DNA of 64,000 nt from Vulcanimicrobiota bacterium (GTDB lineage Bacteria; Vulcanimicrobiota; Vulcanimicrobiia; Vulcanimicrobiales; Vulcanimicrobiaceae): positions 186,001 through 250,000 of the forward strand of contig JAAXCX010000001.1 in NCBI GenBank assembly GCA_013036105.1, written 5' to 3'. The position numbers and the translations under genes were made by a program. The first letter of the stretch is position 1. Each line of letters starts with the position of its first letter. Below are positions 1 to 64,000 of this stretch, piece after piece. The notes beneath the pieces are model-generated. The model worked only from the letters and a program-made list of their open reading frames with translations. It had not been told where the DNA came from and did no database searches.

Positions 1-410
1 CCGCCGCCGCGCAAATAGATATTTCCCGGGACCGTTCCGTTGACCGGCGGACCGTCGGAAGCGACCGTCGTCTCGTAGGAAAAGCCGGTGCCCAGGATCT
101 TTAGCGCGGCGGAACCCACCAGCAGTTTAAAGTTCGAAGCCGGCATGAATTCCTGGTCGGCGTTTTGCGAGTAGATCGGTGTCCTGCGCACCGTATCGAT
201 TGCGACCAGCCCGACCTGCGCGCCGCGCAGCGTGGGCGCGGCCAGCAGTTTTTCGATCGTGCGATGCAGCGCCGCAATCTGCGCCGCTTTCCAAGGCGCG
301 CCGCCGGGCGCGGGCTTCGCCAGCGTCGCGACGGACGACATATCGGCCGCGCGCACGGGCATTGCACCGATGACGAGAACAAGGACCAACGTTGCCATCA
401 CTTTATTCAT
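1..410 (-). CDS. dacB: D-alanyl-D-alanine carboxypeptidase/endopeptidase (peptidase S13, PBP4 type), N-terminal part
   Basis: Partial gene: the 5' end is in the window and the protein runs off the left edge after about 136 residues. It begins with a signal peptide (MNKVMATLVLVLVIGAMPVRA) and then a region typical of S13 penicillin-binding proteins, including the line around PASNFKLLVGSAAL, whose S-N-F-K is the SxxK catalytic tetrad of the family. S13 enzymes act in the periplasm, trimming or cutting peptide cross-links of peptidoglycan. The ATG at 408-410 lies inside the last codons of lysA (ATGAATAA arrangement, 8-base overlap), so the two are translationally coupled. The C-terminal SxN and KTG motifs are outside the window. 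Confidence 0.88.
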   Translation of the reverse strand, partial: MNKVMATLVLVLVIGAMPVRAADMSSVATLAKPAPGGAPWKAAQIAALHRTIEKLLAAPTLRGAQVGLVAIDTVRRTPIYSQNADQEFMPASNFKLLVGSAALKILGTGFSYETTVASDGPPVNGTVPGNIYLRGG

Positions 411-1704
411 CACAGTCGCTCCGCAAGATGTCGTCGATGCTTTCGCGCTTCGCGATGAGCGTGTGTGTTCCGCCGCGCACGGCGACGACCGCCGGGCGCG
501 GGAAGCGATTGTAATTTCCCGCCATGCTGTACGTATATGCCCCGGTCGTGCACATCGCGATCAGATCGCCCTCGGCCAGGTTCGCCGGCAAGCGTGCGGT
601 GCCGAGCTCGTCGTTTTCACAGGAACGGCCGCACAGAACGGTTTCCTGCGGCGGCCCGCTTTCACGAGCGGCGTACGTATGATGGTACGCACCATAAAGC
701 GCGGGGCGTGGATTCTCATAGATGCCGCCGTCGACGATGACGAACGGCTTGCCCGATTCGCGTTTGGCCGACATGACGCGATAGATCGTCGTGCCGGCCT
801 GCGCGATGAGGGCGCGGCCGGGCTCGACGCCGATCTGGGGAAGCGGAATGTTCCAGCGCTTGGCGTCTTTTCGCGCAGCGTTTGCGATCTCGGCGAGCGT
901 CTTGTCGGCATCGAACGTGTCGGGCTCGTCGGGATGCATCGAAACGCCGAAACCGCCGCCCACGACGATGCGTTCGGTCACAAAGCCGGCGGCCGCGGCA
1001 AAAGCAGCTCGCTCCATGAGCGCATGCGTGTTTTCGGCGAACGCTTGCGTGTCGTAGATTTGCGAGCCGATGTGCGAGTGCAGGCCCTCAAAGTGTAAGC
1101 CCGGCGATTTCTTGAGCGTCTCCAGGGCGGCCGGCAGAGCGGCCGCATCGAAGCCGAACTTCGTGCGCGCGCCACCCGTGCGCACGAATTCGTGCGTGTG
1201 CGCTTCGATCCCGGAGTTGATGCGCAGCAGCACGGGGATCTTCGCGCCGCCGGAACGGCTTGCCAGGCGCCGCAGCTCTTCGAGGTTATCGACGATCACG
1301 CGCGCGACGCGCCCTTCGGCGGCTGCGTCAAGTTCCTCGGCGGTTTTTCCGCAGCCGTGAAAAGCGATCCGGTCCGGCGGAAACGCAGCGCGTTCCGCCG
1401 TGGCGAGTTCTCCGAGCGAACAGACGTCCAGGTGCAGAGGCGTATGTTTTAAGTGACGGGCGAGCGCGACGAGCAGCAGCGCTTTGCCGGCATAGGCAAT
1501 GTCGATCGCGTGCGGAGCGCACGCCTGCAAGAAATGTGCGATCGCCGCATCGAAGACGTCGTAATCGATGACAAGTGCCGGCGTGCCGTACGCCGTGGCA
1601 AGTTCTTCCGCGGAAACGCCGCCGGCGAACAGCTCGCCGTCGCGCCGCTCATGTCCCGGAGCAAGGCCGCCGCGCCAGCGGACGGGCGCAGAGTTGCCGA
1701 TCAT
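403..1704 (-). CDS. lysA: diaminopimelate decarboxylase
   Basis: 433 residues, normal for the family. It converts meso-diaminopimelate to L-lysine, the last step of lysine synthesis. The PLP lysine is in YAGKALL (about residue 74). HSHIGSQI, GGGFG and EPGRALIAQAG are the conserved barrel and phosphate-binding motifs, and CGRSCENDELG carries the active-site cysteine of the C-terminal domain. The C-terminal GAYTYSMAGNYN block is also standard for the fold-III decarboxylases. It sits directly upstream of, and overlaps, dacB, so lysine/diaminopimelate supply and peptidoglycan trimming share an operon. The start at 1704 faces the divergent amidase gene across about 60 bases. Confidence 0.95.
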   Translation of the reverse strand: MIGNSAPVRWRGGLAPGHERRDGELFAGGVSAEELATAYGTPALVIDYDVFDAAIAHFLQACAPHAIDIAYAGKALLLVALARHLKHTPLHLDVCSLGELATAERAAFPPDRIAFHGCGKTAEELDAAAEGRVARVIVDNLEELRRLASRSGGAKIPVLLRINSGIEAHTHEFVRTGGARTKFGFDAAALPAALETLKKSPGLHFEGLHSHIGSQIYDTQAFAENTHALMERAAFAAAAGFVTERIVVGGGFGVSMHPDEPDTFDADKTLAEIANAARKDAKRWNIPLPQIGVEPGRALIAQAGTTIYRVMSAKRESGKPFVIVDGGIYENPRPALYGAYHHTYAARESGPPQETVLCGRSCENDELGTARLPANLAEGDLIAMCTTGAYTYSMAGNYNRFPRPAVVAVRGGTHTLIAKRESIDDILRSDCDE

Positions 1705-1763
1705 TGCAACTCTTGGTTTAGCGAAGAACGCATTTTGTCATCCTGTAGTGCACCGGCGCGCGC

Positions 1764-2345
1764 GTGTCGAACGACGACGTCGTGGAGTATCCGTCCTGGA
1801 AGCTGACGCAGTGGGCGCCCGATTTGCCCGATGGCCGCATCGACAACATTTACATCCATTGGTCCGCGCACGACTACCGGTCGGTTTTTCCGGCCTACCA
1901 TTTTTGCGTGGCGCTGGACGATGACGGCGAGATCATCGTCGTCAACACCCACGACGTTCGCGAAAACATGCGCAGTGTGTACGATGCACCCGCGGAGCCA
2001 TACGCAGCCCACACGCGCAAGCGGAATTCGTTTGCGCTCGGAATTTCGGTCATGGGCATGCAAGGCTCCAGGCCCGATGACTTCGGCCCGTATCCGCTCA
2101 CGCCGGAGCTGATCGACGCTTTGTGCTTGGTGGCGGCGAAACTCGCGGCCCGCTACCGCGTTCCGGTCGACGCTGACCACATCATGACGCATGCGGAAGC
2201 CGCATTGCGCGACGGCTATTTTGGAACGCAACCCGAGCAGCGCTGGGATATCGCGCGCTTACGGCCGGATCCGCGCCCGCTGGTGCCGCAAGATGCGCTC
2301 GATGCGGGCGAGGAGTTGCGCGCGCGAATCCGCCGTTTCAGCTAG
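1764..2345 (+). CDS. N-acetylmuramoyl-L-alanine amidase-like protein (amidase_2/PGRP fold)
   Basis: 193 residues starting at GTG. The segment IYIHWSAHDY...YHFCVALDDDGEI, the block ending in HTRKRNSFALGISVMGM, and the later MTHAEAALRDGYFG match the amidase_2/peptidoglycan-recognition fold, with His at the usual zinc-ligand positions. Such proteins cleave the bond between muramic acid and the stem peptide. No signal peptide is visible, so export, a cytoplasmic recycling role or phage/tailocin origin cannot be told apart. It is divergent from lysA and overlaps the end of the convergent manA by 8 bases. The fold is fairly sure, the exact substrate is not. Confidence 0.75.
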   Translation: MSNDDVVEYPSWKLTQWAPDLPDGRIDNIYIHWSAHDYRSVFPAYHFCVALDDDGEIIVVNTHDVRENMRSVYDAPAEPYAAHTRKRNSFALGISVMGMQGSRPDDFGPYPLTPELIDALCLVAAKLAARYRVPVDADHIMTHAEAALRDGYFGTQPEQRWDIARLRPDPRPLVPQDALDAGEELRARIRRFS

Positions 2346-3405
2346 CGGCGAACTGCGCGAGAAACTGCTCGATGACCGGCTGCGCGACGCCCGCGTCGTG
2401 CAGGCGCTGCTTCATGGTTTCTGCCGACGCGGGCGGCGTGACCAACAGGAAAGGCGACGCGGTTGTGTTGCCGGAGATGCGCACGGCCTGCGCGGCGGCC
2501 GGAATGAGCGCTGTTTGGTAACGGTGCAAGTGCGCGCTCCCGTCATCGCAGGCGAGCTCGAGTTCGTCTTCGAGCGTCATGACGATGAGCGGACGGTCGT
2601 GCGTTCCCATTGAGGCCGGCGTTTCGGTCGCGGTGACGCGCTCCACGATGAAGTGCGAATCGGCGATCAGCGCCGTCCGCGCAAAGCCCTCGTAGGCGTA
2701 GGCGAGCTCGGAAAGCGCACCTGACGTTCCGGCCTTATAGTTCAAGACGTCGCCCGCTTTTTGCACGTGCAGCTCGCGCGGCTTGCCGTCGGGTCCGACG
2801 CGGTTCCAGTCGAAGATGCGGTAGGTCAAATCGCTGGCCTGCTGCGTCTCGAAGATGACGATGCCCGCTCCGATTGCGTGCAGCGTTCCGGCGGGGATAT
2901 AAAACGCATCGCCCGCTTCGATTGGTACGCGGCGCAAAATGTCTCCGAGCGATCCGTCGGCGACGCGCTGCTCGTACTCTTCACGCGTCGTGTCGCGTGT
3001 CCAGCCCATCACGAGCTCCGCGCCCGGTTTGGCTTGCAAGACATACCAGCATTCGGTCTTGCCGTTGGGTTGATGTTCGACGCGCTGCGCGTAGGCGTCG
3101 TCGGGATGCACCTGCACCGAAAGTGAATCGCAGGCGTCGATGATCTTCGTAAGGATAGGAAAAATGCGTGACGGATCGATCGAAGCCAGCAGTTTAGGGC
3201 CGAGTGATGCGCGCAACTGCGCGACAGTTTGCCCCGCGAGCGGCCCGTTCGTCACGGGATTTTCATCCCAGCACTCCCAGCTCTCGCCGATTTTCGCGGT
3301 CGGATCGCCGTCTTTGCCGAACTCCTTGACCAAATCGCTGCCGCCCCAAATCGCCGGCGCGAGTTTGGGCTGGAGAACGTACGGATAGAGCGAACCTTCA
3401 GACAC
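2338..3405 (-). CDS. manA: mannose-6-phosphate isomerase, class I type
   Basis: 355 residues starting at GTG. It interconverts fructose-6-phosphate and mannose-6-phosphate. The cupin core is visible: SLSVQVHPDDAYAQ and GKTECWYVLQAKPGAELVMGW carry zinc-binding Gln/His/Glu residues, and PAGTLHAIGAGIVIFETQQASDLTYRIFDW is the second conserved block. The N-terminus (LAPAIWGGSDLVKEFG) is typical of the short Firmicutes-like form. Its GTG lies 8 bases inside the end of the PabB-PabC gene, so it is the distal gene of that operon. It supplies mannose phosphate that the phosphomannomutase near 60 kb could use. Confidence 0.92.
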   Translation of the reverse strand: MSEGSLYPYVLQPKLAPAIWGGSDLVKEFGKDGDPTAKIGESWECWDENPVTNGPLAGQTVAQLRASLGPKLLASIDPSRIFPILTKIIDACDSLSVQVHPDDAYAQRVEHQPNGKTECWYVLQAKPGAELVMGWTRDTTREEYEQRVADGSLGDILRRVPIEAGDAFYIPAGTLHAIGAGIVIFETQQASDLTYRIFDWNRVGPDGKPRELHVQKAGDVLNYKAGTSGALSELAYAYEGFARTALIADSHFIVERVTATETPASMGTHDRPLIVMTLEDELELACDDGSAHLHRYQTALIPAAAQAVRISGNTTASPFLLVTPPASAETMKQRLHDAGVAQPVIEQFLAQFAAS

Positions 3406-4984
3406 GATTGCGATCGCTTACCAGCTCGGCTTTCAGTAATCCGCGCGCCGAGTTTCCCACGAATACCTCGTCTGCAGAACGTAAGTCGTTTTCATACATC
3501 ACCCGTTCGACGGCATCGCCGTGCGAAACCATAGCGTGGCGAAGGACGCCGGGCAGAACGCCGCTGCCCAGCGGCGGCGTATACAGCGTTCCGCCGATCC
3601 GGACGAAGAGATTGGTCCGCGATCCTTCGGTCAACTCGTCGCGTTCGTTTTGCAGCAGCGCATCGAAACATCCCGAGCGCTGCGCGCACTCAGCGGCCGC
3701 GTCGTGAGCGGGGCGCCAAGACGTCTTGTACTTGAGCATCGCATCGCCGGACCAGACTCGTTCGTCCGAAACGCGGATCGCGATCCGGTCCGGGCGCTCC
3801 CGCAGTGGCTCGGTCGCGACCTCCGCCGTTCCGTCAAGCAGCAGACGGATTCGAACCAGCGTAGGCAGTCCGCGCGCATTGATCTCTTCCAATTTGCGGC
3901 GCAGCTCCGTCTCGTCGAACGTGATCGCGAAATGTTCTGCTGTTGCGCGCAAGCGTTCGAGATGCGCGCTGACGTCGCTCGGGCGCGGTCCGCACCGCAA
4001 CGTTTCCACACACGCAAAAGTCTCTAGAGCAGGTTTGAGGAAAGCGGTTTTGAGCGCCACCTCGTTCCATTCTTCCGCGGCTTGCGAATCGCTGACGATT
4101 CCTCCGCCGGCATCCAAACGGCCCGCGCCCTGCGCGCGATCGATCTGCAGCGTGCGGATCGCGACGTTCCACCACCCGCGTCGTTCCGGCGTCAGATAAC
4201 CGATGCTTCCGGTGTACACTTCACGGGTTTGCGGTTCGAAGCGCGCAATGTGCGCCATCGCCGCGCGTTTGGGCGCACCGGTGACGCTGCCGCACGGAAA
4301 AGTCGCGCGGAATATCTCGCTCAGACTCCGCTCGGGCGCAAGCGTTCCTGAAATCGTGGACGTCATCGTCGCAAACGTCGGGTAGCGCTCGACCGAAAAG
4401 AGTTCGTCAACGCTCACGTCCGCGCAGATCTTATGCAAGTCGTTGCGCAGCAGATCCACGATCATCACGTGCTCCGCGCGATTCTTGGCGTTTTCCAACT
4501 CGGCGGCCGCTGCCGGGGGCGCCGTCCCTTTCATCGGTTTGGTGACCAGGCGGGCGCCGTCAAATTGTAAGAAGAGCTCCGGCGAAAACGAAAGCAGGGC
4601 GCGATCGCCGTCTTCCACGTAGGCGCAGTAGCGAGCTTCGCTTTGCTTTGCCAGCAGACAGTATGCATCGAACGGCTCGCCCGAAAACGAGAAGTCGAAG
4701 GGCAGCGTATAGTTCACTTGATAGACTTCACCGTCGCGTATGGCCGATCGAATCGCGCCGATGGCTTCGTCGTACTCGCTTCGTGCAATGCGCGGCACGG
4801 GCGGCGTCATGCGAAATTCGCGTGACCCCGAGTCGAGATCGATCGTCTTGGGCGCATCGTAAACGCCCAGGCTGGTTGCGCCCAGTTCGTAAGAAAGGAA
4901 CCCGGCGATGTAGTAGCCTGCTGAAAGTGCCGCACCGGCGGCGTCGAGCGCGTTCCATGCTTCGTCCGGCGAAGCGGCTCTCAA
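3398..4984 (-). CDS. pabB: aminodeoxychorismate synthase component I fused to aminodeoxychorismate lyase (PabB-PabC)
   Basis: 528 residues from a TTG. Residues up to about 335 are a chorismate-binding domain: KPMKGTAPP, NRAEHVMIVDLLRNDL, the PCGSVTGAPKRAAM block and DAGGGIVSDSQAAEEWNE are the anthranilate synthase I/PabB signatures. From about residue 345 the chain becomes a PLP class IV aminotransferase-fold lyase. Together they make p-aminobenzoate for folate. Homology clearly begins before the TTG: the frame upstream to 5032 reads PALLFDSPIHV, which matches the usual PabB N-terminus, but it contains no ATG, GTG or TTG. The true start may be the ATA at 5032-5030 (overlapping the stop of the upstream gene) or a CTG. 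manA overlaps its end. Confidence 0.9.
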   Translation of the reverse strand: MRAASPDEAWNALDAAGAALSAGYYIAGFLSYELGATSLGVYDAPKTIDLDSGSREFRMTPPVPRIARSEYDEAIGAIRSAIRDGEVYQVNYTLPFDFSFSGEPFDAYCLLAKQSEARYCAYVEDGDRALLSFSPELFLQFDGARLVTKPMKGTAPPAAAAELENAKNRAEHVMIVDLLRNDLHKICADVSVDELFSVERYPTFATMTSTISGTLAPERSLSEIFRATFPCGSVTGAPKRAAMAHIARFEPQTREVYTGSIGYLTPERRGWWNVAIRTLQIDRAQGAGRLDAGGGIVSDSQAAEEWNEVALKTAFLKPALETFACVETLRCGPRPSDVSAHLERLRATAEHFAITFDETELRRKLEEINARGLPTLVRIRLLLDGTAEVATEPLRERPDRIAIRVSDERVWSGDAMLKYKTSWRPAHDAAAECAQRSGCFDALLQNERDELTEGSRTNLFVRIGGTLYTPPLGSGVLPGVLRHAMVSHGDAVERVMYENDLRSADEVFVGNSARGLLKAELVSDRNRV

Positions 4985-5028
4985 GACGTGAATTGGTGAA
5001 TCGAAGAGCAGCGCCGGCCCCGACCCGG

Positions 5029-5664
5029 CTATGACGCGCAGATTTCCCCGCGTTCCACGATCGACTTGAAGCGCTGCAAATCTTCGGCGATTTGCTTTTG
5101 CGGTTCTTCACCCAAGAGTTTTGCAATCGACGCCCCGAATCGCGCGAGCGGTACGTATTCAAGAACGACGCGCACGTCGGTGACGCTCCCGCGCTGATCG
5201 AAGTGGACCGATCCGGCGTGATTGATCGCCGAACCGGGCAGCGAACGCCAGCCGATGAGTTCGTCCGGCACATCGTTGATGATCTCGGCTTCCCACGAAA
5301 GGAGCTTTCCGGCCGGCGCGTGGACGCGCCAGCGAGATCGCGTCGGCGTCAGCACGGTGACGTCGTCCAGGTGATGCATGAATTGCGGCAGCGTCTCCAG
5401 ACGACGCCAAAACGCGTAGAGCCCGGCGGCGGGCATCTCGATCGCGATCGTCTCCTCGACGCGCACGCCCGTGCCGTAAGGAACGCTCGCATTGCGATTG
5501 TGAGTTTGGCCGTCCGGCACCGACGCGATTCCGAGGGCGGCGTAGATCGTGCAGTAACCGGTGGCGGCGCGGTAGAGCAGGTGAGCCGCGGCAGCGCCCA
5601 TCAGCATTCCGGCCCCGAGCGAGAGCCACCGTTCGGAAGGGGCAACGTTGCGCCGGTTGTGCAT
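5029..5664 (-). CDS. membrane-anchored SRPBCC (polyketide cyclase/START-like) protein
   Basis: 211 residues from the ATG at 5664, chosen because an AGGAGAG ribosome site sits 6-8 bases upstream; an earlier in-frame start at 5709 has none. The N-terminal 60 residues carry glycine/alanine-rich hydrophobic segments (LSLGAGMLMGAAAAHLLYRAA) like the YgaP/DUF2892 membrane domain. From about residue 70 the chain is a SRPBCC ligand-binding fold (VEETIAIEMPAAGLYAFWRRLETLPQFM is cut here into two recognisable parts: IAIEMPA..LYAFWRRLETLPQFM). Proteins of this layout are common in soil bacteria and have no settled function. It lies between the folate genes; its stop overlaps the probable start of pabB. 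Confidence 0.82.
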   Translation of the reverse strand: MHNRRNVAPSERWLSLGAGMLMGAAAAHLLYRAATGYCTIYAALGIASVPDGQTHNRNASVPYGTGVRVEETIAIEMPAAGLYAFWRRLETLPQFMHHLDDVTVLTPTRSRWRVHAPAGKLLSWEAEIINDVPDELIGWRSLPGSAINHAGSVHFDQRGSVTDVRVVLEYVPLARFGASIAKLLGEEPQKQIAEDLQRFKSIVERGEICAS

Positions 5665-5697
5665 GCGATTACTCTCCTCGTCCCTAAGTACTGCTGC

Positions 5698-7107
5698 GTG
5701 CGCGTCCACGTCGGCATCGGCTCGAACCTCGGCGACCGGCAGGCCAACATTCTGGCAGCTCTGCAGCGGCTTCGCCGCAGAAGCCGCGTCGTGGCGGTTT
5801 CGTCATTTTTTGAAAGCGCCCCCGCGGAAGGCGCCGAGGGCCCGCCGTTTTTGAACGTAGCGGCCGAACTGGAGACCGAACTCGATCGCGATAGTTTTCA
5901 GGAATTGGCGCGCGGCGTCGAAGTTGCGGTGGGACGTCCGGGCAAACGGCACCTGGCCGCCCGGGCGATCGATATCGACCTGTTGGCGGCCGGCGACGAT
6001 TACGTGCATCCAGCGCTCGCGCAGCGTCCCTACAATCTGGTGCCGCTTGCCGAAATCGCGCCGCAGTTCGCGCAGCTCGCGGCGTCCCTGAAATCGAACG
6101 GCATACACCCGCGCGCTCGCTCGCTGCACTTCGATGCGAACCGCCAGGAAGAAACGCCCGACGTGAAGCTCTCGCTCGATCGCGTCGGCGTCTCACGCGT
6201 GCGCCGGATCGTGCGGCTGAACGTGGCGGGCCGCGAACAAGTTTTCAACGGCGAGTTCACAATGGTCGCCGACCTTGCGACGGATAAAGCCGGCGTACAT
6301 ATGTCGCGGTTTCACGAAATTTTGGAAGAAGCGGCGCTTGAAGTGCTCGCGCGGGCCGATGCGCCGGCGCGCATGGAGAGTTTGGTCGAGGCGATCGCGC
6401 GGGAGATCGTGCGGACGCAACGCGCCGTGCGCGCCGACGTGCGGCTGCGCGCCGACTTTGCGCTCGAACGGTGGACGCCGGTGAGCGGAAAGCGCGGCGA
6501 GGAAACGTACACGCTGACGGGCATCGCGCACGCCGACGCCGCCGGCGTTCGCCGCGCGATCGGGATCGAAGCCGAGGGCATGACGGCGTGCCCGTGCGCG
6601 CAGGCCATGGTCCGCGAGCAAAGCTTTTCCGATCTGCGCGAAGCCGGCTTTTCCGAAAACGACGCGCGGCGCGCGCTCGAAGCGCTTCCCGTTGCCACGC
6701 ATAACCAGCGCGGGCGCGGCAGCGTCCTCATCGGCGCGCTTTCGCAAGAGATGCCCACGGTGGAAGATCTGGTTGAGATCGTCGAGAGCGCGATGTCGAG
6801 CGAAACGTACGATCTGCTCAAACGGCCGGACGAGTTTTTCGTGGTGAACAAGGCGCATCACAATCCGAAGTTCGTCGAAGACGTCGTGCGCGGGATTTTG
6901 GCGGGAGCGCTCGAGATGTATGAGGATTTTCCGGACGGGACGTTCATCAGCGCCTCTCAAGTCAACTACGAATCGATTCACAAGCACGACGCGTTTGCCG
7001 AGGCGTTCGGCACCTTTGGCGAACTTCGCGGTGAGCTGCGCGGCGGCACATACGCCGGCCGCAAGACGGACCTAACGGCTTGGCTCTCGACACGGCCCTC
7101 GTCTTAA
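5698..7107 (+). CDS. folK-folE2: fused 2-amino-4-hydroxy-6-hydroxymethyldihydropteridine pyrophosphokinase / GTP cyclohydrolase FolE2-MptA type
   Basis: 469 residues from GTG 5698. Residues 1-150 are FolK: GIGSNLGDRQANI, FFESAPAEG..PPFLNVA, ARAIDIDLLAAG and PYNLVPLAEIAP follow the family in order. From about residue 160 the chain is the FolE2/MptA family of type IB GTP cyclohydrolases: SLDRVGVSRVRRIV, KAGVHMSRFHEIL, and GMTACPCAQ with the metal-binding Cys near residues 298-300, then THNQRGRG and RPDEFFVV..AHHNPKFVED. The first enzyme opens GTP to start the pterin, the second activates the later pterin alcohol, so both are folate steps. No stop or frameshift separates the halves. It is divergent from the SRPBCC/pabBC operon. 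The fused layout is unusual. Confidence 0.93.
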   Translation: MRVHVGIGSNLGDRQANILAALQRLRRRSRVVAVSSFFESAPAEGAEGPPFLNVAAELETELDRDSFQELARGVEVAVGRPGKRHLAARAIDIDLLAAGDDYVHPALAQRPYNLVPLAEIAPQFAQLAASLKSNGIHPRARSLHFDANRQEETPDVKLSLDRVGVSRVRRIVRLNVAGREQVFNGEFTMVADLATDKAGVHMSRFHEILEEAALEVLARADAPARMESLVEAIAREIVRTQRAVRADVRLRADFALERWTPVSGKRGEETYTLTGIAHADAAGVRRAIGIEAEGMTACPCAQAMVREQSFSDLREAGFSENDARRALEALPVATHNQRGRGSVLIGALSQEMPTVEDLVEIVESAMSSETYDLLKRPDEFFVVNKAHHNPKFVEDVVRGILAGALEMYEDFPDGTFISASQVNYESIHKHDAFAEAFGTFGELRGELRGGTYAGRKTDLTAWLSTRPSS

Positions 7108-8615
7108 AAAACGCGCGCGTCTACCGTTACGATCCGCGCGCGCGCGCCTATTCCCGCCATGATGGTCTCGTTTTGGAAGGCGGGCGGATCGCGTCCTTGG
7201 ATCCGTCCGATGCCGGGGCCGGAGTCGCGTCGATCGATCTAGGCGGCGCGACGATCTTGCCGGCCTTTGCGGACTGCCACGTTCACCTCACGGACACGGG
7301 GTATTTCACGGGCGCGCGCAATTTCGCCGCCGTGCGATCGTATGAAGAATTCGCTGCCGCGGTGCGCGGGTTGCCGCGCGAGAGTTTCGTACTGGCGGGC
7401 CAGTACGACGAAAGCGCGTGGCGCGACGGCCGCACCGCCGATGCAGCGCCGCTTGCCGCTGAGTTTGCCGATAGCTTTGCGATGCTGGTCCGCATCGACG
7501 GACATTCGTGCATCGTGAACCGAAAAACGTTTGCGTGGCTGAACCTGCCCGCGGAAACGACCGGCATTGAAAAAAACGCCGCGGGAGAACCGAGCGGCAA
7601 GCTCTTCCTCGAAGCGAACTGGCGCGCGCAGTCGGCATTTATGGCGGTGCTGCCGCACGGTGCCAAGCGAGCCGCCGAGGCGCGCGCCGTCGAAGTCGCG
7701 TTGTCGCGTGGATGTTTGCATTTGCATGCGCAGTTCGTCGGCTTCGCGCGCGATGAGTATGCGGCCGAAATTGCGGCGCTGCGCGATCTGCCCGAAGCCA
7801 AGTGGTATCCGAAGGTTTGCGAGCCAGACCCGCAGCTGGCGAAAGAACTCGGGTTGCCTTTTATCGGCGGAGACGTGTTCTTGGACGGTTCGATCGGCAG
7901 CTGCACCGCCGCGGTAAGCGAACCGTTTCTTTCCGGTGGCAAGGGCGGGAGCGGCGATTTGCGCTTCAACGACGCGCAGGTTTACGACTATTTTTCCGCG
8001 GCCGAAACGCTCGGCATTTCGGCCGGCGTGCATGCGATCGGCGATCGCGCGATCGAGCAGGCCGTCGCGGCTTGGGAGCGTGTCTTGAACGGCAAGCCGA
8101 GTGCGAACGGCTGCCGGCATTTCATCGAACACTTCGAGATCGCGCGCGACGAGCAGATCGAACGCTGCGCGCGGCTGGGTATCTACCTTTCGATGCAGCC
8201 GCAGTTCGATTTGCTGTGGGGCGGTTCGGGCGGAATGTACGAGCAGCGTTTAGGAACGCAGCGCATGCGGTCGATGAACGCCCTCGGCCGCATCGAGCAG
8301 GCCGGCGGCGTGCTTTGCGGCGGTGACGACAGCCCGGTCTGTGAATTAGATCCTTTGCAAGGTATGCAAGCGGCGATCTCACACCACGAGGCCGGCGAGC
8401 GCCTCTCCCCGGAATCTGCGCTGACGATGTATACGTTTAATGCTGCGCGGCTGGGACACGCAGAAGAGCGGACGGGTTTACTCGCCGAAGGGTATGCGGC
8501 GGATCTCGTCATGCTCGATAAGGATCCGCTCGGCGGCGCGGCGTTTACGGACTGCCGCGTTTTGTCCACTTGGTGCGACGGAGAAATCGTTTATGCAGAA
8601 GATCGAACGCTCTAA
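7080..8615 (+). CDS. amidohydrolase family protein (YtcJ-like, PF07969 type)
   Basis: 511 residues from a TTG that lies 28 bases inside the end of the folK-folE2 gene. The metal-binding motifs of the amidohydrolase superfamily are present: DCHVHL early (HxH), a conserved HAIGDRAIEQA, and GGDDSPV with the late aspartate. The C-terminal GYAADLVMLDKDPL strand is typical of the small composite beta domain. Members hydrolyse C-N bonds of unknown substrates; YtcJ relatives are broadly annotated as putative metal-dependent hydrolases. No signal peptide, so cytoplasmic. It is likely co-transcribed with folK-folE2 and overlaps the following exported hydrolase, but no substrate can be named. Confidence 0.85.
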   Translation: MALDTALVLKNARVYRYDPRARAYSRHDGLVLEGGRIASLDPSDAGAGVASIDLGGATILPAFADCHVHLTDTGYFTGARNFAAVRSYEEFAAAVRGLPRESFVLAGQYDESAWRDGRTADAAPLAAEFADSFAMLVRIDGHSCIVNRKTFAWLNLPAETTGIEKNAAGEPSGKLFLEANWRAQSAFMAVLPHGAKRAAEARAVEVALSRGCLHLHAQFVGFARDEYAAEIAALRDLPEAKWYPKVCEPDPQLAKELGLPFIGGDVFLDGSIGSCTAAVSEPFLSGGKGGSGDLRFNDAQVYDYFSAAETLGISAGVHAIGDRAIEQAVAAWERVLNGKPSANGCRHFIEHFEIARDEQIERCARLGIYLSMQPQFDLLWGGSGGMYEQRLGTQRMRSMNALGRIEQAGGVLCGGDDSPVCELDPLQGMQAAISHHEAGERLSPESALTMYTFNAARLGHAEERTGLLAEGYAADLVMLDKDPLGGAAFTDCRVLSTWCDGEIVYAEDRTL

Positions 8616-9570
8616 GTTTCTTGCTCTAACCGGCGGCGCCGCCGCCGCGTGTGCGATCCCGCTGCCGGCATTTGCCGCCGCTGAATCGGCGCTCGTTCTG
8701 CACACAGCGACCGGATCGATCTTTGGAACGGCCATGGTGCCGGCCGCGAAGGTTTCGCCGGTCGTGCTGCTGATTGCCGGTTCCGGGCCGACGGATCGCG
8801 ACGGCAACAATCCGCTGCTCCCCGGGAAAAACGATTCGCTGAAGATGGTCGCCTCGGCGCTCGCGGCGCGGGGCATCGCGTCGTTGCGTTACGACAAGCG
8901 CGGCATTGCGGCGAGCGCCGCGGCGATGACGGCCGAAAAAGATATTCGCTTCGATACGTACATCGACGATGCGGCCGGTTGGGTGGCGCTCCTCGCGCGC
9001 GATCCGCGATTCGCGCACATCAGTATTGCCGGCCATAGTGAAGGCTCGCTGATCGGCATGATCGCGGCGCAGCGCGCCGCAGTGGCAGCGTACGTTTCGC
9101 TTGAGGGCGCCGGGCGGCCGGCGTCGACGGTTATTCGCGAGCAGTTGCGTCCGGCACTGACGCCCGAGTTGTTGGCACAAGCCGATACGATCATCGCTCA
9201 ACTGAACGCGGGCAAGGTTTACACCGGCGCGCTACCGCCCGAACTGCAGTCGCTCTTTCACGCCTCGGTACAGCCCTATCTGATTTCATGGTTCAAGTAC
9301 GATCCCGCCGTCGAGATAGGTAAGCTGAAAATTCCCGCGACGATCGTGCAAGGTACCGCCGACGTACAGGTCACTATGGCCGATGCGCAAGCGCTCAAGA
9401 GCGGCGATCCCCGCGCGAGCCTGGTCGTCGTGCCGGGCATGAATCACGTGCTCAAGATCTCACCGGACGTTTCGAGTCAGGCCGCGATCATCGCCGGCTA
9501 CACGAACCCAGCCCTGCCGGTTGCGCCGGCGGTTGTCGACGCGGTCGCTTCCGCCGCCAAAACTAAATAA
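8593..9570 (+). CDS. secreted alpha/beta hydrolase
   Basis: 325 residues from ATG 8593, overlapping the amidohydrolase end by 23 bases. The N-terminus (KFLALTGGAAAACAIPLPAFAAA) is an export signal with a cleavage site after about residue 28. The mature part has the alpha/beta hydrolase layout: LLIAGSGPTDRDGN (oxyanion loop), LRYDKRGIA, the nucleophile elbow GHSEGS, GTADVQV for the acid and GMNHVLK for the histidine. The SGPTDRDGN line is typical of a small family of periplasmic esterase/peptidase-like hydrolases. It ends convergently with mrp, overlapping by 8 bases. Substrate unknown. Confidence 0.85.
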   Translation: MQKIERSKFLALTGGAAAACAIPLPAFAAAESALVLHTATGSIFGTAMVPAAKVSPVVLLIAGSGPTDRDGNNPLLPGKNDSLKMVASALAARGIASLRYDKRGIAASAAAMTAEKDIRFDTYIDDAAGWVALLARDPRFAHISIAGHSEGSLIGMIAAQRAAVAAYVSLEGAGRPASTVIREQLRPALTPELLAQADTIIAQLNAGKVYTGALPPELQSLFHASVQPYLISWFKYDPAVEIGKLKIPATIVQGTADVQVTMADAQALKSGDPRASLVVVPGMNHVLKISPDVSSQAAIIAGYTNPALPVAPAVVDAVASAAKTK

Positions 9571-10660
9571 TCGAGATCGTTTCCTTCGGCCTGGGATGCG
9601 CCTCGATCGCTTCGAGTAGCGCGCCGGCAAGTTGGTCGCAGATAGGATCGTCGATCTCTTCGACGCGGCCTTCGTCAGCGAGCCGAGCTTTTTCCGGATC
9701 GATGGGAATGCGCGCCAGCAGCGGCGCTTTCGCGAGCTCAGCGACGCGCTCCGCATAAGACGGACCGAAGATTTCGTATGTGTTTCCCGTGTCGGGCGCG
9801 ACGAAGTACGACATGTTTTCAACCACGCCGAGTATCGGTTTCTTCAACTGATGAACGAGGTTCGCGGCTTTGCGCACGATCATCGTCGCGAGCGCTTGCG
9901 GCATCGTCACCAGGATGACGCCGTCGATTGCCAGCGACTGTAAAACCGTAAGCGGCGCGTCCGACGTCCCCGGCGGTAGATCGATCAGTAGATAGTCCAG
10001 ATCGCTCCACAGCACTTGCTCGTAAAACTGACGGATAACGCCCGACAGAATCGGACCGCGCCAAATCATCGCGGTATCTTCCTGATCGGTGAGCAGATTC
10101 GAACTGACGATTTCGATCGCCGTGCGCGATTGCGCGGGCACCATGAGCGGCGGCGCGCTCGCGCCTTGCGGAACGGGTTTGGCGTTTGGATCGACTTCGA
10201 GCAACAGCGGCGTGCGTAAGCCGAAGAGTTTTGGAATGGACGGCCCGGTGATGTCGGCGTCGAGAATGCCGACGCGCAGATTCCGGCGACGCAGCCCGAG
10301 CGCGATCAACGCGGTGACGAGCGACTTTCCGACGCCGCCTTTGCCCGACATGATCGGCACGACGTGCGAAATCTTGCCGTGCCGTTTGAATTCGCCCGGC
10401 GCGCGGCGCAGCGGAATGCGATCTTCGTTGCTGATGTTCGGCACGAAACCCGAAAGCCGGGCCTGCACGAGAGCAGCGATGATCGGCTCGATGCGAAGGC
10501 CGTGGGCTTTGGCGCCCTGCTCGATCGTTTCGTACTTGTTGACGCCGCAGCCGGCGCAGTGCAGGCCGAATTTCCCCAGCACCTCGGCCGCGATGGGCAG
10601 ATCCCGGACCAACTCGGCGATATTGCTTTGCGGCCCGATCGCCATTTCGAGATGCGGCAT
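9563..10660 (-). CDS. Mrp/NBP35-type ATP-binding protein with N-terminal DUF1858-like domain
   Basis: 365 residues. Residues 1-70 form a DUF1858-like small domain with HCAGCG, a motif seen in iron-sulfur related proteins. From about residue 95 it is a P-loop ATPase: SGKGGVGKS (Walker A deviant), DADITGPSIPKLFGL, and DYLLIDLPPGTSD. Mrp proteins carry and transfer Fe-S clusters using a C-terminal CxxC. Here the equivalent site in VENMSYFVAPDTGNTYEIFG has no cysteine, so a canonical cluster-binding role is not supported by that motif; the N-terminal CxxC may take over. It is a single-gene unit, convergent with the alpha/beta hydrolase. Confidence 0.88.
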   Translation of the reverse strand: MPHLEMAIGPQSNIAELVRDLPIAAEVLGKFGLHCAGCGVNKYETIEQGAKAHGLRIEPIIAALVQARLSGFVPNISNEDRIPLRRAPGEFKRHGKISHVVPIMSGKGGVGKSLVTALIALGLRRRNLRVGILDADITGPSIPKLFGLRTPLLLEVDPNAKPVPQGASAPPLMVPAQSRTAIEIVSSNLLTDQEDTAMIWRGPILSGVIRQFYEQVLWSDLDYLLIDLPPGTSDAPLTVLQSLAIDGVILVTMPQALATMIVRKAANLVHQLKKPILGVVENMSYFVAPDTGNTYEIFGPSYAERVAELAKAPLLARIPIDPEKARLADEGRVEEIDDPICDQLAGALLEAIEAHPRPKETISII

Positions 10661-10695
10661 GGCCCAGGGGTTCGCGTTCCGAAGCCTCTGGCCTT

Positions 10696-11544
10696 ATGCG
10701 AGAGATGTCGCACGAGCAGCTCGCCTTGCTTAGCGCGGCCTACATGCACGTCCCGTCGCGCCGTCTGCGGTCGCTCGCGCGCGGTGAGGATTCATCATTA
10801 AAGGAGTGGCTGGAATCGGATGCCGGCCGCCGCGTGGCTCACGCCCGGCGGCAGGCGCGCGAGGCCGCGCACACCCTGGCGGCTTTCGGGGCCTCGTTCG
10901 TGACGATCGCCGATCCGCGCTATCCGGCGAGCTTGCGCGAGCTCGACGATCCGCCGGCTTTTTTGAGCGTGCGCGGGAATCTGCCCGCCCGCGGCATCGC
11001 CGTGATCGGCACGCGTACGCCGCCCGAACAAGCGCGGCGATTTGCGCGCGAGTTTTCGGGCCGCCTGGGCGAGCCGATCGTCAGCGGCCTCGCTCTTGGA
11101 ATTGACGCCGCAGCGCACCGCGGCGCGCTCGATGCCGGTATCCCGACGGTGGCTTTCGTGGGAACCGGATTGGGCGTCACCTATCCGCCCGAACATCGCG
11201 CGCTGCAAGAAGAGATCGTTGCCAACGGCGGCGCGATCGTCAGCGAGCGCCTTCCGGGCGAAGCGGCCACGAAATCCACGCTCGCGCATCGCGACCGCTT
11301 GCAGGCGGCTCACGCGCGCGCGGTCGTGCTGATTGCCAGCGAAACCGACGGCGGCGCGATGCTCACGATGCGTTTTGCCAAGCAGTTGGGCCGCCCTCGC
11401 TTCGCAGTCGCGGCGTATGGCGATCGCTGTTATACCGGCAACGCGCAAGCGCACGCCGACGGCGCGCGCGTGCTGCCGTTCGAGGTCGAACGCGCGGTCA
11501 ACGAACTCCAAGAGTTTTTCTCCAAACACCTCGCGCCGGCTTAA
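10696..11544 (+). CDS. dprA: DNA-processing protein DprA
   Basis: 282 residues. The N-terminal helical part is followed by the Rossmann-like DprA core: IAVIGTRTPPEQARRFAREF, VSGLALGIDAAAHRGALD, VGTGLGVTYPPEHRAL and SERLPGE. DprA loads RecA on incoming single-stranded DNA during natural transformation. The protein ends soon after the core (HADGARVLPFEVERAVNELQEFF), so the C-terminal winged-helix domain of many homologues is absent, which is a common short form. The stop at 11542-11544 directly abuts the GTG of hemL, so the two are coupled. No other competence gene is in the window. Confidence 0.93.
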   Translation: MREMSHEQLALLSAAYMHVPSRRLRSLARGEDSSLKEWLESDAGRRVAHARRQAREAAHTLAAFGASFVTIADPRYPASLRELDDPPAFLSVRGNLPARGIAVIGTRTPPEQARRFAREFSGRLGEPIVSGLALGIDAAAHRGALDAGIPTVAFVGTGLGVTYPPEHRALQEEIVANGGAIVSERLPGEAATKSTLAHRDRLQAAHARAVVLIASETDGGAMLTMRFAKQLGRPRFAVAAYGDRCYTGNAQAHADGARVLPFEVERAVNELQEFFSKHLAPA

Positions 11545-12792
11545 GTGCACAACACGCTCGCGGGCGGATGCAGCTCGCCCGTGCGCTCGGGCTGGTCCGT
11601 CGGCGAAAAACCGTTCGTGCAAAGCCGCGGCGACGGCGCCTACGCGTTCGATGAGAACGGCGAGCGCTACGTCGACTACGTCATGGGCTACGGCCCGCTC
11701 TTTTTCGGCTACAATCATTCCGCGCTGACGGCCGGACTCGACGAGCTCGCGGCGCGCGGCGTGCTTTTCGGATCGACGCACGCGGAAGAAGAGCTGCTTG
11801 CGCGGCGCCTATGCGCGCATATTCCTTCGATGGAACGCGTCCGTTTCACAACCACCGGAAGCGAAGCGACGATGAGCGCGATCCGGGTGGCGCGTGCTTT
11901 CACCGGGCGCAATCTCATCGTGCGGTTTGCCGGAAACTATCACGGACACTTCGACGCCGCACTTTTCAGCGCGGGCGCGTCGGCGCAGACGGCGGAGACG
12001 GGACGCAGCGGCATTCCCGAAGGCGTGATGCAAGACGTCGCCGTCGCGCGTTACAACGATCTCGAAAGCGTGGCGCGTGCGCTTCGCGGGCGCGAACGCG
12101 AACTTGCGGCAATGATCGTCGAGCCGGTCTGCGCCAACATGGGCTTGGTCCCGGCGCGCGCCGAATTTCTGGCGGGCTTGCGCGCGTGCGCGGATAACGC
12201 CGGCGCGTTGCTGATCTTCGATGAAATCATCTCGTGGCCGCGTGCCGGCATGGGCGGAGCGCAAGATGCATATGGCATAAAGCCCGATGTCACTACGATC
12301 GGCAAGGTGCTGGGCGGCGGATTTCCGATTGCGGCGTTCGGCGGGCGCGCGGACGTAATGAACGTGCTTGCGCCGGAAGGGCCCGTATTTACCGGCGGAA
12401 CGCACGCGGGCAATCCGTTTTCGATTGCGGTCGCGCACCGTGTGCTGGACGAACTCGAGGCGCATCCGGAGTATTTCACCCGCGTGCGCGCGCTAGCAGA
12501 ACGGCTCGCGTCCGGGATTCGCGCAATTTTTGCGCGGCGCCAACTCGCCTACAATGTCGTTCAATCCGAATCGATCGTTGATTTCATGTTTCGCAACGGA
12601 CCGCCGGTGCGAGATTACGACGAGGCGCGCGAAAGCGACCGCGAACGCTACGCCGCCTATTACCGTGCGATGCTCGAGCGCCACATCTTGCTGCCGCCGT
12701 CGCAAAATGAAGTGATGTTTCTTTCGACGGCGCACAGCGAGGCCGACGTCGACGAGACACTGAGCGCGATCGAGGAGTCTCTCCCCTGTTGA
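11545..12792 (+). CDS. hemL: glutamate-1-semialdehyde 2,1-aminomutase (or close class III aminotransferase)
   Basis: 415 residues starting at GTG 11545. It would convert glutamate-1-semialdehyde to 5-aminolevulinate for tetrapyrroles. Family signatures in order: GGCSSPVRSGWSVGEKPF, GAYAFDENGERYVDYVMGYGPLFFGYNH, TTTGSEATMSAIRVARAFTGR, YHGHFD, IFDEIISWPRAG, and the PLP lysine in TTIGKVLGGGFP. The segment YVMGYGPLFFGY corresponds to the DYVLSWGPLILGH line of HemL, although several positions deviate, so a HemL-like aminomutase of other specificity remains possible. It follows dprA without a gap and its TGA shares a base with the ATG of the GH47 gene (TGATG). Confidence 0.8.
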   Translation: MHNTLAGGCSSPVRSGWSVGEKPFVQSRGDGAYAFDENGERYVDYVMGYGPLFFGYNHSALTAGLDELAARGVLFGSTHAEEELLARRLCAHIPSMERVRFTTTGSEATMSAIRVARAFTGRNLIVRFAGNYHGHFDAALFSAGASAQTAETGRSGIPEGVMQDVAVARYNDLESVARALRGRERELAAMIVEPVCANMGLVPARAEFLAGLRACADNAGALLIFDEIISWPRAGMGGAQDAYGIKPDVTTIGKVLGGGFPIAAFGGRADVMNVLAPEGPVFTGGTHAGNPFSIAVAHRVLDELEAHPEYFTRVRALAERLASGIRAIFARRQLAYNVVQSESIVDFMFRNGPPVRDYDEARESDRERYAAYYRAMLERHILLPPSQNEVMFLSTAHSEADVDETLSAIEESLPC

Positions 12793-14171
12793 TGCGAAGA
12801 CGAAGTTTTTTGGCCACGACCGCCGCCGCGACTCTCTTGCCTGTAGATCTTGCAGCCGTCTCCTCAATGCCATCGCCGAAAGCGATCGCTGCGCAGGTGC
12901 GCGACGAGTTTTTACACGCCTGGCACGGTTATAAATACATCGCTTGGGGTTACGACGAGTATCGCCCGATCAGCGGCAAGCCGGCGAATTTCTTCCTGAA
13001 GAACCACTCGTTCGGACTCTCGATCATCGAAGCCATGGATACGCTTTACGTCATGGGGCTGGATGACGAACTCGGGTCGTGCCTCGCGTGGCTTCGCTCG
13101 CACCTCGATTTCGACGTAGACGGCGACGTGCAAATGTTTGAAGCCGTGATTCGCATGGTTGCCGGATTACTGACCGGATATTACGCAACCGGCGAGCGGT
13201 TCTTGGCCGACGGTGCCCGCGATCTCGTGGATCGTTTGCTCGTCTGCTTCACGAAATCGCCCACCGGCGCGCCCTACCGCTACGCGAACTTGAAGACGGG
13301 CGCGGTGCGTGAACCGAAGATGGTGCTCGCGGAGATCGGTTCGAACATTTTGGAGTTCGGCGACCTTACGCGGCTGACGGGCCAGCCAAAATATGTTCAG
13401 GCCTCCATGAAAGCTTACGAAGCCGTTATCGCCAAACGCTCGGAGCTCGATCTGCTCGGCACGACCTTCGACGTGGAGAAGGGCGAGTTCATCGACACCG
13501 ACGACGTCGCGCCCGACGAACCGGTCGACTCGTTTTACGAATATCTCTGGGGCGGTTGGCAAATGCTGAACCTCACGCAACCGCGCGACTGGTACCGCAT
13601 GCTGACCGACGCAATCATCAAGAACAAAGTGACGCGCGTCTCCGAAAATCTCTGGTTCAAAACGGTCAACTATAAAACCGGCGCGCCGACCGGAGATACG
13701 ACGACGTCGGAGCTGGCTGCGTTCTACGCCGGACTAGTCGCCAAGGGCGGCAACCGCGACGTCGGGGCGGCATTCTACGATTCTTGGACCGCCGCGCTCG
13801 ACAAATACGAGCTTATTCCAGAAGTCATCAACTACGCCGACCTTTCGATCGTCAGCCCGCGCCATTGGCTGCGCCCGGAGTATCCGAACTCGTCGTTCGA
13901 CCTGTGGTTTCTGACCAAGGATCCGAAATATCGCGTAACAGCGTATCAATATTTCCAAGCGCTGCGCCGGAATTGCCGCACGCCGCGCGGCTATACGGTC
14001 CTCACCGACGTGCGGACGCGTCCAATGACGCAAGGCGATTATTTCCCGGCTTACTCGTTTTCAGAAAACTTCAAGTATCTGTATTTGATGTTCGCCGAGC
14101 CGCTGCGGTTCGACGGCTCGCGCTATTACCTGAATACCGAAGGCAAAATCATGCGGGGGATGCGCCGTTGA
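12792..14171 (+). CDS. Tat-exported glycoside hydrolase family 47 (class I alpha-1,2-mannosidase-like)
   Basis: 459 residues from ATG 12792. The N-terminus RRRSFLATTAAATLL is a twin-arginine signal. The mature chain follows the GH47 (alpha/alpha)7 barrel: FLHAWHGYKYIAWGYDEYRP, SIIEAMDTLYVMGL, VQMFEAVIRMVAGLLTGYY, AEIGSNILEFGDLTRLTGQPKY (shown in parts), LRPEYPNSSFDLWFLTKDPKYR in outline, and SFSENFKYLYLMFAE near the end, with the conserved acidic residues of RPE and SEN retained. Family members remove alpha-1,2-linked mannose using calcium. GH47 is mainly eukaryotic and scattered in bacteria. It shares a stop/start base with hemL, an odd partner. Substrate in this cell is unknown. Confidence 0.88.
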   Translation: MRRRSFLATTAAATLLPVDLAAVSSMPSPKAIAAQVRDEFLHAWHGYKYIAWGYDEYRPISGKPANFFLKNHSFGLSIIEAMDTLYVMGLDDELGSCLAWLRSHLDFDVDGDVQMFEAVIRMVAGLLTGYYATGERFLADGARDLVDRLLVCFTKSPTGAPYRYANLKTGAVREPKMVLAEIGSNILEFGDLTRLTGQPKYVQASMKAYEAVIAKRSELDLLGTTFDVEKGEFIDTDDVAPDEPVDSFYEYLWGGWQMLNLTQPRDWYRMLTDAIIKNKVTRVSENLWFKTVNYKTGAPTGDTTTSELAAFYAGLVAKGGNRDVGAAFYDSWTAALDKYELIPEVINYADLSIVSPRHWLRPEYPNSSFDLWFLTKDPKYRVTAYQYFQALRRNCRTPRGYTVLTDVRTRPMTQGDYFPAYSFSENFKYLYLMFAEPLRFDGSRYYLNTEGKIMRGMRR

Positions 14172-15506
14172 TTACTGACGCACAGCCACCGGATAGACAG
14201 CCGGGCTAACTAACCCGTTCGCGTCAACCGAGCGCACTCCCAAGATATAGTTGTCTTTGCTGACCGGAACCGTCGCTTGCGTCACGTTGCCGACATTTTT
14301 GGCGTGCTGCCATAGCGGCGCAGTTGTATCGCGCCACACGATTTCATAGCTGGCCGCGCGGGCGGCGGCCTTCCAGCGCAAGGTCGAGTCGTTGGTGAGC
14401 CGGTCGATCATGATTTGAACCGTGCCCGGCTGATCCGGCCCGAGCGCGAGAGCCGCTAGCGCGGCGACGTTCATGCGCGTGACGTTGGCCAGATAATTCC
14501 AATCGTTGTATTGCGGTAAGTCGCCATACTGGACGCCGTTTTCGACGCGTACGTTTTGGTGTTGATGCCGGAAATCTTCGTGAATTTCAACGAAGCGGAT
14601 CGCCGGAAAGCCCTGCGCCGTGAACGACTCTTGATCGCCGCCGCGGCGAAAGCGGTCGGCGCGGTAGATGAGTGTCGCCGTCATCGGCGGGACGTACTGT
14701 TCGGTGACGTTCTTGACGAACCGCGCGATCTCGCGTGATGGCGAGTCGTCCTCGGAGCCCGCGGCGTTGACGGCGCTGATTTTCGCGTCGTCGGGAACGC
14801 TTTGACTGAAAACGCGGACGGCGTGGCGATCGGGCGATCCGGCCGGCGCGTTCGACGTGCCGATGATGTCGTTGTTGAGATCCGCAACAACGTTCGTCTG
14901 GGCTGCTTTCAGCTCGCGCGCGAAATGATCCGAGCCCCAGAGGTTGAGCTCTTCGCCATCGAAAACGGCAAAGATAATCGTCCCGTGAAACTGCTGCGCC
15001 GCCATAACTTTGGCCGATTCCAGCACGGCCGATGTTCCCGAGCCGTTGTCGTCGGCTCCGGGCGCTTGTCCTACGCCGTCCGTACAGTCGCCGTCGCAAT
15101 CGTCATAGTGGCTGGACATCACGTACGTCGGCCCGGGCTCGTCGCCGCGCAGCGTCGCGATGATGCTCGATTCGGTGACCGGGCGTGGTGTGCGCGGAGT
15201 CTTGTCCTGCAGATAGGTGTCGAGCGCGACGGTCATTCGCCCGCCGCTCCTTGCCGCCGCGGCGTCGAACTGCGCTTTGATCCAATCGCGCGCCGCAAAA
15301 ACGCCCCGCGTCGGCGAGTTCATCGTCTCCGAAAAATCGTTGCGCGTGTAACAGTCCACCAAGTGCATATCGTACGCTCGTAAGTCCGAGGCGGAAACCG
15401 CGCTGACCATCGCCGCAATGCGCGAATCGGCGGCGGGCTTGGCGGAAGCGGAGACAACGGTCAGCGCGAGGATCGCGCTCGCGGAAAGAATGCGGCCAAT
15501 GTTCAT
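14172..15506 (-). CDS. secreted M28 family metallopeptidase
   Basis: 444 residues from ATG 15506, with a signal peptide ending at about VSASA. The catalytic part matches M28 di-zinc aminopeptidases: the first ligand in MSSHYDD, the bridging Asp in PGADDNGSGTSAVLE, the catalytic Glu-Glu in FDGEELNLWGSDHFA, then DLNNDIIG and a late EIHEDFRHQHQN histidine. The last 90 residues (about 355-444) look like a fibronectin type III-like domain (STLRWKAAARAASYEIVWRD). It would remove N-terminal residues from peptides outside the cytoplasm. It ends next to, and convergent with, the GH47 gene, so both exported hydrolases lie back to back. Confidence 0.9.
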   Translation of the reverse strand: MNIGRILSASAILALTVVSASAKPAADSRIAAMVSAVSASDLRAYDMHLVDCYTRNDFSETMNSPTRGVFAARDWIKAQFDAAAARSGGRMTVALDTYLQDKTPRTPRPVTESSIIATLRGDEPGPTYVMSSHYDDCDGDCTDGVGQAPGADDNGSGTSAVLESAKVMAAQQFHGTIIFAVFDGEELNLWGSDHFARELKAAQTNVVADLNNDIIGTSNAPAGSPDRHAVRVFSQSVPDDAKISAVNAAGSEDDSPSREIARFVKNVTEQYVPPMTATLIYRADRFRRGGDQESFTAQGFPAIRFVEIHEDFRHQHQNVRVENGVQYGDLPQYNDWNYLANVTRMNVAALAALALGPDQPGTVQIMIDRLTNDSTLRWKAAARAASYEIVWRDTTAPLWQHAKNVGNVTQATVPVSKDNYILGVRSVDANGLVSPAVYPVAVRQ

Positions 15507-15526
15507 GAAAGTGCTTTCACGAAAAT

Positions 15527-15799
15527 ATGTTCGTCTACATTCTCTCGTGCCGGGACGGCTCGCTCTACACCGGCTGGACGGATAACCTGGACCGGCGGGT
15601 TCAATCGCATCTCGACGGCCGCGCCGCCAAATACACGCGGTCCCGCCTGCCGGTGCGCCTGGTCGGCTGGATGCGAGCGGAAGACTCATCGCAAGCCAAG
15701 AGTTTGGAGGCCCGGTTCAAGCAATTGAGCCGGCAAGAAAAGCTAGCCGCACTCGCGGAGGGCAAGGCCTTCGGAGTCCGGCTGCACAAAACGCGCTAA
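15527..15799 (+). CDS. GIY-YIG nuclease superfamily protein (UPF0213/YhbQ-like)
   Basis: 90 residues. A short single-domain GIY-YIG protein: VYILSCRDGSLYTGWTDNLDRRVQSH contains the Y-x10-YTG core and the following arginine, and GRAAKYTRSRLPVRLVGW is the usual second half. Small YhbQ/UPF0213 proteins are cytoplasmic and widespread; nuclease action on branched or damaged DNA has been proposed for relatives but is not established. It starts 20 bases from the divergent M28 peptidase and its stop abuts the cyclophilin start, so it is the first gene of a two-gene unit. Confidence 0.9.
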   Translation: MFVYILSCRDGSLYTGWTDNLDRRVQSHLDGRAAKYTRSRLPVRLVGWMRAEDSSQAKSLEARFKQLSRQEKLAALAEGKAFGVRLHKTR

Positions 15800-16300
15800 A
15801 TGGCAACGCAAACGGCACCCACCGGCGAGGAACTCCGCACGCTGGTCGATCAAGCGCGCACGTCGGTCGCGCGCATCAGCACGCCCAAGGGCGACATGGT
15901 CTTTTCATTTTATCCCGACGACGCGCCGCAGCACTGCGCCGCGTTTATCAAACTCGCGGGCGCCGGATTTTACGACGGCACCGCTTTCCATCGCGTCGAG
16001 CCGGGCTTTGTGATTCAAGGCGGCGATCCGCAGGGCGACGGCACCGGCGGCCCCGGCTACAATCTGAAGGCGGAATTCAACGACCGTCCGCACGTGCGCG
16101 GAACCGTAGCCATGGCGCGCGCTTCGTCGCCGGACTCGGCCGGCTCTCAGTTTTACATCTGCCTCGACGATGCGCGATTTCTCGACAAGCAATATACGGT
16201 CTTCGGCCAACTGACCGACGGATTCGAAACGCTCGACGCGATTCGCCGCGGCGACAGAATGACGAAAGTGACGATAGACCCTTCGACAAACTCAGGGTGA
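15800..16300 (+). CDS. peptidyl-prolyl cis-trans isomerase, cyclophilin type
   Basis: 166 residues. Cyclophilin fold throughout: FYDGTAFHRVEPGFVIQGGDPQGDGTGGPGY, RGTVAMARASSPDSAGSQFYI and DKQYTVFGQLTDGFETLDAI. FHR, FVIQGGD and SQFYI hold the active-site Arg, Phe and Gln. No signal peptide, so a cytoplasmic folding helper. The last codons (DPSTNSG and the stop) are made by a short repeat whose other copy is inside the lhr gene, so the C-terminal tail and stop codon look acquired rather than ancestral. It is convergent with the beta-lactamase-like gene, 3 bases away. Confidence 0.93.
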   Translation: MATQTAPTGEELRTLVDQARTSVARISTPKGDMVFSFYPDDAPQHCAAFIKLAGAGFYDGTAFHRVEPGFVIQGGDPQGDGTGGPGYNLKAEFNDRPHVRGTVAMARASSPDSAGSQFYICLDDARFLDKQYTVFGQLTDGFETLDAIRRGDRMTKVTIDPSTNSG

Positions 16301-16303
16301 CAA
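16279..16303. repeat. short dispersed repeat copy (partial CHPELVEG-type element)
   Basis: 25 bases between two convergent genes that match, in reverse complement with three differences, the left end of the element at 28674 inside lhr. The shared core is CTTCGACAA followed by CTCAGG and TGACAA. Such elements are recognised in many high-GC genomes because they translate to CHPELVEG on one strand and LSLSKG on the other. Here the element provides the stop codon of the cyclophilin gene. Confidence 0.7.
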
Positions 16304-17179
16304 TCAGAGCATAGTTCCCGCGACCCGGCGATAGACGATACGCGAAATATCGGCGATGCCGGTAGCTCCGCCGCCCCAGTCGTTGAGGTTCATCGTGTAG
16401 ACCGCTAGCACGTAGGGTGAATTCCCGAACGGATCGACGATCGCGATGTCGGCGCGCGTTCCGGTGAGTTCGCCCGTCTTGTTCGCCACAGCCGTGCCAT
16501 TCGGTACGCCCGCGGGAATTTTGTCGCGGTCGGTCTGACCCAGCATGATTTGAATCATCGCGTGGCACGATTCGGGCGATGCAACCGTGCGCACCGCTTC
16601 GCGCGTTCCGCGTTCTATTTGGAAGAGCAGACTCGCCATGTCTTGCGGCGTCGTGCGGTTGTCGTGGTGTTTGAGAATCGCGGGTGTGTCCAGAAAATGC
16701 CGGCGCAACTGCGTGTGCTTCATGCCTGCATGATGTGCCGTTGCGTTGATCGCATCGAAACCGAAGTGTGTGATCAGAATATTTGCGGCGGTGTTGTCGC
16801 TGACTTGAATCATCGGGACGATCAGCTCGTGCACGGTAAAGCGGTCGCCGTTGGAAGCGTGCGCCAGAAAATCCGAGCCGCCGATGAAATCGGCGCTGCG
16901 AAACGTAATGACCTTGCTCATCACCGACGGGTCGCTCTCTGCGAGCCGGAAGGCGGTCAGCATGATCAGCACTTTGATCGTGGAGGCGCTCGGAAAGGAC
17001 AGCGCGGCGTTATATGAAGCTATCGGAGCGCCGGGAGCCATCGTTCGCGCGTACACGCCGACCGTCGCCGGAATGCGATCGATCGCCGCGCGCAGGAGCT
17101 CGTCGAAGGGCTGCGCGGACGCGCGTTTCGGCCACAGCGCCGCGGCGCTCACGCCCGCGACGAAAGTGGCTCTTTTCAC
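16304..17179 (-). CDS. class A beta-lactamase-related serine hydrolase
   Basis: 291 residues from GTG 17179, which overlaps the stop of the upstream permease (GTGA). An export signal (ATFVAGVSAAALWPKRASA) precedes the serine hydrolase fold: S66-T-I-K69 (SxxK), SDN at 127-129 and KTG at 234-236 are all present in order. The omega-loop glutamate of true class A enzymes is not evident: the region LRRHFLDTPAILKHHDNRTTPQDM has no RxExxLN-like motif. A penicillin-binding or esterase-like role is therefore as likely as antibiotic hydrolysis. It follows an ABC-2 permease gene in the same operon. Confidence 0.82.
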   Translation of the reverse strand: MKRATFVAGVSAAALWPKRASAQPFDELLRAAIDRIPATVGVYARTMAPGAPIASYNAALSFPSASTIKVLIMLTAFRLAESDPSVMSKVITFRSADFIGGSDFLAHASNGDRFTVHELIVPMIQVSDNTAANILITHFGFDAINATAHHAGMKHTQLRRHFLDTPAILKHHDNRTTPQDMASLLFQIERGTREAVRTVASPESCHAMIQIMLGQTDRDKIPAGVPNGTAVANKTGELTGTRADIAIVDPFGNSPYVLAVYTMNLNDWGGGATGIADISRIVYRRVAGTML

Positions 17180-17970
17180 GACCCCGTTCCCTGGTAATGC
17201 TGCAAGCCGTAGCGCCAAAATGCATACGAGATCGCGAGCCAGGCTGCGCCGACCAGCGGCGTCAGCAAGCCGATCTGCGGCGAGAGTGAAAACCCGGTCT
17301 CGGCTTTGTGCAGCAAGAACGTAGCTGGAAAATAATTCATGAACGCAAACGGAAAGACGAACGCCAACAAGAAACGCACGCCGCGCGTATAGATGCTGAT
17401 GGGATATCGCGTGAATTCCTGTTCGAGCGACATGACCACCCACCGCAGCGTGTCGACGCGCACGAACCAAAATGAAACCGTGGCCACGGCCAGCGATATA
17501 CCCAGATCGATGAGCGCGCCCCCGACCATGACCAGCGGCACGAAGAGCAGAAACGCCGCGTCGACGTTGACGCCGGCGTACGACGTTGCCAGCACCATCC
17601 ACACGACTGCGAGAATTAGGCCGTCGGGAAAGAGTTGCGCCGGCACGGTGAGCGTTTGAAAAAGCGTGTCCTGCGGGCGCACCAGGAAGCGGTCGAAGCG
17701 GCCCTCGCGAACGTATTCGGGAACGCTGACGACGTTGAAGAAGAACGCGTTGTGAAATTCGTGTCCGAGCATCCAGAGGGCATACAGGAACGCCATCTGT
17801 CTGAAATCCCAGCCGTTCATCGACGGAAACGTGCGCAGCGTCACCCAGAGCGCAGCGATGGCGGTCGCGTGATACACGATCGTGAACGCGAACCACATGA
17901 TGAAGTTCGCCCGGTACTCGAGCATCGTCAAGAAGTTGATGCGCCAATATTGGTAGTACGTAGCGAGCAC
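17176..17970 (-). CDS. ABC-2 family transporter permease (DUF990 type)
   Basis: 264 residues from GTG 17970, with six predicted hydrophobic helices. The N-terminal YYQYWRINFLTMLEYRANFIMW and EYVREGRFDRFLVRPQDTLFQ are characteristic of the DUF990 permeases, which act as pairs with one ATPase to export an unknown, probably lipid- or drug-like substrate. A second such permease is at 19886 and the ATPase at 21441, both on the same strand but separated from this gene by three plus-strand genes. It is divergent from the AlkA gene with only 2 bases between starts. The beta-lactamase-like gene overlaps its stop by 4 bases. Confidence 0.85.
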   Translation of the reverse strand: MLATYYQYWRINFLTMLEYRANFIMWFAFTIVYHATAIAALWVTLRTFPSMNGWDFRQMAFLYALWMLGHEFHNAFFFNVVSVPEYVREGRFDRFLVRPQDTLFQTLTVPAQLFPDGLILAVVWMVLATSYAGVNVDAAFLLFVPLVMVGGALIDLGISLAVATVSFWFVRVDTLRWVVMSLEQEFTRYPISIYTRGVRFLLAFVFPFAFMNYFPATFLLHKAETGFSLSPQIGLLTPLVGAAWLAISYAFWRYGLQHYQGTGS

Positions 17971-17972
17971 GG

Positions 17973-18890
17973 ATGACCGAAACGTTCACGCTCGAAACCG
18001 AGCTTCCCGTCCGGAAACCGTACCGGCTGGATTTGACGGCCGACGCCTTGCGGCGGCTCGCGGCCAACGTGGTCGACGTCTTGAGCGAAGACGGCGTATA
18101 CCGCCGCGTGCTCTGCGATGATGACGGCAACAACCTCATCGAGGTGCGGCAAGTTCGCGACGATGCGCTGCAGCTGCGGATCGCCGGGTCGCAGCCCGAG
18201 CGCTGGACGGCCACCATTGCCGCGATGCTGGGCGCCGAGGTTAACCTGGCCGAATGGGACCGCCGCGTCAAACCGTTTCCGTGGCTCGCGCGACTCACGG
18301 AGCGCCTGCGCGGCATGCATCCGCCGCGCTATCCCTCGCTCTGGGAAGCGCTGGCGCACGCGATCGTCTTCCAGCAGATCAGCATTCACGCTGCTTCGTC
18401 GATCATGCGTCGCACGGTTCAGACGCTCAGCGCGCCGTACGGCGGGCACGGCGATCCGCTCCACCCGTTTTTCAGTCCCTCGAGTGTATTGTTTTCAGCC
18501 GACGATACGCTGCGTGCGGTGGGCCTGAGCGCGAACAAAATCGATCATCTGCGAAGCGCGGCGGCCGCGGTTGAAGACGGCGTCGTTTCAGAAGAAGCGC
18601 TGGCCGGGCTTTCGACCGAGGAGGCCGCGGCGAAGTTGGTCACCGTGCGCGGCATCGGTCCGTGGAGCGCGGCAGTGGTTTTGCTGCGCGGGATGGGGCG
18701 GCTCGACGTCTTTCCATTGAAAGACTCCGGCGTGGCCCGCTCGCTGCGCGAACTCTCGGGCGACCCGGACCTCGACCCGGCGGCACTGCTCGAAGCGCTC
18801 GGGCCTGTGCGGGGTCTGCTCTACTTTCATCTGCTCTTGGGCCGGATGCGCAACCTCATGCCTGGCTCCGACGATTCTGAGAGTGCATGA
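17973..18890 (+). CDS. DNA-3-methyladenine glycosylase, AlkA-like (HhH-GPD superfamily)
   Basis: 305 residues. The N-terminal about 100 residues resemble the AlkA_N fold, then an HhH-GPD domain: PSLWEALAHAIVFQQIS, the hairpin LVTVRGIGPWSAAVVLLRGMG and the catalytic Asp251 in FPLKDSGV. There is no Fe-S cluster cysteine set. It removes alkylated bases, starting base-excision repair in the cytoplasm. Its ATG is 2 bases from the divergent permease start, and its TGA overlaps the pirin ATG (ATGA), giving an alkA-pirin-zinc-finger operon. No Ada or methyltransferase gene is nearby. Confidence 0.9.
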   Translation: MTETFTLETELPVRKPYRLDLTADALRRLAANVVDVLSEDGVYRRVLCDDDGNNLIEVRQVRDDALQLRIAGSQPERWTATIAAMLGAEVNLAEWDRRVKPFPWLARLTERLRGMHPPRYPSLWEALAHAIVFQQISIHAASSIMRRTVQTLSAPYGGHGDPLHPFFSPSSVLFSADDTLRAVGLSANKIDHLRSAAAAVEDGVVSEEALAGLSTEEAAAKLVTVRGIGPWSAAVVLLRGMGRLDVFPLKDSGVARSLRELSGDPDLDPAALLEALGPVRGLLYFHLLLGRMRNLMPGSDDSESA

Positions 18891-19621
18891 GAACCATTTC
18901 CGAGCCGCCGGCGAAGTTCGCGATTCAGCGCGCCGGCGAGCGCTTTTACGCCGACCACGGCTGGCTGAAGACGTACCATTCGTTCAGTTTCGCGGACTAC
19001 TACGATCCGGCGAACGAACAGTGGGGCGCGCTGCGCGTCTTCAACGACGATCGCATCGCGGCGGGCATGGGTTTTCCGCCGCACCCGCATCGCGACATGG
19101 AAATTCTCACCTACGTTTTTAGCGGCGAGCTCGAACATCAGGACAGCATGGGCAACCACGGCGTCGTGAAATCGGGCGGCGTGCAGTTCATGAGCGCCGG
19201 AACCGGCGTGCGCCACTCGGAGTTCAACGCGCGCAAAGATCTGGAGCTCCATCTTGTGCAGATGTGGGTGCTTCCCGGTCACAGCGGAACGCCGCCGACC
19301 TACGGGCAAATGGATTTCACCGACAAGGATCGCGAGAACACGTGGCTGACCGTCGCGTCGGGCGAGCCGAACGTCGACGCGCCCATTAAGCTCACGCAAA
19401 ATGCCACGCTGCGCGTTGCGCGGCTCGAAAAACACGCGTTACGGCACACGTTCCAGCCGCAGCGCTACGGATTCTTGTTTGCCGGTCCGCCGGTAAACGG
19501 ATCCGAACTGAAAGTTAACGGCGAAGTGTTGCGTCCGGGTGATGCCGTGCGCACGTACGACGTCGAGCGCCTCGAACTTGAAGGAAGCGGTGAAGTTGTG
19601 TTATGGGATCTTCCGGCATGA
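18887..19621 (+). CDS. pirin family protein (YhhW/quercetinase-like bicupin)
   Basis: 244 residues. Pirin signature: FSFADYYDPANEQWGALRVFNDDRIAAGMGFPPHPHRDMEIL (shown in outline) with the metal ligands in HPHRDME and a later HSEFNA. The second cupin half (QRYGFLFAGPPVNGSEL) is weaker, as usual. Bacterial pirins of this subgroup can act as quercetin 2,3-dioxygenase-like enzymes or redox-sensing regulators; substrate cannot be told from sequence. It overlaps alkA (ATGA) and its stop overlaps the ATG of the zinc-finger gene, so it is the middle of a three-gene operon. Confidence 0.92.
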   Translation: MRTISEPPAKFAIQRAGERFYADHGWLKTYHSFSFADYYDPANEQWGALRVFNDDRIAAGMGFPPHPHRDMEILTYVFSGELEHQDSMGNHGVVKSGGVQFMSAGTGVRHSEFNARKDLELHLVQMWVLPGHSGTPPTYGQMDFTDKDRENTWLTVASGEPNVDAPIKLTQNATLRVARLEKHALRHTFQPQRYGFLFAGPPVNGSELKVNGEVLRPGDAVRTYDVERLELEGSGEVVLWDLPA

Positions 19622-19881
19622 GCGTTGCTTGCAAGCACCTCGACCACATTCACGACGTCAAACCGAAGACGCCGCAGGGTTGCGAGGAGTGCCTAAAGAT
19701 CGGTAGCGACTGGGTGCACCTGCGCGAGTGTTTGGAGTGCGGACACATCGGCTGCTGCGACGACTCGCCGAACACGCATGCAACCAAACATTTTCACGCC
19801 ACCAAACATCCGGTCATCACATCGTTTCAGCCGGGCGAAAATTGGAAGTGGTGCTACGTGGACGAGTTGATGTGGGAGTAG
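19618..19881 (+). CDS. small UBP-type zinc finger protein
   Basis: 87 residues from ATG 19618, chosen because it overlaps the pirin TGA (ATGA); an in-frame start 15 bases earlier has no support. The whole chain is a ZnF_UBP domain: CKHLDH, CEECLKIGSDWVHLRECLECGHIGCCDDSPNTHATKHFHATKHPV (in outline) has the ordered Cys/His zinc ligands. In eukaryotes the fold binds the C-terminus of ubiquitin; in bacteria it occurs as small stand-alone proteins of unknown role, often with redox genes. Here it closes the alkA-pirin operon. The next gene is convergent, 4 bases away. Confidence 0.9.
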   Translation: MSVACKHLDHIHDVKPKTPQGCEECLKIGSDWVHLRECLECGHIGCCDDSPNTHATKHFHATKHPVITSFQPGENWKWCYVDELMWE

Positions 19882-19885
19882 CGCG

Positions 19886-20677
19886 CTAGCCGCCTTGGAT
19901 CACCACGCGGCGTGCCGCGGCTCTCCACATGAAAAGCGAGAGCGTGCTAAAAAGACCGAGCCATAAAATCTGCACGAGCAGCATGCGTCCGTAATCTTGC
20001 GGCGCAATGACGCCGACGTAGATGAGCAGCGGGGTCGAGTAGATCGCCGCGAACGGCAGCGCGAAGACGATGCGTCCGAAGATGCCGGGGAAAAACGTCA
20101 GCGGGATGATCTGGCCGCTCAACAGATCCGACACCCAGCGCACGATCAACTGAATCGCAAACGTTTCGAGCGTCCAGAACGCGATAGCGTTCATCACGAA
20201 GTTCACGAAGAAGTTCAAGAGATAGCCGATCGCGAACGAGAGCAAGAACATCCCGAAGACGGCCGGGCTCGGCACGTCGATATGCACCAGCAGCAGCGCG
20301 AAGAGTATGCACGGGATAACCAGCAGCGCGTGCAGTCCGGTTTGTCCGAACCCGTCGCTGAAGAAGTAGAACGGAACGCTGATCGGTTTCATGAGATCGG
20401 TCGCGATGGTGCCTTCGCGAAGTTTTTCGCGAATGAGGCGCGTGCCGTCAACTTCTAAAATCAGCGACATCAGCAGTGCGACCGTCGCGTAGGTAATCAT
20501 GCTGTGCAGCGGCAGGTTCATCGGCGCGATGTTTTGCGCGTAGAGCGCCGTCCAGACCGACCGCAGCAAGTAGACGCGCACGATAAGCGAGCCGATTTCG
20601 GTGAAAACCTCGAGCCGGTACGTCGCTTCGCGCGCGAACGCTTTCTTCGCGAACTCGACGTAGGGCTCTAGAGTCAT
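19886..20677 (-). CDS. ABC-2 family transporter permease (DUF990 type), second subunit
   Basis: 263 residues with about six hydrophobic helices. The N-terminal YVEFAKKAFAREATYRLEVFTEIGSLIVRVYLL and the block EVDGTRLIREKLREGTIATDLMKPISVPFYFF are the DUF990 pattern, paralogous to the permease at 17176. The likely partner ATPase is upstream at 21441, with the hexapeptide protein in between and overlapping stops and starts (20674-20677), so one transcript. It would form the transmembrane half of an exporter of unknown substrate. Confidence 0.85.
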   Translation of the reverse strand: MTLEPYVEFAKKAFAREATYRLEVFTEIGSLIVRVYLLRSVWTALYAQNIAPMNLPLHSMITYATVALLMSLILEVDGTRLIREKLREGTIATDLMKPISVPFYFFSDGFGQTGLHALLVIPCILFALLLVHIDVPSPAVFGMFLLSFAIGYLLNFFVNFVMNAIAFWTLETFAIQLIVRWVSDLLSGQIIPLTFFPGIFGRIVFALPFAAIYSTPLLIYVGVIAPQDYGRMLLVQILWLGLFSTLSLFMWRAAARRVVIQGG

Positions 20678-21444
20678 CGCTTGGTTTTCTTCTCGCGCTC
20701 GATTGCGGCTTCGCGCCGCAACCGCGCTTCCTCCAACTCAACGAACATCACATCGACGACTTTTTCGACCTCGGTGGCTTGCGTGGGCGGCGGCTCTTCG
20801 GTTCTGCGCGGCGGCGCTTTGGGCGCGGCTTTTTTCGGCGCCTCGGCGATGGCCGCGTCCTGCGCGTGCGTCTTGCGCAGGAACTTCGAGTAGTTTTCGG
20901 CCGCTTTCGCGCGCACGTCATCCGAATCAGGCAGATTGAAAACGTCCTGGAAGAACTGCATCTTATTGTGCACTTCCTCGGCCTGGCGCGGCGAGTAGAT
21001 GGTCGCGGGGTCGCCGTGCGCGATGTTGAGCATCGGCACGTGCTGGCCTTTTTTCACGTGCGTGTTCACGTGGACGATAGCGCCAATCGCCACGCTCACG
21101 CCTTCCTCAATAGTCGCGCCATTGAAGACGCGCGCACCGGATGCGATGAACGCGCCCGGCTCTATCGTGGCGCCGACGACGTATGCGCCCGGCCCGATGA
21201 TGCAACTCTCGCCGACCGAACACGGAAACTGCATGACTTTTCCGCCGCTGGATTTGACGACGGCGTTCTCCATCACCACGCTGTTGGCGCCAATCGTGAC
21301 CGGCGCGCCTTCGGCGCTGATCACCGCGCCGAACAGCACGGCGCAGCCTTCCTCAACGGTGACGTTGCCGCTGACGGTCGCTGATGGCGCGACGTACGCG
21401 CTCGCGTGGATGGTCGGTTTCTTCGTTCCGCTCGAAACAATCAT
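20674..21444 (-). CDS. gamma-carbonic anhydrase-like hexapeptide-repeat protein with charged C-terminal tail
   Basis: 256 residues. Residues 1-170 are left-handed beta-helix repeats (hexads such as VTVEEGCAVLFGAVISAEG, IGANSVVMENAV, CIIGPGAYVVGATIEPGAFI), with histidines (VHVNTHVKKG, LNIAHGD) at places where gamma-carbonic anhydrases bind metal. The last 85 residues are low-complexity and charged, ending in LRREAAIEREKKTKR. It overlaps both neighbours by 4 bases, in an operon with an ABC-2 ATPase and permease. A carbonic anhydrase activity, an acyltransferase role or a structural role are all open. Confidence 0.75.
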   Translation of the reverse strand: MIVSSGTKKPTIHASAYVAPSATVSGNVTVEEGCAVLFGAVISAEGAPVTIGANSVVMENAVVKSSGGKVMQFPCSVGESCIIGPGAYVVGATIEPGAFIASGARVFNGATIEEGVSVAIGAIVHVNTHVKKGQHVPMLNIAHGDPATIYSPRQAEEVHNKMQFFQDVFNLPDSDDVRAKAAENYSKFLRKTHAQDAAIAEAPKKAAPKAPPRRTEEPPPTQATEVEKVVDVMFVELEEARLRREAAIEREKKTKR

Positions 21445-22445
21445 GTGTTTACCGGCTCCTGCTCGTAGCCTTCGACGTAGATTCTTCGGATTATCGATTC
21501 CAAGTCCGGTTCCTCGATGCTGACGTCGCGCAATTCGTATTGTTCGGTGGCTTCGCGGATCAACTGGTCGGGCCGTACGCGCCGCCGATCGAAACGGTAG
21601 CGCACCAGGCCGCGATCGTTGGATTCAATCTCAGCGCCTTCCAGTGCCGGATTGGCGTGCGGCTCGGTGAGCGTGAGCACGAGCGTGCGGTGCGTGCCGT
21701 ACTGTTCTTTGATGTGATCGACCGTGCCGTCGTAAATGACCGTGCCCTTGTCGATCAGGATGATGCGGCGACTCAGCCGTTCGACGTCGGCCAGGTCGTG
21801 CGTGGTGAGGATGATCGTCGTGCCGCGGTCTTGGTTGATGTGGCGCACGAACTCGCGAATCGCTTCCTTCGCGACGACGTCAAGTCCGATCGTCGGCTCG
21901 TCGAGGTAGACGATGCGCGGGTTGTGCAGCATGGCCGCCGCGAAATCGCCGCGCATGCGCTGACCCAGCGAAAGCTGCCGCACCGGCGTGCGCAGAAACG
22001 GCTCCATCTCCAGCATCTCGATGAAGCGCTGAAGGTTCTCGCGGTAGCGGTCCTTCGGAATCGAATAAATGGCGCGCAGCAGTTCGAACGATTCGACGAG
22101 CGGCAGATCCCAATAGAGCTGGCTGCGCTGCCCGAAGACGACGCCGATATTGCGCGCGTTTTCGTTGCGGCGCTCGTAGGGCACGAGTCCGGCGACTTCG
22201 ATCGTGCCCGCGGTCGGCACGAGTATGCCGGTCAGCATTTTGATCGTCGTGGACTTGCCGGCGCCGTTGGGCCCAATGTAGCCCACGAGCTCGCCCGGCT
22301 CGAGTTCCATGGTGACGTCGCGAACGGCGACCTTTTCTTCGATTTCACGCGAAAAGAGCGTGCGCAGCGCGCCGCCGACGCCCGGCCGCCGTTTCGGCGA
22401 GCGAAAAGTCTTGCGCAAATCGTGCGTTCGAATGATCGGCGGCAT
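21441..22445 (-). CDS. ABC transporter ATP-binding protein (DUF990-permease associated)
   Basis: 334 residues from ATG 22445, preferred over an earlier frame start because AGAGGAG lies just upstream. Walker A GPNGAGKST, Q-loop region GVVFGQRSQLYWDLP, signature LSLGQRMR and Walker B IVYLDEP are intact; TTHDLADVERL follows. The GQRSQL stretch and the long insert after the signature are typical of ATPases that pair with DUF990 permeases. It heads the operon ATPase-hexapeptide protein-permease, each overlapping by 4 bases; a second permease is 4 kb further on. The C-terminal 60 residues resemble the domain seen on polysaccharide/lipid exporter ATPases. Confidence 0.9.
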   Translation of the reverse strand: MPPIIRTHDLRKTFRSPKRRPGVGGALRTLFSREIEEKVAVRDVTMELEPGELVGYIGPNGAGKSTTIKMLTGILVPTAGTIEVAGLVPYERRNENARNIGVVFGQRSQLYWDLPLVESFELLRAIYSIPKDRYRENLQRFIEMLEMEPFLRTPVRQLSLGQRMRGDFAAAMLHNPRIVYLDEPTIGLDVVAKEAIREFVRHINQDRGTTIILTTHDLADVERLSRRIILIDKGTVIYDGTVDHIKEQYGTHRTLVLTLTEPHANPALEGAEIESNDRGLVRYRFDRRRVRPDQLIREATEQYELRDVSIEEPDLESIIRRIYVEGYEQEPVNT

Positions 22446-22497
22446 TGGCTCCTCTTTAGTCCGAGGCTCGCGGAGGCCCTCGGAGAAAGACGCGAGC

Positions 22498-23100
22498 GTG
22501 GTCATCACGATCTCCAACCGGTACGGCTGTGGCGCGCTCGCGATTTCGCAGCGCGTCGCCGAACGTCTCGGCTACGAGTTCGTCGACGAACAGCTGCCGG
22601 TGGTCGTCGCAAAGCGGCTGCGGACCTCGCCCGAAGCGGTCGAGGAGGCCGAAGACCTCGGCCGCACGATGAGCGAGCGCATGTTGCGCGGGCTCGAGCT
22701 TGGCACTCCCGAAGTCCGCGCCGAGGACGGACCGTCCTTCGATGAAGAGTGTCTACGCGAAGTGCAGGAAGCCGTGCGCGAATACGCGGCGCACGGCAAC
22801 GTCGTCATCATCGGGCGCGGCGCGCACGCGATCCTAGGCCGTGGCCCGAACGTACTGCGCGTCTTCATGACCGCGCCGCGCGACTGGCGCATCCATCATC
22901 TCATGGAAGCGGCCGGCGCCGACGAAAAAACGGCCGCCGCCGAAATCGACCGCATCGACCGCGCGCGCCGCGAGTATCTGCGCGCGTACTACGACCTCGA
23001 CTGGAACGACCCGCAGACCTACGATCTCGCGCTCGACACCTCGACGTTCGATGTCGAACGGGCGGCCGGGATCATCGTAAACGCGGCCGGCGCACGGTGA
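22498..23100 (+). CDS. cytidylate kinase-like family protein
   Basis: 200 residues from GTG 22498, which has GGAGAAAG upstream. The start VITISNRYGCGALAISQRVAERLGYEFVDEQL matches the cytidylate-kinase-like P-loop domain, with the phosphate loop reduced (SNRYGCG rather than GxxGxGKS). The later IIGRGAHAILG, DRARREYLRAYYDLDWNDP and YDLALDTS are the family blocks. Members are probably nucleotide kinases, but the altered P-loop leaves substrate open. It is divergent from the ABC-2 ATPase (53 bases between starts) and its stop overlaps the MFS gene start (GTGA). Confidence 0.85.
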   Translation: MVITISNRYGCGALAISQRVAERLGYEFVDEQLPVVVAKRLRTSPEAVEEAEDLGRTMSERMLRGLELGTPEVRAEDGPSFDEECLREVQEAVREYAAHGNVVIIGRGAHAILGRGPNVLRVFMTAPRDWRIHHLMEAAGADEKTAAAEIDRIDRARREYLRAYYDLDWNDPQTYDLALDTSTFDVERAAGIIVNAAGAR

Positions 23101-24347
23101 GCGTGAGCGTCGAGCGCGGGCTTCCGCGCCGCCGCATTACCATATTCTCGGCGCTGCGTTTCCACGATTTCCGGCTCTTGTGGATCGGACTGCTCGTCTC
23201 CAATCTCGGATCGTGGATGCAGCTGACGGCGACCGGCTACTTCATCGCCAAACTCGCCGGCGATGCGCACACGGCCGCGTTGTATCTGGGCTTCCAAGGT
23301 CTGGGCCGCGCGATTCCCGTGTTGTTGCTCTCGCCGGTCGCCGGAGTCGTTGCCGACGTCTGGCCGCGCCGCCGGGTGCTCTTCATCACCAATTCCATCA
23401 TGGCGCTCCTGGCGCTCATCCTCGCGGTCTTCACGAGTCTAGGCTGGATGAACATCTTGGGGTTGATCTTGATCAACGCGGCGAGCGCCACGGTTTTGGC
23501 GTTTGACTCGCCCGCGCGTCAAAGCTGGGTGCCGCTCATGGTGGAACGCGAGTATGTGGGCAACGCCATCGGGTTGAATTCGGTCGCCTTTAATGCGCCC
23601 GCAGTGATTGGGCCGGCGATCGCCGGTGTGCTGATCATCTCCGTAGGGATTGCCGGTTCGTTTTACGTGAATGCGGCAGCAACACTCGCCGTCGTCCTCG
23701 CGCTCGTGTTTATGAAGCCGGCGCCGCCGAGCACCGGGCGGCCAGGGAATTGGCTGCACTCGATCGTCTACGGGATGCGATTTCTACGCGAGCATCCGAT
23801 CTTGAAGTGGATTGTCGCGATCTTTGTGGTGACCGCGCTGCTCGTGCGGCCGTACAGCATGCTGCTGCCGGCGTTTGTGGTGAACACGCTGCACGGCAAC
23901 GCTTTGGACCTGAGCCTTGCGATCTCGGCCACGGGCGTCGGCGGTTTTGCCGGCGCGTTGTTGACCGCGTACCTGGGGGCGCGCGAGCGCCGGGGAACCA
24001 TCTGGCTCATCTCGGCGATGGTGATGGCCCTGGGCGTGCTGGCCTTGGGATTCATCTGGAATCTCTGGCTCGCGCTCCCGGTGCTCTTGCTGATCGGGAC
24101 GGCGACGATGACGCTGCTGGGCGCCTCCAATACGCTCATTCAAACGCTTTCACCCGATCACGTGCGGGGCCGCGCGATTTCCGTCTACACGATGGTGGCG
24201 ATAGGCTTGGTCCCGGGCGGCGCGCTCGTCGTCGGCGCGATCGGTTCGCTGATCGGTCTGCACATGGCGTTTCTCATTGTCGGCGCGGCGACGGCGCTCT
24301 TTACCTTATGGCCGTGGCTGACGCGCCCGATATTGCGCACCGTTTAA
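23097..24347 (+). CDS. MFS transporter (EntS/DUF894-like)
   Basis: 416 residues from GTG 23097, which overlaps the kinase stop. Twelve hydrophobic segments are visible. The first loop (FHDFRLLWIGLLVSNLGSWMQLTATGYFI) and the LDSPARQSWVP-like motif (here FDSPARQSWVPLM) are hallmarks of the EntS/DUF894 group of small-molecule and siderophore exporters. The cytoplasmic loop between helices 2 and 3 has DVWPRRRVL. It likely effluxes an unknown compound. It is followed by the convergent YdeI-like gene 13 bases later. Confidence 0.88.
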   Translation: MSVSVERGLPRRRITIFSALRFHDFRLLWIGLLVSNLGSWMQLTATGYFIAKLAGDAHTAALYLGFQGLGRAIPVLLLSPVAGVVADVWPRRRVLFITNSIMALLALILAVFTSLGWMNILGLILINAASATVLAFDSPARQSWVPLMVEREYVGNAIGLNSVAFNAPAVIGPAIAGVLIISVGIAGSFYVNAAATLAVVLALVFMKPAPPSTGRPGNWLHSIVYGMRFLREHPILKWIVAIFVVTALLVRPYSMLLPAFVVNTLHGNALDLSLAISATGVGGFAGALLTAYLGARERRGTIWLISAMVMALGVLALGFIWNLWLALPVLLLIGTATMTLLGASNTLIQTLSPDHVRGRAISVYTMVAIGLVPGGALVVGAIGSLIGLHMAFLIVGAATALFTLWPWLTRPILRTV

Positions 24348-24359
24348 CCCTGGCGCATC

Positions 24360-24665
24360 TCATTTTCTCGTTCTTCTACTGAGTACAAACTTCTGCGAAG
24401 GGCTCAATGCCTTGTCCTTGCGGTGAACGCATCCGTACCAACAGCAAGGGCGGCGTATCCCTTCCTTAAGTTCCGAGACGACTCTGTTGACATGCTCCCG
24501 CCTCTTCTCCGGTGTTTTCACGGAGATGGTCCAACAGATCCACTCGTTGCGGGAAAGCGGTGTGATATCTTCCCAAGCTGCCAAAGCCTTACGGTCAGAC
24601 GATAAACCTCTGCGCAGGTCTGCCGGCAGCTCATGCGCTACGCCGCCTGAAAGTTTTCTGCTCAT
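24360..24665 (-). CDS. YdeI/OmpD-associated family protein, short form
   Basis: 101 residues from ATG 24665. The core AAWEDITPLSRNEWICWTISVKTPEKRREHVNRVV (in outline) is the conserved bacteriocin-protection/YdeI C-terminal motif, followed by a CCWYGCVHR cysteine block. Two earlier Met codons (24674 and 24698) are possible starts; a TATAAT-like hexamer lies just upstream of the chosen start, on the minus strand. The role is uncertain; YdeI proteins are linked to polymyxin and stress tolerance in some enterics. It is convergent with the MFS gene and sits beside the terminators of the histone-like gene. Confidence 0.8.
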   Translation of the reverse strand: MSRKLSGGVAHELPADLRRGLSSDRKALAAWEDITPLSRNEWICWTISVKTPEKRREHVNRVVSELKEGIRRPCCWYGCVHRKDKALSPSQKFVLSRRTRK

Positions 24666-24715
24666 AGGGGTCATTATAGGAGAAAATGCCCACGTCATGC
24701 GCCCTATTGGGAGAC

Positions 24716-24744
24716 AAAAAAAAGCGCGCCGGAGACGGCGCGCT
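24716..24744 (-). terminator. rho-independent terminator (second of two)
   Basis: On the minus strand GCGCGCCG, a short TCTC loop and CGGCGCGC are followed by eight T. It lies downstream of the histone-like gene and behind a first hairpin, giving a double stop between it and the YdeI-like gene. Confidence 0.85.
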
Positions 24745-24749
24745 AAAGG

Positions 24750-24769
24750 AAAAACGCCGAAGCGTTTTT
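24750..24769 (-). terminator. rho-independent terminator of the histone-like gene
   Basis: A perfect hairpin on the minus strand, AAAAACGC with a TTCG tetraloop and GCGTTTTT, begins 3 bases beyond the stop of the histone-like gene. Its T-rich second arm also serves as the U-tract. Confidence 0.85.
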
Positions 24770-24771
24770 AG

Positions 24772-24942
24772 TTAGGCGGCCTTTTTCCGGCGTTTCCGGC
24801 GGGTCGTCTTTTTGCGAGCCGTTGTCTTGCGAGCGGCTTTGCGTGCGCCTTTACGGCGTCCGCCCTTGCGCGCTGCCTTACGGCGCTTACGCGGAGCTGC
24901 CTTTTTCGCAGCTGCCTTTTTCCTTCTACGTTTGACTGCCAT
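24772..24942 (-). CDS. histone H1-like small basic nucleoid protein
   Basis: 56 residues. Thirty-two of them are Lys or Arg, 14 are Ala, and none is acidic. The composition, with KKAAAKKAAPRKRRKAARK and KTTARKKTTRRKRRKKAA blocks, is that of histone H1/Hc-like DNA-condensing proteins such as the chlamydial Hc type. An AAAGGA ribosome site lies about 15 bases before the ATG, and a pair of terminators follows the stop, so this is a discrete transcription unit rather than chance. It would bind DNA or RNA electrostatically. It is divergent from an alpha/beta hydrolase across a 7-base inverted repeat. Ribosomal-protein-like small basic proteins are an alternative. Confidence 0.85.
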   Translation of the reverse strand: MAVKRRRKKAAAKKAAPRKRRKAARKGGRRKGARKAARKTTARKKTTRRKRRKKAA

Positions 24943-24963
24943 TTAAGTTCAGTCATCCTTTCT

Positions 24964-24983
24964 CTGGCTAGGTAAGTAGCCAG
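24964..24983. promoter_or_regulatory. inverted repeat between divergent genes (candidate operator)
   Basis: A perfect 7-base inverted repeat, CTGGCTA and TAGCCAG with a 6-base spacer, sits between the histone-like gene and the hydrolase. It could be a regulator site or a leader hairpin; no regulator is known. Confidence 0.4.
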
Positions 24984-24994
24984 GGGTGTTGCCT

Positions 24995-25807
24995 ATGTTA
25001 TACAGTATTACGAGCGCCGTGACAAGTTTTTACGTTGACGGAGCCGAGCTCGATGTCGCGACTGATGGCAACGGCGACGCGATCGTTCTGCTCCACGGGT
25101 TTCCGCTGACGCGCGAAATCTGGAATGCGCAGGCTTCGCAGCTCGCGCAAACGCATCGCGTGATCCGTCCCGATCTACGCGGCATGGGACGATCGAGCGC
25201 GCCCGACGGACCGTACTTGATGGAAACGTTGGCCGGCGATCTCGCGGCGATCTTAGACGCGATGACGATCGATCGCGCGACGATCGTGGGCCATTCGCTC
25301 GGCGGATTCGTCGCACTGGCGTTTGCGCGCATGTATACCGAGCGCGTTGCGCGATTAGCGCTGGTCTGCAGCCGCCTCGCGGCGGATTCGCCTGAAATGG
25401 CGGGCTTCCGGAACGATCTCGCCGATCGGCTGGAACGCGAAAACAGTATCGAGCCGGCGGTCGAAAATTATATTCCGAAGTTGTTTTCCGACCGGTCGCT
25501 GCAAGAAAATCTCGGCGCGGTCGAACACGCGCGCGCGATCGTGCGATCGAATTCTCCGCGCGGTGCCGCGGCGATGTTGCGGGGAATGGCGCAGCGGGTG
25601 GACTCCGACGACATTGCCGCGGATCTGGTGATGCCGGTGCTGATCGTCGCGGGCGCCGGCGACAAGGTCGTGCCGGTTTCGGAAGCGCAAACCGTGCGCG
25701 CCGCCTTTCCGGCGGCGCGGTTGGCGCTCATGAAAAACAGCGGGCATCTTCCGATGCTCGAGGAACCGGAGGCGCTCGCGGCCGAGTTGGCCGCGTTCGT
25801 TCGTTAG
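24995..25807 (+). CDS. alpha/beta hydrolase
   Basis: 270 residues from ATG 24995 (a TTG 9 bases earlier is also possible). Classic small alpha/beta hydrolase: LLHGFPLTREIW, PDLRGMGRSSAPDG, GHSLGGFVALAFARMY with the nucleophile Ser, AGAGDKVVP for the Asp and NSGHLPMLEEPE for the His. The set resembles 3-oxoadipate enol-lactonase and haloperoxidase-type hydrolases, but these residues do not fix a substrate. No signal peptide. It is divergent from the histone-like gene, and its stop overlaps the end of the small membrane protein gene (4 bases). Confidence 0.87.
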   Translation: MLYSITSAVTSFYVDGAELDVATDGNGDAIVLLHGFPLTREIWNAQASQLAQTHRVIRPDLRGMGRSSAPDGPYLMETLAGDLAAILDAMTIDRATIVGHSLGGFVALAFARMYTERVARLALVCSRLAADSPEMAGFRNDLADRLERENSIEPAVENYIPKLFSDRSLQENLGAVEHARAIVRSNSPRGAAAMLRGMAQRVDSDDIAADLVMPVLIVAGAGDKVVPVSEAQTVRAAFPAARLALMKNSGHLPMLEEPEALAAELAAFVR

Positions 25808-25998
25808 CCCCGGTAGCGGGTGATCGCTGCCGAAGCCGTGCGGCGCCGGAACAGATTCACAAGGAAGAGCACTCCGACGACGAGCGCTGCGATGATCAGC
25901 GCCGGTACGACGATGTGCACGACCAGGAACGAGACGACGAACAGCACGACGAGCACGGCGGCGACCAGGAGCGTTAAGCGCATGAAAAGACTGAGCAT
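25804..25998 (-). CDS. small two-helix membrane protein of unknown function
   Basis: 64 residues from the Met at 25998 (an upstream frame start would add a non-hydrophobic leader). Two adjacent hydrophobic stretches (RLTLLVAAVLVVLFVVSFLVVHIV and PALIIAALVVGVLFLVNLF) and a positive tail RRRTASAAITRYRG give an inner-membrane hairpin. No family recognised. It is convergent with the hydrolase and divergent from the secreted protein at 26060; expression is unproven. Confidence 0.5.
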   Translation of the reverse strand: MLSLFMRLTLLVAAVLVVLFVVSFLVVHIVVPALIIAALVVGVLFLVNLFRRRTASAAITRYRG

Positions 25999-26059
25999 GC
26001 CCCATACTACTGGGGAACCGGCTGACGGGTTTCGTCCTGGCCAAACCGAAGTTTCCGCC

Positions 26060-26809
26060 ATGAACCGACACCTTCATATACTCTGTGCGTTTGCTTTACT
26101 CTGCGGGCTTGCGAGCACTACCGCAGGCGCTCAACAGAAGCCGATGCGCCATCTGGCCTACACGTTCGACTGGACCAGCACGTCCGATCTCACCGTGCAC
26201 TCCTCAGGAATCGGCGAGGCAGGCGGCGGCACGGGCAGCGGCATGACGCATTATGGAGGCGGCAACAGCGACAAGGGCGCGATTACTGTCGACGTCATGG
26301 GCGTACAGCCCGACACGGGGCTAGTCGTCAGCATCGCAGAGCAGGGCCGCGGGGACCGCACGGCCGCGCCGGCAACGTGCGTCGTTTACGGTATCGGCAG
26401 CGTCATCTGCGATCCGAACGCCAAGGTCAATGAAGAAGAGATGTCTTTACTCCGCGTCCTCGGGCGCAATTTCGTGAACCCGTCCACAATCGATAGCAAC
26501 CACCACTGGCAGAATATCGAGAGCGGCGCCGGCGGTAAAGAAATCAACGATTACACGATCTCTCATGATAACCATGACGGCATGCTCAACATCGATTTCC
26601 AGCGCGTCCTTACCGTCGAGGGTGCGTCGGGCTACCGAGCCGATACACATGGCTCGCTCGTCTACAATAAGAACCTTAGCGTGCCGACGCAAGTTAAGGA
26701 AGATACCATCACGCGCACGCATCCCGGCCAAGGCCAGGATAACCGCGTCGAGCAGCAGCTGACCCTGACGCTGACGACCGACTCGCTCGCTCAAGCCGCC
26801 AACCCGTAG
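26060..26809 (+). CDS. secreted protein of unknown function
   Basis: 249 residues from ATG 26060 with a signal peptide (LHILCAFALLCGLASTTAGAQ). The mature chain is rich in Gly, Ser and Thr with alternating polar and hydrophobic residues and ends in a threonine-rich strand (QQLTLTLTTDSL), suggesting a beta-rich extracellular or periplasmic protein. I recognise no family. It stands alone, 28 bases before lhr. Its codon use is like its neighbours. Confidence 0.75.
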   Translation: MNRHLHILCAFALLCGLASTTAGAQQKPMRHLAYTFDWTSTSDLTVHSSGIGEAGGGTGSGMTHYGGGNSDKGAITVDVMGVQPDTGLVVSIAEQGRGDRTAAPATCVVYGIGSVICDPNAKVNEEEMSLLRVLGRNFVNPSTIDSNHHWQNIESGAGGKEINDYTISHDNHDGMLNIDFQRVLTVEGASGYRADTHGSLVYNKNLSVPTQVKEDTITRTHPGQGQDNRVEQQLTLTLTTDSLAQAANP

Positions 26810-26837
26810 CAGAGAGCGGCTCCGCGCCGTCGAACAG

Positions 26838-29501
26838 ATGTTCGTAACCATGGAGCCGCTTTTTGACGCGCTGCACCCTGAGGTCGCGCGCTGGTGCCGC
26901 GACGTCTTAAAGGAAGCCACAGAACCGCAGCGCGCAGCCATACCCCTGGGGCTCGAGCGCCGGAACGTGCTGGTTTCCTCGCCGACGGGCACCGGAAAGA
27001 CCCTCGCAGCCTTCTTGCCGGTCATCTCGGCCCTCGCGCACCGGCGCGACGAGGACCGGCTCTTTCCGCGGACTTTTGCCTTGTATATCTCGCCGCTGCG
27101 CGCGCTCGGCTACGACGTCGAGCATAACGTCCGCGGGCCGCTCCGCGAGATGGGTCTGCTGGAGCGCCCCAATTCGCCGCGCGCGCGGCTGCGCCGCGGC
27201 CGCATCCGTGAGACGCATATCCGAACGGGCGTCCGCACGGGAGATACGCCTAAGGACGAGCGCCGCCTGATGCTCTCCCGGCCGCCGCACATCTTGATGA
27301 CGACGCCGGAATCACTCGCAGTCATGCTGGCGATGGAGTCCTACCGCAAGACGCTGCGCACGGTCGAGACGGTCATCGTCGACGAAGTGCACGCTCTGGC
27401 GACCAACAAGCGCGGCGCGCAGCTCGCGCTGTTGCTCGAATCGCTCGAAGAGCTGGCCGAAGCGCCGTTCAACCGGATCGGACTTTCGGCGACCATCAGC
27501 CCGCTCGACCGGGTCGCCAAGTTTTTGGTGGGCACCGATCGCGAGTGCGAGATCGTCGACGCGCGCCGTCTGCGTTCCATATCGATCGATGTGCTGGCTC
27601 CGTTCCCCAACGCGATGGCGCCGCTGGCGACGGTCGCGCAGGCCGCCGCGCGGCTCACCCGCGACGAGCGCACGACGCTGGTCTTCACCAACGTGCGCAG
27701 CCAAGCGGAGTTGATCGCGCACGGTATGGCGCAGATCTTGGAACCGGAAAGTATCGAAGAAGTCAACGGGCAGACGCGCGAACGGCAGTACGATTCGCGC
27801 ATCGGCGTGCATCACAGCGCGCTCGAGCGCAACGTGCGCCATCGCGTTGAAGCCGCGCTGCGCGCGGGCAAACTGCGCACCGTCGTTTGCAGTTCCAGTC
27901 TTGAGCTGGGCGTGGATATCGGATTCATCGACCGCGCGGTCGTGATCGGCGGCGCGCGCGGCATGACGCCGACGCTGCAGCGCATCGGGCGCGCGGGGCA
28001 CCGTCCGGGGGCGGTCGCGCGCGGTACGGTGATCGCGCAAGATCGCGACGACATCATCGAAGCTGCCGCGACCAAACGCTGCATCGCGGACGCCATCCTG
28101 GAAGAGGCCGCGATTCCGCGAGCGCCGCTGGACGTGCTGGCACAATGGCTCGTCGGCAGCGTCTGCTACGATCGGCGCCTGGCGATCGACGATGCGCTGC
28201 GAATCGCGCGGCGCGCCTATCCCTTCGCGCAGCTCGAGCGCGGCGATCTGCTCGCATGCGCGCGCTATCTTTCCGGCGGCGGCGTGGGCGAAGACGAAGC
28301 GCACGTGCGGCGCTTAGGATTTGACGGCGAGGCGCTCTACGGACTCGGCCGCGAAGTCTGCGCTGCCTTCTTCGAAAACGTCGGCACGATTCCCGACGAG
28401 CAGCACGTCTCGGTGACGATCAAAGGCGCGCGTCACGCGATCGGTCGCGTCGAAGAGAGTTTCCTGAGCGAGATCCGTCAGGGCGATGTTTTCGTGCTCA
28501 ACGGCCGCACGTTGCGCGTCAAGGAACTCACGAGCACGGGCATTATCGTCGAACCGCACGCCGGCCGTCCGACGGTTCCGCAATGGAGCTCGCACTTGCG
28601 CGGCATTCCAACTGCGCTCGCCGCGGAGATTCATACGCTCCGCAACGGCGTGGCAGAACGCTTACGCTCAGATTGTCATCCTGAGCTTGTCGAAGGACCC
28701 CGAGGAGCGCCCGATAGGGCGCAAGTCGAGGGGAGCGCGCATGACTACCTTCGCACCCGCTATGGCCTTGAAGGTTTGGAAGCGGGACATGTGGTGCGGT
28801 ACATTGCCGAGCAAATCGCACTTTCCGATGTGCCGGATGCAACACATCCGGTCATCGAGATTTACCGCATCGACCGCAAGCAGTGCGCGGTTTTTCACAC
28901 CGGCGCGGGCCGGCGCATCAACGAAACGCTGGCGCGCGCGATTGCGACGCGGATTTTTTGGCAGATCCGCGCGAACGTGCAGCTGACCACCGACGACAAC
29001 GGCTTTCTGCTCACCTTGCCGGCGGGCAAGTCCATGCGCGACGAAACGTGGATAAACATGCTGCATGCGCACGACTTCGAAGGCGATCTGCTGGCCGGAC
29101 TGCGCAGTTCGCACTTGCTGCGCAATCAGTTCCGCCACGTGGCGAATACCGGGCTGCTGGTGCTGCGGCGCGCGGGCGGAAAGACGCTGCGCCGCCGCGC
29201 GCTTTCATGGAACTCGCAGCGCATATTCGAGCGCATATTTGCAAGCGATCGCGATTTTCCGCTGCTGCGCGAAACGCTGCGCACGGTGACGCGCGATCTG
29301 CTCGATGCGCCGGGCGCGCTTGCCTATCTGGAATCGATCGAGCATCCGGTCCGGGTCTTTCACCCCAAAGCCGCCACGCCGTTCACGTTCGGCATCATCA
29401 CGTCGAGTTTCGGCGACGCGGTCGTGCTGGACGATCGCTCGAGCATGGTCGAGGCGCTGCATCAGCGCGTGCAGGAAGTGGTGGAACGCCGTGCTTCGTG
29501 A
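26838..29501 (+). CDS. lhr: Lhr-like DEXH box helicase, ligase-associated DNA repair
   Basis: 887 residues. Superfamily 2 motifs: SPTGTGKT (I), DEVHALATNKRGAQLALLLESL (II plus the Lhr extension), GLSATIS (III), TLVFTNVRSQAEL (IV), SSLELGVDIG (V) and QRIGRAGHRPG (VI). The long winged-helix/beta region after motif VI is typical of Lhr, an ATP-dependent 3' to 5' translocase tied to DNA repair. It overlaps the downstream metallophosphoesterase by 11 bases, the standard Lhr-PdeM pairing. Residues about 612-636 are a translated repeat (DCHPELVEGPRGAPDRAQVEG), an in-frame insertion in the C-terminal region. The ligase and exonuclease partners are at 41.6-44.4 kb. Confidence 0.95.
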   Translation: MFVTMEPLFDALHPEVARWCRDVLKEATEPQRAAIPLGLERRNVLVSSPTGTGKTLAAFLPVISALAHRRDEDRLFPRTFALYISPLRALGYDVEHNVRGPLREMGLLERPNSPRARLRRGRIRETHIRTGVRTGDTPKDERRLMLSRPPHILMTTPESLAVMLAMESYRKTLRTVETVIVDEVHALATNKRGAQLALLLESLEELAEAPFNRIGLSATISPLDRVAKFLVGTDRECEIVDARRLRSISIDVLAPFPNAMAPLATVAQAAARLTRDERTTLVFTNVRSQAELIAHGMAQILEPESIEEVNGQTRERQYDSRIGVHHSALERNVRHRVEAALRAGKLRTVVCSSSLELGVDIGFIDRAVVIGGARGMTPTLQRIGRAGHRPGAVARGTVIAQDRDDIIEAAATKRCIADAILEEAAIPRAPLDVLAQWLVGSVCYDRRLAIDDALRIARRAYPFAQLERGDLLACARYLSGGGVGEDEAHVRRLGFDGEALYGLGREVCAAFFENVGTIPDEQHVSVTIKGARHAIGRVEESFLSEIRQGDVFVLNGRTLRVKELTSTGIIVEPHAGRPTVPQWSSHLRGIPTALAAEIHTLRNGVAERLRSDCHPELVEGPRGAPDRAQVEGSAHDYLRTRYGLEGLEAGHVVRYIAEQIALSDVPDATHPVIEIYRIDRKQCAVFHTGAGRRINETLARAIATRIFWQIRANVQLTTDDNGFLLTLPAGKSMRDETWINMLHAHDFEGDLLAGLRSSHLLRNQFRHVANTGLLVLRRAGGKTLRRRALSWNSQRIFERIFASDRDFPLLRETLRTVTRDLLDAPGALAYLESIEHPVRVFHPKAATPFTFGIITSSFGDAVVLDDRSSMVEALHQRVQEVVERRAS
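28674..28745. repeat. REP/CHPELVEG-type element inserted in frame in lhr
   Basis: About 72 bases with GTCAT and ATGAC ends in inverted orientation and a perfect internal hairpin at 28707-28722 (GCGCCC, loop GATA, GGGCGC). It is a multiple of three and lacks stops in the lhr frame, so the reading frame continues through it. The left 25 bases recur at 16279-16303. Confidence 0.75.
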
Positions 29502-30252
29502 ATCGGCCGCGCGTAGCGCGCAGCTGGCCGAGGGAATCGACGCCGTCGCGCCCGGATTGCTTTGGGTGCGCGAAACGCGGACTATTGTTGCGGCCGACGC
29601 GCACCTTGCCTACGAAGACGTCATCGGCGGGGCGCTGCCGACCTGGAGCACCGGCGACGCAATCTCGGTGCTGCAGAAGGCGGCGTTAGAATTTGGCGCG
29701 CGCGAGTTTCTTTTTCTGGGCGACATAATCCACGGCGCACGCATGAGCGATGGCGCGGCGCGCGAGGTGCAGTCGGGGCTGGAGCGCCTGCGCGCGCTTG
29801 CGACCGTCACGCTGGTTGCGGGCAACCATGAAGGGCACACGCGTGGCGCCGATGTGCTCGGCGACACGGTCGAATATGCCGAACGCTCCGGCTGGTTAAT
29901 GATCCACGGTGACCAGCCCTCGCTCTCGAGGGCCGGGGTGATCATCGGGCATTTACACCCGAGCATTCGAAGCAACGGGACGTCGGCACCGGTGTTTCTT
30001 GCTGGACCGCGTATCATCGTTGTGCCGGCGCTAACGGCGTACTCAGAAGGCCTGGATGTCTGCGGCGATGATTGTTTCGAAGCGCTCCAAGCATTTGGCG
30101 CGACCTCGCGCAACGAGCTGCAAGTTGTCGCCGCGACGCATGACCTCGTCTACCCGCTGGGAACCGTCTCGGGCTTGCGGCAAGAACTTCGACGTCCGTC
30201 GCAGCCGCCGCAGCACCGCTACCGCCGAAAATTTTTGCGTCCGGATCGCTAG
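29491..30252 (+). CDS. pdeM: ligase-associated metallophosphoesterase, PdeM type
   Basis: 253 residues from GTG 29491, which lies 11 bases inside the end of lhr. Calcineurin-like motifs: AADAHLAYED (D-x-H), FLGDIIHGARMS (GD), VAGNHEGH (GNHE), IHGDQPS and IIGHLHPS (GHxH) hold the metal ligands. PdeM proteins accompany Lhr, an ATP-dependent ligase and an MBL exonuclease in a DNA damage response set. The C-terminal 60 residues after GLDVCGDDC are variable and end in a basic tail (PSQPPQHRYRRKFLRPDR). Nuclease or phosphodiesterase action is inferred from the family. Confidence 0.88.
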   Translation: MLRESAARSAQLAEGIDAVAPGLLWVRETRTIVAADAHLAYEDVIGGALPTWSTGDAISVLQKAALEFGAREFLFLGDIIHGARMSDGAAREVQSGLERLRALATVTLVAGNHEGHTRGADVLGDTVEYAERSGWLMIHGDQPSLSRAGVIIGHLHPSIRSNGTSAPVFLAGPRIIVVPALTAYSEGLDVCGDDCFEALQAFGATSRNELQVVAATHDLVYPLGTVSGLRQELRRPSQPPQHRYRRKFLRPDR

Positions 30253-30271
30253 CGGGGCGCGCTGGAATGCG

Positions 30272-30811
30272 CTAGCGCAGGCGGTCCAGCATCAGATAGA
30301 TCGACGCGACATGCGCGACCGAGTCGATCGTGCCGTCGCGCACGTAACCGTGCAACTCCTCGAGCGTCGCCAACTCAACGATAATATCTTCGCCCAGACC
30401 GAGATGCTGTTTCCCCGCGCGCGTGACGTTCGGCGCATAAAACAGGTGCGCGACGGTGTCGGCGTTCGTCGGATCGGTGCAAAAGCTATGCGCGTGTTCC
30501 ATGTCGCCTTCGTAGCCGGTCTCTTCGGAAAACTCGCGTTTTGCGGTCTCCAGCGGCTGCTCGCCCGGATCGATCGCGCCGGCGGGCAGCTCCAACAACA
30601 CTCGGTCAATGCCGTATTTGTATTGCCGGACCAGGACGACGCGCCGGTCGGGCGTCAACGCGAATATCACGACGAAGCCGCGGCTTTCGCGAACGTAGTA
30701 CTCCTCGATGGTTCGCCCGTCGGGAAGTTCGATCCGGTCCTTGCGCAAACGCAAGTGTTCGGTGTCGACGACGAACGACGAAGAAGTTACGCGCCAGCGC
30801 GATTCGCTCAT
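30272..30811 (-). CDS. Nudix hydrolase, ADP-ribose pyrophosphatase-like
   Basis: 179 residues from ATG 30811. A complete Nudix box is present, GAIDPGEQPLETAKREFSEETG (shown in outline: G-x5-E-x7-RE-x2-EE-x-G), which binds the metal cluster. The layout, with a short N-terminal beta part and no extra domain, resembles ADP-ribose pyrophosphatases (NudF/MutT-like). It would hydrolyse nucleoside diphosphate-linked compounds. The gene is divergent from the dehydrogenase gene of the catabolic operon (about 50 bases between starts) and convergent with pdeM. Confidence 0.9.
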   Translation of the reverse strand: MSESRWRVTSSSFVVDTEHLRLRKDRIELPDGRTIEEYYVRESRGFVVIFALTPDRRVVLVRQYKYGIDRVLLELPAGAIDPGEQPLETAKREFSEETGYEGDMEHAHSFCTDPTNADTVAHLFYAPNVTRAGKQHLGLGEDIIVELATLEELHGYVRDGTIDSVAHVASIYLMLDRLR

Positions 30812-30863
30812 TACCGCTCCGGTTTCGGCATGGACCGCGGGCGTCCCCGAACAAAGAGTAAGC

Positions 30864-32492
30864 GTGATTACAGTAGTGATCGGGGGCGGGACCATGGGCG
30901 CGGGCATTGCGGCCGTCGCAGCGCTGGCCGGCGACGGCGTCGCGTTGATCGAGCCGGACGCGTCCGCCCGCGAACGGGCTCGCAGCCTCATCGCACGTGC
31001 GGCAACCGACCGCGCGGGCAATGTGCAATACTATGAAGCGATTCCAGCGGGACTGCAAGCCGGCCTCGCGATCGAGGCCGTGCCCGAGCGCCTCGACCTG
31101 AAACGATCGGTCTTTGCCGCGCTCGCGCGAGCGCTCGGGCCGCGAGCGTTACTTGCCACCAACACGTCGTCACTTTCAGTGAGCGAGATCGCTCAGGGAG
31201 TAGAGCATCCCGAGCGCGTGCTCGGCCTGCATTTCTTCAATCCGCCCACCGCGATGAAGCTTGTCGAAATCGTGCGCGGCGAACGAACGAGTGATGAGGC
31301 CATAGAGCGCGCGTGCAATGAAGCGGAGCGTTTTGGAAAAACCGCAGTCGTAACCGCCGACACTCCTGGTTTCATCGTGAACCGGGTCGCCCGTCCGTTC
31401 TACCTTCAGGCGATGCGCGCTTACGACGCCGGCGCCGGTACATTGGAAGAATTGGATCTCTTAGCGCGCGGAGCGGGCTTTCGCATGGGTCCGTTCGAGC
31501 TGATGGATCTGATCGGGCTCGACGTGAACCTCGCGACGTCGGAGTCAATTTACGAACGCACCGGAGCCAAACGCCTCGAACCCGTGCCGCTGCAGCGCGA
31601 AATGGTGTCGGCCGGAAAATTGGGACGCAAGAGCGGCGCGGGCTTCTATGATTACAGCAAGGGAAAGCCGGTTCACGACGATGCGCCGCCGGCGCCGCCT
31701 TCCGGCATCAACCAAGACGAAAAAGTTCTCATCATCGGTCTTACCAACGTCGCCATCGAATTGCGGGAAGCGCTCGACAAAACGTACACGCACGTAAACG
31801 TCTGTGAAAATCCCGAAGCAGTTGAAGCGATGCCGCTGGATTCCACGGTCGTCATTGACGGTGGCGACGGCGTGAGCGATCGCGGTTCATTCATCGCCGA
31901 ACTGGAGCGGCTCTTTGCTTCCGAGACTGTGATTCTCGTTGACGCCTATGCAACCGATCTTGCCGCGCTTTCCCGGCGGTTGCGCCATCCGGAGAGGATT
32001 GTGGGCTTCGGGTTGCTCGGATCGCTTGCGAGCCAGAACGCCGTCGAGATCGTCGATGCAGAAGAAACGAGCGACGATGCCCTCGAACTCGCGCAAGAAC
32101 TTTTTGAATCTATTGGCAAGCGCGTGATCTTCGTCGGGAACACTCCAGGCCTATTTCTGGGCCGCACGGTGGGATCGATTGTCAATGAAGCGGTCTGCGT
32201 GGTGCAGGAAGACGTCGCGACGCCCGACGACGTCGACGTTGCGATGCAGTTGGGAACGAACTATCCGCTGGGCCCGATTGCCTGGGGACGCGAAATCGGC
32301 GCGGACCGGATTGCGCGCATCCTGCAGCGGCTCGCCGGCGCCGAAGGTGCAGCTTTCGCGCCGCACCGCGCGTTGTGGGTGTTGGATGTCGAAAGCGAAC
32401 AAGATCCGATGGATGTAGCCGTGGCCGAGGGAGTCGTTGAATCAAAGCCTAACACCGGCATAATCGGTTATCCCGGAATAACGCCGTTTTGA
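30864..32492 (+). CDS. 3-hydroxyacyl-CoA dehydrogenase, PaaH type
   Basis: 542 residues from GTG 30864. Rossmann start [13 protein letters not shown], then the His123-containing [15 protein letters not shown] and the [12 protein letters not shown] motif of L-3-hydroxyacyl-CoA dehydrogenases. A first helical domain ([13 protein letters not shown]) and a second, repeated half (about residues 290-542, with [18 protein letters not shown]) make the doubled C-terminus seen in PaaH. It oxidises a 3-hydroxyacyl-CoA with NAD, as in the lower phenylacetate/benzoyl-CoA pathways. It is the first gene of the catabolic operon; the TGA overlaps the thiolase TTG (TTGA). Confidence 0.9.
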
Positions 32493-33664
32493 GCGCGCGC
32501 GAAGTGGTCGTCATCGACGCGGTGCGCACGCCGATCGGAAGATACGGCGGTGCGCTGGCACACGTTCGCCCCGACGATCTCGCGGCGCTCGTCATAAAAT
32601 CTGTCGTCGACCGCACCGGCGTCGACCCTAAAAAAATCGAGGACGTCTTTTTCGGCGCGGCCAACCAAGCCGGCGAGGACAACCGCAACGTCGCGCGTAT
32701 GGCTGCGCTGCTGGCGGGACTGCCCGTTGAAACAGCGGGCGCCACGATGAACCGCTTGTGCGGCAGCAGCCTGCAGGCCATCAACTCGGCCGCGCACGCG
32801 ATCGCCTACGGCGAAAGCGATGCGGTGATCGCGGGCGGCGTCGAGTCCATGACGCGCGCGCCCTTCGTTCAGCTGAAAGCGGAAAAGCCGTTCGCGCGCG
32901 CCCCCGAGCTCTACGATACGACTTTGGGTTGGCGCATGGTCAATCCGCGCATGCAAGAGATGTATCCGCCGGTTTCGCTGGGCGAAACGGCGGAGAACGT
33001 CGCCGAGCGTTATCAGATTTCGCGTGAGGAGCAAGACCGCTTCGCCTACGAGTCACAGATGCGCGCAAGAGCTGCGGTTGCGAAAAACGCATTCGCCGAG
33101 GAGCTCGTCGCGGTTGGTGATGTCGCAGCCGACGAGCACCCGCGTCCCGACACCACCCTCGAGGCTTTGTCGAAACTCAAGCCCGCATTCAAAACAAACG
33201 GCACGGTAACGGCCGGGAACTCGTCGGGGATAAACGATGGCGCCGCGGCACTGCTGCTCTGCGAAGCGGATGCCGCCAGAAAACTTGGATTGAAACCGAT
33301 TGCGCGAATCGTTGCGACCGCCGCCGCCGGCGTCCATCCCGATTACATGGGCTTGGGTCCGATCCCGGCGACACGGAAAGCCCTCGCGCACGCGGGCCTG
33401 AGCGTCGCGGATCTCGACCTCGTCGAGATAAACGAAGCGTTCGCGTCGCAATCCATTGCGTGCTTACGCGACCTGGAGATCGACCCGGCGAGGGCGAATC
33501 CTAACGGCGGCGCGATCGCGCTTGGACACCCGCTCGGTGCAAGCGGCGCGCGTATCGCGACGACGCTGCTGCACGAGCTGCGCCGTCGCGGAGGGCGCTA
33601 TGGCTTGGCAACCATGTGCATCGGCGTGGGTCAAGGGATCAGTACGGTTTTTGAAAGGCTTTGA
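32489..33664 (+). CDS. acetyl-CoA acyltransferase (thiolase), beta-ketoadipyl-CoA type
   Basis: 391 residues starting at TTG, overlapping the dehydrogenase stop. Thiolase motifs: C91 in [10 protein letters not shown], the [19 protein letters not shown] block with His347, and C377 in MCIGVGQG. The N-terminus [16 protein letters not shown] is standard. It would cleave a 3-oxoacyl-CoA to acetyl-CoA, fitting a PaaJ/PcaF-like last step. The following aldehyde dehydrogenase starts at the base of its TGA (ATG at 33664), so the operon is tightly coupled. Confidence 0.93.
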
Positions 33665-35157
33665 TGGCGGTAACTGCAGCGGCGAATAAGACTCAACTCT
33701 TCATCGGAAATCAGTGGGGCGGCGCATCGGACGGCGCCACCTACGACGACACCAATCCCGCCACCGGTGCTGTCCTCGCGCAAGTCGCCAACGCCTCGGC
33801 CGGCGACGTCGACCGCGCCGTAAAGTCGGCGCGCGAAGCTTTCGAGCGCGGCAAGTGGGCGACGATGGCCGCTTCGCGCCGCGCGAAGATCATCTATAAA
33901 ATGGCGCAATTGATTGGCGAGCGCGCCGCCGGCATCGCGTTGCTGGAAGTTCGCGACAACGGCAAAACGCTGGGCACTGCCAAGGGCGAGGTGGGTGCGA
34001 TAGTGGATTGCTTTGAGTTTTACGCGGGCGCCGCAACCAAAAATTATGGCAACAGCTTGCCCGGCCCGATGCCGAATTATCTCGCGCAGACGGTGCGCGA
34101 GGCCGTCGGCGTCGTCGGCGCGATTGTGCCGTGGAATTTTCCGCTGTTGCTCGCGTCGTGGAAAGTCGCGCCGGCATTGGCGGCGGGCTGCACCATCGTG
34201 CTCAAGCCTGCGGGGCAAACGCCGCTCACTGCGCTCGAGCTCGCGAAGATTGCGCTCGAAGCCGGTTTGCCCGAAGGCGTGCTGAACGTCATCACCGGCG
34301 AAGGCCGCGATCTCGGCCAAGCGATCGTCGAACATCCCGGCATCGATAAGATCGCGTTCACGGGAAGCACCGCAACCGGAAAACGCGTCGCTGCGACGGC
34401 CGCGCAAACAGTCAAACGCGTTACGCTCGAATTGGGCGGAAAGTCACCCTCGCTGGTCTTCGATGACGCCGACGTCACGCAAGCCGTCAACGGCGCGCTC
34501 TACGGCATCTTTTATAACGCCGGCCAGTGCTGCGAAGCGCGCTCGCGCCTGCTCGTGCAAGAGAACGTCGCCGATGAGTTTATCGCCGCATTCACGGAAA
34601 AGGCGGCCAAACTGCGCGTCGGCAATCCGGAGGACGCGCAGACGCAGATCGGCGCCATCACGACGCAGGAGCAGTACGACAAAATCAAGTCCTACTGCGA
34701 GATCGGCGCGGGCGAAGGCGCGACGCTGTTGCTCGGCGGCGGCCCGGCCGACATCGGCGAGGGTTTTGAGGAAGGGAAGTTCTGGAAGGTCAGCGCGTAC
34801 GAAACGCAGCCGTCGCACCGCCTTTCGCGCGAAGAAGTCTTCGGGCCGGTCGCGAGCATCACGCGCTTTAAGAATGAAGCCGAGGCAATCGCACTGGCCA
34901 ACGATAGCGAGTACGGACTCTCGGCCACGATTTGGTCGCAAAACATCGGGCGCGCCAACCGCGCCGCCAAAGCGCTGCGTACGGGCACGGTCGCGGTCAA
35001 TACGCCTTACGCGGTCTTCCCCGGCATTCCGTTCGGCGGATACAAGCAATCCGGCTACGGCCGCGAATTAGGCATAGAGACGATGGCCGCGTATTCGGAG
35101 ACAAAAAGTATCATTACATACATCGGCGAGAAGCCGATCGATCCGTTTGGAGTTTGA
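33664..35157 (+). CDS. aldehyde dehydrogenase
   Basis: 497 residues from ATG 33664 (the overlapping TTG one codon earlier is not needed). All family hallmarks: GAIVPWNFPLLL, KPAGQTPLTAL, FTGSTATGKRV (NAD loop), the Glu of LELGGKSP, the catalytic cysteine in NAGQCCEARSRL and the FGPVASI block. In the neighbourhood of a BoxB-like gene it would fit the semialdehyde dehydrogenase step (BoxD/PaaZ-like), although betaine-aldehyde-type enzymes look alike. The stop is followed in the same frame by a coding-like stretch (see the next entry). Confidence 0.93.
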   Translation: MAVTAAANKTQLFIGNQWGGASDGATYDDTNPATGAVLAQVANASAGDVDRAVKSAREAFERGKWATMAASRRAKIIYKMAQLIGERAAGIALLEVRDNGKTLGTAKGEVGAIVDCFEFYAGAATKNYGNSLPGPMPNYLAQTVREAVGVVGAIVPWNFPLLLASWKVAPALAAGCTIVLKPAGQTPLTALELAKIALEAGLPEGVLNVITGEGRDLGQAIVEHPGIDKIAFTGSTATGKRVAATAAQTVKRVTLELGGKSPSLVFDDADVTQAVNGALYGIFYNAGQCCEARSRLLVQENVADEFIAAFTEKAAKLRVGNPEDAQTQIGAITTQEQYDKIKSYCEIGAGEGATLLLGGGPADIGEGFEEGKFWKVSAYETQPSHRLSREEVFGPVASITRFKNEAEAIALANDSEYGLSATIWSQNIGRANRAAKALRTGTVAVNTPYAVFPGIPFGGYKQSGYGRELGIETMAAYSETKSIITYIGEKPIDPFGV

Positions 35158-35247
35158 GCGATCGACGCGCTAAAAATCGGGACGACTTACCAAACCACGT
35201 ACGGCACGCTGTGGAAAGACGGCACGTTCTTTCCGCGCGGAACGAAA

Positions 35248-35481
35248 GTGCTCGTGGTCGGCTTGCATCTGGTCGAAGGCTTTTGCGTGCGCTTTCCGGC
35301 CGAAGTTGAAGGCGAGCCGCTCGAAACCTGGGAGGATTGGGAAGAGAGCGATTTTCTCGCGGAGGAAGGCGAGATCGAATCGGTGCCGCCGGTTTCGCAA
35401 GCGATGCTTTCTGAGGCGCAAGAAGTGCTGCGTGACGCCGAAGACGGCTGCCATCTGCATTTTCACGAAGACGCGGATTAA
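35248..35481 (+). CDS. small acidic protein of unknown function (start uncertain)
   Basis: 77 residues from GTG 35248. It is strongly acidic in the middle (ETWEDWEESDFLAEEGEIE) and ends with histidines (CHLHFHEDAD). The coding-like frame extends upstream to an ATC at 35161, reading IDALKIGTTYQTTYGTLWKDG, and follows the aldehyde dehydrogenase TGA after one codon in the same frame, but no ATG, GTG or TTG lies between. So the start could be an AUC, the GTG, or the tail could once have belonged to the dehydrogenase. I recognise no family. Confidence 0.45.
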   Translation: MLVVGLHLVEGFCVRFPAEVEGEPLETWEDWEESDFLAEEGEIESVPPVSQAMLSEAQEVLRDAEDGCHLHFHEDAD

Positions 35482-35490
35482 ATAAGAAGA

Positions 35491-35509
35491 GCCGCCTATT
35501 TAAGGCGGC
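35491..35509. terminator. GC-rich hairpin between the small ORF and boxB
   Basis: GCCGCC, loop TATTTAA, GGCGGC. There is no T-tract on the plus strand, so it may attenuate or stabilise the upstream message rather than end it. Confidence 0.4.
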
Positions 35510-35618
35510 CCCTCGCGTAGCGTAATCACTGTGTCGCCGTAGTAATTTTAGCACGCGAGAGGCCTGGGAGATAGGGGGCGCGAGGCTCGCAGGGCATAGT
35601 GGTATAAGGATAGACCTG

Positions 35619-36737
35619 ATGGCACGGATTGCGACGTTTGATGATTGGCTTGCTCTGCTGGAGGATTGGCAGAACGATATCGGCTTGAATAAGGAACTGA
35701 TCCAGCGCTACATGCCCGGCTACCAATTCGAAGCGAAGTACGGCGAACTGCCGACAAGCGAAATATACTTCGGCGATTTCAAAGGGCAGTCGCGCTGGGA
35801 GAAGCTCCTGCAGGTCCCCGATCAGCGCATGCGCGACGCGCTCATGAACATGATCGTCTATCAGGGCGACACGGAGTTTGCCTCCAACGAGCAGCAGCGT
35901 TTCCTGGTGAACAACGCGCCGTCGGAATACGATTTAGCCTCGCTCGTGCGCATCATGGTCGAAGAGACGCGCCACGGCTATCAGATGTGCCACCTGCTGA
36001 TCACGCACTTCGGCAACGACGGAAAGATCGAAGCGCAGAAACTGCTCGAGCGCCGCGCCTACGGCAAGAAGAACCGCCTGCTCAACGCGTTTAACGACGA
36101 TGTGACGCACTGGCTCGATTTCTTCGCCTACACCAACTTCATGGACCGCGACGGAAAATTTCAGTTGACGATGCTTTCACATTCGGGCTTCGCGCCGCTC
36201 GCGCAGTCGATGGGTCCGATGCTGCGCGAAGAGTCTTATCACATGGGAACCGGGATCTCGGGATTGCGCCGCATTGCGCAGGCCGGCGTCATTCCCGTGG
36301 ACCTGCAGCAAAAATACTACAACAAGTGGATCTCCGGTTCGCTCGATCTTTTCGGTACCGACCATTCGGGTTCGGCACAGTGGGCATACACGTGGGGTAT
36401 TAAGGGACGCGTCGATGAGGATAAGACCGGCGAAACCGCCGACAAAGAACACTTGAACGAACGCGCGCGCGGCCAATTTTACGACGAGATCGCCAAGACG
36501 GTCGAGCGCGTGAATGCCGTGAACGCCGCGGAGACCAAACTCTACGTGCCGGACATCCGGTTCAACCGGAAGATCGGCCAGTACGCTGGCCAATTCTGGA
36601 GCATCGACGGACGCTCGTTATCGCAATCCGAATGGGACGCGTACCTGCCTACCGTGCTGCCGACGGCCGAAGACGAAAAGAAAGTCCAAGAATTGACCAA
36701 AGACTCGAACTGGATCGCACCTAAAGGAAAAGAGTAA
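35619..36737 (+). CDS. BoxB-like benzoyl-CoA/phenylacetyl-CoA epoxidase subunit (diiron)
   Basis: 372 residues, shorter than BoxB (about 470). The chain tracks BoxB closely: GDTEFASNEQQRF, VEETRHGYQMCHLLITHFG, DDVTHWLDFFAYTNFMDRDGKFQL, LREESYHMG, and at the end FNRKIGQYAG..DGRSLSQSEW and NWIAPKGKE. The diiron ligands expected of this family are E86, the ExxH at 116-119 and the ExxH at 205-208. BoxB adds oxygen to benzoyl-CoA as a 2,3-epoxide; relatives act on phenylacetyl-CoA. An AAGGATAG ribosome site lies 8 bases upstream. No BoxA-like or PaaE-like reductase is nearby, so electron supply is unknown. Confidence 0.88.
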   Translation: MARIATFDDWLALLEDWQNDIGLNKELIQRYMPGYQFEAKYGELPTSEIYFGDFKGQSRWEKLLQVPDQRMRDALMNMIVYQGDTEFASNEQQRFLVNNAPSEYDLASLVRIMVEETRHGYQMCHLLITHFGNDGKIEAQKLLERRAYGKKNRLLNAFNDDVTHWLDFFAYTNFMDRDGKFQLTMLSHSGFAPLAQSMGPMLREESYHMGTGISGLRRIAQAGVIPVDLQQKYYNKWISGSLDLFGTDHSGSAQWAYTWGIKGRVDEDKTGETADKEHLNERARGQFYDEIAKTVERVNAVNAAETKLYVPDIRFNRKIGQYAGQFWSIDGRSLSQSEWDAYLPTVLPTAEDEKKVQELTKDSNWIAPKGKE

Positions 36738-37597
36738 TGGCTACAACCGCAAATGGACCCGCCGCCGTGCAGACCCCGTTCGGCCGCGAGGAACGTGCGC
36801 GCGACGGCAAGCGCGTCATCAACTATTCGAAAGACGGACACGTCGCCATCATCGAGATGGACGATCCGCCGGCGAACACCTACACGCACGAGATGATGCG
36901 CCAGCTCGACGAAGCGATTTTGGATGCGCGCTTCGATCAAGAGGTCGAAGTGATCGTGCTCACCGGCAAAGGCGAGAAGTTTTTTTCGGCGGGCGCGAAC
37001 ATCGCCATGCTCAACTCGGTCACGCCGGAATTCAAATACAATTTTTGCCTGCACGCCAACGAAACGCTCTCGAAACTCGAACAGACGCCCAAACTCGTTA
37101 TCGCCGCGCTGAATGGCCATTGTGTCGGTGGCGGCTTGGAGATTGCGATGGCCTGCGACATCCGCATCGGCCGTCAGGACGCGGGCAAAATAGGCTTGCC
37201 CGAAGTGGCGCTGGGCGTCTTACCGGGAACGGGCGGCACGCAGCGGCTCGCGCGCTTAGTTGGGAAATCGCGCGCGATCGAATTGATGGCGATGGGCCGG
37301 ACGTTCAGCTTCGAGCAAGCGTTGGAGTGGGGCATCGTCAACGACGTGTACGAAGGCGACGCGGCCAGCTTCCGCGATCAAGCACTGACATACGCCAAGC
37401 AGTTTACGTCGCCCAACAAAGCGCCGATGGCGGTCGGGCATATCAAGCGCGCCGTGCAGACGGGCATGGAACTGCCGCTGCAAGATGCGCTGGCGCTGGA
37501 GCGCGAGCTGCAGTCGCTGCTGTTCAAGAGCGAAGACGCCAAAGAAGGATTGGCCTCGTACAACGAAAAGCGCACCGCGCGCTTCAAGAACAAGTAA
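36737..37597 (+). CDS. enoyl-CoA hydratase/isomerase (crotonase) in BoxB cluster
   Basis: 286 residues, immediately after the BoxB-like gene (shared base). Crotonase motifs: FSAGANIAML, ALNGHCVGGGLEIAMACD with Glu135 and GLPEVALGVLPGTGGTQRL with Glu156, i.e. both catalytic glutamates of canonical hydratases. The first 30 residues (MATTANGPAAVQTPFGREER) are an extra polar lead, not seen in plain enoyl-CoA hydratases. BoxC, which opens the epoxide, is about 550 residues, so this single-domain protein probably does a later hydration or a simpler opening step. The function in the cluster is inferred from position. Confidence 0.9.
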   Translation: MATTANGPAAVQTPFGREERARDGKRVINYSKDGHVAIIEMDDPPANTYTHEMMRQLDEAILDARFDQEVEVIVLTGKGEKFFSAGANIAMLNSVTPEFKYNFCLHANETLSKLEQTPKLVIAALNGHCVGGGLEIAMACDIRIGRQDAGKIGLPEVALGVLPGTGGTQRLARLVGKSRAIELMAMGRTFSFEQALEWGIVNDVYEGDAASFRDQALTYAKQFTSPNKAPMAVGHIKRAVQTGMELPLQDALALERELQSLLFKSEDAKEGLASYNEKRTARFKNK

Positions 37598-37598
37598 G

Positions 37599-38768
37599 AT
37601 TCTCACGCTCGCGCGCAAGACGCTGTTCGAAGACCTGCCGCGCTTTTTCGTGGCGCTCGCCGGCGTCGTGTTCGCCGTCACGCTGCTCACCGTTCAGGTT
37701 GCGCTTTTTACCGGCTTTTCGAACTCGACCACGCTGCCGATTGCCGAATCGAGCGCCGATGTCTGGGTGAGTGCGCCCGAGATGATCTACTTCGAAGGCA
37801 CGCTTCCCATCGATTACGGCACCGTCGCCAAGATTCGCGCCGTGCCGGGGGTAGCGCGAGCCGAGGCGATGTCTCTGGGCATCGCGCGATGGCGCAGCCC
37901 GCATGACGAATTGGCGCTCGGACGCATCATCGGTTTCGATCCGCGTGGGACGCTTTTTAATCCCGGCGGCGCCAACCGCGCCACGCTGGATCTCTTGCAA
38001 AAGCCGTACGCCTTTGCGGTGGACGCCACGCAGCTGCATATCTTGGACCTGCGCGCCGGACAGAGCGGCGTGATCGGCTCGTTGCCGGCGCATCTGGCGT
38101 ACGTGACGCGCGGCACTCAACCGATCGTTTCGGCCACGTTTTTCTACACGTCGCTCGAGACGGCGAACGCGTACACGCCGTCGGCGTTGTCGTTTTTCTC
38201 GCCCCCCGGATCGGCGCCGCCGCCGCTGGAAGAGACCGATCCCATTATGTACGTGATGGTGAAAGCGCAGAGCCCGGCCGATTCCGCGCAACTGGCCGCC
38301 GCAATTCAGCGCAGCGTTCCGCACGTTCGCGCGCTGACGCGCGACCAAATGCTGGCGGCGACTCGCGACTACTGGGTCAAGAGAACCGGAATCGGCTTCA
38401 TTCTATCGCTGATCGCGTTGATGGGCGCTTTCGTGGGAGTGGTGATCGTCGGACAGATTCTCTACACGTCGATCAACGAGCACTTCCAGGAATACGGAAC
38501 ACTCAAAGCGATCGGCGTGAGTGACGGCTACCTGTACGGCGTCATCGCGCTGCAAGCAACGTGCATGGCGGTGATCGGCTACGTCTTGAGCTTGGCGCTC
38601 ACGTTTGCGGTTCGCGGCGTAGCGGCCGAGCGCGGCGTCGATATCTTGATCACGCCCGGCGGCGCGCTGCTTGTGCTGGCCGCAGCGCTCGTTATTTGCA
38701 TCAGCGCGGGCATGATCGCGATGCAGCGCGTCGTTCGTTCCGATCCCGCTTTGGTGTTCCGAGCGTAA
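37599..38768 (+). CDS. ABC transporter permease, FtsX/DevC type
   Basis: About 390 residues. The frame starts ILTLARKTLFEDLPRFFVALAGVVFAV directly after the crotonase TAA; homologous DevC/MacB proteins include this cytoplasmic lead, yet the first codon is ATT (37599). The next GTG (37650) would cut the lead and the previous GTG/ATG-type codon is deep in the crotonase gene, so an ATT start is my preference. A periplasmic loop of about 200 residues separates the first helix from three C-terminal helices (GIGFILSLIALMGAFVGVVIVGQIL, EYGTLKAIGVSDGYLYGVIAL), the DevC arrangement. It pairs with the ATPase at 38770 and would export lipids or small molecules. Confidence 0.85.
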   Translation: MLTLARKTLFEDLPRFFVALAGVVFAVTLLTVQVALFTGFSNSTTLPIAESSADVWVSAPEMIYFEGTLPIDYGTVAKIRAVPGVARAEAMSLGIARWRSPHDELALGRIIGFDPRGTLFNPGGANRATLDLLQKPYAFAVDATQLHILDLRAGQSGVIGSLPAHLAYVTRGTQPIVSATFFYTSLETANAYTPSALSFFSPPGSAPPPLEETDPIMYVMVKAQSPADSAQLAAAIQRSVPHVRALTRDQMLAATRDYWVKRTGIGFILSLIALMGAFVGVVIVGQILYTSINEHFQEYGTLKAIGVSDGYLYGVIALQATCMAVIGYVLSLALTFAVRGVAAERGVDILITPGGALLVLAAALVICISAGMIAMQRVVRSDPALVFRA

Positions 38769-38769
38769 C

Positions 38770-39441
38770 ATGCTTGACAAGGTTGCGGTGACGGTACACG
38801 ACTTGCGGATGACGTACCCGAGCACGAAGCCCGTGCATGCCCTCAAGGGCGTCTCGATCGACATCCGGCAGGGCGAGTTGCTGCTCATCATGGGGCCGTC
38901 CGGATCGGGGAAAAGCACGCTGCTCTCGATCGTCGGCGGATTGCTGACGCCGACCGCCGGCAGCGTTGTGGTGCTGGGGACCGAGATCACCCGCTTGGGG
39001 CGCAACGAACTGGCGCGTTTCCGATTACGGAGTTTCGGATACGTTTTTCAAGGATTCAATCTCTTCAATGCGATGACCGGCGCCGAGAACGTCGAGCTCG
39101 CCTACAACGTTCGCGGCATTCGCGGCCGGCGCGCCCGCAAAGCGTCCCGTGACGCGCTCGCGCAGCTTGGTTTAGAGGAACAAGCGAACCGGCCTGCGCG
39201 CGAACTCTCCGGCGGGGAGAAGCAGCGTGTCGCCATCGCGCGGGCGCTAGCGGGCGATCCCTGCGCGATTCTCGCCGACGAGCCGACCTCACAGCTCGAT
39301 ACGGAGAACGGCGCGATTGTCACGAACATTCTGAGCGACCTGGCGCGCAAGCGCGGGACGACGGTGGTCATTACCTCGCACGACGACCGGATTCGCCGTG
39401 CCGCCGAACGCGTCGTTCTGCTCGACGATGGGAGACTATGA
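38770..39441 (+). CDS. ABC transporter ATP-binding protein, LolD/MacB/DevA type
   Basis: 223 residues. Walker A GPSGSGKST, Q-loop FGYVFQGFNLFNAMTGAENVELAY, signature LSGGEKQRVAIARAL and Walker B AILADEPTSQLD are intact, and the small size fits the FtsX-type exporter class. It follows its permease by 1 base. These mechanotransmission-type pumps act on substrates in the membrane or periplasm; no periplasmic adaptor gene is adjacent, unlike MacA-MacB. The next gene starts 1 base after the stop. Confidence 0.92.
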   Translation: MLDKVAVTVHDLRMTYPSTKPVHALKGVSIDIRQGELLLIMGPSGSGKSTLLSIVGGLLTPTAGSVVVLGTEITRLGRNELARFRLRSFGYVFQGFNLFNAMTGAENVELAYNVRGIRGRRARKASRDALAQLGLEEQANRPARELSGGEKQRVAIARALAGDPCAILADEPTSQLDTENGAIVTNILSDLARKRGTTVVITSHDDRIRRAAERVVLLDDGRL

Positions 39442-39442
39442 T

Positions 39443-39919
39443 ATGCGTGCTCTTTGCGTACTTAGCGCAACATTGGTTTTCACAATCGCGCTATCGCAAC
39501 CGGCCGGCGCGCAGTGCGGACGAGGATCGTATCAGACGTTCTTGCATGGATTTGAATCGGCGCGCGACATGATGCGTACGAAGCCGCAGCCGGCATATAA
39601 CGCGTTTGTTGCACTCAAATCCAAAGCCGAAGCCTGCGGCCGGGGAGAAAGCCGCGCCGACGTCCGCTACAAGCTGCAACTCTTCGAAACCGGTCTGGAC
39701 GGCTACATCGGCGCCGCCGACGCCGAACGCGGAAACGTTCCGCGAGGCCGCGCGCAGGCCGATGCGGCGATGACGCAAGCGCTCGCGATCGAACGCGCTC
39801 ACCGCTCCAAGCCATCCGAACTGCAGCTCGCGCAAGAACTGATCGCGCAGCTGAGAACGCCGCTGCAGATTATCGACGGCCTGCAAGGCTCCGCCTCGCC
39901 CAGGCCGACGCCGCCATAG
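39443..39919 (+). CDS. secreted protein of unknown function
   Basis: 158 residues from ATG 39443, with signal peptide RALCVLSATLVFTIALSQPAGA. The mature chain is helical and charged (KLQLFETGLDGYIGAADAERG, QLAQELIAQLRTPLQ), resembling an alpha-helical periplasmic domain. It has cysteine pairs CGRGSYQ and CGRGES that may be disulfide-linked. No family recognised. It begins 1 base after the ABC ATPase stop, so probably the last gene of that operon. Confidence 0.7.
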   Translation: MRALCVLSATLVFTIALSQPAGAQCGRGSYQTFLHGFESARDMMRTKPQPAYNAFVALKSKAEACGRGESRADVRYKLQLFETGLDGYIGAADAERGNVPRGRAQADAAMTQALAIERAHRSKPSELQLAQELIAQLRTPLQIIDGLQGSASPRPTPP

Positions 39920-40399
39920 TTAAGGCTTCATACAGACGCTATGCGTTAGGAGCTTCTTGCCCTGAAGGTTGCCGGTGACGTCGAGCGTGTATTTGGCCGG
40001 CGACAGCCGGCTATAGACGACAGTCAGAGCGATCTGCGGATAAACCGCATGGAACGCGATATGATTGCTGCCTGACGCGGTTCCGTGCAGCACGTCATAG
40101 TTGCCGGCCAGAAACGCGTCGAGCACGACCCACGTGCTGTCGGCTTTGTTGAATGTGAGGGTATGCTCCGCCGTTACCTGTCCCTTGACGCTGTCGGTGG
40201 CGCGCAGCCAGAGTCCGCCGAGCGGGGCGCTCCAATCCTGACTGTAGGTTCCGTTATTGCCGCCGGTTTGCGTGCACGTCCAGTGACCGCGCAGCTGCAG
40301 TGCGACCAAAGGAGACGCCGCCGTCTTTGCATGCACCGTCGCGATGCCGCTTGCCAGCACCGCGGTCGCAATGGCCGCCAGAAAAAGTCTTCCAATCAT
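39920..40399 (-). CDS. secreted protein of unknown function
   Basis: 159 residues from ATG 40399, with GGAGGTTGGAG before it. Signal peptide MIGRLFLAAIATAVLASGIATVHA. The mature part is beta-rich and ends in a threonine and lysine-rich strand, with isolated cysteines (RGHWTCTQTG and HSVCMKP) able to form one disulfide. Its stop is back to back with the preceding convergent gene. No family recognised; a lipocalin-like or other beta-barrel binding fold would be worth testing. Confidence 0.72.
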   Translation of the reverse strand: MIGRLFLAAIATAVLASGIATVHAKTAASPLVALQLRGHWTCTQTGGNNGTYSQDWSAPLGGLWLRATDSVKGQVTAEHTLTFNKADSTWVVLDAFLAGNYDVLHGTASGSNHIAFHAVYPQIALTVVYSRLSPAKYTLDVTGNLQGKKLLTHSVCMKP

Positions 40400-40428
40400 G
40401 CTCCAACCTCCACGCACTGGGTTACCCA

Positions 40429-41574
40429 TTACGGAACTTCAGCCTCCATTTCTTCGGGCTCCTCAGCGGGTTTGAAGAGTGTTTGCGCAACGAGCGTCGG
40501 CACGACCGCCGTCAATATCACGACCGTTACCAAAGCCGTGTACTGCGTCTGATTGATGTAGTGGTGCGTGAGCCCGTACAAGCTCGAGATCGTGCCGAAC
40601 GTCAAGCCGGTTGCCATTAACAGCGTCAGGTAGGCAGCATTCTCCCGCGAGTAGCGAAACCCGTACCGTGCGATTGGAAGCACGGCCGCGATTTTCGCGA
40701 CGATCTTTACGAAGAAGAGAACGACGATCAGCCAAACGCTGCCCGCAGCCGCCGAGAATGAAATGTACGTGCCGGCTTTGATGAAATAAAACGGCGCCAG
40801 CAGTGCCATCGTCATCGTTTGCAGGCGGCGCTTGACGTCGGGGTAGGTGAATAGGAAACCGGCGCACGCTATGCCGAGGAAATACGCCGGCAGAACGCCT
40901 TCGCTTTTCGCGTACGTTGCCAGCGCCGCCAACACGAAGATAACGGCAAACAGTATCCGCAAGCCCGGCTCGCTGACATATTTGCGCGTACGCTCCACGA
41001 CTGCGGGAAGCAATTTCGGCATGACGATCATTCCACCGACGATGCCTGCAATGAGTAATGCCAGCCAGATATTGTAGTTGGCAAAGAGCAGTCCGAGGGC
41101 GGCGACCGTCCCTAAGTCGGTAAAAAAGCATGCGGCCAAGATCAGTTGCCCGAACTCGCGCCCGGCGAGTCCCGACTCAACCATGACCGCGTAGACGACC
41201 GCGACGGACGTCGTCGACATTGCAAGCCCTGCGATCTTAGCCGCGGGAGCGCTCCAGTGCGCGATGAACAGCGCATAGCCCATCGCGGCGAGAAACGGCG
41301 CGAGAAAAGATGCGGCGCCCAGCACGGTCGAAGGAACGAGCTGTTTGCGGAGCACTGCCGGATCGATCTCCGCCCCGGCGAGAAACGTCAGCAAGATGCT
41401 GCCGAACCCGGCGACAAAATCGATCCATGCGTTGGTGTGCAGCATGATGAAATTGCCCGCCAGCATCCCGACGATAATCTCGGCGAGCGCGGCCGGCATT
41501 TTGATCCGGATGGCAATGACGGCGCTCAAAGCGGCCAGCGCCATCCAAATCGCCGCGACCGTCCACATGTTCAT
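40429..41574 (-). CDS. cation:proton antiporter (CPA2, KefB/NhaS type)
   Basis: 381 residues from ATG 41574 with GGGAG about 8 bases upstream. About twelve hydrophobic helices. Motifs typical of the Na+/H+ exchanger fold: IKMPAALAEIIVGMLAGNF (the family's helix 2), SILLTFLAGAEIDPAVLRKQLVP (the LFLxGLE-like motif) and GREFGQLILAACFFTDLGTVAALGLLF with the Asp pair of the transport site. No TrkA domain is attached, so a plain cation/proton exchanger. It follows the DNA ligase gene on the same strand after about 60 bases, which may hold its promoter. Confidence 0.9.
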   Translation of the reverse strand: MNMWTVAAIWMALAALSAVIAIRIKMPAALAEIIVGMLAGNFIMLHTNAWIDFVAGFGSILLTFLAGAEIDPAVLRKQLVPSTVLGAASFLAPFLAAMGYALFIAHWSAPAAKIAGLAMSTTSVAVVYAVMVESGLAGREFGQLILAACFFTDLGTVAALGLLFANYNIWLALLIAGIVGGMIVMPKLLPAVVERTRKYVSEPGLRILFAVIFVLAALATYAKSEGVLPAYFLGIACAGFLFTYPDVKRRLQTMTMALLAPFYFIKAGTYISFSAAAGSVWLIVVLFFVKIVAKIAAVLPIARYGFRYSRENAAYLTLLMATGLTFGTISSLYGLTHHYINQTQYTALVTVVILTAVVPTLVAQTLFKPAEEPEEMEAEVP

Positions 41575-41632
41575 AAAAAAACTCCCGTCTAAGCGTCCAG
41601 TGCTGACAGGAGCCATTAGCCGTCACCGGCGG

Positions 41633-43351
41633 TTATCGGGGAGCTCCATCCCCTTCGGGAGCGCGTTTCGATAGCGCCGACGGCGCCCCTTGGCCGCTCT
41701 CGCGAGACAGCATTTCCCGGTAGATCTCCTCGACCCGGGCAAGTGTATCAATCTCCGCGGGCGGCTTGTCGCCGCGCAGCCGGACGATGCGAGGAAAACG
41801 CAGCGCGAATCCGCTTTCGTGCAGGCTGCTTGGCTGGATGATGTCAAACGCAACCTCAAGCACGATTGCCGGTTCGACTGCGATTGCGTGCCCGCGTTTT
41901 CCGCGCTGGTGAGCTAGGAACCAAGTCGTCAGCTCAGCGATCTCCGCGTCGGTTAAACCCGAATACGCCTTGCCGATCGTCTGCAGCTCACCGTCGTTTG
42001 CCCGCACCGCGAACGTATAATCGGAAAGCACTTTTGCGCGCTTGCCTTGTCCCCACTCGACCGCCACCACGACAACGTCGAGCGTCGAGAGTTCGCGTTT
42101 GAGTTTGAGCCACCATTTGCCGCGGCGTCCGGGATGGTATGGAGAATCGCTTCGCTTGAGCATAAGGCCTTCATGTCCGCGGCCGCGCGCCGCTGCGAAC
42201 AATTCGTGCAACTCCTCCGGTGCGGGCGTTTCGGAAACGCGCGTGAACGGCGCGATCTCCAGATGCTCGCGCGGCATAATCGTTTCAGCCAGGCGTTCCC
42301 GGCGCTCGACCAGCGGTTCGTCGATCAAGAAGTCTTCGCCCGACGCGAGCATGTCGAAGACGACATAGCTGACGGGCACCTCCTGAAGAAGCTCCGCTTC
42401 GACGGTCTTACGCTGCAGGCGCGCTTGCAAGTAGCGAAATGGCAGCACGTTTTCCCCGCGCATCGCGACGAGCTCGCCGTCGAGCATGAAGTTGCCGGGA
42501 ATCGCTTCGAGCGCGGCGGCGACTTCGGGATACGATTGCGTGACGTCGTTCAGCGTGCGCGAGAAGAGTCTGACGCGCTCGCCGGTCTTATGCGCCTGCG
42601 CGCGAATGCCGTCGAATTTTTCTTCGGCCAGCCACGTGCCCGTGCGCAAGTCTTTGTAATCGGATCCGTAGAGCACGGGCGTTGCAAGCATGAAGCCGAT
42701 CGGCGAGCCGTAAGCGATCTGCAGGTCGCCAAGCCTCCCGTCGCGTGCCGCGATCGCCACCGCGCCGATGTCGCCCGCCGCCATGACGGCGCGCCGGACG
42801 TCGTGCGCGTCGCGTTCGAACGCCGCGGCAACCGCGTCGGCAACCAAGCCTTCGCGTAAACCGATGCGCAGATCGCCCGTCATGATCTTGATGACGTACG
42901 TCGCTTCGGTTGCATCGGTGCAAGCGCGTAAAATGCGTTCGCAGATGGCTTCGCGTTTCTTTCCGGCGGCCTTCCCGTGCGCGTTCGCGATCTCTTCGAA
43001 AAGCGCGTAGAGCGCTGCCGGGGTCAGCGTTTCGGAGAACAGCGCCAGGTCCACTGCGGGACGAACGAACGGCCCGAGTGCCGCGCCGAGGTCGCCGTGT
43101 TCGCGATAATTCGCGCCGAGCTCGGCTTCTTTGACACCCCACGCGTTCTGCGCGGCAGCGACGATCGTGCGCCAGCCGATGCCCAGACTGCGATCGTCGC
43201 GCGCGGCGAACGGATTGCCGGTAAAAAAGCGCGCCGCCGCGCTCAGATTGGCGTTATCAAGCGAGCGAAAGTACTCCGCGAGCAGCGCGATTTTTTCGAG
43301 CTTTCCGGGTCGCGCCGCAATCGCCGCGCAGGTTTCGCCGAAACGGAACAT
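41633..43351 (-). CDS. ATP-dependent DNA ligase, Lhr-associated
   Basis: 572 residues. The ligase motif I EEKFDGIRAQ carries the adenylated lysine, and SRTLNDVTQSYPEV, FMLDGELVAM and EGLMLKRSDSPYHPGRRGKWWLKLK are the further nucleotidyl-transferase motifs. The N-terminal about 180 residues are the helical DNA-binding domain. There is no polymerase or nuclease domain, so it is not LigD. The gene begins 3 bases after the MBL exonuclease stop. This pair, with Lhr and PdeM elsewhere in the window, is the ligase-associated repair set. Confidence 0.93.
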   Translation of the reverse strand: MFRFGETCAAIAARPGKLEKIALLAEYFRSLDNANLSAAARFFTGNPFAARDDRSLGIGWRTIVAAAQNAWGVKEAELGANYREHGDLGAALGPFVRPAVDLALFSETLTPAALYALFEEIANAHGKAAGKKREAICERILRACTDATEATYVIKIMTGDLRIGLREGLVADAVAAAFERDAHDVRRAVMAAGDIGAVAIAARDGRLGDLQIAYGSPIGFMLATPVLYGSDYKDLRTGTWLAEEKFDGIRAQAHKTGERVRLFSRTLNDVTQSYPEVAAALEAIPGNFMLDGELVAMRGENVLPFRYLQARLQRKTVEAELLQEVPVSYVVFDMLASGEDFLIDEPLVERRERLAETIMPREHLEIAPFTRVSETPAPEELHELFAAARGRGHEGLMLKRSDSPYHPGRRGKWWLKLKRELSTLDVVVVAVEWGQGKRAKVLSDYTFAVRANDGELQTIGKAYSGLTDAEIAELTTWFLAHQRGKRGHAIAVEPAIVLEVAFDIIQPSSLHESGFALRFPRIVRLRGDKPPAEIDTLARVEEIYREMLSRESGQGAPSALSKRAPEGDGAPR

Positions 43352-43354
43352 GCC

Positions 43355-44389
43355 TCAGAATAGCGCGAGTTGCGAGTGTTCTTCCAAATACTCCGCGTCG
43401 ATGCCCAGCCGCCGCAGGCGGTAGACGAAATCCGGCCAGCCGTGGTTAAGCAAGACTTTCTTGGGCTGCGCCATTTCGATGTAGCGCAGCAGTGCCGGAT
43501 AATCCGCGTGATCGGAGAGCGGAAAGCAACGGTCGACGCCGTAGCGGAACCGGGCGCTGCGATCCATAGACCAGCCGGTCAACACGGCCGTGCGCACGGG
43601 CTTGCCGCGCAAAGCTTTCGGCAGCGCTTTACCCGAAGGAGGCCACACGACGGCGCCGTTCGCGTTAAACGTCAGCACGTCGTAGCGCTCATATTTCGGC
43701 AATTGCACGCCGCACGTTTCGTAGACGCGGCAGAGCGTTTCGATCGCGCCGTGCACGGTTACGCCGATCTCCGCGTTGCCGAGAATCGCCACGGCTTCTT
43801 GCGCCTTCCCTAAAGAGTAAGCGAAGAAGACGGGCACCGCGCCGGCGTCGAGCGCGTCGCGCGCGAACGCGATCATGTCGGCAGCGACTTCCTCGCGCGG
43901 AGGAAACGCATATTGCGGCCGGCCGAACGTGCACTCCATCAGCACCAGGTCGCACGGCTTTACTTCTGGAGGCTCGGCGGTGAGCGATGCGTCGAGTTTG
44001 AAGTCGCCCGTGTAAACGAAACTGCCGTGCTCGCCTTCGATCAAAATCTGCGAGCTGCCCAGCACGTGACCGGCGGAAAACAACGTCAGCCGGTGATTTC
44101 CGCTCACCCACGGTTCGTTGAAGCCGTGCTCTTCAAATTGGCTGGGCGGACGCGGCGGTTTCGGCGTTTTGAAGCCGGCGAGCAGCGACGGCTGCATTGT
44201 CCGCGCTTCGCGGCGCGCGAATTTCGCGCGGCAGATTGCCGCCGTGTTGGGAGTCGAAACGATTGTGTCGTGCTCGCGCGCGTGGTCGGAGTGACCGTGC
44301 GAAACGTAGCAGCGGCCGCGCGAACGCATCGAGTCGATCCAAAGATCGATCGCTTCCACGTAAAGCGACTTATCGGCCAGCGAGAACAC
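43355..44389 (-). CDS. ligase-associated MBL-fold exonuclease (beta-CASP type)
   Basis: 344 residues from GTG 44389. Metallo-beta-lactamase motifs: HGHSDHA (HxHxDH), [25 protein letters not shown], and late [11 protein letters not shown]. The layout matches the short beta-CASP-like exonucleases that accompany ATP-dependent ligases, with [15 protein letters not shown] as the nucleotide-binding segment. It is probably a metal-dependent nuclease in end processing before ligation. It starts about 70 bases from divergent cysK and ends 3 bases before the ligase. Confidence 0.92.
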
Positions 44390-44461
44390 CGCTCTCTTTT
44401 CCGTCGGGCCGGGCTAGCCGCCTGTGCAGCTTTTGCCGGCCGGACGCGGTTCTTGGCTGGC

Positions 44462-45424
44462 ATGAGCCGCATCTATGAGAATCTGGCCGACTCGTTCGGC
44501 AACACCCCGCTCGTTAAACTCCCCCGGCTGGCCAAGGGGCTGCCCGGAATGGTCGCCGTGAAGATGGAGTCATTCAACCCAGCCGGTTCGGTGAAAGACC
44601 GCATCGGAATTTCGATGATCGAAGCCGCTGAACGCGAGGGCCGCCTGCGTCCCGATTCCGTAATCATCGAGCCGACCAGCGGAAACACCGGCATCGCGCT
44701 CGCCTTCGTGGCCGCCGCCAAAGGGTATCCGCTGATTCTGGTCATGCCCGACACGATGACCGTCGAACGCCGGAACCTCCTTAAAGCTTATGGCGCGCAG
44801 GTCGTGCTGACGCCCGGTGCTGAGGGGATGAAGGGCGCGATTGCCAAGGCCAACGAGATTCGCGCGAGCGACCCGGCCAAATATTTCATGCCGCAGCAGT
44901 TCGAAAATCCGGCCAACCCGGAGATCCATCGCCGCACCACGGCTGAAGAGATTTGGCGCGACACCGACGGCACCGTTGACGTCTTCGTGGCCGCCGTCGG
45001 AACCGGCGGAACGATTACCGGCGTGGGCGAGGTGCTGCGCGAGCGCAAGCCCGGCGCTAAGATCGTGGCGGTCGAACCCGACGCCTCCCCGGTGCTCTCC
45101 GGCGGCACTCCCGGACCGCATAAGATCCAAGGAACCGGAGCCGGGTTCGTTCCGAAGATCCTGAACACAAGCGTTTACGACGAGGTGATCCGCGTCACCG
45201 ACGCAGACGCAATTGCCACCACGCGCCGGGCGGCGCGCGAAGAGGGCATGCTCGTGGGAATTTCCTCGGGCGCGAACATTTGGGCGGCGCTGCAAGTCGC
45301 GGCTCGTCCCGAGTCGAAAGGCAAGCTCATCGTGACCGTTGCCGCCGATACCGGCGAACGCTATCTTTCGAACCCGGTGTTCGCCGAACAAGACACGCGG
45401 ATTGTCGAAACCGCCCTCGTTTAG
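44462..45424 (+). CDS. cysK: cysteine synthase A
   Basis: 320 residues. [15 protein letters not shown] holds the PLP lysine, [13 protein letters not shown] and [16 protein letters not shown] are the substrate and phosphate loops and [12 protein letters not shown] is the late motif. It makes L-cysteine from O-acetylserine and sulfide. No CysE is adjacent. The gene is divergent from the exonuclease and overlaps the probable start of the asparaginase by 23 bases (TTG 45402). Confidence 0.95.
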
Positions 45425-46409
45425 CGTTGAGGTTTCTCGCGGCGGCTTCGTGGAGTCGATCCACGCCGTCGCCGCGTGCGCTGTAGACACACAACAAAAA
45501 ACGGTGCTCGCTTACGGGGACGTCGACGACTTCCCCGTTTTCTTACGTTCCAGTGCCAAACCGTTTATCGCCGCGGCTGTTATCGAAGCCGGCGCGCGCG
45601 AACGTTTTGGGTTCGAACCGCGCGAGATCGCCGTCATGGCGGGTTCGCACGGCGGGCAGTCGTTTCACGTTGAAGCGGTGCGATCGATTTTGCAGAAGAT
45701 CGGTATGTCCGAGGACGCGCTGCAATGCGGCGTGCATCCGCCGTACAACGCGGCGGCCGCCGCCGAGCTCGAACGCTCCGGCCTTCCGCTGACCCCGATC
45801 TACAATAACTGTTCGGGCAAGCACGCGGGCATTCTGGCGTTATGCAAGATCATCGGCGCCGACGCGCGGACGTATCTTGAGTTGGAGAATCCGGCGGAGC
45901 AACTGATCTTGGAGTTTTGCGCCCGCGTCTCGGATGCGAAGGTGGCGGAGATGCCGGTCGGCGTGGACGGTTGCGGCATTCCCGTCTACGCGGTTCCGCT
46001 GCGTAATGGAGCGCTGTCGTTTTTACGATTGGCGACGCTCGACGGTGTAAACGCCGAAGATGCGACGGCGCTGCAGATCGTGCGCGATGCGATGATGGCT
46101 TTTCCCGAATTCGTTTCGGGCACCGGCGAATTCGACGCGCGATTAATGGAGGCCGGCGGCGGCAACATCGTCTGCAAAGCCGGAGCAGAAGGCGTGCACG
46201 GCGCCGGCGTGCTGACTCCCGGCCTCGGCCTGGTCTGCAAGGTCCTCGACGGAACGGCCCGCGCTCGCGGCCCCGCCGTTCTGGCGATGCTCAAAAGCCT
46301 TGGCGTGCTCTCACCCGCCCAGCTGACCAAACTCGCGGACCTCGAGCGCCCAATAGTATATAATCGGGCTGGGCGCGCCGTCGGCGAAATCATCGCCCGC
46401 GAAGGATAA
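45402..46409 (+). CDS. L-asparaginase II family protein
   Basis: 335 residues from TTG 45402; the segment [18 protein letters not shown] matches the known start, so a TTG inside the cysK end is needed. Later blocks: [77 protein letters not shown] (in outline) and [11 protein letters not shown]. This is the PF06089 asparaginase group, distinct from the AnsA/AnsB fold. It hydrolyses asparagine to aspartate and ammonia. The next gene, metH, begins 2 bases after its stop. Confidence 0.92.
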
Positions 46410-46411
46410 CT

Positions 46412-49400
46412 TTGTCGGACTACCTGCAACTCTTGGGCGAGCGCGTGCTCGTCTTCGACGGGGCCATGGGCACGCAAATCATGGACCTCGAACTCACCGC
46501 CGACGATTTCGGCGGTGTTCGCTATCAGGGCTGCAATGAGGCTCTCGTTTTGACGCGCCCGGATATCGTGCGCGATATCCATGAAAAATATCTGGAAGCC
46601 GGCGCCGATGTCCTCGAAACCGACACGTTCACCGCGTCGCGCCTAAAACTTGACGAGTACGAACTGGGCAGCAAAGTCGCCGACGTCAACCGTACCGCCG
46701 CGCAGCTCGCTCGCGCCGCATGCGATAAATATTCTACCGCGGAGCGCCCGCGTTTCGTGGCCGGTTCCATGGGGCCGACGGGCATGCTGATCTCGTCGTC
46801 GGATCCGTCGCTATCAAAAATCAGCTTCCAAGAGCTCGCGGATATGTACGGTGAGCAGGCGCGCCATTTGGTCGAAGGCGGCGCGGATTTCTTGCTGCTC
46901 GAAACGATGCAGGATCTGCTAGAGCTCAAAGCGGCCGTCGCCGGCATCACGCGCGAATTTGCCAAGGGCATGCGCCGCGTTCCCATTCAAGCGCAGCCGA
47001 CGCTGATTACCGAAGGCCGCATGCTGCTGGGAACAGACGTTCGCGCGATTTGCGCGACGGTCGGTGCGCTGCCGGTCGACGTGATCGGTTTGAATTGTTC
47101 GACCGGTCCGTCGCAGATGCGCGATCCGATCCGCTACCTCTGCGAAAACTCCGATCGGTACATCAGCGTGATTCCGAACGCCGGCCTGCCGCTGATGGGG
47201 CCGCGCGGCGAAACGATCTATCCCGAAACGCCGGCGGAACTTTCGCGCGAACTGGCGGAGTTCGTGCGCGACTTCGGCGTGAACGTGGTCGGCGGCTGTT
47301 GCGGCACGACTCCCGAGCACATCGCCGCGATCCGCGCAGAAGTTGATGCGTTGGCGAGCGCGGGAAAACGCGGGCGCATTCCGGTCGCGCAACCCAAACA
47401 GTTTGCGGCGTCGGCCATGACCGCGATCGCGCTCGAACAAGAGCCGCGGCCGCTGCTTGTAGGCGAGCGTATCAATTCGCAGGGTTCGCGCAAGATCAAA
47501 CGTCTGCTGCTCGAGGAGAACTTCGACGACATTACGCTGGTCGCGCGCGAGCAGGTCGAAGGCGGCGCGCATGCGCTTGACGTCTGCTGTGCGTTGACCG
47601 AACGCACCGACGAAGACGAGCAGATGCGTCTGATGGTGCGCAAGCTCGCGCAGTCCGTTGAAGTTCCCCTGATGATCGACTCGACCGAACCGAAGGTGCT
47701 GCAAGCGGCGCTGGAAGCCTATCCGGGACGCGCGATCGTCAATTCGGTGCACTTGGAAAGCGGCCGCGCGAAGATCGATGCGGTCTTGCCGCTGGCGATG
47801 GAACACGGCGCGGCCGTTGTCGCGCTGACGATCGACGAAACCGGCATGGCGAAAACCGCGGAGCGCAAGCTCGAGGTCGCCAAGCGCATCTACGATATCG
47901 TCGTCAAAGAGTACGGCTTGCCTGCCGGTGCGCTGATATTCGACGATCTGACCTTCACGCTCGCGACCGGTGATCAGGAGTACATCAGCTCGGCGGTCGA
48001 CACGATTGACGGCATCAAGGCGATCAAAGAGGCGCTCCCCGGCGTGCTGACTTCGCTCGGCGTCAGCAACGTCTCGTTCGGATTGAATCCGGCGGCCCGA
48101 GCGGCGCTCAATTCGGTCTTCCTGCACCATTGCGTTCAAGCCGGACTCGACATTGCGCTCGTCTACGCCAAAGAGATCACGCCGTATGCTGAACTCGACG
48201 CGACCGAACGCGAGCTCTGCGACGACATGGTCTTCAACCGCCGGCCCGACGCGCTGCAGCGCCTGATCGAGCACTACGAGGGCGCAGTCGCCGCCGACGG
48301 CAAGGGCGAGAAAAAAGACGACGACGCCGGCGCGCCGCCGGAGGTGCGCATTCACAACGCGATCTTGCGCCGCCGCAAAGACGGCATCGAAGCCAAAATC
48401 GACGAGGCGCTGCAGACGCGCGGCCCGGTCGAGGTGCTCAACGAAATTCTGCTGCCCGCGATGAAAGAGGTCGGCGACAAATTCGGCGCGGGCGAGCTGA
48501 TTCTGCCGTTCGTGCTGCAGTCGGCCGAAGTCATGAAAAAAGCCGTCGCCCATCTCGAGCAATTCCTGGAGAAGAAGGAAGGCCAGACCAAAGGCAAGGT
48601 CGTGCTCGCCACCGTCTTCGGCGATGTGCACGACATCGGCAAGAATCTCGTGCACACGATTCTGGCCAACAACGGCTACACCGTTTTCGATCTCGGCAAG
48701 CAAGTGCCGATGAATACGATTTTGGAGAAAGCGATCGAAGTAAAAGCCGACGCGATCGGCCTTTCCGCGCTGCTGGTTTCCACGAGCAAACAGATGCCGG
48801 TCTGCGTGCAAGAACAAGATACGCGGGGCTTGGAGTTCCCGGTGCTCGTTGGAGGCGCGGCGATCAATCGCGATTTCGGCCGGCGAATCTCGGTGCTCGA
48901 AGGCAACCGCTACTTCGAGCCGGGCCTGTTCTACGCCAAAGATGCATTCGAAGGCTTGCAGGTGATGGAGACGTTGACCGGCGATCCCGCCGAGCGTGAG
49001 AGGTTCGTTGAGCAGGCCAAACGTGAGGCCCTCGCGCCGCGCGCTGCCGCGCCAAGTGCCGCGGCGACCAACGGAGTCATCCAATACTCGGCCGTGAAGA
49101 ACGATCTCGCTCCGGTTCCGAAGCCGCCGTTCTTCGGAACGCGTTCGGTGCGCGAGATTGATCCGGCCAAGCTTTGGCCGTGTTTCGATATGCGCAGTTT
49201 GTACCGGCTTTCGTGGGGGGCGGCAAACACGAAAGGCGATGCGTTCGAGAAACTCGTGCGCGAGGAATTCGAACCGCGTTTACACCGCTATCAGGAATCG
49301 GCTGCGGAGTTTTTGGATCCGCGTTTCGTGTACGGCTATTTTCCGGCGGCGGGAAGCGGCAACGATGCGATTGTGTACGATCCGGAGGATCCGTCGCGGG

Positions 49401-49897
49401 AGATTGCGCGCTTCACGTTTGTGCGGCAGGCCGGCGGCGAGCATCTCTCGCTCGCGGATTACCTGCGCGAACCGGAAAACGGACGCGGGATCGACGTCGT
49501 GGCGCTTCAGGTTGTCACCGTCGGATCGCGTGCATCGGAACGAATCACCGAACTGCACGCGGCAGGCGAGTACAGCGAATCGTATTTCTTGCACGGCTTT
49601 TCCGTGCAGAGCGCGGAGGCGCTGGCCGAATTCGCTCACCGTCAGATTCGTGCCGAATTGGGATTGCCGGACGACCGCGGAAAGCGATATTCGTGGGGAT
49701 ACGGCGCGTGTCCGGACCTCTCGCAGCACGAAATTGCGTTCCGTTTACTGGATGCCGGCAATGCGATCGGCGTCAAACTGACCGAGGCTTTTCAAATCGT
49801 TCCGGAGCAATCGACGGCGGCCATTATCATGCACCATCCGAAAGCGGCCTACTTTAATGCAGCGGCCGTGAGGGAACTCGAACCAGCTTCAGCGTAA
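46412..49897 (+). CDS. metH: methionine synthase, cobalamin-dependent
   Basis: 1161 residues from TTG. Modules in order: homocysteine methyltransferase (FDGAMGTQIMDLELT, GLNCSTGPSQM, VGGCCGTTPEHI with zinc cysteines), pterin-binding domain (VGERINSQGSRKIKRLL, DSTEPKVLQAAL, SFGLNPAARAALNSVFL), B12-binding cap and domain (DVHDIGKNLVHTIL with the cobalt-ligand His near residue 740, GLSALLVSTSKQMP) and the reactivation domain (RYSWGYGACPDLSQH, HPKAAYFNA). It uses methyl-tetrahydrofolate to make methionine and links to the folate genes at 3-7 kb. No sign of a B12 riboswitch before it; it is 2 bases behind the asparaginase. Confidence 0.96.
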   Translation: MSDYLQLLGERVLVFDGAMGTQIMDLELTADDFGGVRYQGCNEALVLTRPDIVRDIHEKYLEAGADVLETDTFTASRLKLDEYELGSKVADVNRTAAQLARAACDKYSTAERPRFVAGSMGPTGMLISSSDPSLSKISFQELADMYGEQARHLVEGGADFLLLETMQDLLELKAAVAGITREFAKGMRRVPIQAQPTLITEGRMLLGTDVRAICATVGALPVDVIGLNCSTGPSQMRDPIRYLCENSDRYISVIPNAGLPLMGPRGETIYPETPAELSRELAEFVRDFGVNVVGGCCGTTPEHIAAIRAEVDALASAGKRGRIPVAQPKQFAASAMTAIALEQEPRPLLVGERINSQGSRKIKRLLLEENFDDITLVAREQVEGGAHALDVCCALTERTDEDEQMRLMVRKLAQSVEVPLMIDSTEPKVLQAALEAYPGRAIVNSVHLESGRAKIDAVLPLAMEHGAAVVALTIDETGMAKTAERKLEVAKRIYDIVVKEYGLPAGALIFDDLTFTLATGDQEYISSAVDTIDGIKAIKEALPGVLTSLGVSNVSFGLNPAARAALNSVFLHHCVQAGLDIALVYAKEITPYAELDATERELCDDMVFNRRPDALQRLIEHYEGAVAADGKGEKKDDDAGAPPEVRIHNAILRRRKDGIEAKIDEALQTRGPVEVLNEILLPAMKEVGDKFGAGELILPFVLQSAEVMKKAVAHLEQFLEKKEGQTKGKVVLATVFGDVHDIGKNLVHTILANNGYTVFDLGKQVPMNTILEKAIEVKADAIGLSALLVSTSKQMPVCVQEQDTRGLEFPVLVGGAAINRDFGRRISVLEGNRYFEPGLFYAKDAFEGLQVMETLTGDPAERERFVEQAKREALAPRAAAPSAAATNGVIQYSAVKNDLAPVPKPPFFGTRSVREIDPAKLWPCFDMRSLYRLSWGAANTKGDAFEKLVREEFEPRLHRYQESAAEFLDPRFVYGYFPAAGSGNDAIVYDPEDPSREIARFTFVRQAGGEHLSLADYLREPENGRGIDVVALQVVTVGSRASERITELHAAGEYSESYFLHGFSVQSAEALAEFAHRQIRAELGLPDDRGKRYSWGYGACPDLSQHEIAFRLLDAGNAIGVKLTEAFQIVPEQSTAAIIMHHPKAAYFNAAAVRELEPASA

Positions 49898-49906
49898 CCC
49901 GCCCGC

Positions 49907-51157
49907 ATGCGTCTGATACTTGCAACTGTTGCGCTGGCGGCGCTGGCAGCGTGTTCCGGGGCGAACAACGCTTCGACTTCAAAAAATACGACGACGACAA
50001 CGACCGCGGTAACCGCCGCTCCCAGTCCGGTTCCTTCCGGGCAAGTGGTGAAGATCGGTATCGATCTGCCGCTATCGGGCGGCGATGCGTCGGTCGGTAT
50101 CAGCACCGAGCAAGGCGCGCTGCTGGCCGTCGACGAGGCGCAGAAGGAAATGCCGCGCGGATTCACGCTGCAAGGTGAAGCGCTCGACGATTCCGTGCAA
50201 GGCGTCCACAATCCCGAACAGGGCGTCTCCAACGTGCGCAGTTTCATCAGCGATGCGGCGGTGCTGGCGGTTGTCGGCCCGTACAATTCTAACGTCGCGC
50301 GCGCGGAAATTCCGGTGACGAATGCGGCGGGGCTCGCGCAGATTGGTCCGTCGGTCGTCGCCGATAACCTGACGATCGGTCCCGACGCGGCGCAACTGCG
50401 GCGCGCGAACCCTTCGTTGAATACGTTTTTCCGCGTCTGCACCACGGATTCTCGTCAAGGTTCCGCGCTAGCGCAATTCGCGCGCTCGCTCGGATTTAAA
50501 CGCGCGTATATCATCGACGATAACGAGACTTACGGACTCGACCTCGCCGATCGCTTCGAAAAGGATTTCGCGAACGATGGGGGTTCGGTGCTCGCGCGCG
50601 ATCATCTCGCCAAGAACACGCAAGATTTTAAATCGCTGCTGCTCAAAGTGCTCGCCGCTAAGCCCGACGTTGTATTTTTTGGCGGCGTCACGAGTACGGG
50701 CGGCGGGTTGATCCGCAAACAGATGTTCAGCGTCGGACTCGGAAAGATCGCGTACATGGGCGGCGACGGTCTCGCCGATCTGGCGACGGTCGCGGCGGGA
50801 CAGGCCGACGGAAGTTATTACACGCTGGCGGCTCCGAACGCCGAGAAACTTCCGGCGGCGCAGGCGTTCGTCAAAGCCTACCGCACGAAGTACAATGCCG
50901 ACATCGGTCCGTACAGCGCCAACGCCTACGCGGCGGCGCAGGTTGCGGCGGCGGCAATCATTCGTGCGATCAAGAATGCCCACGGCGAGGCGGAACGCGC
51001 AGCGGTCGTCGCAAACGTAGCGTCGACGAAGCTCGAGACGCCGATTGGTCCAATCAGTTTCGATAAGTACGGCGATGTCACGAATCCTGTGCTCAGTCTT
51101 TACGGCTTCAAGAACGGGCAGTCGTACTTTATCCGGCAGATCCAATTGAAGCTCTAG
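49907..51157 (+). CDS. livJ: ABC transporter substrate-binding lipoprotein, LivJ/LivK type
   Basis: 416 residues. Lipobox LAAC with Cys16, then a low-complexity Thr/Ser/Pro tether and the periplasmic-binding fold: VVKIGIDLPLSGGDASVGISTEQGALLAVDEAQ (in outline), VVGPYNSNVA, FRVCTTDSRQGSALA, YIIDDNETYGLDLADRFEKDF. It captures branched-chain or other amino acids, or possibly aromatic acids, for LivHMGF. It begins 9 bases after metH and is 17 bases before livH, as first gene of the transporter operon. Confidence 0.92.
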   Translation: MRLILATVALAALAACSGANNASTSKNTTTTTTAVTAAPSPVPSGQVVKIGIDLPLSGGDASVGISTEQGALLAVDEAQKEMPRGFTLQGEALDDSVQGVHNPEQGVSNVRSFISDAAVLAVVGPYNSNVARAEIPVTNAAGLAQIGPSVVADNLTIGPDAAQLRRANPSLNTFFRVCTTDSRQGSALAQFARSLGFKRAYIIDDNETYGLDLADRFEKDFANDGGSVLARDHLAKNTQDFKSLLLKVLAAKPDVVFFGGVTSTGGGLIRKQMFSVGLGKIAYMGGDGLADLATVAAGQADGSYYTLAAPNAEKLPAAQAFVKAYRTKYNADIGPYSANAYAAAQVAAAAIIRAIKNAHGEAERAAVVANVASTKLETPIGPISFDKYGDVTNPVLSLYGFKNGQSYFIRQIQLKL

Positions 51158-51174
51158 CAATAGCGAGCGGGCTC

Positions 51175-52086
51175 ATGCATGAATTCCTAGCCCAGCTCTT
51201 CAACGGTATCGCGCTTGGCGGCATCTATGCGCTGATCGCACTGGGCTACACGATGGTGTACGGCATCATCGGGCTCATAAACTTTGCGCACGGCGATGTG
51301 TACACGCTCGGCTCGTTTTTTGCGCTGACCATATTCACTGCACTGGGCGTCTCCGGGGAATTGCACGGGGTGGCGCTGATTGTCGACGTCGCGATCGCGC
51401 TGATCGGTGCGGCGCTGCTGTGCGGGATCGTCGGCGTACTGATCGAGCGGCTCGCGTACCGGCGGTTGCGAAACGCGCCGCGTTTGGCGCCGCTCATCAC
51501 GGCGATTGGCATCTCGTTCATCCTCGAAAACGCCATGCAGATATGGAAGGGCCCGGCTCCGGTTCCGTTTCCGGCGGTCGTGCCCAATCCATCGATCGTG
51601 ATCGCGGGAGTTGCCGTTGGAGCGCAGCAATTTCTACTCGTCGGGTTGGCGGTCGTGATGATGGTGGCGCTTCAGCTCTTTATTCATAACACGCGCCTGG
51701 GCCGCGCGATGCGGGCCACGGCCGAAGATCGCGACGCCGCGCAGTTGATGGGCATCAACATCAACAAGACGATCATGCTGACGTTCTTGATCGGCAGCGC
51801 GCTGGCCGGCGTTGCGGGTTTCGTTTCCGGCGTCTACTATCAGTCGACGTGGTTTTTCAACGGGTTCGGCGCCGGGCTCAAGGCGTTTACCGCCGCGGTG
51901 CTTGGCGGAATTGGCAACATCGCCGGCGCGATGCTCGGCGGTTTCGTCATCGGCATCATCGAGTCGTTTGCGACCTGGAAATTCGGCGGACAGTGGAGCA
52001 ACGTCACCGTCTTCGCGATCTTGATTCTCGTGCTCGTGTTTCGTCCGTCGGGCTTACTCGGTGAAGCCGTGTACGAGCGCGCATGA
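51175..52086 (+). CDS. livH: branched-chain amino acid ABC permease, LivH type
   Basis: 303 residues, about eight helices. Start FLAQLFNGIALGGIYALIALGYTMVYGIIGLINFAHGDVY is the LivH signature, and later GRAMRATAEDRDAAQLMGIN is the EAA-like cytoplasmic loop that contacts the ATPase. Its stop overlaps the livM ATG (GCATGA), giving coupled translation. Transport substrate follows from the binding protein, not from this sequence. Confidence 0.94.
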   Translation: MHEFLAQLFNGIALGGIYALIALGYTMVYGIIGLINFAHGDVYTLGSFFALTIFTALGVSGELHGVALIVDVAIALIGAALLCGIVGVLIERLAYRRLRNAPRLAPLITAIGISFILENAMQIWKGPAPVPFPAVVPNPSIVIAGVAVGAQQFLLVGLAVVMMVALQLFIHNTRLGRAMRATAEDRDAAQLMGININKTIMLTFLIGSALAGVAGFVSGVYYQSTWFFNGFGAGLKAFTAAVLGGIGNIAGAMLGGFVIGIIESFATWKFGGQWSNVTVFAILILVLVFRPSGLLGEAVYERA

Positions 52087-53141
52087 TCTACCTATATTTT
52101 CTCGTGGCGATCGCGGTCGTCATCGCGGCACAGCGCTTGAACGATCTGCGGGCCAAGCGCGTGTTGTTCTTGCTGCTGGGCGCGGCGCTCTTGTGCGCGC
52201 CGCTCTTCGATAGAAACGACGCGACGTTCAACGTGCTCGCTGATGCCGGCATTTTTGTCCTCCTGGCGCTCGGATTAAACATCGTCGTGGGGTTTGCCGG
52301 GTTGCTCGATCTCGGATACGCGGCATTTTTCGCCATCGGAGCGTACGCGTATGCAATGATGGCAAGCCCGCAATTTAACCTGCACTTGCCGTTTTGGCTG
52401 CTGCTCTTCTTGGCGGCGGCGTTCGCGGCGATCTTCGGGATTATTTTGGGCGCGCCCACCTTGCGGTTGCGCGGAGATTATCTGGCTATCGTTACGCTCG
52501 GTTTCGGCGAAATCGTGCCACAGATTTTTCAGAACCTCACGAAATACACCGGCGGTCCCAATGGCATTGGCGCGCTCGACTTTCCGTCGTTTTTCGGCCG
52601 CTCGTTCGGACAGAGCACCATACCGTACTATTATGTGGTGCTGGCGCTGATCGCGCTGGCGCTCTTTTTCGCTTATAACCTGCGCGACAGCCGGCTCGGC
52701 CGCGCCTGGATGGCGATCCGCGAAGACGAGCTCGCTGCGCGACACATGGGTATCAACACGACCGCCGTTAAGCTCGCGGCGTTTGCGTTGGGCGCGTCGT
52801 TCAGCGGTTTGGCCGGCGTCGTTTTTGCCGCCAAGTTGAGCTTGGTCTCCCCGGACCTCTTCCAGTTTCAAGTCAGCGTGCTGATCGTCTCGATGCTCGT
52901 GCTCGGCGGCATGGGGAACATTCCGGGCGTTATCGTCGGGGCGCTGGTGTTGGTGCTCGTCAACAACGTCGTGCTTCCGCAAGCGAACACCATCGCCGCG
53001 AGCGCTGGCCTGCACGTGGATTTCGGCAACTATCATTTCTTTATCTACGGCGCAATTCTCGTGGGCATCATGCTCTTTCGGCCCGAGGGATTGCTGCCGA
53101 GCCGTCAGCGCAAAGAGGAATTGCATCATGCTGCGGCTTGA
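52083..53141 (+). CDS. livM: branched-chain amino acid ABC permease, LivM type
   Basis: 352 residues, starting within the livH stop. Signature blocks: LALGLNIVVGFAGLLDLGYAAFFAIGAYAYA, RGDYLAIVTLGFGEIV, NLTKYTGGPNGIG and GRAWMAIREDELAARHMGIN, the coupling helix. About ten hydrophobic helices. It overlaps livG by 14 bases. Together with livH it forms the membrane channel of the importer. Confidence 0.94.
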   Translation: MIYLYFLVAIAVVIAAQRLNDLRAKRVLFLLLGAALLCAPLFDRNDATFNVLADAGIFVLLALGLNIVVGFAGLLDLGYAAFFAIGAYAYAMMASPQFNLHLPFWLLLFLAAAFAAIFGIILGAPTLRLRGDYLAIVTLGFGEIVPQIFQNLTKYTGGPNGIGALDFPSFFGRSFGQSTIPYYYVVLALIALALFFAYNLRDSRLGRAWMAIREDELAARHMGINTTAVKLAAFALGASFSGLAGVVFAAKLSLVSPDLFQFQVSVLIVSMLVLGGMGNIPGVIVGALVLVLVNNVVLPQANTIAASAGLHVDFGNYHFFIYGAILVGIMLFRPEGLLPSRQRKEELHHAAA

Positions 53142-53882
53142 GGGCGTTACCAAACGTTTCGGCGAGCTCGTCGCGGTCAACGATCTGTCGCTGAATGTTG
53201 CCGCCGGAAGCATTTCGGCGATCATCGGTCCTAACGGCGCCGGAAAATCGACCGTCTTCAATATCGTAAGCGGCATTTACCGGCCGAGCGCCGGTGAGAT
53301 ATTCTTCGAAGATGCGCGCATCGACGGTTGGCCTACGCATCGCATCGCCGCAGCCGGTATCGCGCGCACGTTTCAAAACATCCGGCTCTTTTCGTTCATG
53401 GCGGCTATCGATAACGTGCTTGCGGGAGAAGATGCGCACCTACACGCGCGCCTGTGGGATTCGCTCTTGCATACGCCGCGGCAGCGTCGCGAAGAGAAAG
53501 CCGCGCGCGAACGAGCGCGAGAATTGCTAAGGTTCGTTGGTTTGGAAGGCGTCGCCGAAACGTACGCCCGTAATCTGCCCTACGGGTCGCAGCGCCGTCT
53601 TGAAATCGGGCGCGCACTGGCGAGCCGCCCCAAACTGTTGCTGCTCGACGAACCCGCGGCCGGCATGAATCCGCGCGAGAAGGGCGAGCTGGCCGATCTG
53701 GTTGCCGCAATCCGCGAGCGCGGCATCACCGTTCTTCTGATCGAGCACGACATGGGGCTGGTCATGCGCGTCAGCGATGAGATTACGGTGCTCGACTATG
53801 GCCAACGGATAGCGTCCGGCAAACCGGCGGAAATTCGCAGCAATCCGCGCGTTATCGCGGCCTACCTCGGGACGGCGGTCGC

Positions 53883-53886
<4 letters not shown>
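53128..53886 (+). CDS. livG: branched-chain amino acid ABC ATPase, LivG type
   Basis: 252 residues. Walker A GPNGAGKST, the LivG-type ARTFQNIRLFSFM Q-loop, signature NLPYGSQRRLEIGRAL, Walker B LLLLDEPAAGMNP and the IEHDMGLVM histidine loop. The PYGSQRRLE signature (not LSGGQ) is the usual LivG variant. It overlaps livM and is followed by livF with a 4-base overlap. Confidence 0.95.
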
Positions 53887-54599
<713 letters not shown>

Positions 54600-54612
54600 G
54601 ACGCACGCCCGC

Positions 54613-55359
54613 TTAGAAGTGCGTGTTCGTCGAGCGCATCAGGCCGCCGAATTGTTCGCGGGCGACTTCATAGCACTCGCACGATGCACCCTCAAGCCCT
54701 TCGCGATCGAGAATCGTGATGACGCCGCGCGCGTAGCGGATGAAGCCCGCTTGCTGCAACGTGCCTGCCGCAATCGTGACGCCGGAGCGCTGCGTGCCGA
54801 GCATCATCGCCAAATATTCGTGCGTTAAGCCGATCTCATTCGTTCCGACGCGGTCCTGAGTCATCAGCAGCCACCGCGCGCAGCGTTCGTAGACGTTGTG
54901 CAGCCGGTTGCACGCAGCGAGCTGACCGAGCATGTTGACGTAGGCCTGGACGTAGCGATCGAGCAGATGCCTGAATTTTGGATTTGCGCGCAGCGACTGA
55001 AAAACGTCCGCATCGATCTTTATGGCGCTTCCTCCCACCTGGCAGTAGGACTCGTTCGCGGTGGTCGTCGCGCCTAGGAGCAAGGGGATGGCTGAACAGC
55101 CTTCCCGCCCAATCGTGCCGACCTCGATGGCGTTGCCGTCCTTCATACGGCTCACGATTGAAAGCACGCAGTCAAGCGGAAAGAAGACCTCGTCGATTTT
55201 TTCGTTCGGCTGATAGACCCGGTCGCGGACCGCCAGGTCCAGCAGCACGGCGCCTTCCATAACAGCCGCCGCTTCCAGAGGGTCCAAGCCTTTGAGGATG
55301 GCGTTCATCTCAAGGTGCTGCGGCGTCACCCTTGAGCCGTTCAGGTTGGATTTGCGCAC
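54613..55359 (-). CDS. Crp/Fnr family transcriptional regulator
   Basis: 248 residues from GTG 55359; a Met at 55308 (MNAILKGLDP) is a plausible internal start. The N-terminal half is a cyclic-nucleotide-binding-like beta-roll (VYQPNEKIDEVFFPLDCVLSIVSRM, VGTIGREGCSAIPLLLG), lacking the arginine typical of cAMP binding, so the effector is open. The C-terminal winged helix (LTHEYLAMMLGTQRSGVTIAAGTLQQAGFI) has the recognition helix. The subgroup is common in Proteobacteria and soil taxa. A palindrome that fits such proteins lies 65-80 bases upstream. It is convergent with livF. Confidence 0.9.
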   Translation of the reverse strand: MRKSNLNGSRVTPQHLEMNAILKGLDPLEAAAVMEGAVLLDLAVRDRVYQPNEKIDEVFFPLDCVLSIVSRMKDGNAIEVGTIGREGCSAIPLLLGATTTANESYCQVGGSAIKIDADVFQSLRANPKFRHLLDRYVQAYVNMLGQLAACNRLHNVYERCARWLLMTQDRVGTNEIGLTHEYLAMMLGTQRSGVTIAAGTLQQAGFIRYARGVITILDREGLEGASCECYEVAREQFGGLMRSTNTHF

Positions 55360-55394
55360 GTATGCTTCACCCAGGGGCCGATGTTAGGTATGCA

Positions 55395-55400
55395 TTTATA
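55395..55400 (-). promoter_or_regulatory. probable -10 hexamer of the Crp/Fnr gene
   Basis: Minus-strand TATAAA, about 36 bases before the GTG of the regulator. A start point 7 bases downstream would lie near 55388. No clear -35 is seen, as expected for an activated promoter. Confidence 0.4.
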
Positions 55401-55422
55401 CGCACCCGGGGCGCGCGTTCCT

Positions 55423-55437
55423 TGTGTAAAAAACACA
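55423..55437. promoter_or_regulatory. candidate Crp/Fnr operator
   Basis: TGTGT, five A, ACACA: a perfect inverted repeat resembling TGTGA-N6-TCACA with a shorter spacer. Its centre is about 42 bases upstream of the predicted start point of the Crp/Fnr gene and about 73 bases before the STAS ATG, so it could serve both divergent genes. Not proven. Confidence 0.45.
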
Positions 55438-55503
55438 CCGAGTCTTAGCTCTCCGTTAAAAATGCGCAGACGCTACCTCGCGGCGAGTCCATACTGAGCA
55501 TAT

Positions 55504-55833
55504 ATGTCAGCTGTCCGCGAGTTTGCCTTTCATGGCGACTTCGATATTTCACAAAAAGCAGAGATCGAGCGCGGGTTTGCGCCCATGCGAGAAAAGGGCT
55601 CGCTCGCGATGACGTTCCTCGATCTCACTGACGTGAGCTACCTCGACACGACGTTTCTCAACGCAATGGTCGCCATGCAGCAGTGGTCGGTGGTGAATGC
55701 CGCCGACAGCCACCTGTGCGTCGCGGCCGGCCGGAACTTGTCACGCATCTTTCACATCACTGCACTTGACAAACTGTTCCCGGTGTTCGCAACTATGGCT
55801 TTGGCGCGCGAATACGCCGTGCTTGTTCGGTGA
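55504..55833 (+). CDS. STAS-domain protein (anti-sigma factor antagonist-like)
   Basis: 109 residues. A single STAS fold: VREFAFHGDFDIS, LDLTDVSYLDTTFLNAMVAM, then HLCVAAGRNLSRIFHITALDKLFPVFAT. The usual phosphorylated Ser/Thr in a DSSG-like turn is replaced by DTT, which still offers Thr. It may work in a partner-switch with a kinase that is not in the window. It stands alone between the divergent Crp/Fnr gene and the stalk-domain gene. Confidence 0.85.
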   Translation: MSAVREFAFHGDFDISQKAEIERGFAPMREKGSLAMTFLDLTDVSYLDTTFLNAMVAMQQWSVVNAADSHLCVAAGRNLSRIFHITALDKLFPVFATMALAREYAVLVR

Positions 55834-55858
55834 TGTATTTTGGAATTTCAGGTGAGTA

Positions 55859-57133
55859 ATGGTAACTAAGACAATGTATGCTACGGCGGCTATGCTTTCT
55901 GCATTGCTGCTGGGCGGATCTCCCGCGGCAGCTCAGACAGCTGCCGTTCAAGTCGCGCAGGCATCGCCCGCGCCGCCGCCGCCCGCCTTCGGCACGCCGC
56001 CTTCGGGCGAAATTCCGATTCTTTACAATGACCACACGGTCTACGCCAAGCCGGACGTTCTCAAACAAGGTCGCGTTCTCGCCGCACTGGTGAAAGGCGG
56101 CCAGATCTACGTGCCGCTTCGCAGCATGTTCGAACAAATGGGCGCTACGGTCACGGCATCGGCCGACGGTAAAACAGTTACTGCCACCAAGAGCGGAGCG
56201 ACCGTTTCGGTCACGCTCGACAAACCCGAGGTCGTCATCAACGGCGAAACGCGCCCGCTCGACGTGCCTCCGATCATGTATCAAGGTATTTTGCTCGTTC
56301 CGGTCCGTGTGATCTCCGAAGGTATGGGCGCCTACGTGCAGTGGGTTCCGACACGCCGGCTCGTCGTCGTGCGGTATATTCCGCCGACCCCGCCGCCAAC
56401 GCCCGAGCCGACGGCAGCGCCGACAATCGCGCCCGTTCCGACACCGGTGCCGACCGAACCGCCGTATACGATGTTCGTTCAAGCGGCAGTCGCGCACAAT
56501 CAGAATTACAACGAGTTCTCGGCCGGTCAGTACTGCCGCTCGCTCTTCGCAGCGGCCGCTATCGTGCTGAGAAATTCACCGTTTGCCGTCAAGGTTGATT
56601 ATCGTTTGGATTCATATGTCACGAGCGACACGCTCACCGATCTCAACGGCAATCATTTCACCAAGTTCTCGACCATCGACGGCGGCTCGGCCTTCACGCC
56701 GGTCTTCATGGCGCGGCAAAGCAGTCTGGATGCTCGTTTGGAGTATAAGATTGCCGATCCGAAAATCTACGTCGGCGCCGGCTACCTGCAAACGTCGACT
56801 AACTACGGATATCCGAAGCTGACCGGCGTTGGCGTGGGCATTGAAAAACTGCCCGAACTCACAAAGGGGATCAGTTTCTTCGGTTCGGCCTTCTACTATC
56901 CGTCGGCCAGCGGTACGTATACGGTCGTTAATCCGCTCAGTGTGAATAACGGCAAATCTTATCGCCAGCAATTCGCGATCACGAAATACGATATCGGTCT
57001 CGCCCTGGTCCTAGAGCACTTCCCGGTCTATCTCTATGGCGGTTACGCTGCCAATCAGTATCAAGTAAAGCAAAACGCACCAATCGGTCAAACGCATAAC
57101 GGTCCGTACATCGGGCTCGGCGTGAAGATCTAG
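55859..57133 (+). CDS. secreted protein with copper amine oxidase N-terminal (stalk) domain and beta-rich C-terminus
   Basis: 424 residues with a signal peptide (TAAMLSALLLGGSPAAAQ). Residues about 50-180 form a copper amine oxidase N-terminal-like domain (ILYNDHTVYAKPDVLKQGRVLAALVKGGQIYVPLRSMFEQMGATV in outline, and VPVRVISEGMGAYVQW), then a Pro/Thr linker (PTPPPTPEPTAAPTIAPVPTPVPTEPP in outline). The last 220 residues alternate hydrophobic and polar residues with aromatic ends (YVGAGYLQTSTNYGY, FFGSAFYYPSASGTY) and finish in IGLGVKI, like an outer membrane barrel. An AGGTGAGTA ribosome site precedes the ATG. The domain pair is unusual; function unknown. Confidence 0.8.
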   Translation: MVTKTMYATAAMLSALLLGGSPAAAQTAAVQVAQASPAPPPPAFGTPPSGEIPILYNDHTVYAKPDVLKQGRVLAALVKGGQIYVPLRSMFEQMGATVTASADGKTVTATKSGATVSVTLDKPEVVINGETRPLDVPPIMYQGILLVPVRVISEGMGAYVQWVPTRRLVVVRYIPPTPPPTPEPTAAPTIAPVPTPVPTEPPYTMFVQAAVAHNQNYNEFSAGQYCRSLFAAAAIVLRNSPFAVKVDYRLDSYVTSDTLTDLNGNHFTKFSTIDGGSAFTPVFMARQSSLDARLEYKIADPKIYVGAGYLQTSTNYGYPKLTGVGVGIEKLPELTKGISFFGSAFYYPSASGTYTVVNPLSVNNGKSYRQQFAITKYDIGLALVLEHFPVYLYGGYAANQYQVKQNAPIGQTHNGPYIGLGVKI

Positions 57134-57139
57134 CCGGGG

Positions 57140-58120
57140 ATGACGAATATGAAAAAAACTCCGCACTTCTTACATGCACTGCGCCTCGCTGCGCTCGTTA
57201 TTCTCATCGCACCCGCCGCGCTAGTCGCCTGCAGCGGCGGCAGTGGCGGTTGCGGCGGCAACTGCACGGTTCCGCCTTTTAATGCGCCGGCGACCGGCGC
57301 ACCTGGTCCGGTTATTACCCCCACGCCCACACCCACACCGGTTCCGACCCCCACTCCGACAATCGCTCCGCTGTCGTGCGCTCAAGGCGCATCCGCGATT
57401 ACGCTCGGACCGGCGCTCGCGCCGTTCGCACTGCTCGCCGGCTCGACGATTACGAACGTAGGCAATACCTTCGTCACCTACACGGGGACGACGCACGACG
57501 ATCTCGTCGGCGTCTCGCCGGGAACCGCGGTGACGGGCTTCTATCCGCCTGGGACGGTTGCCGACGGTCCGAACTCGATCTATGCGGCCACGTTCAATAC
57601 GAATGCCGCCGTGCCGCTCGCCGCCGAAAACGCGCTGACGACCGCCTATAATACGGCCGCCGGCCGGCCCGCAACGACCACCTTCGTGGGAACGCCCGAT
57701 CTCTCGCAACAGACCGTTCCCGGTCATCCAACCGGGACGCTACCGCCCGGCGTCTATAAGGCCAGTTCGTCGGCTTCGATTGCTGCGGGCAATCTGACGC
57801 TTGACGGCGGCGGAGATCCGACGGCCGTGTTTATCTTCCAGATGGGCTCGACGCTCACGACAACGCTCAACGGCTCAACCAGCGGTAACGTTATCCTTAC
57901 CGGCGGCGCCAGTGCCTGCAACATTTATTGGCAGGTCGGAAGCTCCGCAACGCTCGGTGGCGCAACCTTCTTCGGAAACGTGCTCGCGTTTTCATCGATA
58001 ACGATTAACGCCTCGACCTTCACCGGACGTGCGTTGGCGGGCGGCCCGTCACTGGGCACCGGCGCAGTCACCATCCCCGTCGCGGGTGGATCGCTGATCA
58101 CAAATCCCGGCGGTTCATAA
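57140..58120 (+). CDS. ice-binding family lipoprotein (DUF3494)
   Basis: 326 residues. A lipoprotein signal ends at VACSGG (cysteine near residue 31), then a Gly/Cys stretch and a Pro/Thr repeat tether (PTPTPTPVPTPTPTIAP), then the DUF3494 fold: LAPFALLAGSTITNVGNTFV, GVSPGTAVTGFYPPG, LPPGVYKASSSASIAAGNLTLDGGGDPTAVFIFQMGSTL (in outline) and GNVLAFSSITINASTFTGRALA. DUF3494 proteins are ice-binding or ice-adhesion beta-helices, typical of cold-adapted microbes. A Met 9 bases later has a better ribosome site (GGGGATGA). A strong terminator follows. A role at the cell surface is inferred. Confidence 0.9.
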   Translation: MTNMKKTPHFLHALRLAALVILIAPAALVACSGGSGGCGGNCTVPPFNAPATGAPGPVITPTPTPTPVPTPTPTIAPLSCAQGASAITLGPALAPFALLAGSTITNVGNTFVTYTGTTHDDLVGVSPGTAVTGFYPPGTVADGPNSIYAATFNTNAAVPLAAENALTTAYNTAAGRPATTTFVGTPDLSQQTVPGHPTGTLPPGVYKASSSASIAAGNLTLDGGGDPTAVFIFQMGSTLTTTLNGSTSGNVILTGGASACNIYWQVGSSATLGGATFFGNVLAFSSITINASTFTGRALAGGPSLGTGAVTIPVAGGSLITNPGGS

Positions 58121-58148
58121 GCGAGACGAGTCCTATCCTAGGTAAGAT

Positions 58149-58180
58149 GGCGGCCCTCGCTAAGGGGCCGCCTTTTTTTT
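58149..58180 (+). terminator. rho-independent terminator of the ice-binding gene
   Basis: GGCGGCCC, an 8-base loop, GGGCCGCC and eight T. The next reading frame starts inside or just after it. Confidence 0.9.
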
Positions 58181-58228
58181 GTGCAGATTTCAGTCACGAC
58201 GGCGCTTCAAAACATGCTGCTATCGTGC

Positions 58229-58900
58229 ATGAAACCCGGGAACCCTAAAGGACTTTGGCTTTTGGTTGCGGTCTTGGCTGCCCCGTCGGCCTGCGCGCTT
58301 CAAGCGTCCTCGCCTCCAACAAACCTCGACATAGCCGCTCGTCTAGGCGGTGATCTTGAAATAAGAGTTGGCCGCTACGGAATTGCGTGTCAAAGATTAC
58401 CGGGACAAAGTTATACAAGCTACAACGCAGCAGATGTGGGCAAGGCCGGCGTTCCCGCCCTAACTGCGAATCAAGGAGCATTACTTCGCCGAATTCAGCA
58501 CTTCGAGCACTCACGAACTCTGCGGTTTGTCGTTCGAACAAATGAAAAGCAACGGTTCTATCTTCTAGTGGACGACTTTATCGTTTTCGATCCAACTGAA
58601 GGACCATGCTCAGCCCACTGGTACTGGATCCTCAATCAAAGAATGCCCGGAAACTTGTACTACGCGCCAACAAACGCAATCGAAGGTCCATTTCCAATGA
58701 TGGGTGTCGTGACCCCCGGTCCGTGGTTGCGCACGGCCTCAGAGTGGTGTAAATGGACGCTCTCCGACGCGAAGCGATTTTACCGGAACTTGGCCTTGGC
58801 CGAACCGCTTTCGCCCAAGGCGAACCGACCTATGCTGGGCTCACTGCGTCGAGGCGAAGACGCTGCTGTCAAAGAAGCGTGCGGCTCAAAAAGCCACTAA
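58229..58900 (+). CDS. secreted protein of unknown function
   Basis: 223 residues from ATG 58229, chosen because the signal-like run LWLLVAVLAAPSACALQ follows it; a GTG at 58181 inside the terminator region and an ATG at 58214 are other options. No clear ribosome site. The mature chain has two cysteine clusters (GIACQRL, GPCSAHWYW) and a Trp-rich middle, then a basic helical end. The gene is visibly lower in GC than its neighbours and stands behind a strong terminator, so it may be recently acquired. No family recognised. Confidence 0.65.
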   Translation: MKPGNPKGLWLLVAVLAAPSACALQASSPPTNLDIAARLGGDLEIRVGRYGIACQRLPGQSYTSYNAADVGKAGVPALTANQGALLRRIQHFEHSRTLRFVVRTNEKQRFYLLVDDFIVFDPTEGPCSAHWYWILNQRMPGNLYYAPTNAIEGPFPMMGVVTPGPWLRTASEWCKWTLSDAKRFYRNLALAEPLSPKANRPMLGSLRRGEDAAVKEACGSKSH

Positions 58901-60045
58901 GCCGCGGCGGGCGCGAAGACGTCGCCGAAAACGGTGATGCCGCCGACCATGGTGCCGATGACGTTGTACTCGGCGTCCCAGAACGAGAGATCCGCGCGCG
59001 CGCCGGGCGCGACGTGCCCCATTTCGCGATCGAGGGAAAGGAGTTTTGCCGGCGCGTGCGTTGCCGCCACGATCGCTTTTGCAAACGGCAGCTCGGTGTA
59101 CGCCATAAAATTGCGGACGGCATCGTCCATGCGCAGCGCACTGCCGGCGATCGTGCCATCCTCCGCGCGCATGACGCCGCCCGCGATGTGGTAACCCGGC
59201 CCCGCCGAAGGCATGATGTCGCTCGCAAGAATAAGGCGGTCGTGCAACGTGCGATAGAGCAAGTCCACCATAACGGGCGCGACGTGGATGCCGTCGCAGA
59301 TGACTTGCACCGTTGTGCGGCCGTCTTGGATGAATGCGGCGAGAATAGACGGGTCGCGATGGTCGAGCGGCGGCATTGCGTTGAATGCGTGGGTCAGCGA
59401 GCGAAAGCCCAAGCCGATCGCGAGCATGCCTTCACGGTAGCGCGCCGCGGTATGGCCGGCCGAACAAACGATCCCGTGCTCCATGAAATAACGCGCCGCG
59501 TCGGAGACGCCGTCAACTTCGGGCGCCATCGTGACCATGAGGCACGCGCCTTTGCATGCTTCAACGAGCGCGCGCGTGCGCTCGCGCGTCGCCGGAAGGA
59601 TCCATTGCTGCTGATGGACGCGCCGGAACTTTGGGTTGAGAAACGGGCCCTCGAAATGAATGCCCAAGCAGCGTGCGCCGCGCGGGAGATCTTCTTCGAG
59701 TTGATGCGCTGCTTCCACAATTTCACCGGCCGCGTGCAGCATCGACTCCCACGGCGCCGTCATGACGCCGGCCAGGAAGGCGGTCGTGCCTTGACGGGCA
59801 TACTCGACGGCGGCGACCGGAACCGCGTAGCCTTGATCGCGGTTGAATAAGAATTCGCCGGCGCCGTTTGTGTGGATGTCGATCAGTCCGGGTGCGATGC
59901 GCGTTCCGGCCGGCAAACGGTGATCGGTCGCGCCGCCCGCGGGCAGTATTTCGGTAATGTGGCCATTTTCAACCGCGATGCGCCCGTTGACCGACGAACC
60001 GTCGCCGACGGCAATGTCCGCGGGACCTACGACGAATGCGTTCAC
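58897..60045 (-). CDS. nagA: N-acetylglucosamine-6-phosphate deacetylase
   Basis: 382 residues from GTG 60045, which lies inside the stop of the phosphomannomutase gene (GTGA). Amidohydrolase fold: PGLIDIHTNGAGEFLF, the HFEGPFLNPKFRRVH core with the metal-ligand Glu, VCSAGHTAARYREG, THAFNAMPPLDHRDP and LASDIMPSAGPG with the catalytic Asp. The short EGPFLNP-type form needs one metal. It removes the acetyl group of GlcNAc-6-phosphate in amino-sugar recycling. Convergent with the orphan gene, with ends overlapping by 4 bases. Confidence 0.93.
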   Translation of the reverse strand: MNAFVVGPADIAVGDGSSVNGRIAVENGHITEILPAGGATDHRLPAGTRIAPGLIDIHTNGAGEFLFNRDQGYAVPVAAVEYARQGTTAFLAGVMTAPWESMLHAAGEIVEAAHQLEEDLPRGARCLGIHFEGPFLNPKFRRVHQQQWILPATRERTRALVEACKGACLMVTMAPEVDGVSDAARYFMEHGIVCSAGHTAARYREGMLAIGLGFRSLTHAFNAMPPLDHRDPSILAAFIQDGRTTVQVICDGIHVAPVMVDLLYRTLHDRLILASDIMPSAGPGYHIAGGVMRAEDGTIAGSALRMDDAVRNFMAYTELPFAKAIVAATHAPAKLLSLDREMGHVAPGARADLSFWDAEYNVIGTMVGGITVFGDVFAPAAA

Positions 60046-61394
60046 GCGCGTATCAACCCTAACGCCTCGTCGCGTTGTTTCTCCATGAGGTCGCGTGTGT
60101 CGCCTTCGACGTTCAGGCGCAGCAGCGGCTCGGTATTCGAAGGACGCACGTTCAGCCACCAGTCGGGATAAGAGATCGTGATGCCGTCCAAATGATCGAC
60201 TTGGGCACCTTGGTAAAATTCTTCGATCTCCCGCATTTTACCCCGAACGTCTTTGACCTCCGTGTTGATTTCGCCCGACCGGAAGCGCGTGTCGATCGGA
60301 GTGATGAATTCGCTCACGGGCTTGTTGGCTTCACTAAAGAGCTCGAGGCACTGCATCAGCGCGATCATTCCCGAATCGGCGTACCAATTATCGCGGAAAT
60401 AAAAATGCCCGCTGTGTTCGCCCCCGAAAATCACGTCCTGCTCGCGCATCGTTTGCTTGATGAGCGAGTGCCCTACCTGTGAGCGAATGGGAATACCGCC
60501 GTTTGCCTTGATGAGCTCGGGAACGCTCCGGCTGCAAATGAGGTTGTACAGAATCTTGGTGCCGGGGTGGCGTTTGAGCGTGTTGAGCGCGACGAGCGCG
60601 GTGACGGTGCTGCCGTCGATCAGGTTGCCGTTCTCGTCGACGATGAACATGCGGTCGGCGTCGCCGTCAAAAGCTGCGCCGAGATCGCAGCCTCCTTTGC
60701 GCACGGCGGCCTGCAAGTCCACCATGTTTTCCGGCTCGATCGGACTTGCCGGATGGTTCGGAAAGCTGCCGTTGAGTTCGAAATACAAGGGTACCACTTC
60801 GCATGGCAGATGTTTGAAGACGTGCGGCACGGTTTCGCCCGCCATGCCGTTACCGGCGTCGATCGCGATCTTGAACGGTTTGATCCGAGCCGGATCGATA
60901 AACGAAAGACAGTGAGCGGCGAATTCGTCCAGGATGTCGCGGCGCGTGACCTGTCCCTTTGCCGCCGCTGCCGGCGGTGGGAGATTCCCCGATGCGATCT
61001 GATCGCGAATCTGCGCCAACCCCGTGTCGAGCGAAATCGCCTGCGCTTGCGAGCGCGTGAACTTCATGCCGTTATACTGGGCCGGATTGTGCGAAGCGGT
61101 AATCATTACGCCGCCGTCGAGCTCGTATTTCCCAACTGCGAAGTAGAGAGCGTCGGTCGAAACGCGGCCGACGTCGAGGACGTTGGCGCCCGCTTCCGAT
61201 GCGCCGCGCGCGAACGCCTCAAAAAGGCTGTTGCCGGAATCGCGCATGTCACGCCCAACCGCAACGTTCTTGGCCCCGAGCAAGGGAACGAAGCAGCGCC
61301 CGATTTTGTACGCAAGGTCGTCGTTGAGTTCGCCCGGATAGATGCCGCGTACGTCATAACTCTTGAAGATCGCCGCGAGCATCCCGGTCTCCAT
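60042..61394 (-). CDS. phosphomannomutase/phosphoglucomutase
   Basis: 450 residues (a second Met at 61382 is another start, with GGAG before it). All four active-site loops are present: TASHNPAQYNGMKF (phosphoserine), DGDADRMF (metal), GEHSGHFYF (sugar) and RPSNTEPLLRL (phosphate). It interconverts mannose- or glucose-1- and 6-phosphates for surface sugars. It overlaps nagA, forming an amino-sugar/nucleotide sugar operon. Upstream are two tandem 23-base repeats and a hairpin. Confidence 0.94.
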   Translation of the reverse strand: METGMLAAIFKSYDVRGIYPGELNDDLAYKIGRCFVPLLGAKNVAVGRDMRDSGNSLFEAFARGASEAGANVLDVGRVSTDALYFAVGKYELDGGVMITASHNPAQYNGMKFTRSQAQAISLDTGLAQIRDQIASGNLPPPAAAAKGQVTRRDILDEFAAHCLSFIDPARIKPFKIAIDAGNGMAGETVPHVFKHLPCEVVPLYFELNGSFPNHPASPIEPENMVDLQAAVRKGGCDLGAAFDGDADRMFIVDENGNLIDGSTVTALVALNTLKRHPGTKILYNLICSRSVPELIKANGGIPIRSQVGHSLIKQTMREQDVIFGGEHSGHFYFRDNWYADSGMIALMQCLELFSEANKPVSEFITPIDTRFRSGEINTEVKDVRGKMREIEEFYQGAQVDHLDGITISYPDWWLNVRPSNTEPLLRLNVEGDTRDLMEKQRDEALGLIRA

Positions 61395-61419
61395 ATGCCG
61401 AGCCGTTTCGCAGCCTCTC

Positions 61420-61465
61420 TGAAGTTTGCCTATCTGGAGATCAGAGGTTTGCCCCTCTGGAGATC
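61420..61465. repeat. two tandem imperfect 23-base repeats upstream of the phosphomannomutase gene
   Basis: Units at 61420-61442 and 61443-61465 agree at 19 of 23 bases; both end in TCTGGAGATC and contain GTTTGCC. They sit in the leader of the minus-strand mutase operon and could bind a regulator. Confidence 0.6.
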
Positions 61466-61480
61466 AAGCGAAGATAGGGC

Positions 61481-61516
61481 GGCCACAACCGCTAAACATA
61501 CCGTGCGGTTGAGGCC
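61481..61516. promoter_or_regulatory. long inverted repeat between glnA and the mutase gene
   Basis: Arms GGCCACAACCGC (61481-61492) and GCGGTTGAGGCC (61505-61516) pair 11 of 12 bases with a 12-base loop. There is no U-tract on either side, so this is a weak terminator, a processing site or an operator at the end of glnA. Confidence 0.5.
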
Positions 61517-61531
61517 GACTCTATCGAGCGT

Positions 61532-63025
61532 CTACGCGTCGTAGTAGAGATAGAACTCGTACGGATGCGGACGAATCTCCACCGGTTTCAGTTCGCGTTC
61601 GGTTTTGTAGGCGATCCACAGATCGATGAAGTCGTCGGTAAAGACACCGGTGTCGGTGAGGTACGCGTGGTCGTTGCGCAGCGCGTCGAGCGACTCGCGC
61701 AGCGAGCCCGGAACGGAGCGGATTTTCGCAGCTTTCTCCGCGGGCAGATCGTAGATGTTTTCTTCGAGGGGCCCGAAGCCCGCGGCGATCGGATCGATCT
61801 TGCGCTTGATACCGTCCAGTCCCGCGCAGAGCAGTGCGGAGAACGCCAAGTACGGGTTCGCGGTGGGATCGGGCGGCCGGAATTCGAGCCGCTTGGATTT
61901 CGGATTGCCTTGGAAGAACATCGGGATGCGGATGGCCGCCGAACGGTTGCGAGCCGAAAACGCAACGTTCACCGGCGCTTCGTAGTGCGGCACGAGACGC
62001 TTGTACGAGTTGGTCGTCGGCGCGCAGAACGCCATCAGCGAATCGATGTGCGTGAGCAAACCGCCGATATAGTAGAGCATCGTCTGAGAACATTCGGCGT
62101 AGCCGTCCTTGTCGTAGAACAGCGGCTCGCCTTCGTCCCAGAGCGATTGATGCACGTGCATGCCGCTGCCGTTATCGCCGAAGACCGGCTTGGGCATGAA
62201 CGTCACGCTTTTGCCGAACCGCGCCGCGACGCTGCGCACAACGTATTTGAACGTCATCAGGTTGTCGGCCGTTTTAAGCAGCGAATCGAAACGGAAATCG
62301 ATCTCGGCTTGGCCCGGCGCGCCCACCTCGTGGTGCTGCATCTCAACGTTGATGCCCCACTCTTTGAGAACCAGAGCGGTTTCCGCCCGGACGTCGGCGG
62401 TCGTGTCCGCCGGACCCGCCGGAAAGTAGCCTTCCTTCGCGCGCAGCGTGTAACCGCGCGAGCCTTGCTCGTTTCCGCTGTTCCAATGCGCTTCGTTGGA
62501 ATCGATTTCGTAGAACGCACGGTTGGGAGAGTTCTCATACGAGACGCGATCGAAGTAATGGAACTCCGCTTCGGGTCCGAAGTAGGCGGTCGTGGCGATT
62601 CCCGTGGAGCGCAAATACGCTTCGGCTTTGCGCGCGATGTTGCGCGGATCGCGGTGGTACAGCTCTTTGGCGATCGGATCGAAGACGTCGCAAATCAGTG
62701 AAAGCGTCGGAACGCCGCAGAAACTGTCAACCTCAGCCGTACTCACGTCGGGCTTCAGAATCATGTCGGATTCGTGAATTGCCTGGAAGCCGCGAATGGA
62801 AGAGCCGTCAAAGCCGATTCCGGCAGACAGCAGATCCTCGTCGACTTGATCGGCCGGCACGCTCGTATGCTGCCAGGTCCCCGGAACGTCGGTGAACTTG
62901 AAGTCCACCATTTTGATGCCGGTCTTTTTGATGTACTCCACGAGTGCTTTCGGCGAGCTCTTTTTATGTACGCCGTTGCCGTTGGATGAAACGGATGTTT
63001 TGAGCTCTCCGGCCGTGATTGCCAT
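61532..63025 (-). CDS. glnA: glutamine synthetase type I
   Basis: 497 residues from ATG 63025 with GGGAG upstream. A 20-residue polar lead precedes the GS-I core: DFKFTDVPGTWQH, IGFDGSSIRGFQAIHESDM, YFGPEAEFHYFD, GDNGSGMHVHQSLW, and NRSAAIRIP. ENIYDLPAE carries the tyrosine that is adenylylated in the E. coli enzyme, so GlnE-type control is possible. It makes glutamine from glutamate and ammonia. It is monocistronic, ending in the inverted repeat region. Beside it, asparaginase and the liv operon suggest a nitrogen-assimilation theme in the window. Confidence 0.96.
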   Translation of the reverse strand: MAITAGELKTSVSSNGNGVHKKSSPKALVEYIKKTGIKMVDFKFTDVPGTWQHTSVPADQVDEDLLSAGIGFDGSSIRGFQAIHESDMILKPDVSTAEVDSFCGVPTLSLICDVFDPIAKELYHRDPRNIARKAEAYLRSTGIATTAYFGPEAEFHYFDRVSYENSPNRAFYEIDSNEAHWNSGNEQGSRGYTLRAKEGYFPAGPADTTADVRAETALVLKEWGINVEMQHHEVGAPGQAEIDFRFDSLLKTADNLMTFKYVVRSVAARFGKSVTFMPKPVFGDNGSGMHVHQSLWDEGEPLFYDKDGYAECSQTMLYYIGGLLTHIDSLMAFCAPTTNSYKRLVPHYEAPVNVAFSARNRSAAIRIPMFFQGNPKSKRLEFRPPDPTANPYLAFSALLCAGLDGIKRKIDPIAAGFGPLEENIYDLPAEKAAKIRSVPGSLRESLDALRNDHAYLTDTGVFTDDFIDLWIAYKTERELKPVEIRPHPYEFYLYYDA

Positions 63026-63038
63026 GCGCGTTCTCCCT

Positions 63039-63066
63039 TATATACAAAAAAGGCGCCTTTTGACAA
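63039..63066 (-). promoter_or_regulatory. probable sigma70-type promoter of glnA
   Basis: On the minus strand TTGTCA, a 16-base spacer and TATATA, close to the glnA ribosome site. The spacer contains a perfect 14-base palindrome, AAAAGGCGCCTTTT (63048-63061), that could be an operator. The leader would be very short (about 10 bases). Confidence 0.5.
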
Positions 63067-63148
63067 TCTTGCCATGCTTCTCGTCCCGGCGCCTTAGCCA
63101 CGCGGTAAAAGGTTGGGGCCGCGGGTTATGCTGCTTGTCGACCCGGCC

Positions 63149-63919
63149 TCATGTCGCCGAGGGAAAAATCCGGCTGATTCCCGAGGGGGTGGTCACCGAC
63201 TCCATCTTCAGGCCGTAGGCTTGCTCGAGCAGGGCCGGGGTGAGGGCGCGATCCCTTCGATCAAATGCCAGGATGCCGCCGGCGGCCAGAAGCATCGCCC
63301 GGTCCGCGTACGCCGCGGCTTCGTTGGGGTCGTGCAGCACGCAGACGACGGTCTTGCCCGCATGCACTTGTTCGCGCAGCAGCTTGAGCACATGCTGTGC
63401 CGCGCGCAGATCGAGATGGCCGGTCGGCTCGTCCAGAAAAAGCAGCGGCGCTTCCTGTGCGATCGCGAGCGCGATCCACACGCGCTGCCGTTCGCCGCTG
63501 GAGAGTGTGGCAAATTCGCGATCGGCGAAACTCTGCAACTCGACCGCCTCGAGTGCGCCTGCGATCGCTTTTGCGTCGTGCGAATCTTGAGTCCACTGCC
63601 ACCAGCGGTGATGAGGGTAGCGTCCGGCCGCGATGACGTCTCGCACCGTCAAGCGATCCGCGAAGACGTCGTCGCTGGTCACAAAGGCAATCGCGCGGCT
63701 GCGTTCCGCCGGCGAGAATGCGGCGACGCTGCGCGACTGTAATGCGACGCTTCCGCCGTCGGCCGGGCGCAAGCCGGCGAGCGCGCGCAGCAGCGTCGTC
63801 TTTCCGGCGCCGTTGCGTCCCAGAATACTCACGAACTCGCCGGCCCCGATATCGAACGACATCGCCGCCAGCAGCGGCTTTCCCGCGACGCGCAGCTCCA
63901 GATCGCGAACCGCGATCAT
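63149..63919 (-). CDS. ABC transporter ATP-binding protein, FecE/BtuD-like
   Basis: 256 residues. Walker A GRNGAGKTTLL, signature LSSGERQRVWIALAI, Walker B LLFLDEPTGHLDL and the LHDPNEAAAYADR His loop. Subgroup of iron-siderophore, heme and cobalamin importers. Its ATG overlaps the stop of the upstream permease whose end is at 63916. A 124-base gap separates it from glnA. Which metal or cofactor is taken up cannot be told. Confidence 0.92.
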   Translation of the reverse strand: MIAVRDLELRVAGKPLLAAMSFDIGAGEFVSILGRNGAGKTTLLRALAGLRPADGGSVALQSRSVAAFSPAERSRAIAFVTSDDVFADRLTVRDVIAAGRYPHHRWWQWTQDSHDAKAIAGALEAVELQSFADREFATLSSGERQRVWIALAIAQEAPLLFLDEPTGHLDLRAAQHVLKLLREQVHAGKTVVCVLHDPNEAAAYADRAMLLAAGGILAFDRRDRALTPALLEQAYGLKMESVTTPSGISRIFPSAT

Positions 63920-64000
63920 GCTGCCGCCGTGCGCCGGTCTCGAAGGTAGAGATAGAGAAACGCCGGCACGCCGATGAACGCAAGCAGCACGCCGATCGGG
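63916..64000 (-). CDS. FecCD-family ABC permease, C-terminal fragment
   Basis: Partial: only the last 28 codons are in the window, ending IGVLLAFIGVPAFLYLYLRDRRTAAA. The PIGV(L)xAxxGxPxFLYLxxR line is the conserved end of FecCD permeases, which form the membrane channel for the adjacent ATPase. The stop overlaps the ATPase start (ATGA). Confidence 0.85.
   Translation of the reverse strand, partial: PIGVLLAFIGVPAFLYLYLRDRRTAAA

Follow-up and report, generated by a model that had tools for sequence, protein, structure and literature searches.

A FolK domain joined to an MptA/FolE2-type GTP cyclohydrolase in a single protein of a Vulcanimicrobiota bacterium and its relatives

The folKE product of Lactococcus lactis combines HPPK activity with that of a GTP cyclohydrolase I (PMC6153639); this organism has a folKEPQC cluster (PMC1971073) and, in Table 2 of that paper, it is listed as using FolE rather than FolE2. 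HPPK is also known as a module of multidomain folate enzymes in FolB-FolK, FolK-FolP and FolB-FolK-FolP fusions (PMC4224340), and the product of archaeal MptA is 7,8-dihydroneopterin 2',3'-cyclic phosphate (PMC3087415). The protein described here is encoded in a window of 64,000 nucleotides (the whole stretch of DNA analysed) from a 2.34 Mb MAG that is 95% complete and, like folKE, it carries FolK and a GTP cyclohydrolase I in one chain. However, the cyclohydrolase of L. lactis folKE is a type IA FolE (PF01227) that is not homologous in sequence to the MptA/FolE2 (PF02649) half of the window protein. There are thus two non-homologous ways in which FolK and a GTP cyclohydrolase have come to share a chain, an argument that a link between the first and a late pterin step is useful. 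Fusions of the FolB-FolK or FolK-FolP type (of which structures 2cg8, 2bmb and 4pzv were matched) join consecutive steps, whereas the present one joins the first to a later, non-consecutive step. The first-pass annotation, made from the sequence of the window, was right that FolK is known fused to FolB or FolP, but a cyclohydrolase partner has its precedent in folKE. No description of a fusion between FolK and an MptA/FolE2-type enzyme was found in the open-access literature searched, which is not proof of novelty, nor in the passages of PMC1971073 retrieved by keyword, and domain databases probably list the PF01288+PF02649 architecture. The fusion gene, its parts and the two genes preceding it are listed below, with E. 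coli HPPK numbering checked against 1dy3 and the cyclohydrolase residues placed by alignment with 3d2o.

3398..4984, minus strand: PabB-PabC (aminodeoxychorismate synthase + lyase) fusion; PF00425, 4.5e-74, and PF01063, 1.1e-32
5029..5709, minus strand: SRPBCC-family gene, between PabB-PabC and the FolK-MptA fusion
5698..7107, plus strand: FolK-MptA/FolE2 fusion gene, 469 aa, GTG start; full length kept in relatives
5710..6063, plus strand: HPPK (FolK) domain, residues 5-122; PF01288, 3.5e-24; Foldseek to solved HPPKs (8sk1, E 7.7e-12)
5719..5736, plus strand: GSNLGD motif, residues 8-13, start of the fold; aligned N10 = E. coli N10
5962..5979, plus strand: R89-A-I-D92-I-D94 = E. coli R92, D95 and D97 (Mg2+ site, catalytic arginine); invariant in 58 aligned fusions
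6007..6027, plus strand: H104-PALAQ-R110 = E. coli H115 and R121 by alignment; E. coli segment 105-112 just before it deleted
6064..6144, plus strand: linker, residues 123-149; AlphaFold2 confidence low at 142-149
6145..7038, plus strand: MptA/FolE2-type GTP cyclohydrolase domain, residues 150-447; TIGR00294, 269 bits; PF02649; Foldseek to 2r5r, 5k95 and 3d2o
6589..6597, plus strand: C298-P-C300 = Neisseria C147-P-C149; invariant in 58 aligned fusions
6700..6702, plus strand: H335 = Neisseria H159; invariant in the same 58
6832..6834, plus strand: E379 = Neisseria E201; invariant in the same 58
6979..6987, plus strand: H428-K-H430 = Neisseria H246 and H248; invariant in the same 58

A reading-frame check found no interruption between the GTG at 5698 and the stop codon at 7105-7107, a frame of 469 codons. 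This single continuous frame holds FolK motifs and then FolE2/MptA motifs, as had been claimed at first pass: all the motifs named are present and both domains score above their cut-offs. Pfam HPPK gave 85.9 bits (gathering cut-off 25.7) and Pfam GCHY-1 228.5 bits (1.3e-67, residues 150-434, gathering cut-off 25), while the NCBIfam models TIGR01498 (folK) and TIGR00294 (MptA) were passed with 68.2 bits over 54.1 and 269.4 over 220; the FolE2 model NF010200 gave 158.8 bits, below its cut-off of 215. The AlphaFold2 model had a mean pLDDT of 85.8 and, with a pTM of 0.63, its domain-to-domain arrangement is not reliable. In Foldseek searches with this model, the N-terminal half matched HPPK structures (8sk1, 5etq and 1rtz) and the C-terminal half GCYH-IB structures (2r5r, 5k95, 3d2o and 8g6c). 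The fusion of FolK and an MptA/FolE2-type enzyme in one protein is real, and the domain identities and the folate/pterin pathway had been named correctly.

Profile searches covered 98 genomes, own included, among which we distinguish the same family (f1), a sister family in the same order (f2) and another order of the same class (f3; Ca. Eremiobacterota). Matches to both halves were found in 60 of 61 f1, four of four f2 and 13 of 14 f3 genomes, some of them cut by contig ends or in pieces. Relatives at 44-95% identity, from independent MAGs, carried the same uninterrupted fusion, and in the 84 distinct full-length loci aligned the frame ran without a stop from the match onward. The fusion is old and common to nearly the whole class. 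Outside the phylum only a minority of genomes had full fusions: 11 of the 201 sampled from the phylum to which a "Chloroflexia" MAG belongs and 6 of 120 from the class of a "Rubrobacter" MAG (two samples that overlap, since G261, G103 and others are in both, and in which the taxon labels of MAGs may be wrong), as well as two "Caldisericota" MAGs and one "Lentisphaerae" MAG.

The positions of Neisseria C147, H159, E201 and H246, which we take to be the metal-site residues of GCYH-IB structures, are kept in the fusion as C298, H335, E379 and H428. With archaeal MptA the C-terminal domain shares a score above the TIGR00294 cut-off, and the haloarchaeal MptA of Natrinema was the best among the plasmid matches listed (35% identity, 3e-28); we know of no FolK fusion of archaeal MptA. 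With bacterial FolE2 (GCYH-IB; 5k95, 3d2o, 8g6c) it shares the fold (Foldseek E about 1e-17) and the metal-site positions, but it is longer, lies below the FolE2 model cut-off and, in a cyclohydrolase-domain tree built by a quick method, the fused domains fell on one side of a branch and the unfused FolE2s of the phylum's other classes formed a separate clade. With an MptA-type sequence, the product may be the triphosphate, as for FolE2, or, as for archaeal MptA, the 2',3'-cyclic phosphate. No GTP cyclohydrolase I other than the C-terminal half was found in the own genome, where profile searches gave one PF02649 match and no match to type IA FolE (PF01227). Among the class genomes searched, type IA FolE occurred only in G033 (PF01227, 161 bits; loci L208 and L209), which is also the only f1 genome without the fusion; since FolE naturally replaces the fusion there, the cyclohydrolase role is supported. 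As an enzyme of the MptA/FolE2 type, this half would open GTP and so supply folate synthesis.

The own genome yielded two HPPK matches, the fusion and a separate gene that belongs to a folP-folB-folK cluster on a contig (C8) other than that of the fusion:

C8:113755..114129: separate FolK
C8:114174..114494: folB
C8:114572..115270: folP

In a 73-row HPPK tree, all fused domains and all separate FolKs were split at one branch (98/89, 98% of bootstraps, the bootstrap being not fully settled). The fused lineage is therefore not a copy of the local folK, a recent origin from it being ruled out by the separate clades, and the simplest reading is one old fusion that spread by descent and transfer; the N-terminal half would then be the HPPK domain of an old, fusion-specific lineage. 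The fused HPPK was the only one found in 8 f3 genomes that are 92-97% complete and in 5 of 6 genomes from outside, Chloroflexota/Rubrobacter-like ones among them, absences that are less than certain because the genomes are MAGs. If these genomes make folate, the FolK step has to come from the fused domain and, as the sole HPPK found there, it is very probably active. As a separate observation, the separate FolK in the folP-folB-folK cluster of f2 and f3 genomes has a fusion partner of its own, a SAM-methyltransferase domain at its C-terminal end (PF01288 + PF13649; L206:1777-3066, minus strand, and L198:4043-5350, plus strand).

The FolK half combines conserved and altered residues. Among the 84 fused domains of f1 and f2, N10, N55, R92, D95 and D97 are present in all, R82 in 83, R121 in 82 and E77 in 76, and the window protein keeps the Mg2+ aspartates and the arginines (D92, D94, R80, R89 and R110 for E. 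coli D95, D97, R82, R92 and R121). In the same set Gln50 is replaced by Gly in 84/84 and W89 by Leu in 77/84, the segment 105-112 is lost in about 62/84 and H115 in 37/84; L45A is another of the pocket changes. Separate FolKs keep both Q50 and H115 (41/41), and Q50 is also kept in 13/13 fused domains of f3. Compared with the canonical pocket, the window protein has G48 for Q50, L86 for W89 and the 105-112 deletion, and only H115 is kept (H104). In helix 1, R14 (83/84), Q23 and R26 (both 84/84) are fixed in the fusions at positions that vary in separate FolKs. The fused FolK of the own genome keeps the Mg2+/ATP machinery and has an altered pterin pocket; with Q50G, L45A, W89L and 105-112 deleted, this half may have ceased to be an HPPK. 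Because of the changed pocket and the second, canonical FolK, its HPPK activity is not to be taken for granted.

Pairwise dN/dS (Nei-Gojobori) within the own genus was 0.05-0.14 for the fused FolK, 0.03-0.15 for the cyclohydrolase and 0.13-0.23 for the separate FolK, single values being rough because dS reached 1.7, near saturation; the fused FolK was mostly below the separate one. In lineages lacking H115 it was still about 0.02-0.2, and in one other group up to 0.4. The low values indicate that the domain is kept for a reason, and it seems to be kept for more than a spare copy of an enzyme already present.

The fusion, its conservation, the gene complement, the residue changes and the purifying selection are observed, and from them we infer the catalytic activities and their coupling. 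We believe that the whole is probably best explained by a two-domain pterin-synthesis protein, made up of the sole cyclohydrolase found and a kept, coupled or partly repurposed HPPK, the last being most likely what the fused FolK of the own genome would represent beside the canonical one. A single polypeptide would tie the first and last pterin steps for equal dosage, assembly into a larger complex or feedback, all of which are more likely than direct channelling. It had been proposed at first pass that the fusion may channel or couple these steps; coupling is retained here, but direct channelling is unlikely because the two joined steps are not consecutive. Dephosphorylation and the FolB aldolase step intervene, and FolB is encoded separately, on a different contig, so that one-step channelling within the fusion chain is impossible.

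The alternative that survives best is that the fused FolK of this family has lost HPPK catalysis and now serves the cyclohydrolase in a regulatory or structural way, such as by sensing ATP/Mg2+ or 6-hydroxymethyl-dihydropterin as feedback, while the separate FolK does the work. The substitutions at Gln50 and W89, the loss of 105-112 and H115, the retention of Q50 and H115 in separate FolKs, the constraint on the H115-lacking lineages and the interface-like helix 1 are all consistent with it. Against it, R82, R92, D95, D97 and R121 are all but invariant, which is unneeded in a purely structural domain, and in f3 and outside it stands as the sole HPPK found. We regard this alternative as possible but rather unlikely, and lean slightly towards an active or partly active HPPK in the FolK half of the window protein. 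A more specific proposal, in which the HPPK domain was freed by the separate FolK and came to regulate the GTP cyclohydrolase or form an interface with it, reading ATP/Mg2+ or a late pathway intermediate, we put forward tentatively, as unlikely in its own right; if true, the first committed step of folate synthesis would carry a feedback domain derived from an enzyme. Eremiobacterota provide a natural series, from a sole HPPK to a changed pocket that stays under selection next to a spare FolK, on which one can test whether a catalytic domain is turning into a regulatory one.

It is improbable that the fused FolK half has become redundant and is decaying by drift since the separate FolK took over. 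The changes do concentrate at the substrate pocket and are confined to lineages that hold a separate FolK as well, and one group reaches the dN/dS of 0.4 given above; however, in the own genus the fused FolK is more constrained than the separate one, and loss of the FolK domain was seen in none of the f1 genomes that have the fusion.

The genes around the fusion bear on the cofactor it serves. The adjoining PabB-PabC fusion noted at first pass is borne out by its two Pfam domains, and 14 of 99 related loci have a homologue upstream of, and divergent from, the fusion. In 15/99 loci, about 19-110 bp upstream of the fusion and on the same strand, there is another gene for dihydropteroate synthase (folP2; assigned to PF00809 in f2), which ties the fusion to folate; these loci belong to f2 and part of f1, beside the folP of the folPBK cluster (L185:3126-4481, L188:5218-6432 and 13 more). 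That the fusion serves methanopterin rather than folate synthesis is very unlikely. In one "Caldisericota" MAG (L104:3864-8335) it follows the gene for beta-RFAP synthase (205 bits with TIGR00144, cut-off 113.5) and is itself followed by a dihydromethanopterin reductase-like flavoprotein and a TIGR00284 dihydropteroate-synthase-like gene, both below cut-off, and the other (L106) shows the same tetrahydromethanopterin-type cluster, judged by gene lengths and order. But both MAGs also carry an ordinary folP, so that the fusion module may feed both cofactors there; the own genome has folP and folB, and folP2 adjoins the fusion in f2. Profile searches of 19 Eremiobacterota genomes, own included, gave no beta-RFAP synthase match above cut-off; methanopterin is therefore not a likely product in them, and such a role was rejected for the own genome. 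With a fused lineage common to several bacterial phyla and a methanopterin-type cluster in two MAGs, one module may feed two cofactors.

The weakest alternative, a practically negligible one, is an assembly or frame artefact joining two genes, as the Chloroflexota locus L231 with its halves in different frames might suggest, but L231 has N bases at the join, and the recurrence of the fusion in more than 80 distinct full-length sequences from independent MAGs rules out frameshift or misassembly. The first-pass annotation had cautioned against a stop, frameshift or assembly error between the halves, and the check revealed none.

Some minor observations remain. The adjacent, unfused folK-folE2 of Chloroflexota G267 was considered as an evolutionary intermediate and ruled out, as it has N bases at the join. 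Directly downstream of the fusion in the window, an amidohydrolase gene (PF07969; 7080-8615, plus strand) has a predicted start that overlaps the fusion end, and a homologue follows on the same strand in 30/99 loci. Further on, positions 9563-10660 (minus strand) encode a Mrp/NUBPL-type ParA protein with an N-terminal DUF1858 domain.
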